From Caenorhabditis elegans (taxonomy: Eukaryota; Nematoda; Chromadorea; Rhabditida; Rhabditidae), in NCBI RefSeq assembly GCF_000002985.6, contig NC_003282.8:9052001-9116000 (forward strand): 64,000 nucleotides of DNA. Direction: 5' to 3'. A model generated the notes under the pieces. It was given only the letters and a program-made list of their open reading frames with translations, was not told the DNA's origin and made no database searches. This document shows positions 1 through 64,000 of this stretch, piece after piece. Each line of letters opens with the position of its first letter. Position 1 is the stretch's first letter. Both the position numbers and the translations under genes were made by a program.

Positions 1-3000
1 GTGTCGAACTGTAGTTTGTGTCTAGACACATGTGGATTGAAGAAGATGAAACAAAACAGACAATAGAGGTGGAGACTTGTGAATAAGGATGGTGCAACAC
101 GTTTCAAGATCCCCTATCCAAGTGCATTAATATTTTTAAAAAAATATATCGTTCTTTGTGGATTTATTTGCACCGTTGTCTTTTTAAAATTATATTTTTG
201 TTATTATTAGGGATGGCAATAAATGCTCCTCTCAAACTTTATTTCATTTTATTTTATTTCGAATTCAACTCATACTCAAATTCACTAACTTAAATTAACT
301 GTCGCAATCGACGAATTATTCATTTGGGTCGCTACAATTGTTGCTGGAAGCCACCTCTAGTTAGTAGCACTAGTAGTACTTTTCTATGAAGTCATTCAGT
401 ATAATCAGAAAGATGCCAGACTACCATCAATAACACCACCTGAATATAAACTGTTCAAGTATACGTCAAGTCCACGCTGGATTTCTAAAAAAAGTCATTA
501 TTCTGATATTTAGCTTGGGACTTACCCCTGGAAACGTGGGAGCTTCAATCTTCAAAGTAAGCAAATATCGAACTTCTCTTTAAAATAAAACAGAAATACC
601 AAGCAGTTTCAATGATTCAATGATTCCGTTTTCATGATAAAACTTTTTAATTAGACTTGCTCATGACTGTAATATATAAATAATGCTTGTTTGGAACCAA
701 AAATGTTATGAAATTCCAGCTAACTGGTAATTTTTAATCGCAGTTCCTATTTTCAATTTCATTCAATTTCATGATAGTCTAATTGGCCTTCTTCCTCGTT
801 TATTCATTGCATCTTTCCCAAAACATCAATCCTCAGAGTTTCAAATCCTCAATACGTTCCCTACAAATACTACATATTTCGCCGGTTATTGGTTCACTAG
901 AAAATGACGTCCTTGTAGATTTTAATCAATTTTCTTTTTCTAAAAATATAGAACACATTTTCTTGTTTAATATTTTCCATTAAAAAACACAAATATTTCA
1001 ATAGATGCTCAAATATTTCTTCATAGCCTACACGTGTATCTTGTAGACACATAAGAGACGAATGTCCTTGCTATCCAAGATTTAAATCAGACTCATTCAT
1101 TTGCGTCCCTTAAAACAGTACTTCTTGTTTAATTCCAGAAATAAAATTTTGCCCATTCCGATTTGTGATTCAATGATCTGTTTGCCACGGACTTGTCAAA
1201 TTTATTTATTTGAATATTCCTCTCTATTTTTAATTTTTAAAATATATTACAAAACGTATAGAAGTACTGAATAGTTGGGGATAAAATAATTATAAAACTT
1301 TTAACATTAAAAAGTTTTCCACAGTTTTCTATCTAAAATTATTGTGAACACAGTTGCTCGCGATATTGCAAGATTGCTGTTTATACTTTAATTTGTTACT
1401 TTTACAATTCGAAATAACTTCAAAAAACTCATGTATTTTTTTACAAAATTTACCGTAATTTTCCTAGATAACTTTTTTATTCGCTTGTTATACGTTTTTC
1501 ATTCTTGTGCACACTACACATGCAAACGCGTTTAGGAAAATTAATATTTTGCACAGACCCCTTTCGTATTCCAAGAAACGCCACCTGAAACCTTTATTTT
1601 GCTCTTTAATCAGATAAAAGTGTGTTTTGATGATGTAAGTCGGTGTGTCTGAATTGTGATATGTCTTGGAATAAGTTGAAAAGCAGGCGGCTGCGGGTGG
1701 TGTGCGGTGGTGGCGGTGGTGGATGTCCAGCCATGGGTACATAGTACACTCTCACCACGCATAATAAGAGACCGATAGAGGAAAAATATTTCAGAACAAG
1801 AATCATTTTCAAGTGAGACTTTAATGAGGAGTGTACAACGTAGTGCGCGCGTATGGGAAATGCATGAACTTTGACACATGAGATGATAAAAGGACATGTA
1901 GACAACATGTCAGAAAACATATTTGTTCAAGCTAAGGCTTGGAAAACTGTTTCAACAATATTTGATTTTTAAGGTGAAATTAAACTATATTTCAAAAATG
2001 CATGTCCGAATTAGAAATTCCACGGGGTGCAATTTGCCTTGCTTTTTCCCTCGCGTACTCGCCGGACACTAGAAACAAAAAAAGATCCCAATTGTTGAAA
2101 AACCTTGTTGTTTTCTTATGGGGATAAAATATAATAATAATTAATTTCTAGAGTTTCCGTCTTCCTCAGCATTTGCTCACAGTCTCTACTGAAATTATTT
2201 AGCGGAATCAGATAATATGGCACTTTTTTTACTTTTAAATTACATATACATACATATAAAACATGCTTTCGTGTCTTAATTATCAACATTTCTAGAATTA
2301 AAATCATCGGCTCATTTGCTAACAACGTGTAGCTTGAACTGCAAAGTCTAGTGGAAAATATCAAAGTTTGATGTGTTAGATAAGAGCCCAGAAGCCAAAA
2401 TTTCTCACTTTTTCTAAAATAGGGTGGTCAGCAGTTGTTCGAGATCATTGCAGGTGTTTTACGCTTTCTACATTTTTTCAAAAACATTTTGGTAGATTTG
2501 CACTCTTCAAAGTTGCTGCTAATTCTTTAGCCTATCTTTGTATTGCCAATATCTTTACAAATTAATTTTTATAAAGTTAGCCACAAAAAATTTAGCAAAT
2601 CACATGCCCAATTTTTGGAGGTTATCTTCCTGTTGCATAATTTGATTTTGAGAATGAAAAAAAATTGTATTTTAAAAAATGCGATCTATCAGCTTTTGCC
2701 AATATACCGGTTTGAATTTTCTCTGAAATCAGAACTATCAGAAATTTGCTCCTCCCAATTTTGAGCAAATCAGTTGAGGTGTATGGTTTTAAATTTCAGT
2801 CTACTTTTGGTTTTTTAAAGAAAATCACCATTCAGTCTTTAAATTACTCGTTTTGAAAAAAAATCACAAACCACAAAAACCGAATTTCTAATTTTCTCCA
2901 TTTGCCAAATCCACATTGTTTTCTCAGAACTATTCAAACTTTATCTTAATTATCAGTCTTTTCCCCAAATTTTCCTTGAATTGTACAACAAATATGTTTG

Positions 3001-4945
3001 TTTCTATCCGAAAAAAACACGAATCTTATCACAACGTTACACAGACTCCGCCCAAGTGTACGACAGTGTTAAAATGAGTAAGCGACACGAACACAAATCA
3101 CAAGAAGTTAAGCGAATAAGTGAACTTGAACATAGATTTGTGTGGTCTTTTATGTTTCTTTCGTTGGTCATAGACATGCAAAAAGAAGGAGATAAAACGT
3201 CATTGAATAGGTGAACAACTGTGCGGGCAGACAAGATTTTGGAAATTTTATCTTTTGAGGATGTTCCAAAGCAGTACTAGTTATTTTTGGATTTAATTCC
3301 AAGGCAGCGTCGGCTTTTTCCTGAACTGCTTTTTCCGAACTTTAAAACGTTTATTTATATTTTGATGAGGATTGGTCATTTCTGTGATTTGTTCCTTTAT
3401 TTAAACAGCAGCCTCAGACATATGGGGCGATAATATCTTTTGCAGACTGCACAAAACGCGCGAAAGTGGGTGATTCCCAACATTGAAACCCGATTTTCAA
3501 AAAACAAATCGTCACTATTCTCAAACATATCATTGATTATTTCTTTGATTTCTGAACTTTTGATCTTTCTTCTAATTATGGGCCGGTATTTTCTTCACTG
3601 GGTTCTTACAAAATTATTAACACTCTAACTTCAAATCTGTCGTATCCAGATACCTCTCAGTCGGTAGTCAGCTTTTAGAAAATATTCAAAATGATTATTT
3701 TATAGGTGCCAATACGCCTAGTAGACTATTACAAAGCTTAGTCGACTTCTAAAAAATTTCAGATAGGGAATTTCGGTAGAATATCAGCTCAGCAAGTACA
3801 TGTTTTTTCTCAATGTAACTTGTTGGAAAATAAGCGACTTGTTTCAGCTTTTAAGTAGAAATGGGTTTATTTTTTTATTTTTTGAAACTGCAATTCATTT
3901 GATCCCTGCATTTTTGTCAAAGACTAGCATATTTTACCTAAACATATCCAAAATAATTTTCTAGCTACAACGTCATAACCAGGTTCTGTGGTCACTACAA
4001 TAATGATGTAAAATAAACTTAATTACTAATGTTTTGTAGTTTAGGCTTTTCCGATACCAGGCTTTATATTTCTGTAAAAATTTGATCACTGAATTAATTT
4101 ACAGAAAGGAAATTAATATTAGTGCAATTCACGCGACTTATGTGATCAAAAAACTTGGTTATGTATTTTTGTAGAATCATACCTATAAGTCTGTTATTTT
4201 TTACAATAGGAAAGAAATAATTACGATATCATTCATCATCTATCTGTATACAACTATTTTGTAAAGGAAATTTACTACAACTAGATTCATGTTTTGAGTC
4301 TGATTGGCTGAACCATGAAGCATGCCTAAAAAGCGCCACCCCTTTTTGTTTTTTTATAGAAAGGAGAGCCTTATTTTTGCACTAGTTAAATTCAAATTGA
4401 GTGCCAAAAACAGTAAACTCAAATTTAAACGACCAATAAACTAAAATACTCAATTGATTACTAGATGATTATGATTGTGAGCACAAACGAGAGACAATTA
4501 ATTCTTAAGTTATAAGCAACCAACAATTATTTAAAACCTCCTAAATTTTTTACCTTTTATTTTGGAAGATAACCCCTATAAATTGTAAATGCAAAAGCTG
4601 TTTAAAGACGGTGTTCTTGTACTTTCGTACTATAATCTATCGGATGAGCCAGATGGTATTTAATTAAATATTGGCTGTGAGCATTGTTTCTGATATATCT
4701 TTTACAATAGATATTGTTTACGCAACTAGATTGTATGAAACAAGAGTTCAAAAGTTCAATACATATAATCAATTTTTAGAGAAAATTAAAAAATTTAGAA
4801 ATTTATGTAGACACAAACTTTACGTATTTATTTATGGTATTTTATTGGTATCCCATTTTTGAAACAATAAAATCAATTTTTAGCTAAAATAAGCAATATT
4901 TGCACCTTAGTTCCCTTAAATTCTTTTCGCACTTTAAAATTCCTC
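1..4945. other. AT-rich intergenic DNA, no supported gene
   Basis: No reading frame here is joined to plausible splice sites with protein-like composition. The longest frames are under about 105 codons and are rich in F, K, N, S and L, as expected for AT-rich noise. One short frame at 3074-3214 (46 codons from an ATG, charged N-terminal half) is the only one I would glance at again. Homopolymer T/A tracts are frequent, as usual in worm intergenic DNA. Confidence 0.6.
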
Positions 4946-4954
4946 AAATTTTCC
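4946..4954 (+). repeat. Left 9-bp target-site duplication
   Basis: AAATTTTCC directly abuts the left tip of the palindromic element and is repeated in the same orientation at 10592-10600. Arm identity stops exactly at these positions, so the two copies mark the insertion boundaries. Confidence 0.85.
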
Positions 4955-4974
4955 GGCAAACCCTCATTAACTAA

Positions 4975-5205
4975 TAGTCTAATTTACTAAATCACTCGTT
5001 TACGTAAGTGGCACATTTACTTCGACGTCTAATTTACTAGCGATTTCACTTTCTCTCGTTTACTGAAAAAGAGTTCATTTACTTCAAGGTCTAATTTACT
5101 CATTTTTTACTCTCAGTCATTTACTAAGAAATAGTTCATTTACTTTGAACTCAGATTTACTAACTTGCTGACATTTTCTAATTTACTACTGTTTTGGTAT
5201 ATTTT
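4975..5205 (+). repeat. Subterminal degenerate tandem repeats of the palindromic element
   Basis: Three to four imperfect copies of a unit of about 50-62 bp. Each unit starts near GTCTAATTTACT, has CGTTTACT or CATTTACT in the middle, and ends near CATTTACTTCGAC. The same array is mirrored at about 10341-10571 in the right arm. Subterminal repeats are commonly where a transposase binds; that role is inferred here. Confidence 0.6.
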
Positions 5206-5435
5206 TACATTTATGTAGTTTCAACATATGATGTTTCTTAGAGTTTTCATTTAAAAAATACCATGCGATATCCTAAAATGAATTCGTTTTTTGAACATGG
5301 TAGTTCTACTGTACCAAAATTTTTTACTTAATATTGTTTTCAGAACAAACTAGGAAAACAACGACATTCGCACGTTTTTTTTTCAATATCTGATTAGTTG
5401 TGAACCAAAAAATTCATACAGCATTCCAATTCAGG

Positions 5436-5492
5436 GATATGTGTCAAACATTTCAAATTTCACCAGTCGTTGGCCGAGCCGGAGGCGGCTGG
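5436..5492 (+). mobile_element. Helitron-type 3' end nested in the left palindrome arm
   Basis: The sequence TGTGTCAAACATttcaaatt, followed by CCAGTCGTTGGCCGAGCCGG and ending in CGGCTGG before a T, aligns with the 3' terminus of the minus-strand element at 13983. It has the same lead-in, the same CCAGTCGTT, and the same CGGCTGG|T end, but a different and weaker hairpin. The mirror copy lies at about 10054-10110. It is probably a Helitron remnant carried inside the palindromic transposon. Confidence 0.5.
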
Positions 5493-6210
5493 TTAGATAA
5501 TGTAGGACTATGTTTACTTGGTTACTTTCATACATTTTCTTGCCAAATTCGGTGCTTTCGATAAGCCAAACCCGACATTCCTTGGACCTCTGAACAATAA
5601 AACACCCTGTTTTAAAACGGATGTATCTAATTCTAGAATTGAGGTATCAAAAAGTCAGCAACTACAACCTTGTCGAGCTTAAAACAATAAACGTTTTCAT
5701 AGTTGAAAGTATCAGTTCATCTTTATCGAGAACTGAGATATGGTTGAGCTAGAATATCTCCAAATCTAGAATATTTCGGCCATCTTTTGGGGCTCACATC
5801 TTCACAGTCACTGAAGATAACTGAAAGGGACCTACTAACATAATGTGTGTCACATTATTGCCAACAACATTTCAGTTGACCACATTTTATTAATTCAAAC
5901 GCCAACAGAGTTATGAGTCTTTGAAAGTTAGACGTATATATTCTCAATCAACTCTAATTTACAAGGGAAGTCTTTGAAGGCGCCTGTAGAATTTGGGTTT
6001 TCATATTGAAATTCCGATAGAAGAGTGTTAGTTATGATCTCTCCGAAAAAATTAGCTGCCCCCGTCACGTTTCAGCAAAGTTATGACGTTTTGAAATTTC
6101 AGCTTTGAACACCATTGAAATCCACTGTCTTACCATGCTATCCACGCAAATCTTATAGTTAGCTTGCGTGACCACCGAAAATGTGACTCCTTCCACATTG
6201 TCCTGAAAAA

Positions 6211-6280
6211 TGACCTCTGTGGCCGAGCTGGGAGTCCGCGCGCCTAGTAAAAATAAAGCTATGGTTCGATTCCTTCTATT
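6211..6280 (+). repeat. tRNA-like A/B-box module, left arm (mirror at 9266-9335, minus)
   Basis: TGGCCGAGCTGGGAG (6220-6234) resembles a tRNA A box of the Leu/Ser type, and GGTTCGATTCC (6263-6273) matches a B box. Together they form an internal polymerase III promoter layout. The flanks do not pair into an acceptor or T stem, so this is not an intact tRNA. It looks like a tRNA-derived fragment inside the transposon. The right arm carries the exact mirror copy on the other strand. Confidence 0.55.
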
Positions 6281-7157
6281 TTTGAAATTTTTTTGCAAGT
6301 TGAATAAAGTTGTAAAACACCTATTTCAAACATTTTTACACACTTTCAAAGTGATTTTATTCTTTTTCGGGAACTTAGAATCATTTTCCGAACTTTTTGG
6401 AAAATTTAATTTTTTCATTTTTTTTTCTCGAAATTTCTTGATCAACTCCAAGCAAATAATAGAAAATTTTTTATTTTTTTAAAAATGTATGAAATTGCTA
6501 TTTTATTGTTCAGAAGTGTATGAAACGTACATTATACAAGTTTTAGCTCTCTATTCACAAGTAAACCATCGAAATGATCTGCATTTCATTAATTATGTGC
6601 AAAATATTTACCAACTTTGAAGTTTCATAACTTCGTTGAGATGAATTATTTGAAAAAATGATCAACTAACAAATTGTTTGTTGAGTGATAATAAACAACG
6701 TTATAGTTATACACTTTTCGATACCTTCAGCCACCAAAAAGTTGTGACCGTTTTCCAGAACCCAATGTTAATAGAAAAACCAGCTAAAAAAACATTGCAT
6801 TTTTCTATAACATCTGATCAAATTTTGAAAAGTTTTCAAAAAAAGTTTTGAAAAAAATTTTGAAAATTTTTGTAAGGGTACCCTTTGGATTTTTTTTTCA
6901 TAAATCGAAAAAAAACATTGAAACCTAAAAAAACCAAATGTTTTTGACACTATCGCCAACAACATTTCAGTTGGACACATTTTATTGCAAAATCTCATTG
7001 CCAACTATCCTATGCTGAAACCTTTGAAATATGCTTATGCTGACGTTTTGAATATGCTTATGTTGACGTGCGCTTATGCTGACAAGAGCTCTCACGAGAA
7101 TTTCGTGATCCAAAAAACACATTGAAAGCTTATATCAGGACACTTGACGATGTAAAA

Positions 7158-7235
7158 GAAAACTAAACCTATCCAGATTCGAACCAGCAATGACTGTATC
7201 TGAAGACCGTGCCCTTAACCACTACACCAAAAGGG
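7158..7235 (-). repeat. Second tRNA-like A/B-box module, left arm
   Basis: Read on the minus strand, this has TGTAGTGGTTAAGGGC (A-box-like) followed about 30 nt later by GGTTCGAATCT (B-box-like). The sequence around the B box does not form the five-pair T stem and the anticodon arm does not pair, so it is not a functional tRNA. The mirror copy is at 8311-8388 on the plus strand. Confidence 0.55.
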
Positions 7236-8310
7236 CGAGAGGTGCGCGCGTTCTCAAGGAATATATGAAATCAGTCAAGCTGTAAGATAACTAGAGCTTC
7301 TCTCGATTGGAAGATATCTAGTACTTGAAAATGTGTTCATAAAGATTGGAACTACTACAGAATAAGTCATTAAGTTATTTTCTGTTCCTATTGTTCAGTT
7401 TCTACAAGAAATCCATTCCACATTGACTTTTATTGTGAATTTGAACCTTCCGTTGGCCTAAAATACTTCTGGAGAGCTACTTTTTTCGAGAGTATTCTTA
7501 AGTCTTCTACAAATTCAACTTGTTGGAAAATCGGGAACTTCTCTGATTCCTCGAAAATACTGTTGTTTAAAAAAAAATTTTGGCCTAAATTTTTTCCCTC
7601 AAAAACACCTTCATTCTGGTATTTTCTAGGAGCATATGTCATCTGTATTGTTTAATAATTTTTTTTGCTTCAAAAGCTCTGTTTTTGTGCTAAAAAAGAA
7701 CTTTTTCGTTGATTTTTGCATTAAAAAATATACAAATGTCGTCGAATTAAATGCACGATACGCAAAGGTACGCAAACACCGATGTGTACCGTACTCCGAA
7801 ATGTTTTTAATTTCCATGTTTTAAATTAGGAAATCGACAAAAAGGAGAGTTTTAAGCACAAAAACAGAGCTTTTGAAGCAAAAAAAAATTATTAAACAAT
7901 ACAGATGACATATGCTCCTAGAAAATACCAGAATGAAGGTGTTTTTGAGGGAAAAAATTTAGGCCAAAATTTTTTTTTAAACAACAGTATTTTCGAGGAA
8001 TCAGAGAAGTTCCCGATTTTCCAACAAGTTGAATTTGTAGAAGACTTAAGAATACTCTCGAAAAAAGTAGCTCTCCAGAAGTATTTTAGGCCAACGGAAG
8101 GTTCAAATTCACAATAAAAGTCAATGTGGAATGGATTTCTTGTAGAAACTGAACAATAGGAACAGAAAATAACTTAATGACTTATTCTGTAGTAGTTCCA
8201 ATCTTTATGAACACATTTTCAAGTACTAGATATCTTCCAATCGAGAGAAGCTCTAGTTATCTTACAGCTTGACTGATTTCATATATTCCTTGAGAACGCG
8301 CGCACCTCTC

Positions 8311-8388
8311 GCCCTTTTGGTGTAGTGGTTAAGGGCACGGTCTTCAGATACAGTCATTGCTGGTTCGAATCTGGATAGGTTTAGTTTT
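8311..8388 (+). repeat. tRNA-like A/B-box module, right arm
   Basis: Mirror copy of the 7158-7235 module. The A-box-like element spans 8319-8335 and the B box GGTTCGAATCT is at 8362-8372. It points away from the palindrome centre, so transcription from the two copies would run outward through both arms. Confidence 0.55.
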
Positions 8389-10591
8389 CTTTTACATCGT
8401 CAAGTGTCCTGATATAAGCTTTCAATGTGTTTTTTGGATCACGAAATTCTCGTGAGAGCTCTTGTCAGCATAAGCGCACGTCAACATAAGCATATTCAAA
8501 ACGTCAGCATAAGCATATTTCAAAGGTTTCAGCATAGGATAGTTGGCAATGAGATTTTGCAATAAAATGTGTCCAACTGAAATGTTGTTGGCGATAGTGT
8601 CAAAAACATTTGGTTTTTTTAGGTTTCAATGTTTTTTTTCGATTTATGAAAAAAAAGTCCAAAGGGTACCCTTACAAAAATTTTCAAAATTTTTTTCAAA
8701 ACTTTTTTTGAAAACTTTTCAAAATTTGATCAGATGTTATAGAAAAATGCAATGTTTTTTAGCTGGTTTTTCTATTAACATTGGGTTCTGGAAAACGGTC
8801 ACAACTTTTTGGTGGCTGAAGGTATCGAAAAGTGTATAACTATAACGTTGTTTATTATCACTCAACAAACAATTTGTTAGTTGATCATTTTTTCAAATAA
8901 TTCATCTCAACGAAGTTATGAAACTTCAAAGTTGGTAAATATTTTGCACATAATTAATGAAATGCAGATCATTTCGATGGTTTACTTGTGAATAGAGAGC
9001 TAAAACTTGTATAATGTACGTTTCATACACTTCTGAACAATAAAATAGCAATTTCATACATTTTTAAAAAAATAAAAAATTTTCTATTATTTGCTTGGAG
9101 TTGATCAAGAAATTTCGAGAAAAAAAAATGAAAAAATTAAATTTTCCAAAAAGTTCGGAAAATGATTCTAAGTTCCCGAAAAAGAATAAAATCACTTTGA
9201 AAGTGTGTAAAAATGTTTGAAATAGGTGTTTTACAACTTTATTCAACTTGCAAAAAAATTTCAAAAATAGAAGGAATCGAACCATAGCTTTATTTTTACT
9301 AGGCGCGCGGACTCCCAGCTCGGCCACAGAGGTCATTTTTCAGGACAATGTGGAAGGAGTCACATTTTCGGTGGTCACGCAAGCTAACTATAAGATTTGC
9401 GTGGATAGCATGGTAAGACAGTGGATTTCAATGGTGTTCAAAGCTGAAATTTCAAAACGTCATAACTTTGCTGAAACGTGACGGGGGCAGCTAATTTTTT
9501 CGGAGAGATCATAACTAACACTCTTCTATCGGAATTTCAATATGAAAACCCAAATTCTACAGGCGCCTTCAAAGACTTCCCTTGTAAATTAGAGTTGATT
9601 GAGAATATATACGTCTAACTTTCAAAGACTCATAACTCTGTTGGCGTTTGAATTAATAAAATGTGGTCAACTGAAATGTTGTTGGCAATAATGTGACACA
9701 CATTATGTTAGTAGGTCCCTTTCAGTTATCTTCAGTGACTGTGAAGATGTGAGCCCCAAAAGATGGCCGAAATATTCTAGATTTGGAGATATTCTAGCTC
9801 AACCATATCTCAGTTCTCGATAAAGATGAACTGATACTTTCAACTATGAAAACGTTTATTGTTTTAAGCTCGACAAGGTTGTAGTTGCTGACTTTTTGAT
9901 ACCTCAATTCTAGAATTAGATACATCCGTTTTAAAACAGGGTGTTTTATTGTTCAGAGGTCCAAGGAATGTCGGGTTTGGCTTATCGAAAGCACCGAATT
10001 TGGCAAGAAAATGTATGAAAGTAACCAAGTAAACATAGTCCTACATTATCTAACCAGCCGCCTCCGGCTCGGCCAACGACTGGTGAAATTTGAAATGTTT
10101 GACACATATCCCTGAATTGGAATGCTGTATGAATTTTTTGGTTCACAACTAATCAGATATTGAAAAAAAAACGTGCGAATGTCGTTGTTTTCCTAGTTTG
10201 TTCTGAAAACAATATTAAGTAAAAAATTTTGGTACAGTAGAACTACCATGTTCAAAAAACGAATTCATTTTAGGATATCGCATGGTATTTTTTAAATGAA
10301 AACTCTAAGAAACATCATATGTTGAAACTACATAAATGTAAAAATATACCAAAACAGTAGTAAATTAGAAAATGTCAGCAAGTTAGTAAATCTGAGTTCA
10401 AAGTAAATGAACTATTTCTTAGTAAATGACTGAGAGTAAAAAATGAGTAAATTAGACCTTGAAGTAAATGAACTCTTTTTCAGTAAACGAGAGAAAGTGA
10501 AATCGCTAGTAAATTAGACGTCGAAGTAAATGTGCCACTTACGTAAACGAGTGATTTAGTAAATTAGACTATTAGTTAATGAGGGTTTGCC

Positions 10592-10600
10592 AAATTTTCC
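10592..10600 (+). repeat. Right 9-bp target-site duplication
   Basis: Second copy of AAATTTTCC, directly after the right tip of the palindromic element and in the same orientation as the copy at 4946-4954. Confidence 0.85.
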
Positions 10601-13600
10601 TCCTTTGTTTCGATGTGCTGGTTCTCTTTCTTGAGGGCTACAACGTACCCCGACAGACCGATTCTGATCTATTGATCATCTGTGTGATGTTCTTTCTTCT
10701 TACCCTTATATGGAAAAGATCCAAATCTTAAAATCAGCGATGATGTTACTTTTATCATTCACTTCTCCCGTGATTTTCAATAATTATTATTGTTGTTCGT
10801 CTAGCCTCCTGTCCTTATCTTCCGTCTATTTTCCGTCGCAGAAATATCTTTCTGATCTCGTTTTGTTGTTGCAGTACCTTTTTGGATGTTTCGCGAACTC
10901 ATTACTTTTTGCAAATGTTCAAAGTAGTCACTGAATAGCAAAAAATATTGAAAACTCTAATTTGAAACTATAAAACAATAATATATACATTTTGAAGGTG
11001 GAGTAGTGCCAGTGGGGATTTTGTCTAAATACACTTATATCTAAAACGACCGAAAATCAGGATAAAACAATCCAAAAAATGTTTAGATTGTCTAATTTTT
11101 CAGTCAAATTAGTTTTGCATTCCAGATTATCCTATCCAGTGTTAAGGGTTACGGGTCAAAGAAGTTTCGGATTTGCTTTCTGAATAGTAGAAGCATGTTT
11201 TGATATTCAAATTTCTCACTCAAACATTTTCAGCAAATACAGTCTATTAATACAAATCTGAAACCGTAATTGTTTTCTGGCACTATTATTGCAGATCCCC
11301 CTCTCCATATTTGCCCTTACCGTAATCTCTTTGTCCCTCTTCCTCTTCACGTGCAATTCACTAAACGTCCCGAGAACGCTCACCATTTTTCTTTGCTTCT
11401 CAACAGTCTCTCTGAATTTTGTAACTCTCTTTGTTTCAACTATTCCATGTCTCTCTTTTACTACAACCATCCTGTTTTCTCTATTGAGAGGTTTTCTGTT
11501 TCTATAATGTTTGTCAACATTTGCAAATAAATGTTGCTCATTTCACCCAAAAGCTGCTTGTCTACTGCAAAATCTCGTAGAGTTTAGTTTTCGACCAATG
11601 AACATATTTTCGACAAGTGCCAACTTTAAGGATACGTAATTTCATGTTTTCCTAGAATTTCTCACATATGTATAAATCGTGTCGGATTAAAATGAGCAGC
11701 CTCTAGACCTCTTGATTCGATATTTTGATCTTTTGTTCGAATGCTCACGTACGCAGGGTGAGCGCATATCAAATCACAAAGCACAAATTGTGTGAAAAAG
11801 AAGGGAAGTGAGAGAACTCATAGTGCAGAGTTTCAATGCAATCATCAGGAAATGTTCTCTGTACTCTTTTTGATGTAATGTTTTTTCTTTTAATTTCATC
11901 ATCTACTTGTTGTTTATTTTTGTTTTTTTTATTGTGAGAGTAAATATTAAAGCCATGACGTATGTGTCTTGGCCTACAAGCTTGCACAACTGTAAATCTT
12001 CCTATATCCAACTTATTAATATGAAAGGTTCGGTTTCCTAACAGGTACAAAAAAATATACGCACGACATAAACTTGGTCCGTAGTAACTCTCTTCATGAC
12101 AAAGTTAGACTTTTTTCATATGTAGTACTGCATTGTAGGCACACAAATAATAATTTTCGATTTTGTGGAAGCATTGTTTCAAGTAAATAAAACGCAAAAT
12201 TCTTGCAAAATCCAAGCAAACAGCTGATTTCTCACCATGCAAGTGGTCAAGTAACATTATTTGGTATCATTCAGCATTGCACAGGCCGCGTTTAAAATTC
12301 ACAAACCATTCAAATTTACACCCAATATTTTGATTTAAAATTGAAACCGATTTTTTTATTTTTTCTCACCTCTAGGTTTTCACTACAAAGTAATATATAT
12401 TCATGTCATCTTGCCACAAAATCGACAGTAACTTTTTCCTACCAGAGTACCTATTGACATTCTTTGTTTTCCAATTGAGCTTGCCATGCTATAATTATAT
12501 TGTTTTTCTCTAACATTCTCCCTGTTTTTTACAACTTTTCGGGAAATTTTAAAATCTAATGTTTTCCGTTAAACGATTAATTGCCAACAATCAAAGATAA
12601 TTCTCCTTCAGTCCCCTACTTTTTATCCCTTATCTCATTCGTCTTCCCAATATCACTGTTTATTTTCCAAATTCCAACCTAAATATTTCGTAATCTATTT
12701 TGCATCCCCTACTGTTCATTATTTGCTACCGTTTTACGTTGCATGATGACAATTCATGTCACCATTTTATGATCCATTTTTGGCTGTAGTTGACATAAAA
12801 AAAGTACAAATAAAGAGTTTATGGTCTCCTTGTCACTTTATGCTCTTTGAACTGTTACGATGCTTTTCTCAGAGTTAAACAAATATTTTTAGAATATCAT
12901 TTTAGTATTTTTAACTAAAAATTTCTTGGTCAAATCTTACAATTAGTGAACTTTTTTTCCACATCATTGATTTTTGCCATATGTTGGCATGTTACCGTTA
13001 ACGGAAGTGAATTAGAAAAATCTGAAGAGACTGTATCTTTAAATTGAAGTATTAAAAAAATTGAAAATATTTTTAAATCATTAATTTGTGAACTTCATTA
13101 TTTTATCATTACCCAACTTGCTTGACTACGAATTTTCTCGAATTAACTGTTTAATAGGTGTTATGTGTCTTTCTCCCTGCTTTACAGTCTTTCCAGGGCA
13201 CATCGCCATCTTGCTACAACTACGTGTGGGAAAGGTGGTATTATGCCCTGAGGAGCTGAGCTGAGTGATTGAGTACTTAATATATTTTGGAGATCCTTGT
13301 TATAAACTTGATGAATCCCGAAAGAATTTTTACTAACAAAAATTAAAAATGTTTCTATTAGAAAAATGCTACAATTGCAATATTTGTGGAAGCAATTTTT
13401 CCATGTTTTTTTTTGCGCGAAGTTTGTTCACTCTTTAAATATAGCCCTCATATTATATTTTGACAATATACAGTTTGTAATGATACTTCTTAAAATAAAA
13501 ACAAATACCGTGAACGAAAATAACCCTTAATCTAACACCAATCTCCAAACATCTTCGTATTTTGTGTTTGAGCACAAAGTTATGGGGAAAAGTCGCCGGG

Positions 13601-13982
13601 GAAAATCGGTCAATATGTATTTTGTGTTCACAGGAATAACAACAACTTTTTTGCATTTTCTCGTACAGAAGCTAATGTGTATTAATCAAGATTATTACTT
13701 AAAATCGTTTTGCGTCCTATGATATTTAAAACTTTAAATTTCTCAATTAGAAAAAAACTATCGCCTGGAAAACTATTTTCATAAAACGTTATGTAGTTTT
13801 TTTCGCTTTTAAAGGGAGAATATTACAAATGAAATATATATTTTATCAAGCTTTTTCACTTTAATGTTTCTCTGAAATAGCTGATAATCAGCAAGAAAGT
13901 CTCAAAAATTGTATTCAAATTTGGGCTAGGTGTTCTAGTTTATTAGATGTTCTGAAACATAATTTTCTTTAATTATTAATTA
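10601..13982. other. Intergenic DNA, no supported gene
   Basis: AT-rich, with scattered frames under about 95 codons in both orientations and none with splice-supported extension. The only compositional oddity is a GC-richer stretch at about 13190-13265, preceded by an acceptor-like TTTCCAG and open for about 20 codons; I list it as an observation, not a gene. Confidence 0.55.
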
Positions 13983-13989
13983 CCAGCCG

Positions 13990-14013
13990 CTAGCACGCGC
14001 CAAGGCGCGTGCT
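13990..14013 (-). repeat. 3'-terminal hairpin of the Helitron-type element
   Basis: A perfect 11-bp inverted repeat, TAGCACGCGCC / GGCGCGTGCTA, separated by two bases. It sits a few bases before the CTGG end when read on the minus strand, the position where Helitrons carry their terminator hairpin. Confidence 0.75.
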
Positions 14014-14173
14014 AACGACTGGCAAAAGTTGACATGTTTGACACATAAATCATCAATTAATCCTACAAAAGTATCTCATGAAAAAAGGTGAAAATGTTCA
14101 CTTTTTGAACACTAGGATTCCCGCCAAAATGTTTTCAAAAAATTAATATTTGAATTCCCGCCAAATGTTTCAC

Positions 14174-15585
14174 TGCGATGGGTCTCACCACGATGGGTCT
14201 CACCACGAAGGGTCTCACCACGATGGGCCTCACCACGAAGGGTCTCACCACGAAGGGTCTCACCACGATGGGTCTCACCACGATGGGTCTCACCACGATG
14301 GGTCTCACCACGAAAGGTCTCGCCACAATGGGTCTCACCACGATGGGTCTCACCACGAAAGGTCTCAATACGAAGGGTCTCACCACGAAGGGTCTCACCA
14401 CGATGGGTCTCACCACGATGGGTCTCACCACGAAGGGTGTCACCACGATGGGTCTCACCACGATGGGTCTCACCACGATGGGTCTCACCACGAAGGGTCT
14501 CGCCACAATGGGTCTCACCACGATGGGTCTCACCACGATGGGTCTCACCACGAAGGTTGTCACCACGAAGGGTCTCACCACGATGGGTCTCACCACGATG
14601 GGTCTCACCACGATGGGTCTCACCACGAAGGGTCTCACCACGAAGGGTCTCACCACGATGGGTCTCACCACGAAAGGTCTCGCCACAATGGGTCTCACCA
14701 CGATGGGTCTCACCACGAAGGGTCTCGCCACAATGGGTCTCACCACGATGGGTCTCACCACGATGGGTCTCACCACGATGGGTCTCACCACGAAGGGTCT
14801 CACCACGATGGGCCTCACCACGAAGGGTCTCACCACGAAGGGTCTCACCACGATGGGTCTCACCACGATGGGTCTCACCACGATGGGTCTCACCACGAAA
14901 GGTCTCGCCACAATGGGTCTCACCACGATGGGTCTCACCACGAAAGGTCTCAATACGAAGGGTCTCACCACGAAGGGTCTCACCACGATGGGTCTCACCA
15001 CGATGGGTCTCACCACGAAGGGTGTCACCACGATGGGTCTCACCACGATGGGTCTCACCACGATGGGTCTCACCACGAAGGGTCTCGCCACAATGGGTCT
15101 CACCACGATGGGTCTCACCACGATGGGTCTCACCACGATGGGTCTCACCACGATGGGTCTCACCACGATGGGTCTCACCACGATGGGTCTCACCACGAAG
15201 GGTCATCACCACAATGGGTCTCACCACGATGGGTCTCACCACGATGGGTCTCACCACGATGGGTCTCACCACGATGGGTCTCACCACGAAAGGTCTCGCC
15301 ACAATGGGTCTCACCACGATGGGTCTCACCACGAAGGGTTTCACCACGATGGGTCTCACCACGAAGGGTCTCACCACGAAGGGTTTCACCACGATGGGTC
15401 TCACCACGATGGGTCTCACCACGATGGGTCTCACCACGAAGGGTCTCACCACGATGGGTCTCACCACGATGGGTCTCACCACGAAGGGTCTCACCACGAA
15501 GGGTCTCACCACGAAAGGTCTCGCCACAATGGGTCTCACCACGATGGGTCTCACCACGATGGGTCTCACCACGAATGGTCTCGCA
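14174..15585 (+). repeat. 15-bp minisatellite, about 94 copies
   Basis: Near-perfect tandem copies of GGTCTCACCACGATG with recurring variants (CGAAG, CGAAA, GCCACAATG, GTGTC, GGCCTC, CAATA). Variants recur 585 bp apart: CAATA at 14366 and 14951, GGTGT at about 14436 and 15021, GGCCTC at 14226 and 14811. This shows a duplicated higher-order block of 39 units. One 16-bp unit at about 15201 shifts the phase. Because 15 is a multiple of 3 and the unit has no stop codons, frames of 350-503 codons are open on both strands. They are a consequence of the repeat, not genes. Confidence 0.97.
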
Positions 15586-15600
15586 GCGGCTTTTTTTTTT

Positions 15601-15755
15601 GAATTTTCCAGAAGGTTCTAGAACATTCCAGAATTTTCCTGAATTTTCCAGAAGGTTCTAGAACATTCTACAATTTTCTCGAATTTTCCAAAAGGTTCTG
15701 GAACATTCCAGAATTTTCTCGAATTTTCCAGAAGGTTCTGGAACATTTCAGAATA
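15601..15755 (+). promoter_or_regulatory. Heat-shock element array, 31 alternating pentamers
   Basis: From 15601 the sequence can be cut into 31 consecutive five-base blocks that alternate GAAnn and TTCnn. Only three blocks deviate, each by one base (CAATT, AAAGG, TTTCA). Alternating nGAAn/nTTCn blocks are the binding site of heat-shock factor trimers. The array is about 3.9 copies of a 40-bp unit with eight blocks per unit. HSF-1 sites carried by Helitrons have been described in Caenorhabditis, and this array sits inside such an element. The nearest downstream gene is the nuclear receptor at 18010. Confidence 0.8.
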
Positions 15756-15905
15756 ATGTTTTCAAAAAATTAAAATTTGAATTCCCGCCAAAATGTTTAA
15801 AAAAAATTCCAATTTGAAGTCCCGCTAAAATTTTTTCAAATATTAAAATTTGAATTCCCGCCAAAATGTTTTCAAAACTTAAAATTTGAATTCCCACCAA
15901 GATGT
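15755..15905 (+). repeat. GAATTCCCGCCAAAATG repeats
   Basis: Three to four degenerate copies of a unit of about 40 bp containing AAAATTTGAATTCCCGCCAA followed by ATGTTTTCAAAA. A further one to two copies lie on the other side of the satellite at 14112-14170. They are internal repeats of the Helitron-type element. Confidence 0.7.
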
Positions 15906-16015
15906 TTTTGAAAAGTGTTGAGTAGTTTATCGCGGACCTCGATCGATGTCGGGTGCGCAATCATCATAAATAACACCAAATTATTTCTCAAATAATTTTT
16001 TTGCGCTGAATGTTG

Positions 16016-16035
16016 TGACGTCACCCGTGACGTCA
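16016..16035 (+). promoter_or_regulatory. Two CRE-type palindromes
   Basis: TGACGTCA occurs at 16016-16023 and again at 16028-16035. Each is a perfect copy of the site bound by CREB/ATF-type bZIP factors. They lie near the 5' end of the Helitron-type element. Function is not shown. Confidence 0.5.
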
Positions 16036-16071
16036 GAGACAAACAGAATAGCGCCTTATATATAGTAATGA

Positions 16072-18009
16072 TTGTTGTTCTTTATAAAATCGTTCAAATT
16101 TTTTTAAATGATATTTCAACTCTTCACAGTTTTCAAGCAGTATTTCATAATTTTATTTCTTATTATAAGAATTAGCACAATTACCCCACTTTTGTATAAA
16201 CTATGTCCTGGGCAAAGTTCTCTGGGTTTCCGTTCTACTGACGCAACGGTCAGCAAACCAAATTTTGTTTATTTGCGAGTTTTTGTAATTTTTGGATGAT
16301 GGCTAGACCGAAAAAATGGGGTGAGATGTTATAAAGAAACCTTGAAATTGTGGAGTGTGGAGTAGTTTTTATGACTAATTTCATTGATCAATCAAAATAT
16401 TTGAGAAAGTACAAACAGGAAATGCATTGCACCAAAAACATCATTTGTGAAAGTTAAATCTTGATTTTCTCTAAAAAAATTTACCTAAAAATATATGTAG
16501 GACTGGCAGTCAGTCAGTGTGTCAAAATGGGTTTACACTTTTGAATGTTAGGGTAATTTTTTGAAGACCATAACAAACTATCGATACTAATTTGAATTAT
16601 TTCTTGGAAATTTTTCATGATACAGTTGGAATCTAGGTAGACCGAACCGCATAGTTTGTAAGTTTTGACAATTCGTATTCTACAAAAATTGTGTATAATT
16701 TTACAAACTCTCAAGTATAAAATAATCCCAATCTATGTATATTTAAAAAGAAAGTCATATGCAAGGAAAAAATATTTGGAAATAGTAACTTCTTGTTTTT
16801 TTTGTTTCGTCACTATCCTTGATTTGAAAAATATTTGAAGTCATTGCACGTAATCGTTCGTACTTTCAGTAGCAAATAGATTTGAAAAATAAAATTCAAT
16901 TGGAGCATCTTCTTTTCTCCTCTAACAATGAGTTGTTGATCTCCAATCGTTTGGTAGTTGATCTTTTGAATTTTGGGTTTTTATTTGGCGGATGGGAGGA
17001 GTAAGGCGTCTTTTAAAGAACGACAAGACATGCTCCGAGAGGAGCACATTGCTTTTAAAATAAGAAGAGTTTTTTGAAAGATTGAGTTTAGTTTGATTTC
17101 TGGTTTTTGATTTTCAGTAGAGCATTTGAAAGTTTCGCTACAATTATATTTCTCTGTTTCAAATATTGACTGTTTCAATAAAAATATGAATGGCATTTTT
17201 AAACTACTAATGTTTTTTTCGCTATTTTTATCCGGTTTTATTAAAAATTGATAAACTATCAAAATGTACAAAAGTATTTGGCACATTTTTTTTATTTGAT
17301 TTCGATAAAACAAAAGGCACCAGAGATATTAGCTGTCAAATTAGAAAAATACGGTAGTTGTTTTACCAAACGGATTTTTTTGCAAAATTAATACCTTTAA
17401 AAATAAAACTGTATTCTAGCAACTTCATCCAGATTCATTCAAATGTCTTATTTCAAAACAAGTATTAATATAATAATATTTAAATCTTCATATTATTCTT
17501 CATTTCCTAATCCTTTCAAAACAAACATTTTATTGTTTTGCTGATCTTCAAAAAAGATCAATTGATTATTCTTCTCATTTGACGTACTATAAGCCCCACC
17601 TCCTTACCCCACCCTTTCCGAAAACGTAGGCGGAGTCAATTTAGGGTGACTGTTCATAGAGGCCAAAAAGAAATCGAAACGCTTCAGAGAACGATTAGTT
17701 TAAGAGCAAATGTCCTCAACTGAACTCATCTGTGATGTGTGCTTCGATGAGCTTGATCACCGGAAAAGAGCAGATATAAGAGCCAAAAATTTGCAAACCT
17801 TTTCACATTTTCTTAGAATTTGCAGTTTCAGATGTTTCTAGAGTTTGTTCCTTGGTAATTGAATTTTTTTGGTAAGAAAATTTTTTTTTTGCTTTTCTTA
17901 AGTCAACTTTTTTGGTTTCAAGATATCTAAGAATCCAGCTTCTCTTGCCTTAACATCTTTAACCTTTCATCTGCTTTTATTCAAATATGAATTTTTAAAG
18001 TGTTTTCAG
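16072..18009. other. Upstream region of nhr-11
   Basis: AT-rich until about 17590, where a GC-richer patch (CCCCACCTCC...GGCGGAGTC) precedes a 43-codon frame at 17711-17839. That frame begins with an acidic CxxC-containing stretch and ends in a stop before any good donor, so it could be a 5' UTR upstream reading frame. A minus-strand frame of 110 codons at 16981-17313 has noise-like composition and was not called. Confidence 0.45.
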
Positions 18010-21000
18010 ATGGGACCATTGTGTGCCGTTTGTGAATCGCCTACTGCTTTCACTCTACATTTTGGAGGGAGATGTTGTAAAGTGAGTTAAATCATTTTGG
18101 CGAAGAATTATACACATTTTGATTCTTGATTGCTCCCCATATTCAAATTTTTATTTCTAGGCATGTGCTGCATTCTTCCGTCGAACAATTGCTCTTGATC
18201 TGAAATATGAGTGTGCTGCAGATGATCCTTGTGAAATACATTTCAGTAAGTTAAATATTCTAAGCGACTGAATAGTTTATTTTAAAACCAATTATGTTCC
18301 AAAATGGTGTTTCCTCTTTTTTTGTTTCTAGACATGTGTACTGTATTTTGTTTGTTACTATCTGATAAGAATGTTATCAAAAAAAAAGCACGAAGTTTTA
18401 TCAGTAGTTTAGTGTACTTTGTTCCCAGCTGAAACTGATTGGACAAAGAGCACGAAACACCATTAAAAACCGGTAAGATGAGGGTACAATGAAGCGGACA
18501 TGAATATTGAAATTTGCCGGAGTGTGAAAAACTGATAAGAAAAGAAGTTGGTTGATTTCTGTAAGTTAGGTACAGTAATTGTGAAGCACTAATGAATCAA
18601 AACATTCAAAAGCTGTGATCTGGGAAATCCAGATTATCTTTTCATAATTGTGACAGGCAACCTTCAATTGAAGTTTAGAATTTCCAGGCATGCGTCTTGT
18701 ATGCAGAGAGTGCCGTCTTCGCAAATGCTATTCAGCTGGAATGAGATCCGAATGTAAGTTTCAACGTCCATGAGGGCAGCACAATTCTTACTTCAGTAAG
18801 GAAGATTTGCTGTAATGAAAACATACTTTTTAGAAAATAATGAAACTGAACACTCATTTTTGTATTAGTACTATTAGTAAATCTTTCAATAAAATATGCG
18901 CCTTGTCTGTGATCAGGTCGTAGTCATTAATTGTGCCAACACGAATAAATGGCAAAAAACATACTGCACCGTTCACATTGATAACTAGATTTCTAAATCC
19001 TGTAATTTATTAATACTTTATAATGTTTCAGTAGTTCGTTCCAAGCGCGAAAACTTTGCATGCACCCGTCGGAAGGATTCCCGAAACAATTCAGATGCAG
19101 CACCGAACAGTAATTCTCCATCAACAAGACAGTCTTCGAGCCCAGAAGAAATGGATGACTGGTCATTTCAAATGTTTGAGGAGAAGCCTAAAATAGAAGA
19201 TCTTCCATTAACACCTTCTATATCTCATCCACCATTACCAACTCAGCTAATGGTATGTTAAACAAGAGTTTATGGTCAGAGAGAGGAAGAGAACATGCAT
19301 ACTTTGTACTTTGACCCGTCTCTCAATGAGTAATGCAATTAGATGATGTTCTCTTACACAGACCAGTAGACTAACTCATCTTTTGATATTCGCCCTTTTT
19401 GGGAAAACCCCTTAACTTTGTTTGTATGTTGATTTGATCTTTGAAGTTTTTCCATGCTTTTTGGTGGCTTGATTGCAGGCTAAGAGTACTGTAGATAAAG
19501 CGGATGGACCGGTTTTGCAAATAAAATTGTCTTGAATGATGTTGGGAAATTAAGAGGGAATGAGACGGTGGAAGGAGAAGCCTGACGGAAAATGGGTATT
19601 GTAAACGGGGCCTTTTTGCACTTACGATAGGGTAATAATTTTTAAAGACGGACTGCAATTGTTCATAAGATATTTAAAAAGAAAATATACTCTCAGACTT
19701 TAAATGACGCTTTTCTACTCTTGAAGGATCTATATGTAGATCTCTAAATCACTGCAATTTTTCAAATGTGAATTCTACATTTTTATTTGCAGTGACAGAA
19801 TACTTTTTGCAAGGACATATTTTTCTACTCTTTAGACACTGATTTCAGGATAAATGTGCTAAAATTATAATTGGTTTTGAGTGTCTAAGAATAACTTGAC
19901 TTCCGTTTTTTCAAGCATTATGAAAGATTGATGTTTCCTTTAGATTCCAGAGTGTAATTGAAACTGATTTTCAGCCAGAAGAATCTTCACGAACATCGTC
20001 ATTTGATGGGGGATACTGTTCATCTTATCCATCATCATCAGCAGCCACCCATCCATCTCCACCTGGAATGTTATATTCAATTGAAAACAATTCAATTTTA
20101 CAATACTATCATTCAATGGAAACTGGATTATGCTCGAAAAGAAGAATAATGTACACAAATACTGGTATGGACTTCATTCTGGATACTCATGCAAATTTGC
20201 AATGTGTAAGTTTTCATGATCATATTTTTAATTTATAGTTACACTTCTATGAAATTATTATTTAATGGCGAATCAGTTTGTGAAAATTCTCAGCATTTCT
20301 CATTATTTTCAGCCGTTCACAGTCAATGATCTACGCCCACACGATTACCGAAATTTTCGTGGAATGCTCAGACATGATTTTGTAATGCTTTTTGACTACG
20401 CAACACGATTTCCAGAGTTTAATAGTTTTACGAGTCATGAGAAAGTGAGTTAATACTACGCAATTAGGCTTCTCAAATTATTATTTTCTGCAGAATATGT
20501 TCTATCGGCAAATTGTTGCTGTTGATTTTATATTGTCTTCCGCATATTACACGGCAAAGTAAGTTTTTTTTAGAAATGACTAAAATGAAAATAAAATGAT
20601 TTCAGACTCGGTCAAGCACATCGTCAAATGGTATTGACAAATGGTGAATATCTGAATATGGATCCTTTACCAATGTCCGGAAATGAAATTGATGCCAGAC
20701 GATATTTTGATTGCGATGAGGACTTTTCAAAGTATAGGTAACTGTTCTGCTACAACAATTACAATAATTGCATATAATTTCAGAGCTCTAATGCCAATGC
20801 ACATCGCCATTTGGGAAGAAAGCATCGTCCCATTTTCCAAACTGAATGTCACTTTTGAAGAATTTTGTTTGTTGAAGGCACTTACAGTATGGCAAGCTAG
20901 TGAGTTATTTTTTCACGTTTCAGAGATAGCTTAACTTGTGTTTGAAACTCTTACCACTTTTTTTCCAGGCGGGTGTTTATTTAGTGTTAATTTTTAAATT

Positions 21001-21520
21001 CATCATTTTCTCGTAAAATAAACTCATATTTTGGCAGTAGGCAGGTGAAGGTGGCATATCAGACAGATATTTTTGTGTCTACACGGAGGAGTGACTCTGC
21101 CAAAGTGATTAACACATTTAGATTTGTTTTAAATAAAAATTCAAATACGATATACATAAGTTCATAATCTTTTTAAAAAAATGTATTCAACTTTCAAATT
21201 AATCCTTCAATAATTTCAGCATACTTCAAGCTAACTGAAAATGGCCGTGAAAAATGTCGTAGACAAAGGAATATCATAATTGGCTTTCTATCAAAAATGT
21301 GTCATTCACCAGGTGGAGGCGGAGAGCATCGTGTTGGAGAACTTCTGATGAGTATGAATTATCTCAGGGTTTGTTTATTTTTGTATAACAGCTATCCAGC
21401 AAACAAAGGATATTACAGGAATCTGCTCAAAAACTCACAACTTCTTACGTGATGCTCACAGTTTTCAATGTTCTCAACTGTGATTCAATGCTTCATGAAA
21501 TGCTTAATTTTCAATACTAG
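18010..21520 (+). CDS. nhr-11: Nuclear hormone receptor, 11 exons, about 456 aa
   Basis: A ligand-regulated-type transcription factor of the expanded nematode receptor family, acting in the nucleus. Exons by splice sites and frame: 18010-18081, 18161-18245, 18688-18753, 19032-19252, 19975-20205, 20313-20444, 20494-20558, 20606-20737, 20784-20899, 21220-21368, 21419-21520. The first three encode the DNA-binding domain. Zinc finger 1 uses CAVC and CCKAC, with CKACAAFFRR as P-box and recognition helix; finger 2 uses CAADDPC...CREC, followed by RLRKCYSAGM. A Ser/Pro-rich hinge follows, then an all-helical ligand-binding domain ending in LHEMLNFQY. The start ATG directly follows CAG, suggesting trans-splicing, or cis-splicing from an upstream exon. 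Family membership is certain; the number 11 is from memory of the locus. A polyadenylation signal AATAAA lies at 21582. Confidence 0.85.
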
Positions 21521-22676
21521 CTAAATATTTGTGTGAAAGTGTTTTATTATGTTCAAATTTTATTGTTTTATCATGATCGTCAATAAAACAAGGGCAAATA
21601 CTGTTTTACTACTTGATCTCTTACTACGTGATCTCTTTTACTATGATTTGCATACATAGATCTTTTACGACGTTTTACTCTTTTGCTACAACCGTATTTT
21701 TTACTCCGTTATCCCATTTCGATCTTTTGCTACAGTTTGTATCTTTTGTTACGGTGGACATTTTTACTACAATGACAAGGATTGTATCCTTTACTAATGA
21801 TTTTTTACTACATACGAATTAAAAATTAATTTTCATAGTACATATATTCTAGATATGAACAAATGTATGAATATTTTTTAAAAATGCATAGGTCACAGTT
21901 TTAGTTTGTTCTCAAGTAGTTCTAGTAAATTTCAGTTGTTTTCTTTTGATGGGATACTGAGTTGGAGTTCATGGAGAGATACTGTTGGGTTACTGTAGTT
22001 GTACTGTGGTAGTAAGAGTTTTCAGATTATATCGTTTTTTTTTTTAATTTCTAGAAATTGATTCATTATGAAATGATCAGAACTTATTATGAACATTTGG
22101 CTCTAGATATTAAAAAAACACGATATGCTCTTTTGTTCTCTTGTAATCATGAATAAGGATCGCTAGATACCCACTCCTGTTTGTGCGCGATTATAAATAA
22201 TCCCCGAAAGGACATTTCCAAAATTACCGTTTCCCTGGACATCGTTTTCCAAAAATACAAGCTCTAAACGAGAGCCCCTTGATGTTTTTTATTTGGTTCG
22301 AAATTTTATATGTCTGCATAATCTGAAAAATTAATTGGAAATTCCGAAGTTATGAAATACCGCGTGCAATTGTTCAAAATCTTTTATTCAAACTTCCGCC
22401 TTTTTGCCCGCGGCGGCCGCGTTTGTGAAAGTTCTTCCATTCGCTACGTACACCTCGTGGACAAAGTTAATTTCACTTTTTTAGAAGCATTTTCTGCAAT
22501 TCTGTTCAATTTTTGTTTAATTCGTTACTCTAATCGTTTTGTTGTATCAATGTCAGCAAAAAGATTTTTATTCCAGTATTACGTAGATTTGTTTGTGTTT
22601 AGCCGACAAATTGAGCTTCACTATTGCGTAACCATTGTTTCCTTGAAAATAGAGCATATAAATTTTTTTCAGATAA
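21521..22676. other. nhr-11 3' flank, degenerate TTTTACTAC repeats, mppb-1 promoter
   Basis: 21598-21825 contains about ten degenerate copies of a motif like GATCTTTTACTAC. From 21960 to 22015 there is a run of TACTG-containing repeats. 22370-22460 is unusually GC-rich, with a run CGCGGCGGCCGCG. A 155-codon open frame at 22352-22819 crosses the mppb-1 start and the exon 2 acceptor, so I treat it as spurious. Confidence 0.5.
22663..22672 (+). promoter_or_regulatory. Probable trans-splice acceptor of mppb-1
   Basis: A pyrimidine run ending in TTTTTTTCAG lies four bases before the mppb-1 ATG, with no open coding exon upstream in frame. This is the usual form of a spliced-leader acceptor in worms. 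It also fixes the start codon at 22677. Confidence 0.55.
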
Positions 22677-24498
22677 ATGTACAGAAGACTAGCCTCCGGC
22701 TTATATCAGGTAATTTAAACAATTTTGTTTACAGTGAAAGTAATTTATTTTTCAGACTTCCCAAAGAAGAATCGCACAAGTTCAGCCGAAATCAGTATTT
22801 GTCCCAGAAACAATTGTAACGACACTTCCGAATGGGTTCAGAGTTGCAACAGAAAACACAGGTGGATCTACTGCTACTGTAATTATTTTTCCTAAATTAT
22901 TTGTTTGTTCAAAGCTATTTTTATTAGATCGGAGTATTTATTGATGCCGGCAGTCGCTACGAGAATGAGAAAAACAATGGAACAGCTCATTTTCTAGAGC
23001 ATATGGCGTTCAAAGTTAGTTTAATTTAATTTTTAGAAAATTTTGAATTTCATATAAAAATCCGAATTTTTCAGGGAACGCCTCGCCGGACTCGAATGGG
23101 ATTGGAGCTTGAAGTTGAAAATATTGGAGCTCATCTAAATGCGTACACTTCTAGAGAAAGCACGACGTATTATGCTAAATGTTTTACAGAAAAGCTTGAC
23201 CAATGTAAGAAATAAAATTATTAATGCAATTTTTAAAATATCTATTCCGAATTGCAGCCGTCGATATTCTTTCGGATATTCTTCTGAACAGCAGTCTTGC
23301 CACTAAAGATATCGAAGCAGAACGTGGTGTAATTATTCGAGAAATGGAAGAAGTTGCACAAAACTTTCAAGAAGTTGTATTTGATATTCTTCATGCTGAT
23401 GTTTTCAAAGGAAATCCTCTTTCCTATACAATTCTTGGTCCAATTGAATTAATTCAAACAATCAATAAGAATGATCTTCAAGGATATATTAATACACATT
23501 ATCGAAGTGGCAGAATGGTATTAGCAGCAGCCGGAGGTGTCAATCATGATGCGATTGTTAAAATGGCAGAAAAATATTTCGGAGAGCTCAAGCATGGAGA
23601 TTCTTCAACTGAATTCGTCCCAGCCACTTACAGTCCCTGTGAAGTCAGTTTTTGTTTGAATAAATTCGCTATCAGCAAATATTAAATAGAATTAACAAAA
23701 TATATTTTTAAATGTTTACATTTCAGGTTCGAGGTGACATTCCAGATCTTCCAATGTTGTACGGAGCGATGGTTGTCGAAGGAGTATCTTGGACCCATGA
23801 AGATAATCTTGCCCTTATGGTGGCTAATACGGTACTTTTTTAAAAAATATTTTTATAACTTAGAAGTTGATAGTTCATCATTCCAGCTAATGGGTGAATA
23901 CGATCGTATGCGTGGATTCGGCGTGAATGCTCCAACTCGCTTGGCTGAAAAATTGTCACAAGACGCAGGAATTGAGGTTTTCCAATCATTTAACACGTGC
24001 TATAAAGTAATGAATTCCTGGGAAAAAAAACTCTTTTTACATATTTCTGTAATTCAGGAGACAGGATTAGTTGGAACTTATTTCGTAGCTGCTCCGGAAT
24101 CCATCGACAATCTTATTGATTCAGTTCTTCAACAATGGGTTTGGCTTGCGAACAGTGAGTTTTTATTTAACATAGTCCTGAGTCAACATCTTTCATTTCC
24201 AGACATTGATGAAGCAGCGGTTGATCGTGCCAAGCGCTCCCTGCATACGAATCTACTCCTAATGCTCGATGGCTCAACTCCAGTCTGTGAAGATATTGGT
24301 CGACAACTCCTTTGCTACGGTCGTCGGATACCAACTCCAGAATTACATGCCCGAATCGAATCAATCACAGTCCAGCAGCTCCGAGATGTTTGCCGACGTG
24401 TATTCCTTGAAGGACAGGTCTCTGCAGCAGTTGTTGGAAAGACGCAGTATTGGCCAGTTAATGAAGAAATTCATGGAAGATTGATCAGAATGCAATAG
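22677..24498 (+). CDS. mppb-1: Mitochondrial processing peptidase beta subunit, 458 aa
   Basis: The zinc metallopeptidase subunit (M16 family) that, with the alpha subunit, removes targeting presequences from proteins imported into the mitochondrial matrix. Nine exons: 22677-22709, 22756-22878, 22928-23014, 23075-23204, 23258-23643, 23727-23831, 23887-24006, 24058-24154, 24203-24498, totalling 1377 nt. The first 20 residues ([11 protein letters not shown]...) are Arg-rich with no acidic residue, a typical mitochondrial presequence. The inverted zinc motif HFLEH is at residues 73-77, and the third ligand is probably Glu153 in REMEE, at the family spacing. Substrate-loop and dimer features such as [11 protein letters not shown] are intact. 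Length matches the family. AATAAA is at 24549-24554. Its 3' end converges on the mannosidase gene. Confidence 0.95.
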
Positions 24499-24513
24499 AT
24501 ACATGTGTTATAG

Positions 24514-24519
24514 TTTATT
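24514..24519 (-). terminator. Polyadenylation signal of the mannosidase gene
   Basis: TTTATT on the plus strand is AATAAA on the minus strand, 75 nt past the mannosidase stop and 16 nt beyond the mppb-1 stop. The two 3' UTRs therefore overlap in antisense. Confidence 0.5.
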
Positions 24520-24548
24520 TGTTAGACAAACGTTTTGTTTTTGGTAAA

Positions 24549-24554
24549 AATAAA
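24549..24554 (+). terminator. Polyadenylation signal of mppb-1
   Basis: AATAAA, 50 nt after the stop codon. Cleavage 10-20 nt later would fall at or near the stop codon of the opposing mannosidase gene. Confidence 0.6.
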
Positions 24555-24593
24555 TTCTAAAAACCCGTCAAAAAGTGAAAAATACAGCATCAG

Positions 24594-26432
<1,839 letters not shown>

Positions 26433-29400
26433 AGCGAAATAGAAGAAAAACTAACTTTTTCGATTAATTTTTATGCGAACCATCGGAAAATGATAACTTT
26501 ACGTTAATAAAGTCAAATAATTTTTAATAAAAGAGTCTGTGTCGAATTAACTGAAAAAACAGCGTGGAAAGAGTTGTGGAAACAGTGTTTTTAAATTAAT
26601 TTATAAATTTGGTTTTTCAGCTGGTCGAGAAACCGAGCGTTCAAATTCTAGTCCACGAAAAAAAACGTGGAAGTTTAAAATTCATTAGAAACTTACCTAC
26701 GTGATTTTAGTAAGGTTTTTTGCATGTAAAAACAAACGTGTAGTTATTTGAACTGAAAAATCGCAAATCAAGGTGTCGCTGTAAAGTTCAGTTTATCAGC
26801 GATTTCTATCCGTTATTTTTCGTTTCACATGTAATGAAAACGGACGAAAAAACAGCTGAAAGCGGAGGCAAGAGAACAAAAATTGACGCACAATTTGTTT
26901 GGAACGATTTATAAGTTTCCAATGTTTAGTTCCTACTTCAAGTTTATGAAGTAATAGCTATAGCGTTATGTATTAAGACTCTGTGTGGCTAACTATAAGT
27001 TTAACCGTTTTGCAGACAATAAGGCATCATTGTCACGCTTGGTCAATGTATCATTTTTAATGTTCAACCAATGCTCCATTCATCATTTTACCGACTCATA
27101 CAGTTCTGATGTGTATCTTCAGAAGCAAGAATCTGAAATTTTTGAGAAACACCCAAAGTACAAAAATACAACCAGCTGGTTATTTTTGAATGTATGGTGC
27201 ATTTTTTCATGCATTGTGGTGAAACAAATCCGTGCTGTGCGGCTCTTAAAAAAAGTCGGCTCTCGGCTCGAGAGCCGAGAGACGCACAGCACTGAAACAA
27301 ATTATAAATAACAAGTTTGAAACCATAGAAATTGAAATTGTATTCCACACAATTATTTTCCCAAATTTAGGTGGTGACACGAAACAGACTCAGCCAATGC
27401 TTTTGCCCTTCTTATATAAACCTCAGTTTTCCTCACATCCGTACAAATCGTTTTCTTATGCTCTCCAACTCATTCTGAGCCGCCAACTGTTTTCTATTGG
27501 ATAGCATCAGTGTACCTGCGTCTCTTCGTCCTACACACTCTCTTCGTTCCTTTTTTGTTTCAACAATGTTTTGGGTCTTTCGTAATTGCGACATTGATCC
27601 TACCTCTTGTCTCATTTTGTTTTCCTAATGGTTTACAAAATGATTTTATGCATTTTCTGAAACTCGATAGATGTAAAATTTGAAAACGTATAACATATAT
27701 GTTCTTGAAAATAGGTAACAGGCGTTTTTATTTTTCCAGTAAAATTTCTCCGTTCAAAACATTTCAAAATTTAACACCAAACTTATAATATATTGAAAAA
27801 AAACTATTTGAACTTTAAAGCAAAAAAATAGTTCTAGACGGAGGTTGTCACCTAGACCTAAACTGGAACAGTTTTGCAATAATCAGATTTTGCTATAAAA
27901 TATACTTAATTTGTTTCATTGTGCCTAATACAAAATAAGGTGTTATATTCTGAATAATTTATTTAATTTATCATGAACCGAAAGGCATTAGCTTGTATAA
28001 TACAATCCTCAAAGAATACTGTATTATCAATATTCTATTGGTTTTGAGTAGCGAGTTTTTTTTGTTTTCCATTTCCTTTTCTTTTTTAAGGAACTGAAAC
28101 GACGGAAAGTTTGGTGATAAAAATGATTGGGAGAAAGTCAGAATAAAGTACCGTACTCCAACATGGTAAACACATTTTCCTGCAATCATTTTGGTAATTT
28201 TACTGTTTGACAAAGTTATAGGTACCAAATATAACAGTTTCCCAATATTTATTTCATCCGTTCCCTTATCACCGTCTGCTCCAAATTTCTCATCTTAACA
28301 CGTCTGCGTATCCATGAAAATATTGTTGTTTATGAAGTGATACATGTCGAAAACGAAGTGCGGGCACCAAACGAAACGCGATGAGTCCAGACTCGACCGA
28401 CGGTGACCGTGTCTAATGTCTCTCTGATTTGTAGTATCTCTAGATTAGATGATGATCAGCGCGTGGGATGAAGACAGGGAAAAGGAAGGAGCTCTACCAG
28501 ACGATTTGACAAGAGATATAGATGAGGGAGGAGAAGTGATATCAGCACAACCCCAAGGGTGTCGTTTCAAAAATAATGTTTTGATTGTTAATTTATTGGT
28601 TCTATTAGAATTTTAATGCAGTACTGAACATTTCAAGTTTATTGAGTTAGTTAGTTTCTATAAAAAAATTTTTAAAAACACTGAATATAATTGGAAAGTT
28701 ATTGTAAATTGTTTAGATGAAAAAGTTCTTTCGTGATAGAAAAAAAAATTAGAAAATTTTAAATCTAAAATGTTTATTTTCAAAAATATTGCTAAAATTT
28801 GTTCCGTCCTAATAGTGAAATATATTCTGAAATTAATTCCAAAACTTATTTCCAATCCTTACCAAACAATTCCAAAACTTTGAAAATTTAAAAGAAATTA
28901 TATTTTAATAAAATAGTTTTAAATAATTTGATTCTTTTAAGACAATTATATAAATTAATTTTCTGTAAATATACATCGGTAGGCAGGCGTTGTCAGGCCC
29001 CCCCGTGCCCCTGCCGCTGAAAGCCCAGTTTTTAGAGATCAATTCGTATCAATTTAAGCATTCGTAATGCATATTAATCTGTCATAATTTTTGTAAAAAT
29101 CCGTCAGAACTAACCGTCAGAGCAAACCAGTTTTTTGTAAAGTGAAAAATTATTCTTACATTTGTTTTCAAATAAAATCTCGAAATGTTCTCACGGATTA
29201 TTCTGTTTATCCCAAGGTAAAGTAGTTATTTCTCCGGAACCTTCTATAAATTGTCATTAGTTGGACCAGCAGACACTTATTGTCCCTCTAGGTCACATGT
29301 TCCATCTCTTTTTCACTTTTCTTTGATTTTTTCCCCGTTTGAAACCGATTTGTATCATTGTTCCTCTTTCTCTTCATTCAAACTACTATCAATCTGGCGC

Positions 29401-30362
29401 CGGGCTCCCTTCATTCGGATTGATTTAATTTCATTTCAAAATGTGTAAAATCACTTCTCGATCTCTCTTCCAATCTTTTTTCATTTCGCCACTGAATCTA
29501 TTTCAACTAATGGCTTTGATGACACTTTTTACATTCGGAGATCTTTGTGTTCTAGTTGAGAGTCCATCACGTTTCCCCTTTATTCTTTTGAATTTGTATC
29601 TTGATGAGCTGTACGACTAGACAAGAACATAAAGTGGGTAATGAGAAGTGATAAGTGGGATGTAGTTTTGAAAAGGCTCACTGATAACATCAGACATGTT
29701 TTATTGTCAAAAATAAGTGTTTTCTATTACCGCTCCCATCGGTTTTTTTTTTGAAAATTCACTGTTTCAAGGATTTCTATAAACTTTAAGGTGCTTAGAG
29801 TAATTTTATGTTCATAAGACTTGTAACAATTTTTATTATGCGGTATATAATTATTAGATAAGACTTTTTTTTTAATTTTCCCTTTCAACGCTTCCTCAGT
29901 TTCAAAATTCAGTTTCGTGCTGCATCAATTTTTTTAGAATGTTTCTAAGTACTGTACTGTACAAGTACTGTAGTAATGTACATATTCTACCATTATCTTC
30001 GTATATTGTTTTAAAAATTTTTTCCGACTTACGTGATTGGAAGACTCGGCAAAAAGATAAGAATTATCTAGACATGTTTTATGTGGTTTCTCAAAGTTCA
30101 AAAAGACATAAAAACTACTAACAAGTCTTTTTTCCAGGCATTCTTACGACTTTAGAATTTCATTCATTTTTCGAATATTTGTAGGCACATCTGTTCTCTA
30201 TTTTTTGCTGTTTCAACATATTCATATTAATATGTTTGCTATTTTGTTCTTTAAACAAGTTTTCTTGAATTCTAACTAAAATCCAATCATTTTATATCAA
30301 CGCGTATTTCATTATCTATCAACTTGTAAGGAGAATTACTCATTTTCTAATTCATTTTAGCC
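26433..30362. other. Intergenic region between the mannosidase gene and twk-8
   Basis: Divergent promoter space of about 3.9 kb. It holds a 63-bp hairpin insertion at 27230-27292, a GC-rich 28340-28560 segment with a 55-codon frame (28449-28616, acidic, not spliceable in frame to twk-8), and a GC-rich TAGGCAGGCG-type repeat at about 28978-29025. I see nothing else that looks coding. Confidence 0.5.
27230..27292. mobile_element. 63-bp hairpin element with 10-bp target duplication
   Basis: Outer arms GTGCTGTGCG (27232-27241) and CGCACAGCAC (27283-27292) pair perfectly. Inner arms TCGGCTCTCG (27256-27265) and CGAGAGCCGA (27269-27278) pair perfectly around a GCT loop. The insertion is flanked by the direct repeat TGAAACAAAT (27220-27229 and 27293-27302). 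A tiny inverted-repeat transposon with a 10-bp target duplication explains all of this. It has no coding content. Confidence 0.75.
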
Positions 30363-33300
30363 ATGCCGGTGCTTTTACGAGCCGTCGGATTTGGGAGATC
30401 TTCCAATACCAACCGGAATTTACGGCCCAGCTCGGGGGTGAGTTTTTTGTACAATTTAAATTTTTGTCAAAGGTTTGAGTCTAAAATCACAATTACGATC
30501 AGAATAAAAATCAAATAAATAATATTTTCAATTCTTTAAATTTCAATTTAAAAACGGTTTTTGCAGGCATCCGGCGACCGTCTTCGTAGACCATCTCAGA
30601 TGTCAGCAGGAGCACAATCATCTGCAACAAGACATTCACAAGGAGACAAAGATAAAGTGGTACAGGTTAGAAAATATTTTGTACGAGAAAATTTAAAGCA
30701 ATTGAAAAATTAAAGTGAGTATTAAAGAAAGCCATAAGGCATTCGAAAAACCAGTTTGAAGAAAATGGACAACGAGTTTGACAGGAAAAACGACTAACTT
30801 AATATTTTTAAAGTATTAAATATCAACTATTTCTTCTAATGCTAAAAATTGGAAATTAAAAAAAATAAATCCAAAAATCAAGATATTTCAAATTCTAGCA
30901 CAAAGAATCGACCGATTACTACGGAGCATCTCAGTACATAGAATACAAAAGGGTATCCCAAATATTCACATTTTGCTTTCATTTTTGTCTTTTACCCCAT
31001 ATTTAACACTTTATTTTTTCCTATCCAATTTTAGAAGCTTTGTAGATACCGCATTTAATGCACGGGGTCGTAAGGAAAATATAATTTGAACTATAAATTT
31101 TCAGAGTCGAATTCATGATCAAGAACCAGAAGTAAAAGAACCTGAAACATGGGGTAATAGATTTCATCGAATGTATAAAGAATACCATATAAAGGTTGGT
31201 TTTATTTATTTCTTGGACATTTATCTAAACTGATATAAACTATTGAATTCATACTTGCAGTATCTGTTCCCATTGATATTCATCATGTTTTACATGTTAA
31301 TTGGTGCAATTATATTTTATTTATTAGAAAGTGGAACAGCTGAAGATGCGGCAAATGAAGAAGATTATAAATATAAGTGAGTGAAATTTCATGAATACTG
31401 CAAAAACTGCATGAATTTTTATTTAGTGGTTGTGCATCAATGAGAATATTGTATAAGTATGCTAAAAATGGGTCAGAAAACTTATAATCTTCTAAAAAGC
31501 ACCCTAAAATGTTATACATTTTTTGACATGTTTATAAAAAACAATTTTTGATCGAATTTCAAAATTATAATGGGCGAAATCTGAGTGCATTTCACTTTCT
31601 GACTGCAAACATGTTTTTTTTAATTTTGAAATGTTTATTTATTTTGGCAATTTTAACAAAGTACTAACTGTGAAAATTTCGTTCTAAAAACTCATGTACA
31701 AAATCCATTAAATTTTCAGACGGGAACGTCGATTACTACTTCTCCGAATGGAAGAATTAGTTCAAGACACTGCGAGTCGTCGCCGAGCGTATCGAAAAAA
31801 GGCTTTAGAAGAAGCGATCGATAATTATGAACAAAAACTGGATTTTGCTGTTAAAAACGAATCACAATGGACGTTCATGTCAGCAATGTATTTTGCAGGA
31901 ACTTTATTCACAACAATTGGATATGGAGATATTGCATGTATAACATCAGCTGGAAGAATTGCAACAGTTATCTATTCATGTGTTGGTATTCCATTTATGT
32001 TGATCACTTTGAACGACTTGGGAAAATTTCTTTACAATAATATTAATGGATGTGTTAAAGGATTCGAAGACTTCACGACATATTTAGGAGCTTTTAGACT
32101 TTGTAATAGAAGAGGAAATGGAAATTTTCAAAAAGGAGATGAACTTGTAACACTTGAAGCAGGTACAACTGGAACAACCGATGCACCTGAAGTGAGCTCA
32201 TTGGCATCCGAATTAGGAAGTGAAAGAAATGAAAGTGATTATGAAGATATTGAAGATGAAGAAGAGAGATCAATGCCTAGAATGAGTGTGAAGGTTGCAC
32301 TTGGCATCACCGTCGGATGGATTTTCTTCTGTTCGGCTCTTTTCAAACTTTGGGAAGATTGGTCTTATGGACAATCTTGTTATTTTATGTTTATCTCTTT
32401 GTCAACTATTGGATTGGGAGACGTTTCCGTACAAAGAAGAGAGTATGTTTTACTTTTGGCACAAGAAAAATAACACGAAACTAGTCTATAATTCAAATTT
32501 ACAACTTTCCCATTTTCTTAAAATATTCTGATTTCAGTATGATGGTGCTTTGCTTTGTATTTGTCATTGTTGGACTTTCCCTGGTCAGTATGACAATTAA
32601 TGTGATCCAAGTTGCACTTGAAGATTTCTATGTCAATTTGATTATGAAACTCATTTTGGATTATCAAGAGAAGATGGCTGCAGGTTAGAAAATATTTCGA
32701 GAGTTCAATTATAAACTTTCAAATTAACAATTCCACCAATTTTATTTATTTTTTAATTATACTTTTTCCAGGAGGAGATCAAATGGGAGCATCAGTTGGC
32801 ATGATGAGAATGTGGGGAAATAATAAAACTGCGAAACTTTTGATGCCACTTTTGAGTAAAGAAAAAAAGAAGATTGCAATGGAAAAAGTTGAAGTAAAAG
32901 CGAAAAATAACGGAATCGAGGTTCCAGCTATTTTAACCGATTTGGATGAAAAATCAGGAATGCCAAAATTATTCCATATCGAAGAAAACACAGAAAACGA
33001 AGAGCCACCAAAGGTTAGTTGCATCTGAGAATTTGATTTCAAATGTGAAATCACGCTTCTTTTTTTAGATTCTCGAAGAACTCGTACAAAAACAAATAGA
33101 AATCGAGGAAGCCGCTGCTGAGAATGCCGTTCTTTTTGTTGCTCATGATGCAAATACTCAGACTGATATTCTTCAGCAGTAAGTTTTTAAACAAAATTAG
33201 ATATCTCAAGTGTTGTTTCAGAGAAGAAAAGGGGCACCAAACTGATGAGAAGCAATATGGTGAAGAAGCTGTTCAAACTGAGGCAATGCAGAGTGATAAT

Positions 33301-34672
33301 GTAGGTGTTTCATTAAAATTAATTGGAAGTTTTATTGGGAACATATGCAAAAGTTGTATTGCTTTTGAAACCAAAAAGTTGAAGCATGGTATATAAAATA
33401 TATATCTACATCAAATTATACTTACAGATGTTTTGAAAAAATGTAGTAAAAATATTAACGTTTTTTTCTGTTTCATAATACGGTTTTGTTAAAAATTCAA
33501 AAATATAAATCGTAAACATAATCTGATAGTGAGTATTCTTCCAATTTCAGCAAGAATGTGAAACGCAAACAGAAGTTGTTCATAATTCGATTGCTGAAAC
33601 TCAAACAGTTATAGTCGACTATTCGGAAGCTGATACAATGACCCAACCAGTGATAGTTAATGTAAGTCACACACAGCACTAGCACTTTAGTTGTAGGCAC
33701 CACCATTTTAGGAATCTGATATGCAAACGGATTATGTGCAGACCAAAGAGGAAGAACTTCAAACATATATTGATAAAAATGATATGGAAACATTGACTGA
33801 AATTGAAACTAAGAATGTTCGAATTCAGACACCTCAGCCTGTCATTGAACAAAAATGCATACAGACTGAGGATTTGGTAAGTGAAAAAAGTATTAGGGGG
33901 AGCAATAATATTGTTCGTATTTTCTCAGTTTATATCCTTTCTCAAATATTTTTATGTGGTATCAATGAGTCAATGAGTAATGCAAAATATAAAGATACCA
34001 TGCATTTACCTCGACTTCCAGACTGATTCATCCTCAAAACTTCGCTCGAAAAATTCCTTTTTTTTTTCGATTTTTTCGCATTTGCTAGGAAATCGGAATT
34101 TTAGTACTCCATGAGACATTGAACCAAAATTAGAACTGGGCAGCATAATATTTTTTCCCCCTTTTTGTTTAAAGAATGAGAAAAAATTACTGTTAAATTT
34201 TTGATATTTATACAACTAATGGTTTATCGAGTACTACTATTTCGATTTCCTAGAGAATCAAAAATTATTCATCACCCTAATACATATAACCTAACTTGTA
34301 AGAAAGAGTGTGATATTTCGTTTTCCAAAATATATTGTTCCAGAACTATTATAACAAAATCGAAAAATAATTTTTCAGCATGAAGACCGAAAGTCTCCAT
34401 CAAAAATGTCATCAGCCAAGAAAAGACTGCGTCGAGCATTTGCGGGTAAATCAAAACCATCTCGAAACAGTGTTGAACATCCAGTGATGAGTGACTGGAA
34501 AGATGTAGAAGAGAGTGAAACAGCACCAGATGAGGAGGAAGAAGAAGAAATTGGATCCGTTGAATCACTTCATTGGGATCCAGTTGATGGAATGCATGCC
34601 GAAAAGCAGTTACCGGTGAAAAAGCTGAAAGCAATGTTTGATTCTCCAAAAGGACAACGAAAATTAGAGTGA
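30363..34672 (+). CDS. twk-8: Two-pore-domain potassium channel, 13 exons, about 767 aa
   Basis: Background (leak) potassium channel of the plasma membrane; two subunits would form one pore. Exons start at 30363, 30567, 30899, 31105, 31261, 31720, 32538, 32772, 33069, 33222, 33551, 33712 and 34379. TM1 is YLFPLIFIMFYMLIGAIIFY in exon 5, followed by the long extracellular loop. Pore 1 carries the filter TTIGYGD and pore 2 carries STIGLGD. TM4 is MMVLCFVFVIVGLSLVSM. The 100-residue cytoplasmic N-terminus is Arg/Ser/Gln-rich. The tail after TM4 is about 320 residues, long for the family. It contains at least nine QT motifs (for example NTQTD, ETQTE, ETQTV, MQTD, IQTE), a basic patch KKRLRRAFAGKSK and an acidic run. 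The stop overlaps a GTGAG, so a further 3' exon cannot be excluded. The class is certain; the number is from memory. Confidence 0.88.
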
Positions 34673-36643
34673 GTTTTTTGGAATTATGTGAATGAGAATG
34701 ATGAGAGAAAAAGCATGTTTTATCCGATTGAGAACAACATGATATATTCAGTTATTATTATTTAGAAAATATATAGAGCTCAGTTTTGCCCAGAAAATAA
34801 ACTTTGTATAAGAAGTTGCACGGGTTTCTCACCGTTTGGAGACAAGTTCCTGCAAGAGTTTAACAACTTGTTGTCAAACTTTTGCTACTTTCTTTCAACA
34901 TTTCGATGTTGAAAACATAATCTATCAAGTTTCTAGCAACACCGTGACAACGTTCGAAAACTTGGCAATTTAATCGAGCAGATTTGATTAGTTGACGAGT
35001 GTTGTCATAAACTTGCTCACCAAATGTCTAACTTTCTAGTTAATTCAAATGTAATTTCTTTTCCTCTTATTCGCTCAATATTTAGAACCTCTAATACGAA
35101 AAATATCGAGTTTTCTGAAATAGAATTCCTTCAATATATATTTTCAAAATTTTGCATCCAAAAATATCTCAATCGGATAATGCCCTTGTTCTGAAAACGT
35201 TTCCCCTGTTGTATCGCATCCAAAAACATCTCATCCACTTTGTCCATTGTCCATTGGCATGCGTTTGCCTGTTTTCAGAAGAAAGTATTCGTCATTCAAT
35301 AAAAAACGAGAGAATTCGAGGTCCCGTAACAAATCGGAATAATTGTCATTCATCGTCATTGCACAATGTCATCTGATTTCTTCTCATCGTCACCTCATCT
35401 TCGAATCCAAGTCAGTGATCTCCGCCCATTTCTTTTCTCAACCCCATTTCTTTCATTTTTCGGGCTTTTTCATTGTTTTTATCGACAAATTTTACAGTTT
35501 CATTCTGAAAATTTGTATTTTTACTATTTATTGTTCTGCCCGGACACTTATATAAACTTGTTTTTCTCAAAATCAAAAAGTGAGAGATGAATACTGAAAA
35601 CTGGAAAAGTGAAGAAATGGGAGCTACCTGAGCTTTCATGTAGGCAGAAAGTCATGTATTTTGGCTAGAAGAGTGCCTACTGTCACGGTACACACTCGCA
35701 TGTCTTTCATTGTTCTAATGAACCCACAATTTAGGTTATACACAGCGTTGTGACAGAGCGCAGAAAATATTGTTTATCGTCCGTCGGATTTTGTCTCGAT
35801 GAACCCAAAATATTTTAACTTGATTAAACGCCATATTTACCTCAAAAATGTTTAGATTTTTCACATTTTAAATCAAAAGTTATTGTAAATTGCCAACTTT
35901 TTTACAAACTTGGAGTTCTTGAAAAATTTAGAACAGTGCTGCAGGACCCATATAATGTCGACATACATCAAATAATTATTTTACTATTCAATAAAGTTGC
36001 AGATTTGTTTTTTCAGAAATCCGGAGTAAATTCCATGAGAAAGTTCAGACGTAACAATCCCTAACATGAGCATTTCCAAACAGTCTCTGATGTTTTTTAA
36101 AAGTGTATTTGGACAATTGAAAAAAAAAAAAAAACTAGACATCAAAAGTTAATCATCAATTGATCCTTTTCAGAACAAAAAAATAAACAGTGTTGCTCAC
36201 CAGTCCATAGCTGAACACTAAACATTTGATCATGCAATTCAACTTTCACATCATTTCATTTTCAACAGTGAGGGCAAAAAAAAACAGAAAACGATTTTTA
36301 AACAAATAAAAGTCACTCAATGGAATGAAAAGTTAAGAGAAGAATGAGAAAAAGTGCATTAGTAGCATGCAAAAAAAAACAAGTTTTCATGCTACCGTCA
36401 TACGTCACAGGTTTACCAATAAATTTTCTCTTTCTGTTCTGGAACATTTTCGCCCCAATCTTCACTATATCGCATCAGGTATTTTGTTGTTGTTGTCTTC
36501 CTTTTCCCCTGTTTTTTCACATTTTTCTCTAAGCCTCTGTTTTAGAAACCGCAGACCAACGTTGGGCGGAGCCATGAGACTCCGCCCAGTTTTGGGACAT
36601 TTAGAGGGGAATGGAAGGAGAGATCTCAAGTCAGTCTGTAGCC
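34673..36643. other. Intergenic region between twk-8 and the secreted-protein gene
   Basis: AT-rich and without a supported gene. About 34800-35030 has several imperfect repeats of CAAGTTT/AACTTGTTG type and may be an old repeat. A 14-A run lies near 36121. A strong 9-bp hairpin is at 36563-36588, 56 nt before the next start codon. Confidence 0.5.
36563..36588 (+). repeat. 9-bp GC hairpin upstream of the secreted-protein gene
   Basis: TGGGCGGAG (36563-36571) and CTCCGCCCA (36580-36588) pair perfectly around an 8-nt loop. It lies 56 nt before the start codon, in the promoter or 5' UTR. Confidence 0.6.
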
Positions 36644-36951
36644 ATGTTTGGAAGAGTATCTGCTGTTTTATTGCTTCTCGCCGTCTCAGCACATGCTGGA
36701 TTCTTTGATGATGTTCAAGGTGAGTAGAAGTTTTATGGGTTATCTAGAGAATTCTGTTGGAAAGGAGAATAGGATTGATGAATTTAGAAGTTTCAAGAAA
36801 TATTGGAATATGATTTTTATAATACACAGTTAATTTGCGATGTGTTCGTTATGAGCCTTGTGGCATGGTCATTGTGGGCGCACAATGCAAAAACTCGTGC
36901 ACTGTGTGTAATGCAAATGGCCGTTGCCTTTCCGGTCCACGATCGCGTTGA
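36644..36951 (+). CDS. Secreted 6-Cys peptide, short 3'-end alternative, 65 aa
   Basis: Exon 1 (36644-36719) encodes a signal peptide: FGRVSAVLLLLAVSAHA, with likely cleavage after AHA. It ends in phase 1 at a GTGAG donor. An exon after ACACAG (36830-36951) continues in frame and gives a basic tail of about 40 residues with six cysteines (RC, PC, QC, SC, VC, RC) ending in GPRSR and a stop. The product would be a secreted peptide of about 47 residues, disulphide-bonded by appearance. I do not recognise the family. Exon 1 is shared with the longer form, so this is one gene with two alternative 3' ends. No close AATAAA follows; the first clear one I see is at about 37528. Confidence 0.55.
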
Positions 36952-39900
36952 ATTCCATAGTGCTCAATGAGGAGTTATGTGCACATCGTGAATTAACTGT
37001 GTTTATATTATGTATTTATGTTTTATGGCAACTGCTTCTGACAAAGGTTTCTAGATAACTGAATAACAATTTAATCTGTTTCAAAGTATCTACATCAATC
37101 AACAATGACTTTTCAAGTTTTGTACAATTTACACTTTTGATTTTGGAGTTGAATATCAAAGTGAATGCCGCCTTTTCCAAACTTACATTAGGTTATTGCA
37201 AAAATCACCATTTTTGAGGTTTTTTTCTGTTGTAGATGGTTATCGGTCATTTGGAGCAATTGGGATATGATATTTTTCAAGTGTTTCTTGGCAATCAGAC
37301 CAGAGGATTTAATTGGATTTTCGATGATTTTTTAGTGAATAGATCTTTTTTAGTGAATAGATTTAGTGAAAATAACAGGCCAACCATCAAGTTTCCTCAA
37401 TTTACTCAGGGATTTCCTTCCCCACTTCCTTTTTTCCTGTTCCCTATTTTCTTTTGCGGTGTCGTATTTCATCTTATCTGTCCGTCTGCATCCTTGAGCC
37501 ACACTGGTCTTTAGTCGGCTTATCCGAATAAAAGAAGGATTTTCAAAGTATTTGTGAATATATTTGAAAGATCCAAAAGAATTAGTAGGATAATCAAAAG
37601 AAGTTGTTTTTGAATAATAAATACAGAAAAAAGGATTTAGTCGGTACCAAATACCTGGTCAATGGTCTCTTTTCTAGGCGAGCAAAAAAGGTTTCTGAGA
37701 GGGGAATGTTTTGGATGAACTATGGTCAACTATGGCATAAACATGTATAGGGAATTTGTAGGCAAGGTTAAAAGTTGATTTCTGACCTCTTCCTGAGAAC
37801 CTTCAAAGGATCATGTAGTACTAGAATACAAATAGAGAAAGAGAGAAGTTTCAAGACGTTATACTTTTGATATTTGAATATTGTTGAGTTTGTTTTGATA
37901 TATTGGTATGTACCGACATAGTTTTGAGTATATTTTCAAATTTTAATAAAATTTGAAACAATTACAGAAGAGGTAGGAACAGAATTTGTCCCCACAAAGA
38001 CCCATCAATCTTGCTTCCTTGTGAAAAAAGATTTATGAGCTTCTTCTTCTTCTACTACTTGCTCACTTAGTTCCGTGCTCTTTTCCAAATAGATTCACAA
38101 AATAGATAGACCAAAAGACATTCTAATCCGAAATTCTTCAATTCATCAAACACTATCTTGCGGGCTCCTTTCATTCAATTTAGTGTCCAATCAATCAACA
38201 AGGCTATCCAATGAATATCAAATGAATTACTCTATTTTCTGTTTCAGGAGTCACATCTGATGTCGGAAACTTCTTTTCAAATCAATTCCAGAATGCGAAG
38301 GATTTGTTCTCAAATGATCAAAATGAATTAGAGAAGAATGTTCAAAGAGTCAAGGATTTATTGACTGGATTAAAAGAAAAAGTGAAGGGATTGGAACCAT
38401 TGGCAAATGATGCACAGAAGGAAACATTGAAGAAGGTTGATGGATTCCTTGCTGAAGTATCAAGCTTCCAGTCAGAGGTAAGACAAATATTCAGAGTTTG
38501 AACAATTGTAAAATTGGTGATTTCAAACAATTTCCACCAATTTTAGTCTAAAAATAATAGTATATTCTCCCTTTGCCATTCTTTTTTGTTCGCATTCACT
38601 CCAATTATTTTCATTGTCTTCCTGTTCCATTCATTTTTCTATGCCTACATGACGAAAAGATTTGTCATCTCCATGGCACCTGTGGAGGTAAAAACACATG
38701 GAACTGGTTGAGTAGAAGGACGAAATAGAGAAGGTCACGTGAATATGACCAGGCAAATGGCCGGTCAAACAGATGGCAGTAAACATTTTGAAAGAAAAAA
38801 ACATTAGTGACACTGTAGAACGATCGAAAACAAGGCGATTTTGTTTGTTAGAGGTTTTTGTAGAAGTGATCAAATACACAGATATCGTGACGCCATAGAA
38901 CATAGTCGATTAGTTGAAATGTTTCTTACAGTTTCTTTCTCGATGGGTCTCGCCGCGAAAATAAGTACAATTGCTGAACATTCCGGGTGAGACCCATAGC
39001 AAAACTGATGGGAGATCTAGATATATATCTTGAAGATTTCCAATTTAAAATCTATTTCCCATATCCTAAACTCTGCTCTTTTTGTCCTCCAAAACCGGAG
39101 GTTCAACCTTCCCCCCAACATTTTGGTTTCCGTTTGAAAAAACATATCGAGAAAGGTTTCAAAACCTGTTTTCATCTCCTTTTTCTCTCAATTATATATG
39201 TTTTTTTCTTTCGAGGTTTGGGTTAGGAGGTTCAATGGAGTTGAGTGGGAAGTAGTCAGGGCAGATAGAAAACAACTTACTTTTGTGGGGGATAATTGTC
39301 GAGGGAAACGAGAAACAAAAAAAAATAGAAAGGGATTGGTGACAGAATAATAAAAAATAATAATGATGGAGCTTAGACATAGGATACAAGAAGACATTAA
39401 CTACTAAAATGGAGATACGGTAGATATTAAAAATGCATTATCGAGATGTGAAAATTTGTGATTTTTGTCGGAAAAATACGGTACTCGAAAAGGTGAAGGT
39501 GTGCGCCTTTAAAGAGTACTGTAACTTGAAACTCTTGCTTCCGCGGGCCTCTGATTAAATTTTCATAGTTTTTTCGAAATAATCTATCAAGCTATTGTAA
39601 CGAGAAAAAAATATGAACGTTGAACAAAAACCACGCAGGAAGGAAGACTGAAATTACAGTACTCTTTAAAGGCGCACACCATTCAACAAATATTGTAACT
39701 TCGAGACCGGGCACCGCAAAAATTGTAAAATTTCATATCAGGGTAATAATATAGCTTTAGCCGACTGAGTATTATCTAAAATAATTTTTCTAATTTAAAT
39801 ATTTTAACTTGAGCATCAACTAAAATATACTTTTTTCAGGTCAAGGAAGAGGGATCCGCCAAATTCGAAGAGAATAAGGTTAAATGGCAAAATATGGTCA

Positions 39901-40025
39901 CGGAAATGTTCGACAAGAGTGGTCTTAACAATGTGCTCAAGCTCGTCGGAATGCAGAATTCTGCTCCAAGCGCATTCATTTCAGCCGCTTTTGCTCCAAT
40001 CTTCTATATGATCTTTGTACGTTAA
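36644..40025 (+). CDS. Secreted helical protein, long 3'-end alternative, about 163 aa
   Basis: The same signal-peptide exon (36644-36719) joins in phase to 38248-38477 and then to 39840-40025. After the signal peptide comes GFFDDVQGVTSDVGNFFSNQ, then heptad-like helices rich in K, E, Q, L and V (for example VQRVKDLLTGLKEKVKGLEP). This is followed by a C-terminal segment with FISAAFAPIFYMIFVR, which is hydrophobic and could be a lipid-contacting or membrane end. The amphipathic, apolipoprotein-like look is my description; I do not know a named family. The 1.4-kb second intron holds an inverted-repeat element (39470-39725) and a satellite-like 15-mer (38942). I recall a ZC410 locus with two isoforms but give no symbol. 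Confidence 0.75.
39470..39725. mobile_element. Inverted-repeat element, copy A (intronic)
   Basis: Outer and inner arms face each other: GTGCGCCTTTAAAGAGTACT near 39508 and its complement AGTACTCTTTAAAGGCGCAC near 39660. The centre contains CTTGCTTCCGCGG. Related copies are at 40935, 47605 and 53915. No coding content; looks like a MITE. Confidence 0.7.
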
Positions 40026-40458
40026 ATGTTTGACTTTTACGAACTTTTTTCTTTTTCCCACTTTCAAATTCTCCAATCGAGTTTTCTCATTTTTTGTATT
40101 TTGCCTTGCTTCGCCTCAATCCTCATACTTTTAGCCTAAAATGTATCTCTTTTTTGTAAGTAAATAAATAAATCAAATAAACACGTCGCTCTATTCTCCT
40201 TCTTTTTCTTCGTCTTCGTCGCATTCGCCCTTCTCATTAGGAAGTCTCTTGGGACAATATGGACAAATGTTTCAAAAATTGCATTTTTAGGGTGACAATT
40301 GGGAACAACAACGACCAAAATTTGAGTAGCGAATTGAGTAGGGAGTACAAACAATTAAATGAACAAAGAACAATGGCGATTTGGTAATTTCTATAAAATT
40401 CTAATAAAAATTGAAAAATCTAGAACTAAAAACTAAAAACTAATGGAAGGAGATGAAG
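40026..40458. other. Convergent 3' flanks
   Basis: Space between the secreted-protein stop (plus) and the lpl-1 stop (minus). AATAAATAAATCAAATAAAC at about 40162 offers polyadenylation signals for the plus gene. I see nothing else. Confidence 0.5.
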
Positions 40459-41974
<1,516 letters not shown>

Positions 41975-41975
<1 letters not shown>

Positions 41976-42444
41976 TATTTACGACGTGGAATTGGAGCAG
42001 CCACGTTGCGGAGGCGTTCTTCGCGAGTTCTGAAACGATCAGGATATTTAAAAATTTGTATTAAAAATGAAAAAAATTAATCTATGTATACGAGCAAACT
42101 GGATTGCATAAAAACATGGGCATACCTGGAATACCACTCGTGCTTGCTCGTGTAGAAAATGTCCTTGAGCTCAGCGTTAACTGGCTCGCGTGGAATGGAA
42201 GAAGCTTTTGCTGCTGCTGACAAACGAGAGCTTTGATCCTTTTTAGTCAGTGAACCGAGATCAATTGGTTTCGTATGCTCGTATGGAAAATGTTGTGGTG
42301 GATGCCAGGCAGCAATCGTTCCGTTTGCACAAACTACGACTTTCCTGGAATAAATTGAAGTGGCGGTTGAAAAAAAACAATTATTTACCTCGGAGAATCA
42401 GATGAAGCGAATCGATAAGTGATTGAAAATAAGTTTCTCAGCAT
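41975..42444 (-). CDS. mrpl-42: Mitochondrial ribosomal protein mL42
   Basis: Component of the mitochondrial ribosome large subunit. Exons: 42444 to about 42389, then a central exon about 42344-42126, then a last exon of about 55 nt from about 42029 to 41975. The central exon reads GTIAAWHPPQHFPYEHTKPI, and the C-terminus has DIFYTSKHEWYSRTREERLRN, matching the human MRPL42 signatures (PYEHTKPI, FYTTKHRWYP, RCRKN). The N-terminus MLRNLFSITYRFASS is a plausible mitochondrial presequence. The protein is about 110 residues, near the family size. It lies 260 nt downstream of icln-1 and ends in TAATG, where TAA is its stop and ATG starts lpl-1. A short out-of-frame ATGAGGAAATGCTGA precedes the start. 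Confidence 0.85.
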
Positions 42445-42704
42445 TTCCTCATAGATCTGAATTATTTTTGTTTTTTGCTGAAAGGTTTTCATTGCCATAG
42501 ATAGTAAAATCTGAATTCAACACGAAGAAAGTATAGAGTAGTGGAAGAATAAAACCATTCTTTTTTAGAAAACAAATAGTTAAAAAGCGATTCAATAAAT
42601 TTCAAAATTTGTGAAACACGGGTCAATAACAACATGGAATATTTTGAAAGAAAGATCGATGAGAAAACGGGGTAAGATATTATGAAAAATGAAAATGTGT
42701 TGGT

Positions 42705-43645
42705 TTATTCCATAGATTCATCTTCGTTATGATGGTGTTGATGTTGATCGCCTCTTCCGAAAATTCTCTGCATATTGGCAAGACCTTCCTCACTCATTTG
42801 CATATGATCAATCTGGAAAATGTAATAATTGGAAAATTCACTATCAATCTCAAGCGCTTGGGGGAGCGCTCAAGTAAATATCTTACATTATCAGCTGTGA
42901 ACCACTGTCCAGATTGTCCTTGTCCGTCGTCACCCATCTCTTCTTCCATTTCCTCTTCTTCGTCGTCATACATAGGATCGTCTTCTTCTGGATTTTCCTC
43001 TTGTCCAACAGCGATTTGATGGTAAATTTGGCTTACTGAAAACGAAAAATAGTTTATTTGTTTTATTTATCACTCACATGAATCCTTGTCATCTGGAACA
43101 AAACGGATTTCAAGTGCTGGTTCTTCCTCATCATCATCACTTTCTTCGTCTTCGAGCTCTGCAGCAGCAAGTTCCAAGCCTGCAAAGAATCTTAATTTTA
43201 GCAAGGATCCGGTTGAAAAAGAAGGCGAAGACGTGTACCTCTCTGCTCGTCATCTTCCTGTATTGTCCTCAGAACAGGCGCACGTCTCCGTCTTCGTACT
43301 AAAAATTAGAGGTAAAATCTGAAAATTGCCGATAATGCATACCTGACTTCCGCTGATCAACCATGACAAATATGTGTTCTGATGGGAAAACGGAGACGTC
43401 AGTGGATATGGCATGAAGAACAATTGCTGGATAGGCAACCGAAAATCCTTTTGTTCCAGCGGCCGAGCTGATCCAGATAACTGCACTGAAATTAAACATT
43501 ATTTCTTCACTGTTACTAGAAAACCGTACCTATCGGTAATGTAAAGGGTTCCGTTTCCAAGTGAGTCAATCTTGAAGAAAGCCTGTACATTGGTTGTGGC
43601 AAGCTTGATTCCTTCAGTTGGCTGGCTGACTTCAGTGAGAATCAT
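42705..43645 (-). CDS. icln-1: pICln, methylosome chaperone subunit
   Basis: Chaperone that binds Sm proteins and hands them to the PRMT5 methylosome for snRNP assembly; also studied as a swelling-activated anion current regulator. Exons begin at the ATG at 43645 (MILTEVSQPTEGIKLATT). The PH-like fold follows: NGTLYITD, then SAVIWISSAAGTKGFSVAYP, AIVLHAISTDVSVFPSEHIFVMVDQ. A basic insert RKSVRRRRRAP comes next, then an acidic run, LEIRFVPDDKDSLSQIYH, a second acidic stretch and a C-terminal QWFTADN...MQRIFGRGDQHQHHH. This order matches the family. A longer upstream frame to 43786 runs through a probable intron and acceptor (GTTTTAG), so I chose the inner ATG. It is 259 nt from the upstream ZNF706-like gene; published worm work describes ICln with an operon partner called Nx. 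Confidence 0.88.
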
Positions 43646-43904
43646 GTTTGCTTCTAAAACTTTGTTTGAGTGATAAATATTAAGCAGCGTAAATTGAGAT
43701 AGATAAATTAAGATTGAAACTTTGCAAGACAATAAGAAAGTTGGTAAAGTAAACATAATTCGATAAATTTCATTAACTGCAGCCATTCAAAATTTAGAAA
43801 AATGATTATGATCGAAAATGGTGCGGTACAGAAAATAAAGTGTTTTTGGGACTGAAAGAGGTGACATGGAGTGCATTTTCGAAGAATTCAATATTACTGG
43901 GTGC

Positions 43905-44229
43905 TCAAGCTTCAACGAGTTCTGCTGGAAGTGGGCTCTTTGGGTGCCTGCAACAATTTGTTTTTTTAATTTCACGAACATTTTAATTCGCTTACTTGTT
44001 CTCGAAGTGTTGCTTGTAAGTTTTTGGATCTGGCATCATGGCAAGACAGACGGTACATTTGTGATTGAGTGCCTGAAAATCGTTTTAAATGAATTTGCAG
44101 AAAACACTCCGATTGAAATGAAATCACCTTGGCAGCTGCAGCTTTCTGGTCGATTCCGGCTTTTCTTGCGGCATCAGCCTTCTTTTGATTCTTCTGTTGC
44201 GATTGGATCTTTTGTTGACCACGAGCCAT
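43905..44229 (-). CDS. ZNF706-like small zinc-finger protein (operon partner Nx)
   Basis: A conserved protein of about 74 residues, nuclear/cytosolic, of unclear biochemical role. The N-terminus MARGQQKIQSQQKNQKKADA is almost the same as human ZNF706. The C-terminal half is a single C2H2 finger: CTVCLAMMPDPKTYKQHFENKHPKSPLP. Three exons: 44229 to about 44129, one near 44072-43998, and one near 43947-43905, with stop TGA at 43907-43905. It is the first gene of the minus-strand cluster and faces the copine gene across a 700-bp divergent promoter. Identification with the ICln operon partner Nx is from memory of the literature. Confidence 0.88.
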
Positions 44230-44929
44230 TACTAAAAATATGAAATTTTAATCGTCATTGAAAGGAAAAGGCAGAAAATAGGCAAAAATGGGAAAGAAGT
44301 GCATAAAATTCGAAAGAGAAGTGCTCACGAGAGTCCGCAAACACGGTGACGAGGAAGTGCACACAATTTTGCCTCGAATTTCAAGAAATAGCAAAGGATG
44401 AGAAAATTGAACTGGTTTTAGGAAACGGCATCAGTGTTTGCTGAGAAGACACTCAAGAAAGTTCTATATTTTGAAATATCTCACCACTTTATTGATTTTC
44501 TTTTTGGAAGCGTATTTTTATTCACAAAAAATTATAAAAAATTATGAAATACGCTTTAAAAATCATTAGAAAAAATAATACAACTTTTTAAAATCAAAAA
44601 GAATTAAAAATGGCTCAAGGAACACGCGTCTAGCAGGAGTGGTCTTGCCACGAAATACAGTTTGTAGTTGCAAAGAACTTTATTCAAAAAAACACTCCTG
44701 TGTCTCACAGCGACTTTCGAAATATACTGTGTTTCCGTGTACTCCTCGTAGACAATTTCTCAAATTTTCAGTTGTTTTTCCTAATGGCGCATATTTAGAT
44801 TTTATATCATATAAAAATAATAAATTTTGTCTTTTTGACAGGCGAAATTCATGAGTCATCGATCGGACGACATATAAAAGTGTAAAAACGACCTCAAGTG
44901 TGTGCATGCTGCTCGTTTCTCCCGACAAA
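44230..44929. promoter_or_regulatory. Divergent promoter region, ZNF706-like/icln-1 cluster and copine
   Basis: 700 bp between two divergent start codons. AT-rich with two short GC-richer parts next to each gene (about 44330-44370 and 44870-44940). An 82-codon minus-strand frame here has no splice support. I see no TATA or operator I would name. Confidence 0.5.
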
Positions 44930-47074
44930 ATGGCGGCATACGGAATCGAGATAACTTTCGCTATTCGGTGAGCATTTTAACGATTTTGAGTATATTCATT
45001 ATTTAAACATTATTAAAATTACTAATTTTTAAGAAATGCTCGGTTCTATCCATCAGCCGATGGCGTTAGCCTCAAAATATTCAGTTTGGACAAGGACATG
45101 GAAGTTGTTGAAAAAGTTGCTGAAACCGAAGCGATTTATGGACAAAGTGACGCATTTTTCACAGAAAAGTTAAATCTAAACTACAGGATTGAAAAAATGC
45201 AAAGATATCGAGTTACCATGTATGTTTTACTTCCGAAAATCAATCGGAAGCTGAAAAATAATAGCAATAAAATTAATAATTTTTTCTTTAAAAACTCATA
45301 TTTCAGAAATGTACTAAACTCCTCCACAAAGACAATTATGGGATCAATGGGTACTGCCGATTTCGATATTTCTATGATGTTCGCATGTGGAGGACGTCTC
45401 ATTCTCCTTATCGCTTCACCACTTGCGCCATGTTCTCTGGAAATTGTTGGAAAAGTTCCAGATTATTATTCCCAGTTTCTCCGCATTAGGTTTTCTGGAA
45501 ATTATTTGCACAGTCCTTCGGATGTTATTCCACTTCAACTGTATTACATTCTCTCAATTCCCACTGAAGAACGGACAATTATGTTGTACAAATCGGAAAT
45601 GTTGAGAGAAACAAAATATCCAGAATGGGCGGCATTTAGTATTCCTCTGTTTCTGCTTAATTATTTTAATGAATCATCGATTCAACTTCATGTATATAAT
45701 TACACACCAAATCATGATGATCAACTCGTTGGACACTGTACAACTACTCTCACACAACTACAACAAGGTGTTGGGCATTTTAATTCTTACATGGTATGAT
45801 TTTTTGTTTAAAATATATTTATTAATTAACAGTTTTTCAGCTGATGGAGCCTAATGGGAAACGAATTCATGAAAAGACTTGCATCGAATTGAAAGAATTG
45901 AGCTTGGAAAATGGTCCGACATTTTTTCAAATGATGGAAAATAAGTAAGAAAAACTGGTTTTGGAATGGAACACTTTCCGGTTCATAACAATAGTTTTCA
46001 TGCTTAAATTTACAATTACACTTTGAAAATTTACACTTTGCTTTATATTCAATTTTATATTTATAAAATTGACATACTTAAGCTGAACAAATAAAATGTA
46101 CAAAAAACCAATTAATGTATTTTCAAACTTTTTTTTTCGTTGTAATAAGTATTTAATTTTCAGTGTGAAGATTCAATTAACGTCTGCCATCGATTTGACT
46201 GCATCAAATGGAAATCCTGTAAACCAATCTTCTCTTCATTACATCCATCCTCATCAACCATCTCCATATCTCGAAGCACTTCTTCAAACAGTTCCCCCAC
46301 TTCTTGCTTATCTTCCAAATCCTCAGAATCCTCATATTGGAGCTCTTGGGTTCGGTGCAAAAGTTCAAGTTCCTGGAGGTGCTCTTCAGTTATCACACTG
46401 TTTTTGTTTAGTAAGTATTTGTTGAAGCAATAATCCATATATTAAATGTTTTACAGAATGGAACTCCAACTGATCCACGTGTAGAAGGTTTGGGAGGACT
46501 GCTAAGTGCTTATAGAACTGCAGTTATGGGTCTTCAACCATTTGCACCAACAGATTTTTCAGAAGTTATTTATTTTATGTCAAAGTAAGTTATGCGAGAT
46601 TTCAGTTGATATGTAAAATTTGTATTCAGATTCGCAAAAGCTGAATCTCGTCGTCATGTTGGTCTCTACTTCGTTCTAATCATCTATTCAGATGGTGGCC
46701 CTGCCAATGCACTTAACATGAAAAGATCAATTGATGCAATAGTTGATGCATCGCCTCATCCAATGAGTATTATCGGAGTTGGAATGGGACAGGTTAGATA
46801 CTTTTTTTTAATCTGGGAAACATCCTAACAACTAATTTTTAGGATCGAGATCACAGTCCGATGCGAAATCTTGAGAAACTGACATTGAAACATTCCGACG
46901 GACGGCTTCTCGTGCGACAGGTAACTCTCTTTTTCAAACTGACCGATCAAAAATCAATATTTTCAGAACTATAGCTACGTAGATCCGTCGGACCTAGAAT
47001 CTAGTGATGTGTTAGCAATGATCCCGATTCAAATGGCTCAGTGGAAACGGATGTTCCATTTTGATCCGAAATAA
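44930..47074 (+). CDS. cpna-3: Copine family protein, about 512 aa
   Basis: Copines are cytosolic, usually calcium-dependent membrane-binding proteins with two C2 domains and a von Willebrand A-like copine domain. Nine exons starting at 44930, 45034, 45307, 45841, 46164, 46457, 46630, 46843 and 46967 (1539 nt). C2A is about residues 4-115, C2B about 118-245, and the copine domain starts at VKIQLTSAIDLTASNGNP (about residue 273) with SLHYI, PSPYLEAL and GALGFGA. It ends with IPIQMAQWKRMFHFDPK. The loop aspartates expected in C2A look largely replaced (RFYPSADG), so calcium binding there is doubtful. The exon 2 acceptor is the less usual TTTTTAAG. Family is firm; the number is from memory. Confidence 0.82.
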
Positions 47075-47370
47075 AACAAATGTATCCGAAATTTTCTTGC
47101 ACTTCTCCTATTTGTATTTTTGTTTTCTTGCAATTTTCATCATTTTTCATGTATTTTGTGCCAAAATTCGTAACGCTCAAATTATATATATAGATGTACG
47201 TAACCCAGTAACCTATAATTCCCCCTATTCAATCACGGGTTTTAATCATGTTTGCTTTTTTCATAGATTGTTCAATTTTTCATAGAATTCATTTATTTCT
47301 CACATTTTATCCGCTGGTTTGTTGTACTCATTTTCCTCATCATTTCCAATAAAAAGAAACGGTCGATATC
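47075..47370. other. Gap between copine and CBM48 genes
   Basis: 296 bp, same strand on both sides. AT-rich with TTTTCTTG and TTTTTCATAG runs. Short enough that the two genes could share a transcript, but no clear trans-splice signal is visible directly before the second gene. Confidence 0.4.
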
Positions 47371-49560
47371 ATGTTTGGTGAGCATTTCAGAAAGCTGCCA
47401 GTTTGATTTAATCATTTGTAAATGTTCAGGTAATGAAAAGAGCGAAGAATCCGGAAGTTCTGGGTTTGGTTTAGCTGAAGTTAAAAAGGTTTTCCAGTGG
47501 ATTCTCGGATGCACTTATGCGAAGAAAACATTCAAAACTAGGTCAGTTTTCGTGATCTGCGATTAAAATATTACCTAGATGCCAAATTTTGCAAATATCA
47601 TTCCACAAAAACGGTACTCGGTCTCGACACGACCACATTTATGTTTGAGGCAAAATAATGTGCACCTTTAAAGATTACTGTAATTTCCGATCTTCGTTGC
47701 TGCGTCTTTTATTAATTTTTCATATGCAATTAGACGAATAATTACAGTACTCTTATCTTTAAAGGCACACTCCTCTTGAACTTACTGTTGTTAGCAAAAT
47801 TTTGTCGCGTCGAGACCGGCTACCGTACTTTTGTGGAAAATCCGAAAATTTCTGTAATATCTCTGTATTATTTTGAATTGCTTTTTGAGAACTGATCCGT
47901 ATTTTGAATCTTTACAGAATTTCTGAAATGTTTCATTTTGCTGATGCTCCGCACATTGTCGTGTATGAGCGAAGTGAGGAGCGACCATGGTATTCGATGG
48001 TTGGAATGTGAGTTATTACATGATCAATCAATTATCCATTCTTGAAAATTTTCAGAATAATTGCAGTTCTCATTGTAGTTATGAGTCTCTATTACACACT
48101 TGAAGCTGGATACCGTTCAATTCGAAAACTCATGCTTTCAATGCTCCAAGATCCGCAACAGAGTACTGTATCCACTCCAAGATGTCTATCACCAACAAAC
48201 ATGGGATCCAAGAAATCTTCGCCTCAAACTCCAAAAACTCCGGATGTGATTCGTCAAAAAGTTCCGATGAATGAGCCAGTCAATTGTGTGTTCATTCGAC
48301 CAGTTATTCCAAAAACTATTCCAGAGGGTACTGTAGCCGTGCCGAATTTGAATTCGGAAGAAGATATTTTATTGGATAGAGATCATTGTATTGGAGAGAA
48401 AGGAAAAAAGATAAATGGAAGTTTAGAAAAAGACAAAAAAGTGAAAGAAAGTGGAAAGGAAAAAATTAAAAAAGAAACTAAAAAGAGTCCACAGACAATG
48501 ACACTTGATGAAGTTCAATTTGATGCTTCTTCCAATTTTAATATTCGACCGTAAGTTTGTCTTTTTCAACAGGCTTTATGTATTGTATATTTTAATATGT
48601 TTTAGTTTCAAATAATCCTTGAAATTCTCAACTTCAGAACCATGGCACCATCTCCAAATGTCCACACTGACAGTACTCAACCATCGAATCGTAAATCAAC
48701 TGGATCTGATGATTCGAATATTGCAAATGCTCCAAACTCTTCACACTCGGAATGTGATCAAATTAATGAACGGGTTTTGAAACAGGTATTCACAATATTT
48801 TAAATTATAAATACATTTCTGAGTTTAAATTTAGATTGCTGGATGCAGAAATCTTGATGAAGATAGAACGGATGCTGGTGCATGTGATGCCATTTCTCCG
48901 CAAGACTCTGGAATGGATCTTCACGGTATTTCGAATGATTTTTTTGGGAAAATTCAAGATGTTCGTTATTCATTTTCACTTTTTGATGCAGAGACGTGAT
49001 TTTTTAGATTATCCAAGCCCAACTTGGAGATTCTAATATTTTGGAAGCCACTTCCGATGAGAATCTTTCGGAAATGTCAATGGTTACAGAAAGTCTCATG
49101 TCTAGTTTAGCTGAAATTGAACCATCGTTTATTGAGACTGATGTTCAAGAAGCCTCGGAAACATCATCTCACTGTGAGCCAAACCTAGGAGCAAAGCAGA
49201 CTGTTGGAAATGAGCAAGATGCTGATATTGTTATTGATGGTCAGTTCTTTTTTTCACCATAGAACGGTTTAGACAATTTGCTTTTGATTCATTGTCTTTT
49301 TTCCAGATTCACATTTATTTGCTGAATCTGAAAATGAATGCAGTGGAAGCATCCTTGTCAAAGGTGGACAACAGAAGGTGTTGTTCCGTTGGACAGACGA
49401 AAAACCGACTACTGTAGATTCCGTTACATTGACTGGTTCATTTTTTGGTTGGAATATGAACATTCCGATGAAAAGAAATGAATTGAAGATGTTCGAAGTT
49501 TGTATTGAATTGCCGGATGGAATGCATGATTACCTCATTAATGTCTACCGTTTTGATTAG
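47371..49560 (+). CDS. Membrane-anchored protein with C-terminal CBM48/AMPK-beta-type domain
   Basis: I do not recognise a named gene. A 7-nt first exon (ATGTTTG, 47371-47377) followed by a 52-nt intron gives MFGNEKSEESGSSGFG; this is the only ATG that opens the frame. Further exons: 47430-47541, 47918-48007, 48056-48550, 48638-48785, one from 48835, one from about 49010, and the last from about 49307. A hydrophobic segment (WYSMVGMIIAVLIVVMSLYYTL) gives one membrane span. A long polar Ser/Lys/Glu-rich linker follows. The last 80 residues (VLFRWTDEKPTTVDSVTLTG, then SFFGWNMNIPM, then ELPDGMHDYLINVYRFD) match the glycogen-binding CBM48 fold seen in AMPK beta. A glycogen- or membrane-tethering role is inference. 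The donor near 48960 is weak. Confidence 0.72.
47605..47845. mobile_element. Inverted-repeat element, copy C (intronic)
   Basis: Outer arms ACGGTACTCGGTCTCGACAC (47614) and GTCGCGTCGAGACCGGCTAC; inner arms GTGCACCTTTAAAGATTACT and AGTACTCTTATCTTTAAAGG. It is in intron 2 of the CBM48-domain gene. Same family as the copies at 39470, 40935 and 53915. Confidence 0.75.
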
Positions 49561-49772
49561 TCCAATTTTTGTAATAAATGTTTTGTAAAAAATTTTAGTT
49601 TTCAAAAATGTTATTTACTTGAATAATACTTCATGACCCGGATGGATCATTTCCTTTGCATGTTGATGATTTCTCTTGAAAAAAGCAATTTCCAATTTAT
49701 CATGCAATAAAAACATAATCTCGAATAATACTATAAAACTGGCTATTTTCAAATTTCCAAATTATTTCGAAA

Positions 49773-51851
49773 TCATGGAGAGGCGATGGGACGGCGTCTG
49801 GTGAGCTTCATGTGGATTGGAGTGACCGGGCGAACGATGATCTCCATTTTTGGACGGACCTGAACAATTTTAGTTAAAATTTAATTTTTACATGTTATAT
49901 TTTCAAAGTACCGTCGATTGGGGAATCCCCAATGGGGATAAAAAAGGCTAATTAAGCTTTTTTTATCCAAAAAATTGAAAACTATTGTAATTTATCTATT
50001 TCTTCGCTAGAATTTTCTCATTTTGCAATTAACAATTTCTTTCAAAAAAAAAACGTAATATGAAAAAGTTTACTTTTGTTGTGACTGAAAAAAATTTTAC
50101 ATTAGAAGAAACATTTTTTAAATTCAAAATAAAAAGTAAAACTTTCTATATTCTATTTTCAATAGTGCCTATTTATGAGAGCAATTTAAAATTGCAAAAT
50201 GAAACATTTCAGCGAGAAAATAGACATCGCGATAATTTTCAATATATTGGATACAGCTTAAATTGCTTAATCATACAAAAAATGCAAGTCTCCCCAATCA
50301 GCGGCGCTTTCAATTTTCACCTCGTGCATCAACTCGACAGCTTTTATATTGAAATTTCTCAACAAATGAGCCATGATGACCTTCTCTTCCATAAGTGCAA
50401 AACGTTGACCGATGCAATTACGGCTTCCAGCTGAGAATGGGATAAAGGCGAATGATTTTCGACCAATTGAGTTTTCAGGATGGAAACGATCCGGATCGAA
50501 AACATCAGGATCCTTCCATTGAGCAGGATCGCGGTGAACAAGGTACAGGTTGAGCAGAAAAGTGACTCCTTTTGGAATATTAAAGCCTCCAATTACTTGA
50601 TCATCACTCAGTTCTCTCGTAATAATTAAAACAGATGGAAAGAGACGCAGAGCTTCTTTCAATGCACATTCAAGATATTTCATTCTGGAGAGATGTTCAA
50701 TAGTCACATCTTCATCGTCGCCCATTACTTCATCCAGTTCCGCTTGAACTTTTCTCTGAACGTCGGGATGATTTCCCAGAAGATGAACTGCCCACATTAA
50801 TCCTGTAGATGTTGTATCGTGACCCTCTAACATGAATGTGTTACCTTCTGCTTGAACATCTGTTTCGTCCATTTGTCCACTGTTTACCATTTCGAGAAGA
50901 AGATCCAGGAATGCGAGACGACCTTCCATCTTATAATCATTCTCCTGTAGTGCTTATTTTCTCTCGCCAATCAATTTCTTCGTAAAATCATGGAAAATAT
51001 GAAGACATTTTTCATGCGTCCGTCCGTCCTCTGTTCTAAAAATACAAATTAATTGACCTTATTAATGATAAAACTACCGTACAAATTGTAAATAAATGAA
51101 TTCCACATCAAAGGATTATTTGTTCGCTTTGAAATCAGTTTATTGATTGTGTGCACTGCCCATACATACTCGTTATTCTGAAAAAGTATTTAGAAATGTT
51201 GAGATTAGAGTTGTTTTCCCAAACCTCAGCGAGTTGAGCGCCGATAGCTATTCCCATGGAAGTTTCGCAGATGATATCAAGAGTACAAAGGGCGATAACG
51301 GAGAGAACATCAACTCTTTCACTGAAAATAAACATTTGAAATAAGTAATTATAAATTGAAATTCTCACTCTGCACCAAGGCAACACAATTTCTGAACCAA
51401 AATCTTCAATAAAAGAAAATCAAAAAAAGACGCCATTGTTCTTTCTGGCTCGTCAAAATACTGATTCCAAGCCATGGTTCAAGCAAAACGTATGCGAACC
51501 CTGTTCAGATGTTTCGTCGACGAGAAAATTGCTTCAACAAGGTCGCCAGAGTAGAGCATCAGGCATGGGAATGGACCAATCCACAGAAGACACATTCGTG
51601 GATCTGGATATAAATATCCCATTCCAATCACTTGGTTCATGAATCCCTCTGGATCTGGCTTGGTGATGAGTCCGTGACCGATGATTGGGTATGATCGTGG
51701 CTGATTGAGATGCTGAAAATTTATTGAAGTTATTCATAAATTTATTTTGAAATCAAACCTTCAAAGCTTGACGCATTCTCAAGTGTTTGTAGAGCAGCCA
51801 AGCGATCACCGTCGCCGAAGCCAGAAGTACAGCGAGGATGATAACCCCCAT
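49773..51851 (-). pseudogene. cyp-31A1: Cytochrome P450 pseudogene, CYP-31A type
   Basis: P450 monooxygenase of the CYP4-like clan; in worms the intact CYP-31A paralogues act in eggshell lipid formation. Remnants in order: membrane anchor MGVIILAVLLASATVIAWLL (51851), the YPIIGHGL segment, VDVLSVIALCTLDIICETSM, NNEYVWAVHTINKLI, the oxygen-binding helix EGHDTTSTG, ExxR in EALRLF, and the haem loop FSAGSRNCIG (about 50411-50440). A last exon (about 49866-49773) encodes VRPKMEIIVRPVTPIHMKLT. Lesions: a frameshift after the LNR codons near 51490, a second frame loss with missing sequence near 51430, and an in-frame TAA at 50955-50957 just before ALQENDYKMEGRL. The three lesions together make a functional product unlikely. 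Splice sites are mostly intact, so decay is fairly recent. Confidence 0.85.
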
Positions 51852-51993
51852 GCATATGATGAATAAAAAAATATTAAATAAAATAAATGTTTATTTTCAT
51901 AAAAACTGGACAAATTTCATATATGGACTTATCGGAACAAAAAGAAAGAAATAATAATAAACCAAAAAATTTGAAAATCTATGATAAAACCTT

Positions 51994-52195
51994 TCAGATA
52001 ACTTCTCCACAGTCGGTGATGACGCAAGCCTTGGAACCCTTCGTGTTTGATTTATTGAAGGCGATGCGGGAGACAACTTCGGTTCCAGCCAAAACTTTAC
52101 CAAATGCCACGGTTTTTCCATTCATCGATTCATATGGAAGAATCGAGATGTTGAACAACGAGCTGTTATTGTCTTCTTTCAATCAATTTTCCTGA
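51994..52195 (-). pseudogene. Cyclophilin C-terminal remnant
   Basis: The minus-strand frame reads KEDNNSSLFNISILPYESMN, then GKTVAFGKVLAGTEVVSRI, then ACVITDCGEVI and a stop. NGK.VAFGKV..G.EVV and the terminal DCGE(V/L) are cyclophilin (peptidyl-prolyl isomerase) signatures. Just upstream in the same frame is a TGA (GAAAATTGATTG), and I see no N-terminal half with the catalytic Arg/Phe motifs. It is therefore a 3' fragment of a retro- or duplicated cyclophilin gene. It abuts the P450 pseudogene and precedes fem-3. Confidence 0.65.
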
Positions 52196-52309
52196 AAAAA
52201 AAAGCTGATTTCAGATGCGGATATTCATGAAATAAAAAAGCAGATGAATAAAAATAAATAAATTCCCATTTCAGTCTCTCAATTTAGAAATGCTGAAAAA
52301 CTGACCATC

Positions 52310-53201
52310 GGCAATATTCCCGGATTTTGATGCATTTCAAGATACTTTTCATTTTTGAAATTCTTTTCGGCAAAAAACGTATGGGTCAAACATTAGCCAA
52401 ATAAATATTCTGAAAAGTTAGTTTTTGATAGCATCTTTTAAGCTGGATTTTGTCAATTTATAAAACTTTTAGATGCCTAAACATCACTTACAAGATTGAA
52501 AGCCCAATGAAAAAAACTAATGTTCAAATGAGTTAGCAATGGAGCGCGTTTACGTTCTTTGCGCGAGCTTCGAATTTTTCTGCTTTTATTTTCAGAAAAA
52601 AACACTTTCTGAAGTTTTTCAGTTTTCCTTCAATTTGTTATATCTGGTTTCATGCATTTTTTAATCGTAAGAAAATTTCATATTCATTTTAGTTTATCGA
52701 AATAAGAATTACTGTTTTAAAAATTAAACAGAATTGAGAAAACCACAAACTAAGCGCCCTGTGTTATTTTTTAACCAAAATTTCTCAGATTTTAAAAGAT
52801 ATTCTGAATTGATGCGAAGTAATCGTGTTTCTCTAAATTATATTCTCAGTTATTCTAAAAATTCCCCTCCTCTTCTCACATGCTCTTTTCCTAATTCTCA
52901 ATGCAATTTTTCACAATTTATATTATATTCACAACCAAAACTATATTACTAATCGAAAATTGCAGACGCTGTCCGAACAGTTGTAGGAGTGGTGTCGGGC
53001 GACGTCAACGTCTCGAAACAGAACCAGGACTGCGAACGCGGAGAATTTTGTCTGCACTCTCTCCGAAGAGAGTGCAGAGAAAACCAGAAACGGGTAGTAG
53101 ACCACCCAGTCGGTTAACTACGGTGGATTGGAAGAAGTGACCAGCAAGAAATTTCAATGTAAAAATAAGAGAGATTTCCATTTATTTCAATTGTAACTGT
53201 A
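52310..53201. other. fem-3 upstream region
   Basis: AT-rich until 52960, then a GC-rich stretch of about 180 bp (52965-53145) after an acceptor-like ATTGCAG. All frames in it are short: one gives about 58 Arg-rich residues ending VDWKK and a stop, another about 48. It contains a 12-bp perfect hairpin (53051-53078). It could be a 5' exon or leader; I cannot assign it to fem-3 or to another gene. Confidence 0.4.
53051..53078 (+). repeat. 12-bp hairpin just upstream of fem-3
   Basis: TCTGCACTCTCT (53051-53062) pairs perfectly with AGAGAGTGCAGA (53067-53078) around a CCGA loop. It is 124 nt before the fem-3 ATG. Confidence 0.7.
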
Positions 53202-55344
53202 ATGGAGGTGGATCCGGGTTCAGATGATGTAGAAGCTGACAGAGAAACGAGAGCTCAGAAACTAAAATTAAAGTAAGTTAAATTTTTTAATGTTTTTTTT
53301 TGTTGAAATTGTTTTAAATTCTTTAATTCACATCCAGTCAAACTAAAATGATCAAAAACTAGGTTTTCAGAAGAAATGTCAAATTCCGTGCACAAATGAG
53401 AAGATTCGACGAGTACTGTGGAGTGACTAATTTAACAGTAGATGATCTCAATTGGCCTTTAATATCTGGAATTCCTTTACAAAGACAACGATTGACAGGA
53501 GCTACGTATTATGATGATAGTCTTCTCGATCAAAATCCTTGGGATGAATTTTCAATTGATCGATTTCTTGAAATTACTTCAATTCAATTAATAACAGCCG
53601 GTGCTGGATATGAAAGGAATGATGAAATTACTCGATTCGTTTTTCAAAGAACAATGAAGACAATTGTAACTTATTGCAATTTTATGTATGATTTGGCAAG
53701 GCGGAACGGGAAAGTGTGAGGCGAATCTGAAATTTTATAAAATAAAATTTTAATTTTCAGTCAAATAACTCGATTCGAGTTGCAAGATTTGATTCATCGC
53801 GATGAATTTCGGTTTTACATGTATTTTCGACAATTTTTAGTGAGTTTCCTTGTTTTATCATAAATTAAAACAAGCTCTACTTACCCGATTTTTTTTTCGA
53901 TTTTTGAACCAAAAAAGGGATATCCGACTCGACACGACAATTTTTAGTTAAATAAAAACGGGTGTGTGCCTTTAATAAGTACTGTAATTTTAAACTTTCG
54001 TCGCTGCGGAATTTTCTTAGTTTTTCGGAAAATTGTTTTAATTAAAAAACTAAAATTACGCAATTACCAAAAAAAAACAGGGATTTTAAGAAATCAGGAA
54101 AACATGTAAAAACCGGTGAAAATTTAACAAAAACAAAATCTTGAAATTCCAGTACTCTTCAACGGCGCATTTCCGTTTGTATTTTACTTTTTTTAAAATC
54201 CTAATTCCAGCCCAATCCGGATCCGAATTGTACGGCCTTTTCCAATCACTACACGTCTCTTCTTCATACACTCTATTTCAATATTCCGGGAATGCCACAG
54301 TTTTGGAACAATTCCCAAATGTATAATTACGCTGCTACCCGTGGTCAACGCCTTGTTCAAAATATCGCCGCTTTTTATCCACCCGAATATTTTTGGAACG
54401 AAGATGAATCCAAGTATCATACTACGTTTGTGGTTCCACGTGGCACAGAGTTCTCAAAGTTTTATGCTCGAAGATTTCATGAAGCACTTGGAATGCCACC
54501 ACTGGAAAATGAGATTATTACGGTTTTGGATTGGCTTGCGAAGCTCTGCATTTTGGAAGTAAGCATTTTAAAAATGTTATTTATGTACTCATATATTAAT
54601 TTAAAGCTTTTAAGCGTTAAAAACTATTTTACATTTGTAGATTGTATATCACACAACGATTTGGTGCGACATAACTGGATTTGGAGGGCTTCCACGTATT
54701 GAGCACTATCGTTTAGCCATGGAGAATGTTGGTAGGAATTTATTGTTAAAATAATTTAAAAGTATATACATGACATGTTTTTCAAAATATAAAACACAAT
54801 TTTTTTAAAGCGAAACTTTAAAAAATCATCAAAAGTCGAATAGCGTAAAGGGAATTTTTGTTTTCATAGTCGCAAATTTCTAAATTCTACAACAGAAAGA
54901 CAAAAAATCGACATAAAAAATCCATCGTTTGAAAACATGCTTTTTCGATTTTGGCATTTTTTTGTATTGAATTCAAACCCGGATGTTAGCAAAAATTTTT
55001 AAAAAATCACGTTTTCGGTATTACTAAATTCTCCACATTTAAAAAGAGTCCATTCTGAAACTTTTTCGATTAAAAAATTTCTTTCACAACTATGTTTTGT
55101 TCTAATTTCAGAAGACATCATATTCGACTTGGCAATTGATGATTTCTCAATTTCCCGTCTACAGTTACAAATTTCGCCGTTTGAAATCTCTCGCTACTCA
55201 CCTCTAGATGTATCTGGTTATTATGAAACAATTAAAAGAAAAAAAGATATTGAAGAATATCAAAATCGTTTCTATGAAGTTCATTATTCTGATGATGTTC
55301 GGATTATGAATGTTTATGCTACTGATTGCTCCAGGAAACGATGA
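53202..55344 (+). CDS. fem-3: FEM-3, masculinising sex-determination protein, 388 aa
   Basis: Needed for male development and hermaphrodite sperm. The protein acts in the cytoplasm with FEM-1, FEM-2 and CUL-2 to destroy TRA-1, and is inhibited by the TRA-2 intracellular tail (established knowledge). Exon 1 is 53202-53272 (MEVDPGSDDVEADRETRAQK) and exon 2 is 53371-53715. Later exons run 53761 to about 53838, about 54209-54558, about 54640-54732 and 55112-55344. The protein has no known domain; I recognise it from its sequence (for example ISGIPLQRQRLTGATYYDDS and YYETIKRKKDIEEYQNRFYE). The intron after exon 3 contains an inverted-repeat element. The 3' UTR carries the FBF-binding control site at 55468. 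It evolves fast, so recognition depends on this being C. elegans or nearly so. Confidence 0.97.
53915..54190. mobile_element. Inverted-repeat element, copy D (in a fem-3 intron)
   Basis: Left part GGATATCCGACTCGACACGA, then GTGTGCCTTTAATAAGTACT and TTTCGTCGCTGCGG; right part CAGTACTCTTCAACGGCGCA near 54152. The outer right arm is missing or eroded. Same family as the copies at 39470, 40935 and 47605. Confidence 0.65.
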
Positions 55345-55467
55345 TATCAATTGTTATAATGATTTGCTTTTAATTTTAATATTATTTCATTTGAAAGTCT
55401 AACTCTCTATATTTTACCCAGATTTCCTATTTAATATCACCGATTTGCCTTCTATCTCACTAACGCT

Positions 55468-55479
55468 TCTTGTGTCATT
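55468..55479 (+). promoter_or_regulatory. fem-3 3' UTR point-mutation element (FBF-binding site)
   Basis: TCTTGTGTCATT lies 124 nt after the fem-3 stop. The pentamer TCTTG (55468-55472) is the site of fem-3 gain-of-function mutations, and the PUF proteins FBF-1/FBF-2 bind TGTGTCATT here to repress fem-3 mRNA and allow the sperm-to-oocyte switch (established). The motif is intact in this sequence. Confidence 0.9.
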
Positions 55480-56945
55480 CACTTTCGAATCCTCTGGTTT
55501 ACATTTTGAAAAATGTCATAATGGTACACTGCTAAAAAAAGCTGGTTCCATATCACTTTAATTTGTTTTAAGATTTGTTTAATTTAAAATAAAGGTATAG
55601 ATAATATCGATTAAGCTGCTTACAATTGGTTAGACGCTACGCAAGTGCGCTCTGGTAGACAAACAATAGCATCTGTTGAGTGCGCAGTTGGTTTACACTC
55701 ATTCAAATGTGTACGGGTGTGGCATTCGAAACATTTCGAATGAAACACTAAGAGTTCCAGTTGCTTTTACGAGTTTTTGTGTAATTTTCAGTTGATTTAA
55801 CGTTTATTGCTCATTGCTAGAAGCCGAACTACAAAAAACCCACTATTTGGCAATTAGTCTACTACGACTCAATTGGTAAAATATTTCGAAAGTTATATTT
55901 TTCCAATATAACCATCAATTTCATAATGTAGCATCTTTCCTTCAATTTTTAATATTTTTTTGTCATTCTGAATAAAAAAGTACAAAAGTCATGCTGAAAA
56001 GGATACATATCGATACAATTCCACATGAATATAATTTGAATTTCTATTCAACTGATATACATTACACATATTCGCGTGTGCTAGAAAACTCGTATTTTCC
56101 CATTCGATACATCATCTGCCAACTTTCTTAACAATCCCAAGATCGTCACCCTTTCCTCCACAGCACCAGTCCCGCCTTTTTAACAACGATCTGTTTTTAA
56201 TGGATGCTCGATCTATATGCATTAATTCATTCTATCATTCATTTACCGAGATGGTCATAACATATTTCATTTATTTATGGTTTTTTTTGCTTTTCCAATG
56301 TATTATAGTTATATGAAATTCTCTGTAGTTCTAAAGTAAGTCGCATTTTACCAATCTTTTGTATATATTTTTAAAGCTTTGCTAAACTAAGAAAAATTAT
56401 ACAGGCTAGATTTTTCTAAACTTTATAATTTACAATCTTTAAATTTTGATGTCCAAGTTCCTCTTGATAAGAATCGAGCACTTTATAAAGAAACTACGAA
56501 TTTAATAATCAATCTTCAACAACTCCCCCAAATTGGTAATTTCTGTGTTTTATTTTTTGATGTCACCTACCTATTCTAATTAAAATAATACTATCTCTGC
56601 CAATTTGATAAACGACCTTTCCCATCTTCTCCGAAGTTCCAAGTAGCCATCTCCAGATACTCCATCCACCTAGTCTATCGATTGAAAAGTCTTCACTTCC
56701 AAACGCTGCGTTTACCTATTTCCCCATTCTCAGAGAATATCCCACACAGAGTCAATCATTCATTCCGCCGACTTGGTCTCTTTTCCATTTCATTATTTTA
56801 ATTTATGTACAACAATAGTCAATTGACTATATTAGTTCTCTTATTGCCATTTGCTCACCCTCTTTCAATGTTACATCTCAGCTTTCTACATTCATTGCCT
56901 TCAATCAATTATTTATGAATCAAATTTCAGAGAACTTCTATCAAA
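55480..56945. other. fem-3 3' flank and aly-1 promoter
   Basis: No supported gene. AATAAA-type signals near 55590 and 55970. A pyrimidine-rich run and ATTTCAG at about 56925-56931 immediately precede the aly-1 start, as expected for a splice or trans-splice acceptor. Confidence 0.5.
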
Positions 56946-57666
56946 ATGGCTCGTGCTATTGCTATCGATGCTCCACTTTCCGCTGGAATCAGAAGAACAA
57001 AGAAAAGTCCAATCAAAAGAGCATCAGTTGGTGGAGTTAAAAAGAGATTCTCCACTGGAACTGCTGGACCATCAAGAAGACCAACTGCGCAACCAAGACG
57101 CCAAAGTGGAGGAATCAGAACAGTTGACAGATCTATTCCAGCAAATGGTAAGTTATAAATGCCATTTTGCTCTTAAGTTATGGTTAACATTTCCAGAAAA
57201 CCGTGAAGTACGTATCAACTTGTCAAACTTGGCCCACACCGTTCACTCCGGGGACCTTCGTCAACTCTTCGCTGAATTCAAAATTCGAAACGTCTCCGTG
57301 AACTTCAACGAGCACGGAAAACCAGTAGGAACCGGAGATGTGACTCTCCCAAAACGTCACGCTGATCGTCTCATCCAAAAGTTTGCCGGAGTCTCACTCG
57401 ACGGAAAGGAGATCAAATTCGCTATCATTGATTCAGCAAATATTGCAAACCGTGTCAAGTTCCCAGAAGCTCCAAGAAGAGCTCCATCAAATGGAAGACC
57501 AGCTCAAAGAGCACCAAAAAGGCAGAATGTTAAATCAGGAAAACCAACAGGAGGGGCTGGAGCTCAAAAGAAATTGAAGGCCAAGAAGCCAAAGAGAGAA
57601 GCTCAACCAAAGAAGACACTCGAAGAGTTGGATGCGGAGCTCGATGTGTATATGTCAAAAGCCTAA
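56946..57666 (+). CDS. aly-1: ALY/REF mRNA export adaptor, 223 aa
   Basis: Adaptor of the TREX complex linking nuclear mRNA to the export receptor; worm ALY proteins also affect export of sex-determination mRNAs. Two exons, 56946-57147 and 57197-57666. The N-terminus is basic and Arg/Gly/Pro-rich (about residues 12-62). An RRM follows at about residues 70-140: VRINLSNLAHTVHSGDLRQL, then VSVNFNEHGKPVGTGDVTL, with RNP-like positions NLSNL and GTGDVTL. A Lys/Arg/Gly-rich linker follows, then the conserved C-terminal UAP56-binding motif KKTLEELDAELDVYM. A 271-codon frame starting at 56851 in the same phase includes the 5' flank and intron, so I chose the ATG that gives the ALY N-terminus MARAIAIDAPL. 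AATAAA lies near 57733. Confidence 0.93.
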
Positions 57667-60600
57667 TAATTTAATTTAATCCAAATTTTACTTGTTTGTT
57701 CTCATGTTTTCATAACTTATAATTTTGTACCTAATAAAAACATCAAAAGCTAGAACACCCGTGTTTCGTGTATTTAAAAAGAAATCATATTGAACGGCGA
57801 ACAAACGGTAAAGCTAAAATCTCCTCGTAAACAAAGTAATTTCATTATTATATTTGTTCAAAATTATTTTTAAAAAACATTAAAATGAATCAAACCAAAA
57901 AAGGAGGTGTCGATAGAAATATATTAGTTCCCATATCATCCCTTCGTCAGTCAAATGGAAATGCCCATTTCAATCGTTTTTAGGCGGTACGTGATCAAAC
58001 ACACACTGAAAAGAAGTGCCAATTAGGGATGCGAACGTTCATTTATTTATCTCTTTTGTCATTTGATGGTGCCCATAAAACTGTTTTCTTTCCGTTTCAA
58101 ATGTGATTATTATGCTTCTTCTTCATTGCTTACTCTTGTTCTTTCATTTAAAAACTACAAATTTATAGTGAAATCATTCAAATTGTTTGCAAAAACAGAG
58201 CTCTGTCTCTCTATTTTTTCTTTGCAAATTTATTTTCATCATCCTGTTCCACTCTTTCTTCGTTTCCGCCGAGAAATCCACTTGACCCATAATCAATCAT
58301 CAAAATACACTCGAGCGATCCTTTTTTTTGAGTTTTGATGAGATTTTGAACTTTCTTGAAATGGTTTTTATTTTTCTACTTTAGCATGTGTACTGTTCAC
58401 ATTAGATTTGGAGTAGCGACAGTGGGGAAATTTATAGCAAGAATATCAAAGAAAACACCTTTGGAATATTAAAAATACATTTTATTATAAGTCAAAAGTA
58501 CGAACTATGAATACTCAATACTTTGAAATTTTTGAAAAACTAAAAAAAAAGACGTTTAAACGAAGTTTATTTTAAATTATTTTTAAAATAATTTTCCAGT
58601 GTAGATTAGAGTGTAAGGTAATGTAAGGGCGATCAGAAAACTCCAAATTTCAAAAATTTGTTAAGTTGCCAAAACTTTAAATCATAGTATTTTCAAATTG
58701 TTCATAGGGTTTTTGATTACGGTACTCTATCATTTCGGAGTGTATATTTTTTTAGTTCAAAAATATACTATTACAAGGAGAAAACATTACTCATATACTA
58801 AACGTTTGGTCTTTTCATTTTATACAATTACATCTTTCACAGTAGTTAAGCGTACTTTAAATTAATTAAAAACAATTGTTTACTCTATTAAAATGCTCTG
58901 AAACTCAGAAATTCTCCACAATTTCTTTGCCAGCTTTTACATCAACCTTAGAAATTATTCAGATTTTATTCATAAAGTTTCTAACGTGGATTAAGAAAGA
59001 TGATATGGCCGTAACACTGTTGATAACTTGCTGAATGAGAATAATTGTTGTTTTTTGTACTTATATTCAGCTTCACCCATCTAAAAAATCACTGAAAACC
59101 TACTTCTCTCAGTTATTGTAAACCTTGTTGTATTAGTCAGAGAGATGGAGAAATAGAGTGATTGATGATAACAAAAAGCGAAAACGATTGATAACATTGT
59201 ACATATTTACATACGTGATTACATCTTCAGAAAATTTCTTTGCTACTCAGAGACTTGGTAATAATTCCCGAGGAAATTTGTTTCTATTGCATATTATTCA
59301 GAAATAAAAATCCTGATGGTCGCGTACGGTTTGTGGTATTTAGGCTTCTCCCACAATTTATGTTTGTAATGATTTTACATATGTGTGGGAAATCATTGTT
59401 AAATCGTGACTTGATGCAAAAAAGTATGAATGTTTTTTTAAAAAGTTAATAGAAACTACAAACATTAGATTTGAAGCTTCATGTAATAGTCCTGTTAGAC
59501 GAGCTTCAATATTTAATTTGTATTCCTTTTTAGTAACTTAAACTCCGAAAAACAGCTCATCAATAAAAAGTTCTCTCGACAACAGCTGAATGAGTATTGT
59601 ATTACATTTATAAACATACTTTTCTCCAATCACTATTAGTCATATGTGTATCTGTAAGTGACTGACGCATAAATTAAATGTGTTCAATTTAGAATTTTGT
59701 CACTGTCACCGCGCTCACATTTGCATATAACGCTGGGAACTGTTTAAAACTTTTTATTTTTAGTATACTAGTAAGTATGTAATTCACGGAAAATATTAAA
59801 AATGCTTCGAGATTTCAAAAAAAAACTTTTTTGTCTTCGATCGGTATTATGGTCTAATATTATGCCATTTGCTCTCTAATTTCAAATTTTAAATGGGCAT
59901 TTTAACGTTGAATCATTATGTATTTTCAATAATAATGTGTTGCTTAACTTTACGAAAAAAAAACTATTGCAAATGTCATTTTCTGAATTTTGAAGTTATA
60001 TATTTTCTCACAATATTTAAAATTTACTTTTATTTTGAAATAGCAATTGCTATAGACATCAATAGTTTTCCTTGATTTTCCATAATTGATAACCATATCC
60101 GTTCTCCCATGATCTTCTTATCTTCCGCTTAATCCTCCCATATTTTTGTCTGTTCGGATTACATCACCAACATTCCCTCTCATCACTTTCTCTCTTTGAT
60201 TCCGGTTAAAAACGAAACGAGTTGCATTTCAGTGATAAGAGAAAGCAAGTGGTCAATAGGAATGGTATTAAGTTTTTTGTTCGGAAAAAGAGAAATCGAA
60301 TGGCATGGCATGATTATGATGACAGATATGATAAGTGTGACAATGTTTCCTTTTGCATAGTTTGTAGGATAAAAGTGTTCGCAAGAATTTTTGCAGAGTA
60401 GTTTGAAGATAATTTGATTTAAGATAGATTATCAGGTAGTAGTTAGCCATATGTGTACCACTAGTAAAAGTTGTTGAAAGTCGTATTCCAAAAATATAAA
60501 TCTTTGAAACAGGAAATGTTTGTTCTCGATCTTTAAGAACTTTGTGAGAAATAGTATAAACCACAGCCAGAATGAAAGTGAGGATTTTTTCTCATATCAA

Positions 60601-63600
60601 AAACCTGACTCGAGATATTGAGCTATTTTCAAAAGAATCAAGGCGGTAGGCAGACACGTAGGCAGAGAGCGATAACGCAATAACCTAGGAATAAAAATGT
60701 TCCTGCCCAGTCGAGAAGCCGTCAGTTTCTTAGAACTCTCATTGTCCGTTTAAAAAAAAGAGTGATCTGATTTTAAAAACTCACTGTTTCTAAACTGTTA
60801 TATATTCATTTGAACAGCAGTTTTTTGACAGTAGAGACATGGTTTGTGGTTAAATTGAAAAAATAACTTTCTGGAAGAAATTTGAGTATTGGCACTGACA
60901 CTGTAAGTGGTGAGCTACCATAAATGTGCGATTTTACAATATTTGCACATGCATGTACATGTTCACCATCTCATCTATGTCTGTCTCTTTTCTCCGTTTC
61001 TTAAAATTTATGTAAATTTAGAATTGCATTGTTTTCCCTCATTTCTTCGCTAAAATTGTGCACTCAACCGTGCCTGTTACCTGGTTTTTTGCATAGGAAA
61101 TATGCAGATTGCAATCGGTTTAAATTCAATCTCTACCTTCTTTCCATTTTTCACTTCCAAATCCAATTTGTCCATGAGAAGTCGAACGAATAAAAACCTG
61201 ATAGGGCATGAATGATATAACATTCATCTTTATCATTTTTATCATCTTTTTCCGAATTTTTTTTTGCCATTTTTGTCCGTTTCGAACGCATTTTACAGAG
61301 AAGCAAAAAACTGTTTGACCTGAATTCCTAAACAGTACAGTTTTCGAATCTTTTCGGAATACTTTTCCCTACTTTGTTCATATTTAAAAAAAAGAAATTA
61401 ACACAGTATGTAGCAATAGGAATATTGAAAAATATATTTCCCACTCCTTATATTGTATCAACTTGAATTTGTCATTGATTTTGAGATGAAAAAAGCTTCA
61501 AAATATTCAAGAATTCAAGACAACTTTTACACCGTTTAAACACATATTTTAGATTCAGTTTTGAAATTGTTTGTCTACAAATGTACATAACGGCGTAAAA
61601 TCAATTGCTATCAAAGAGTATTTATTTGTGTGCTTGTTTTGGCGTGTCAGCCGTTCCTTTTCCTGGTTCTCACCATTATTCTCTTTTTTGGCCAGTTTTG
61701 AAGTTTGAGGTGACGTGGAGCTGATCAATGTTTTTGTTTCTATTTTTTAAAGGACCAGCCTACTTTTGCAAAAGTCTAATGGGTTCAGCTGAAATGGTTT
61801 TTTATAAAACCAAAACGTTGGGAGGAATTTTCGCTTTTTTAAGAGTTAAACATTTTTATACCGTTGTAATATTAACTGAAAACCAATCTCTCCATAATCC
61901 ACAATATATCTCTTACATCTTTGTTTTTTTTTTCGTTGAATTTTTGAATAAGCACTCGACATAATTTTTTTCTTCCTCTCATAATCCTAAATAACTTGAC
62001 CGGTTGAAAAGTAACACCAAATTCAGCACTAAAAAAATACAATGTATTCAAAATTAAATGTTTCCTAAAAAGAGTTTTCTACCATTTCCTCCATGATCTT
62101 CTGTTATACCTTCAATGTTTGTTCAAGCTTCTTCTTTTTTGTTATCATGGATGTCGCCATTCAATATTATTCACTGTTAAAATATTCCCACGATCTTTCC
62201 ATCTGTCCACCTTTGGAGCCTCAACACACGTTCCCCCCACACAACTTCAACAAACAAAAGTGCATGAGGATGCGTCAGCATCCATTACTCACATCTTAAA
62301 GCTCTTTTCTCTCTCTCTCTCTCTCTTGTTATGTCGGTGTTCTTCTTTCATTTCTTCATTATTGTTATTATTGTGGCATTTAAATTCTACATTCCAGCAC
62401 TGGAAATAAGTTAATTATTTTTTAAGCGTATGCTTCGATTTTCTCTTTTTCATAAAAGTCTTCATTAGTGAATAAGAGTAGAAAATAAATAGATCTCTAA
62501 AAGTCTATTAATGTTTTGGTTTCACACTAATTTTTTGCCCGACTTTCCGAAAAATTTGGCGAAAAGATAGTTTGAAATTATAAACTCACTTGCATTTAAA
62601 CTGACACTTTATTTTCAAAAAATGATATCTAATTATTGGTTTTAAGATTCAGTATTCCCGTTCCATATAACTTCCCGTTTTAAGTATGAAGTTCGATATA
62701 ATTTGCACTAAACTGAAACATAAATGTCAACGAATTTAATCGTCTTATCAACAAGTTTGCAATCAGTAACGTTTGCCACCAGTCGAATATTAGTCTATAA
62801 ATTCATAGCTCCAAATGTTACCTTATTCGTATAAAATAGAACCTCAGTTTATACTTTTTAAAGTAAAAAACATTTAAAAAAAAAGGGAAAATGTGTGAAA
62901 GAATGCATTTCCTGTTAAACAGTTGCAATTAAAACATACCGTAGGCATTTTTGAGAACGTCTACATAAATGTCCTGATGTTTCGATAGTAACTCGGTTTG
63001 CTGTTCTTACTATGATTTGATGGCAATCTAGTAATAATTCCTTATCCTAAAGGAAATTATCACTCGAGCCACACTAAAGGTTACGGGAAAGTAGGCGTAG
63101 GTCGCTTTCAAGGCGAATTACAAGAACAAACTTCTGAGTAAGTCATTTTTTCCTTGAAAGTACCAGCGGAACCATACCTGTTTATTCTAAAAAAATCGTA
63201 TTTTTAAAATAAAATGCCACCTTTGACACCGTACTTCCGATAACTAAAACTTACTTTCTCAATGCAATTATTCTCGCTTCGAAAGCTGAAAAAACGTTAA
63301 ATTACCCTTCTCGCTAGCCTCTTTTCCACACTTTTCACTTTCTCAGTCTCTGTGTTGTTCTCCTTTTTCCTGTAAGAAAGGAATAGTACCAATTTGTTCT
63401 TCTTCTTTTTCTAATATATCTACTTCTTTTTTTCTATTCTACTTGAATGGATTTGCAAGATGCATGAACATCAACAAACAATTGTAGTATGTATACAAGT
63501 ATTTTGGTTCGACTGTTTCAGTATTGATATTCAACATTTTCCCAACGGTTTATTGTTTTTCTGACTCATTTTCTTTTTTTTTGTTGAAAAATTATATAGA

Positions 63601-64000
63601 CTCCTTTAGACGGAATTTTTAAGATTTTACAGAAAATGCTAATGTTTGTGTTTACTCACTATCAGCAAATTTTTGTAAAGAAAGAAAAAACTAAATTGAG
63701 AAGTTGTAAAATCTGTAGCCAATCTTGCATAACCTTTTTTGTTCAGTCTCTGAAAGCCATAGCAATACATGGACTCTGATAAAGGAAAACTCTGTATTAA
63801 AAGTTTTTAGACCTAAATAAAAGTGTTACCCATATCTTAAATGAGCTCAGCTTCAACTTCTCAGACAGGTATGTATGTCAGACAGGTAGACAGGTATGTC
63901 TATGCCCGAAAATGAGTTTTTCGGTGCAAGGTTTATTTCTTGAAAAACTGAAAACTACTCTTGACTTTTGAACGATTATTCCGGGGGTTTTACGAATATA
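57667..64000. other. 6.3 kb without a supported gene
   Basis: AT-rich. Open frames are at most 98 codons and have noise-like composition. There is a CT dinucleotide run at about 62308-62328 and a TAGGCAG-type repeat near 60645. Two short ATG stretches end at good donors (63841-63868 reads MSSASTSQT before GTATGT; 63462 reads MHEHQQTI before GTAGTA). I recall a NHERF-like gene next in this region, so 5' exons or a long promoter are possible, but I cannot support one. Confidence 0.45.

Follow-up and report, generated by a model that had tools for sequence, protein, structure and literature searches.

A satellite of heat-shock elements in a non-autonomous Helitron upstream of a nuclear-receptor gene in Caenorhabditis elegans

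The window analyzed here is a 64-kb stretch of C. elegans chromosome IV. It contains a nuclear-receptor gene on the + strand and, upstream of this gene, a Helitron that carries a satellite of heat-shock elements (HSEs). A TTTTCAG splice acceptor directly before the receptor ATG (18010) occupies, together with the first coding exon, positions 18003-18081 (+ strand). The first two coding exons match the Pfam zf-C4 domain (E 8.9e-11), a later exon gives a sub-threshold match to a ligand-binding domain (E 0.041), and exons of an M16 peptidase, an ion channel and a lipoyl ligase lie beyond the receptor. We take the receptor gene to be nhr-11, since the neighboring exons fit the ZC410 cosmid. A narrow open-access literature search for nhr-11 and ZC410.1 found no link between nhr-11 and heat; according to the portion of PMC7511720 used here, nhr-11 goes up in acid. 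The satellite ends 2,255 nt before the ATG, which bears out the distance of about 2.3 kb given in a preliminary description of this DNA.

The HSE satellite spans 15601-15755 (chrIV 9,067,601-9,067,755; no strand assigned) and has a 40-bp unit made of eight pentamers. It consists of 31 alternating GAAnn/TTCnn pentamers, 28 of them exact, and so reproduces the count from which the preliminary description had started. Blocks 15, 19 and 30 miss the rule by one base apiece, leaving strict runs of 14, 3 and 10 blocks, in this order. Tandem Repeats Finder reported a period of 40 with 4.0 copies and 90% matches at 15594-15754, and a tolerant scoring of the array gave 29 blocks, 27 of them matching. 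The array contains the three or more alternating nGAAn units by which a heat-shock element is recognized. An A/T-rich repeat might merely resemble HSEs by chance or composition, and GAA, TTC and AATT are indeed abundant in the unit. However, the best 31-block score outside the array within the window was 7, and the top score in 10 first-order Markov windows was 5-7, compared with 28 in the array. A strict six-block pattern (GAAnnTTCnn x3, ending TTC), counted per strand over the 100,286,401-base genome (7 contigs), occurred at 1,480 sites per strand, whereas its reversed control occurred at 0. The Markov null and the reversed-pattern control refute chance as the source of the pattern, and we leave it a negligible probability.

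The array lies in a Helitron of 2,089 bp at 13983-16071, inverted with respect to the window (- strand). That it sits in such an element had been claimed beforehand, and the claim holds now that both element ends have been located by comparison with other copies. The best sibling matches start at window positions 13982-13983 and most stop at 16072, and conservation drops from 0.98 to 0.44 across the right end (16071). In the direction of the window, CCAG, preceded by A, forms the left end; GTAATGA, at 16071 and followed by T, forms the right end. The Helitron is inserted between A (13982) and T (16072) without target-site duplication, as Helitrons are. Read on the - strand, one terminus is TCATTACTATATATA and the opposite one GGCTGG, in agreement with the TC and CTRR letters of Helitron ends; the 5' end (TC) at 16071 faces the receptor gene, and the 3' end (CTGG on the - strand) is at 13983. 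Beside CTGG there is a 3'-terminal hairpin at 13980-14025 (- strand), with 22-nt arms that are 86% complementary, where Helitrons carry a hairpin near the 3' end. The Rep domain (Helitron_like_N, PF14214) had 0 matches in the window and 13 in the genome, and by its sequence the element is non-autonomous.

Within the element, a 15-bp minisatellite, CGATGGGTCTCACCA repeated about 94 times, occupies 14176-15582, and 4.2 copies of a 36-bp repeat with TTTGAATTCCCGCC occupy 15755-15908, neither with an assigned strand. The minisatellite has several open frames (~480-500 aa), on both strands. A flank search recovered four other copies, L061-L064, in which both ends are recognizable, with the last 3' letters differing in L062 and the 3' end partly lost in L063 and L064. 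The order common to the window copy and these four is 3' end, 36-37-bp repeat, 15-bp minisatellite, HSE array, 36-37-bp repeats and 5' end; motif matches of the minisatellite vary from 9 to 138 among the window copy and its siblings. The base after the 5' end is T in 12 of 13 distinct copies matched by a 5'-end pattern and G in L063. This pattern left out L034/L065 and L038/L069, which have altered ends, and one more exact copy of the 5' end was found at C6:9486542, outside the compared loci. In L069, the Helitron 5' end near position 407 abuts CCAG, the letters of a 3' end, as if two elements had been joined.

Elsewhere in the window, a near-perfect 5.6-kb palindrome occupies 4955-10591. Its arms are about 2.7 kb long and include stretches of 1,837 and 880 nt that are 100% complementary; it ends in GGCAAACCCTCATTAACTAA, and a 9-bp direct repeat, AAATTTTCC, adjoins it on either side. 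Judged by these features, it looks like a long-TIR DNA transposon (fold-back, perhaps Mutator-type). Inside the palindrome arms, at 10053-10083 and at the mirror position in the left arm, CCAGCCGCC...CGACTGG is similar to the 3' end of the Helitron (13983).

HSF-1 sites in worm Helitrons, cited as known in the preliminary description, are indeed published. According to the parts of Garrigues et al. 2019 (PMC6927752) drawn on here, 61.4% of genomic HSEs in C. elegans lie in Helitrons, 953 Helitrons have HSEs, and eight have more than 100, with motifs that look like overlapping tandem HSEs. The same parts report that heat raises HSF-1 and Pol II at Helitron HSEs, that 60 induced genes lie within 2.5 kb of them and that induced genes are enriched there. 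nhr-247, which has a 96-HSE Helitron upstream, was induced 254-fold in N2 and 3.2-fold in a Helitron-less isolate, and HSF-1 occupancy at col-88 was below that at hsp-70 (PMC6927752). In the portion of PMC12062965 used here, fbxa-215, which has HSF-1-bound Helitrons upstream, decreases on heat, and deletion of these Helitrons affects fertility and heat resistance. The Hac-HSEs of PMC6927752, as presented in those parts, are like the window element in being dense overlapping tandem HSEs in Helitrons, some of them no more than 2.5 kb upstream of a gene, including the nuclear receptor nhr-247. The window locus is not named in those parts, nor is an outward end with paired CRE sites and a TATA box described there. 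Since the kind is known in the same reference genome, we rate the array as already known, an ordinary and rather short example of what has been described. The present analysis adds the CRE pair with TATA, a weakly supported lower divergence of the core letters and predicted RNA hairpins.

The length of the array had been put forward as remarkable, and an exceptional length is rejected. Among 23 other places, a non-random set (17 from an array-like search, 5 from the flank search and 1 from the six-block pattern, with L025-L027 within one 7-kb stretch), the array was longer than that of the window at 17 and shorter at 6; the largest were L074 with 349 blocks and L073 with 282. Against it also stand the eight HSE counts above 100 and the 96-HSE Helitron of nhr-247 in the parts of PMC6927752 cited above. 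The genome searches scored the best 40 of 358, 40 of 53 and 40 of 79 candidates, so that copy numbers are lower bounds, and the search that scored 40 of 358 favors arrays resembling that of the window. L061, which coincides with L004 and is the nearest sibling of the window element, has 43 blocks, and L062, L063 and L064 have 7 each. With 17 of 23 arrays longer, and 43 blocks in L061, the window array belongs among the short to medium-sized ones of its class. In L075 (C4:4921500-4928500), three equal HSE arrays of 34 blocks, 30 of them matching, are separated by about 2.27 and 2.28 kb, as though an element had been repeated in tandem.

The DNA-binding domain of worm HSF-1 binds multimeric HSEs cooperatively, as reported in the portion of PMC9148306 used here. 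A near-unbroken HSE such as this one could accommodate several adjacent HSF-1 trimers when the worm is heated. We hold with good confidence that the array is a 40-bp HSE satellite carried by a non-autonomous Helitron and that its class has a role in HSF-1 binding. By analogy with published work on the same genome, binding of HSF-1 on heat at the window copy itself is likely.

Divergence within the satellites was compared between the GAA/TTC core and the spacers. Departures from the majority unit affected 6.4% of core letters and 10.6% of spacer letters (18 loci, 289 units), a ratio of 0.60 (0.48-0.79 on bootstrapping the loci, p 0.04 on permuting positions), with 14 of the 18 loci in the same direction. 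With a unit based on the window and 24 loci, the ratio was 0.53 (bootstrap 0.44-0.66, p 0.09). The 18-locus set drops L026 and L027, whose unit number and rates equal those of L025, along with L062, L063, L064 and L071, which have a single unit each and showed more core than spacer change in the 24-locus run. Core change exceeded spacer change in four arrays (L004, L007, L019 and L022), and divergence in unit blocks 1 and 3, and at the C of block 2, equaled that of the spacers. A claim of strong selection is rejected, given p values of 0.09 and 0.04 and the fact that units within a satellite are not independent; the comparison hints at constraint without establishing it. Weak differences of this kind, together with blocks that diverge like spacers and an array size that varies freely among siblings (43, 7, 7 and 7 blocks), would also be expected of a passive relic. 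The satellite would then have come with the Helitron and been silenced, with no effect on the neighboring gene, and its rule would have been kept by unit slippage and recent common origin rather than by selection. The parts of PMC6927752 used here bear on this in both directions, in that genes near Helitron HSEs have more repressive marks and less Pol II, whereas occupancy and induction are published for many such copies. We give the passive relic about an even chance.

A different role for the bound arrays would be that of a sink, in which they act as decoys that titrate HSF-1 away from chaperone genes and do not drive transcription. The preponderance of Helitron-borne sites among genomic HSEs (PMC6927752) would favor this, as would the preference of HSF-1 for Helitrons in heated germ cells, where its activity is repressed (review PMC9737000), and TE-borne decoys have been suggested before (PMC8896005), each in the portion of the source used here. 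Against a sink, heat shock gives 556 HSF-1 summits at HSEs in Helitrons and a similar 578 at HSEs elsewhere, with induced genes enriched beside Helitron HSEs, in the parts of PMC6927752 considered. The window array contributes 7 of the 1,480 strict six-block sites and so alone could hardly matter as a sink. We consider the sink improbable.

Between the array and the outer end of the Helitron lie two CRE-type palindromes, TGACGTCA, at 16016-16023 (CRE 1) and 16028-16035 (CRE 2), neither with an assigned strand; they are the only two in the 64-kb window. TATATATA at 16057-16064 (+ strand), 21 nt downstream of CRE 2 and one of two in the window, is a candidate outward TATA box or Helitron 5' terminal signal. 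CRE sites bind bZIP factors. In the portion of PMC8896005 used here, six further factors, ATF-7, ZIP-3, ZIP-11 and ATF-5 among them, have over 10% of their motifs located in TEs. The pattern of the CRE pair matched once in the window and never in 100 shuffles, and the exact pair TGACGTCACCCGTGACGTCA occurs at 9 genome places, 9 of 9 within places that match the Helitron 5' end. Two CREs are present in 10 of the 13 distinct pattern-matched copies, one in 2 and none in 1 (L045), and the distance from the nearer CRE to the TATA is identical in 12 of 12 copies that have any CRE. The arrangement of paired CRE and TATA is thus kept in most sibling copies. In the 13 aligned 5' ends, CRE 2 is invariant, the TATA is 99% and the linker 97% conserved, followed by the array-side stretch (93%) and CRE 1 (92%); the lower value of CRE 1 comes from its loss in a single sibling (L063). 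Close kinship among the copies accounts for the good conservation along all 158 nt of the end, and the TATA-like letters may be no more than part of the Helitron terminus.

The order of array, CREs, TATA and outer end fits, as far as anatomy goes, a promoter that would point out of the Helitron towards the receptor ATG 1.9 kb away. Helitron1_CE (Schreiner et al. 2019, PMC6765114), as described in the parts of that paper used here, is like the window class in its HSF-1-bound HSEs and is heat-induced and HSF-1-driven, but it is autonomous, whereas the window element is without a Rep gene. Among six near-identical Rep-bearing copies on C2, L083 has, upstream of Rep, HSEs, TATATA and three copies of TGACGTCA; L082 and L084-L087 have other sequence there, not aligning with the first 278 nt of the L083 stretch.

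If the window copy acts in this way, RNA synthesis could begin at 16071 or just beyond it and proceed towards the receptor gene. The acceptor directly before the ATG suggests trans-splicing, so that an RNA started far upstream could be trans-spliced there and still give an intact reading frame. The survey in PMC6927752, in the parts considered, was limited to 2.5 kb from the transcription start, while the distance in the window was measured to the ATG. Against the reading of the array as an HSF-1-bound element with an outward promoter count its 2.26 kb from the ATG, the repressive marks and lower Pol II at genes near Helitron HSEs, the modest HSF-1 occupancy at col-88 relative to hsp-70, the fall of fbxa-215 on heat and the copies that lack one or both CREs. 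The preliminary description suggested that the Helitron may bring nhr-11, or non-coding transcription nearby, under stress control; a measurable effect of the array on the receptor gene is, in our estimate, unlikely.

Human satellite III, the tandem repeat of nuclear stress bodies to which PMC6453478 and PMC9737000 refer, binds HSF1 on heat; the worm arrays differ in being dispersed and, among those examined, no longer than about 1.75 kb. Worm HSF-1 granules re-form in similar places (PMC9737000, PMC6453478), which implies a scaffold, and in the portions of these sources used here the granule binding sites are called unknown and heat-induced dsRNA foci overlap the granules (PMC6453478). The parts of the review PMC9737000 reached by a narrow open-access search do not join Helitron HSEs and HSF-1 granules. 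As RNA, the window array has a predicted fold of -55.3 kcal/mol (z -7.0), and a chosen 400-nt array stretch (L078:183-582) one of -169.5 (z -14.9), whose minimum-energy form is mostly one long hairpin; this form makes up 0.8% of the ensemble, and the ends of the centroid are open. The arrays are long, should attract HSF-1 and, if transcribed, would give self-complementary RNA, and HSE satellites could on these grounds be the scaffold of HSF-1 granules. Because the arrays are dispersed over chromosomes, and their self-complementarity follows largely from the alternating GAA/TTC rule, we put this forward as a hypothesis and think it very improbable.

If it were true, HSE satellites would supply the scaffold of HSF-1 granules. 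If the outward reading of the Helitron end is correct, the array, the paired CRE and the TATA would form a portable outward promoter, and such a promoter would explain how distant insertions can confer heat-inducibility in an animal that trans-splices its transcripts.
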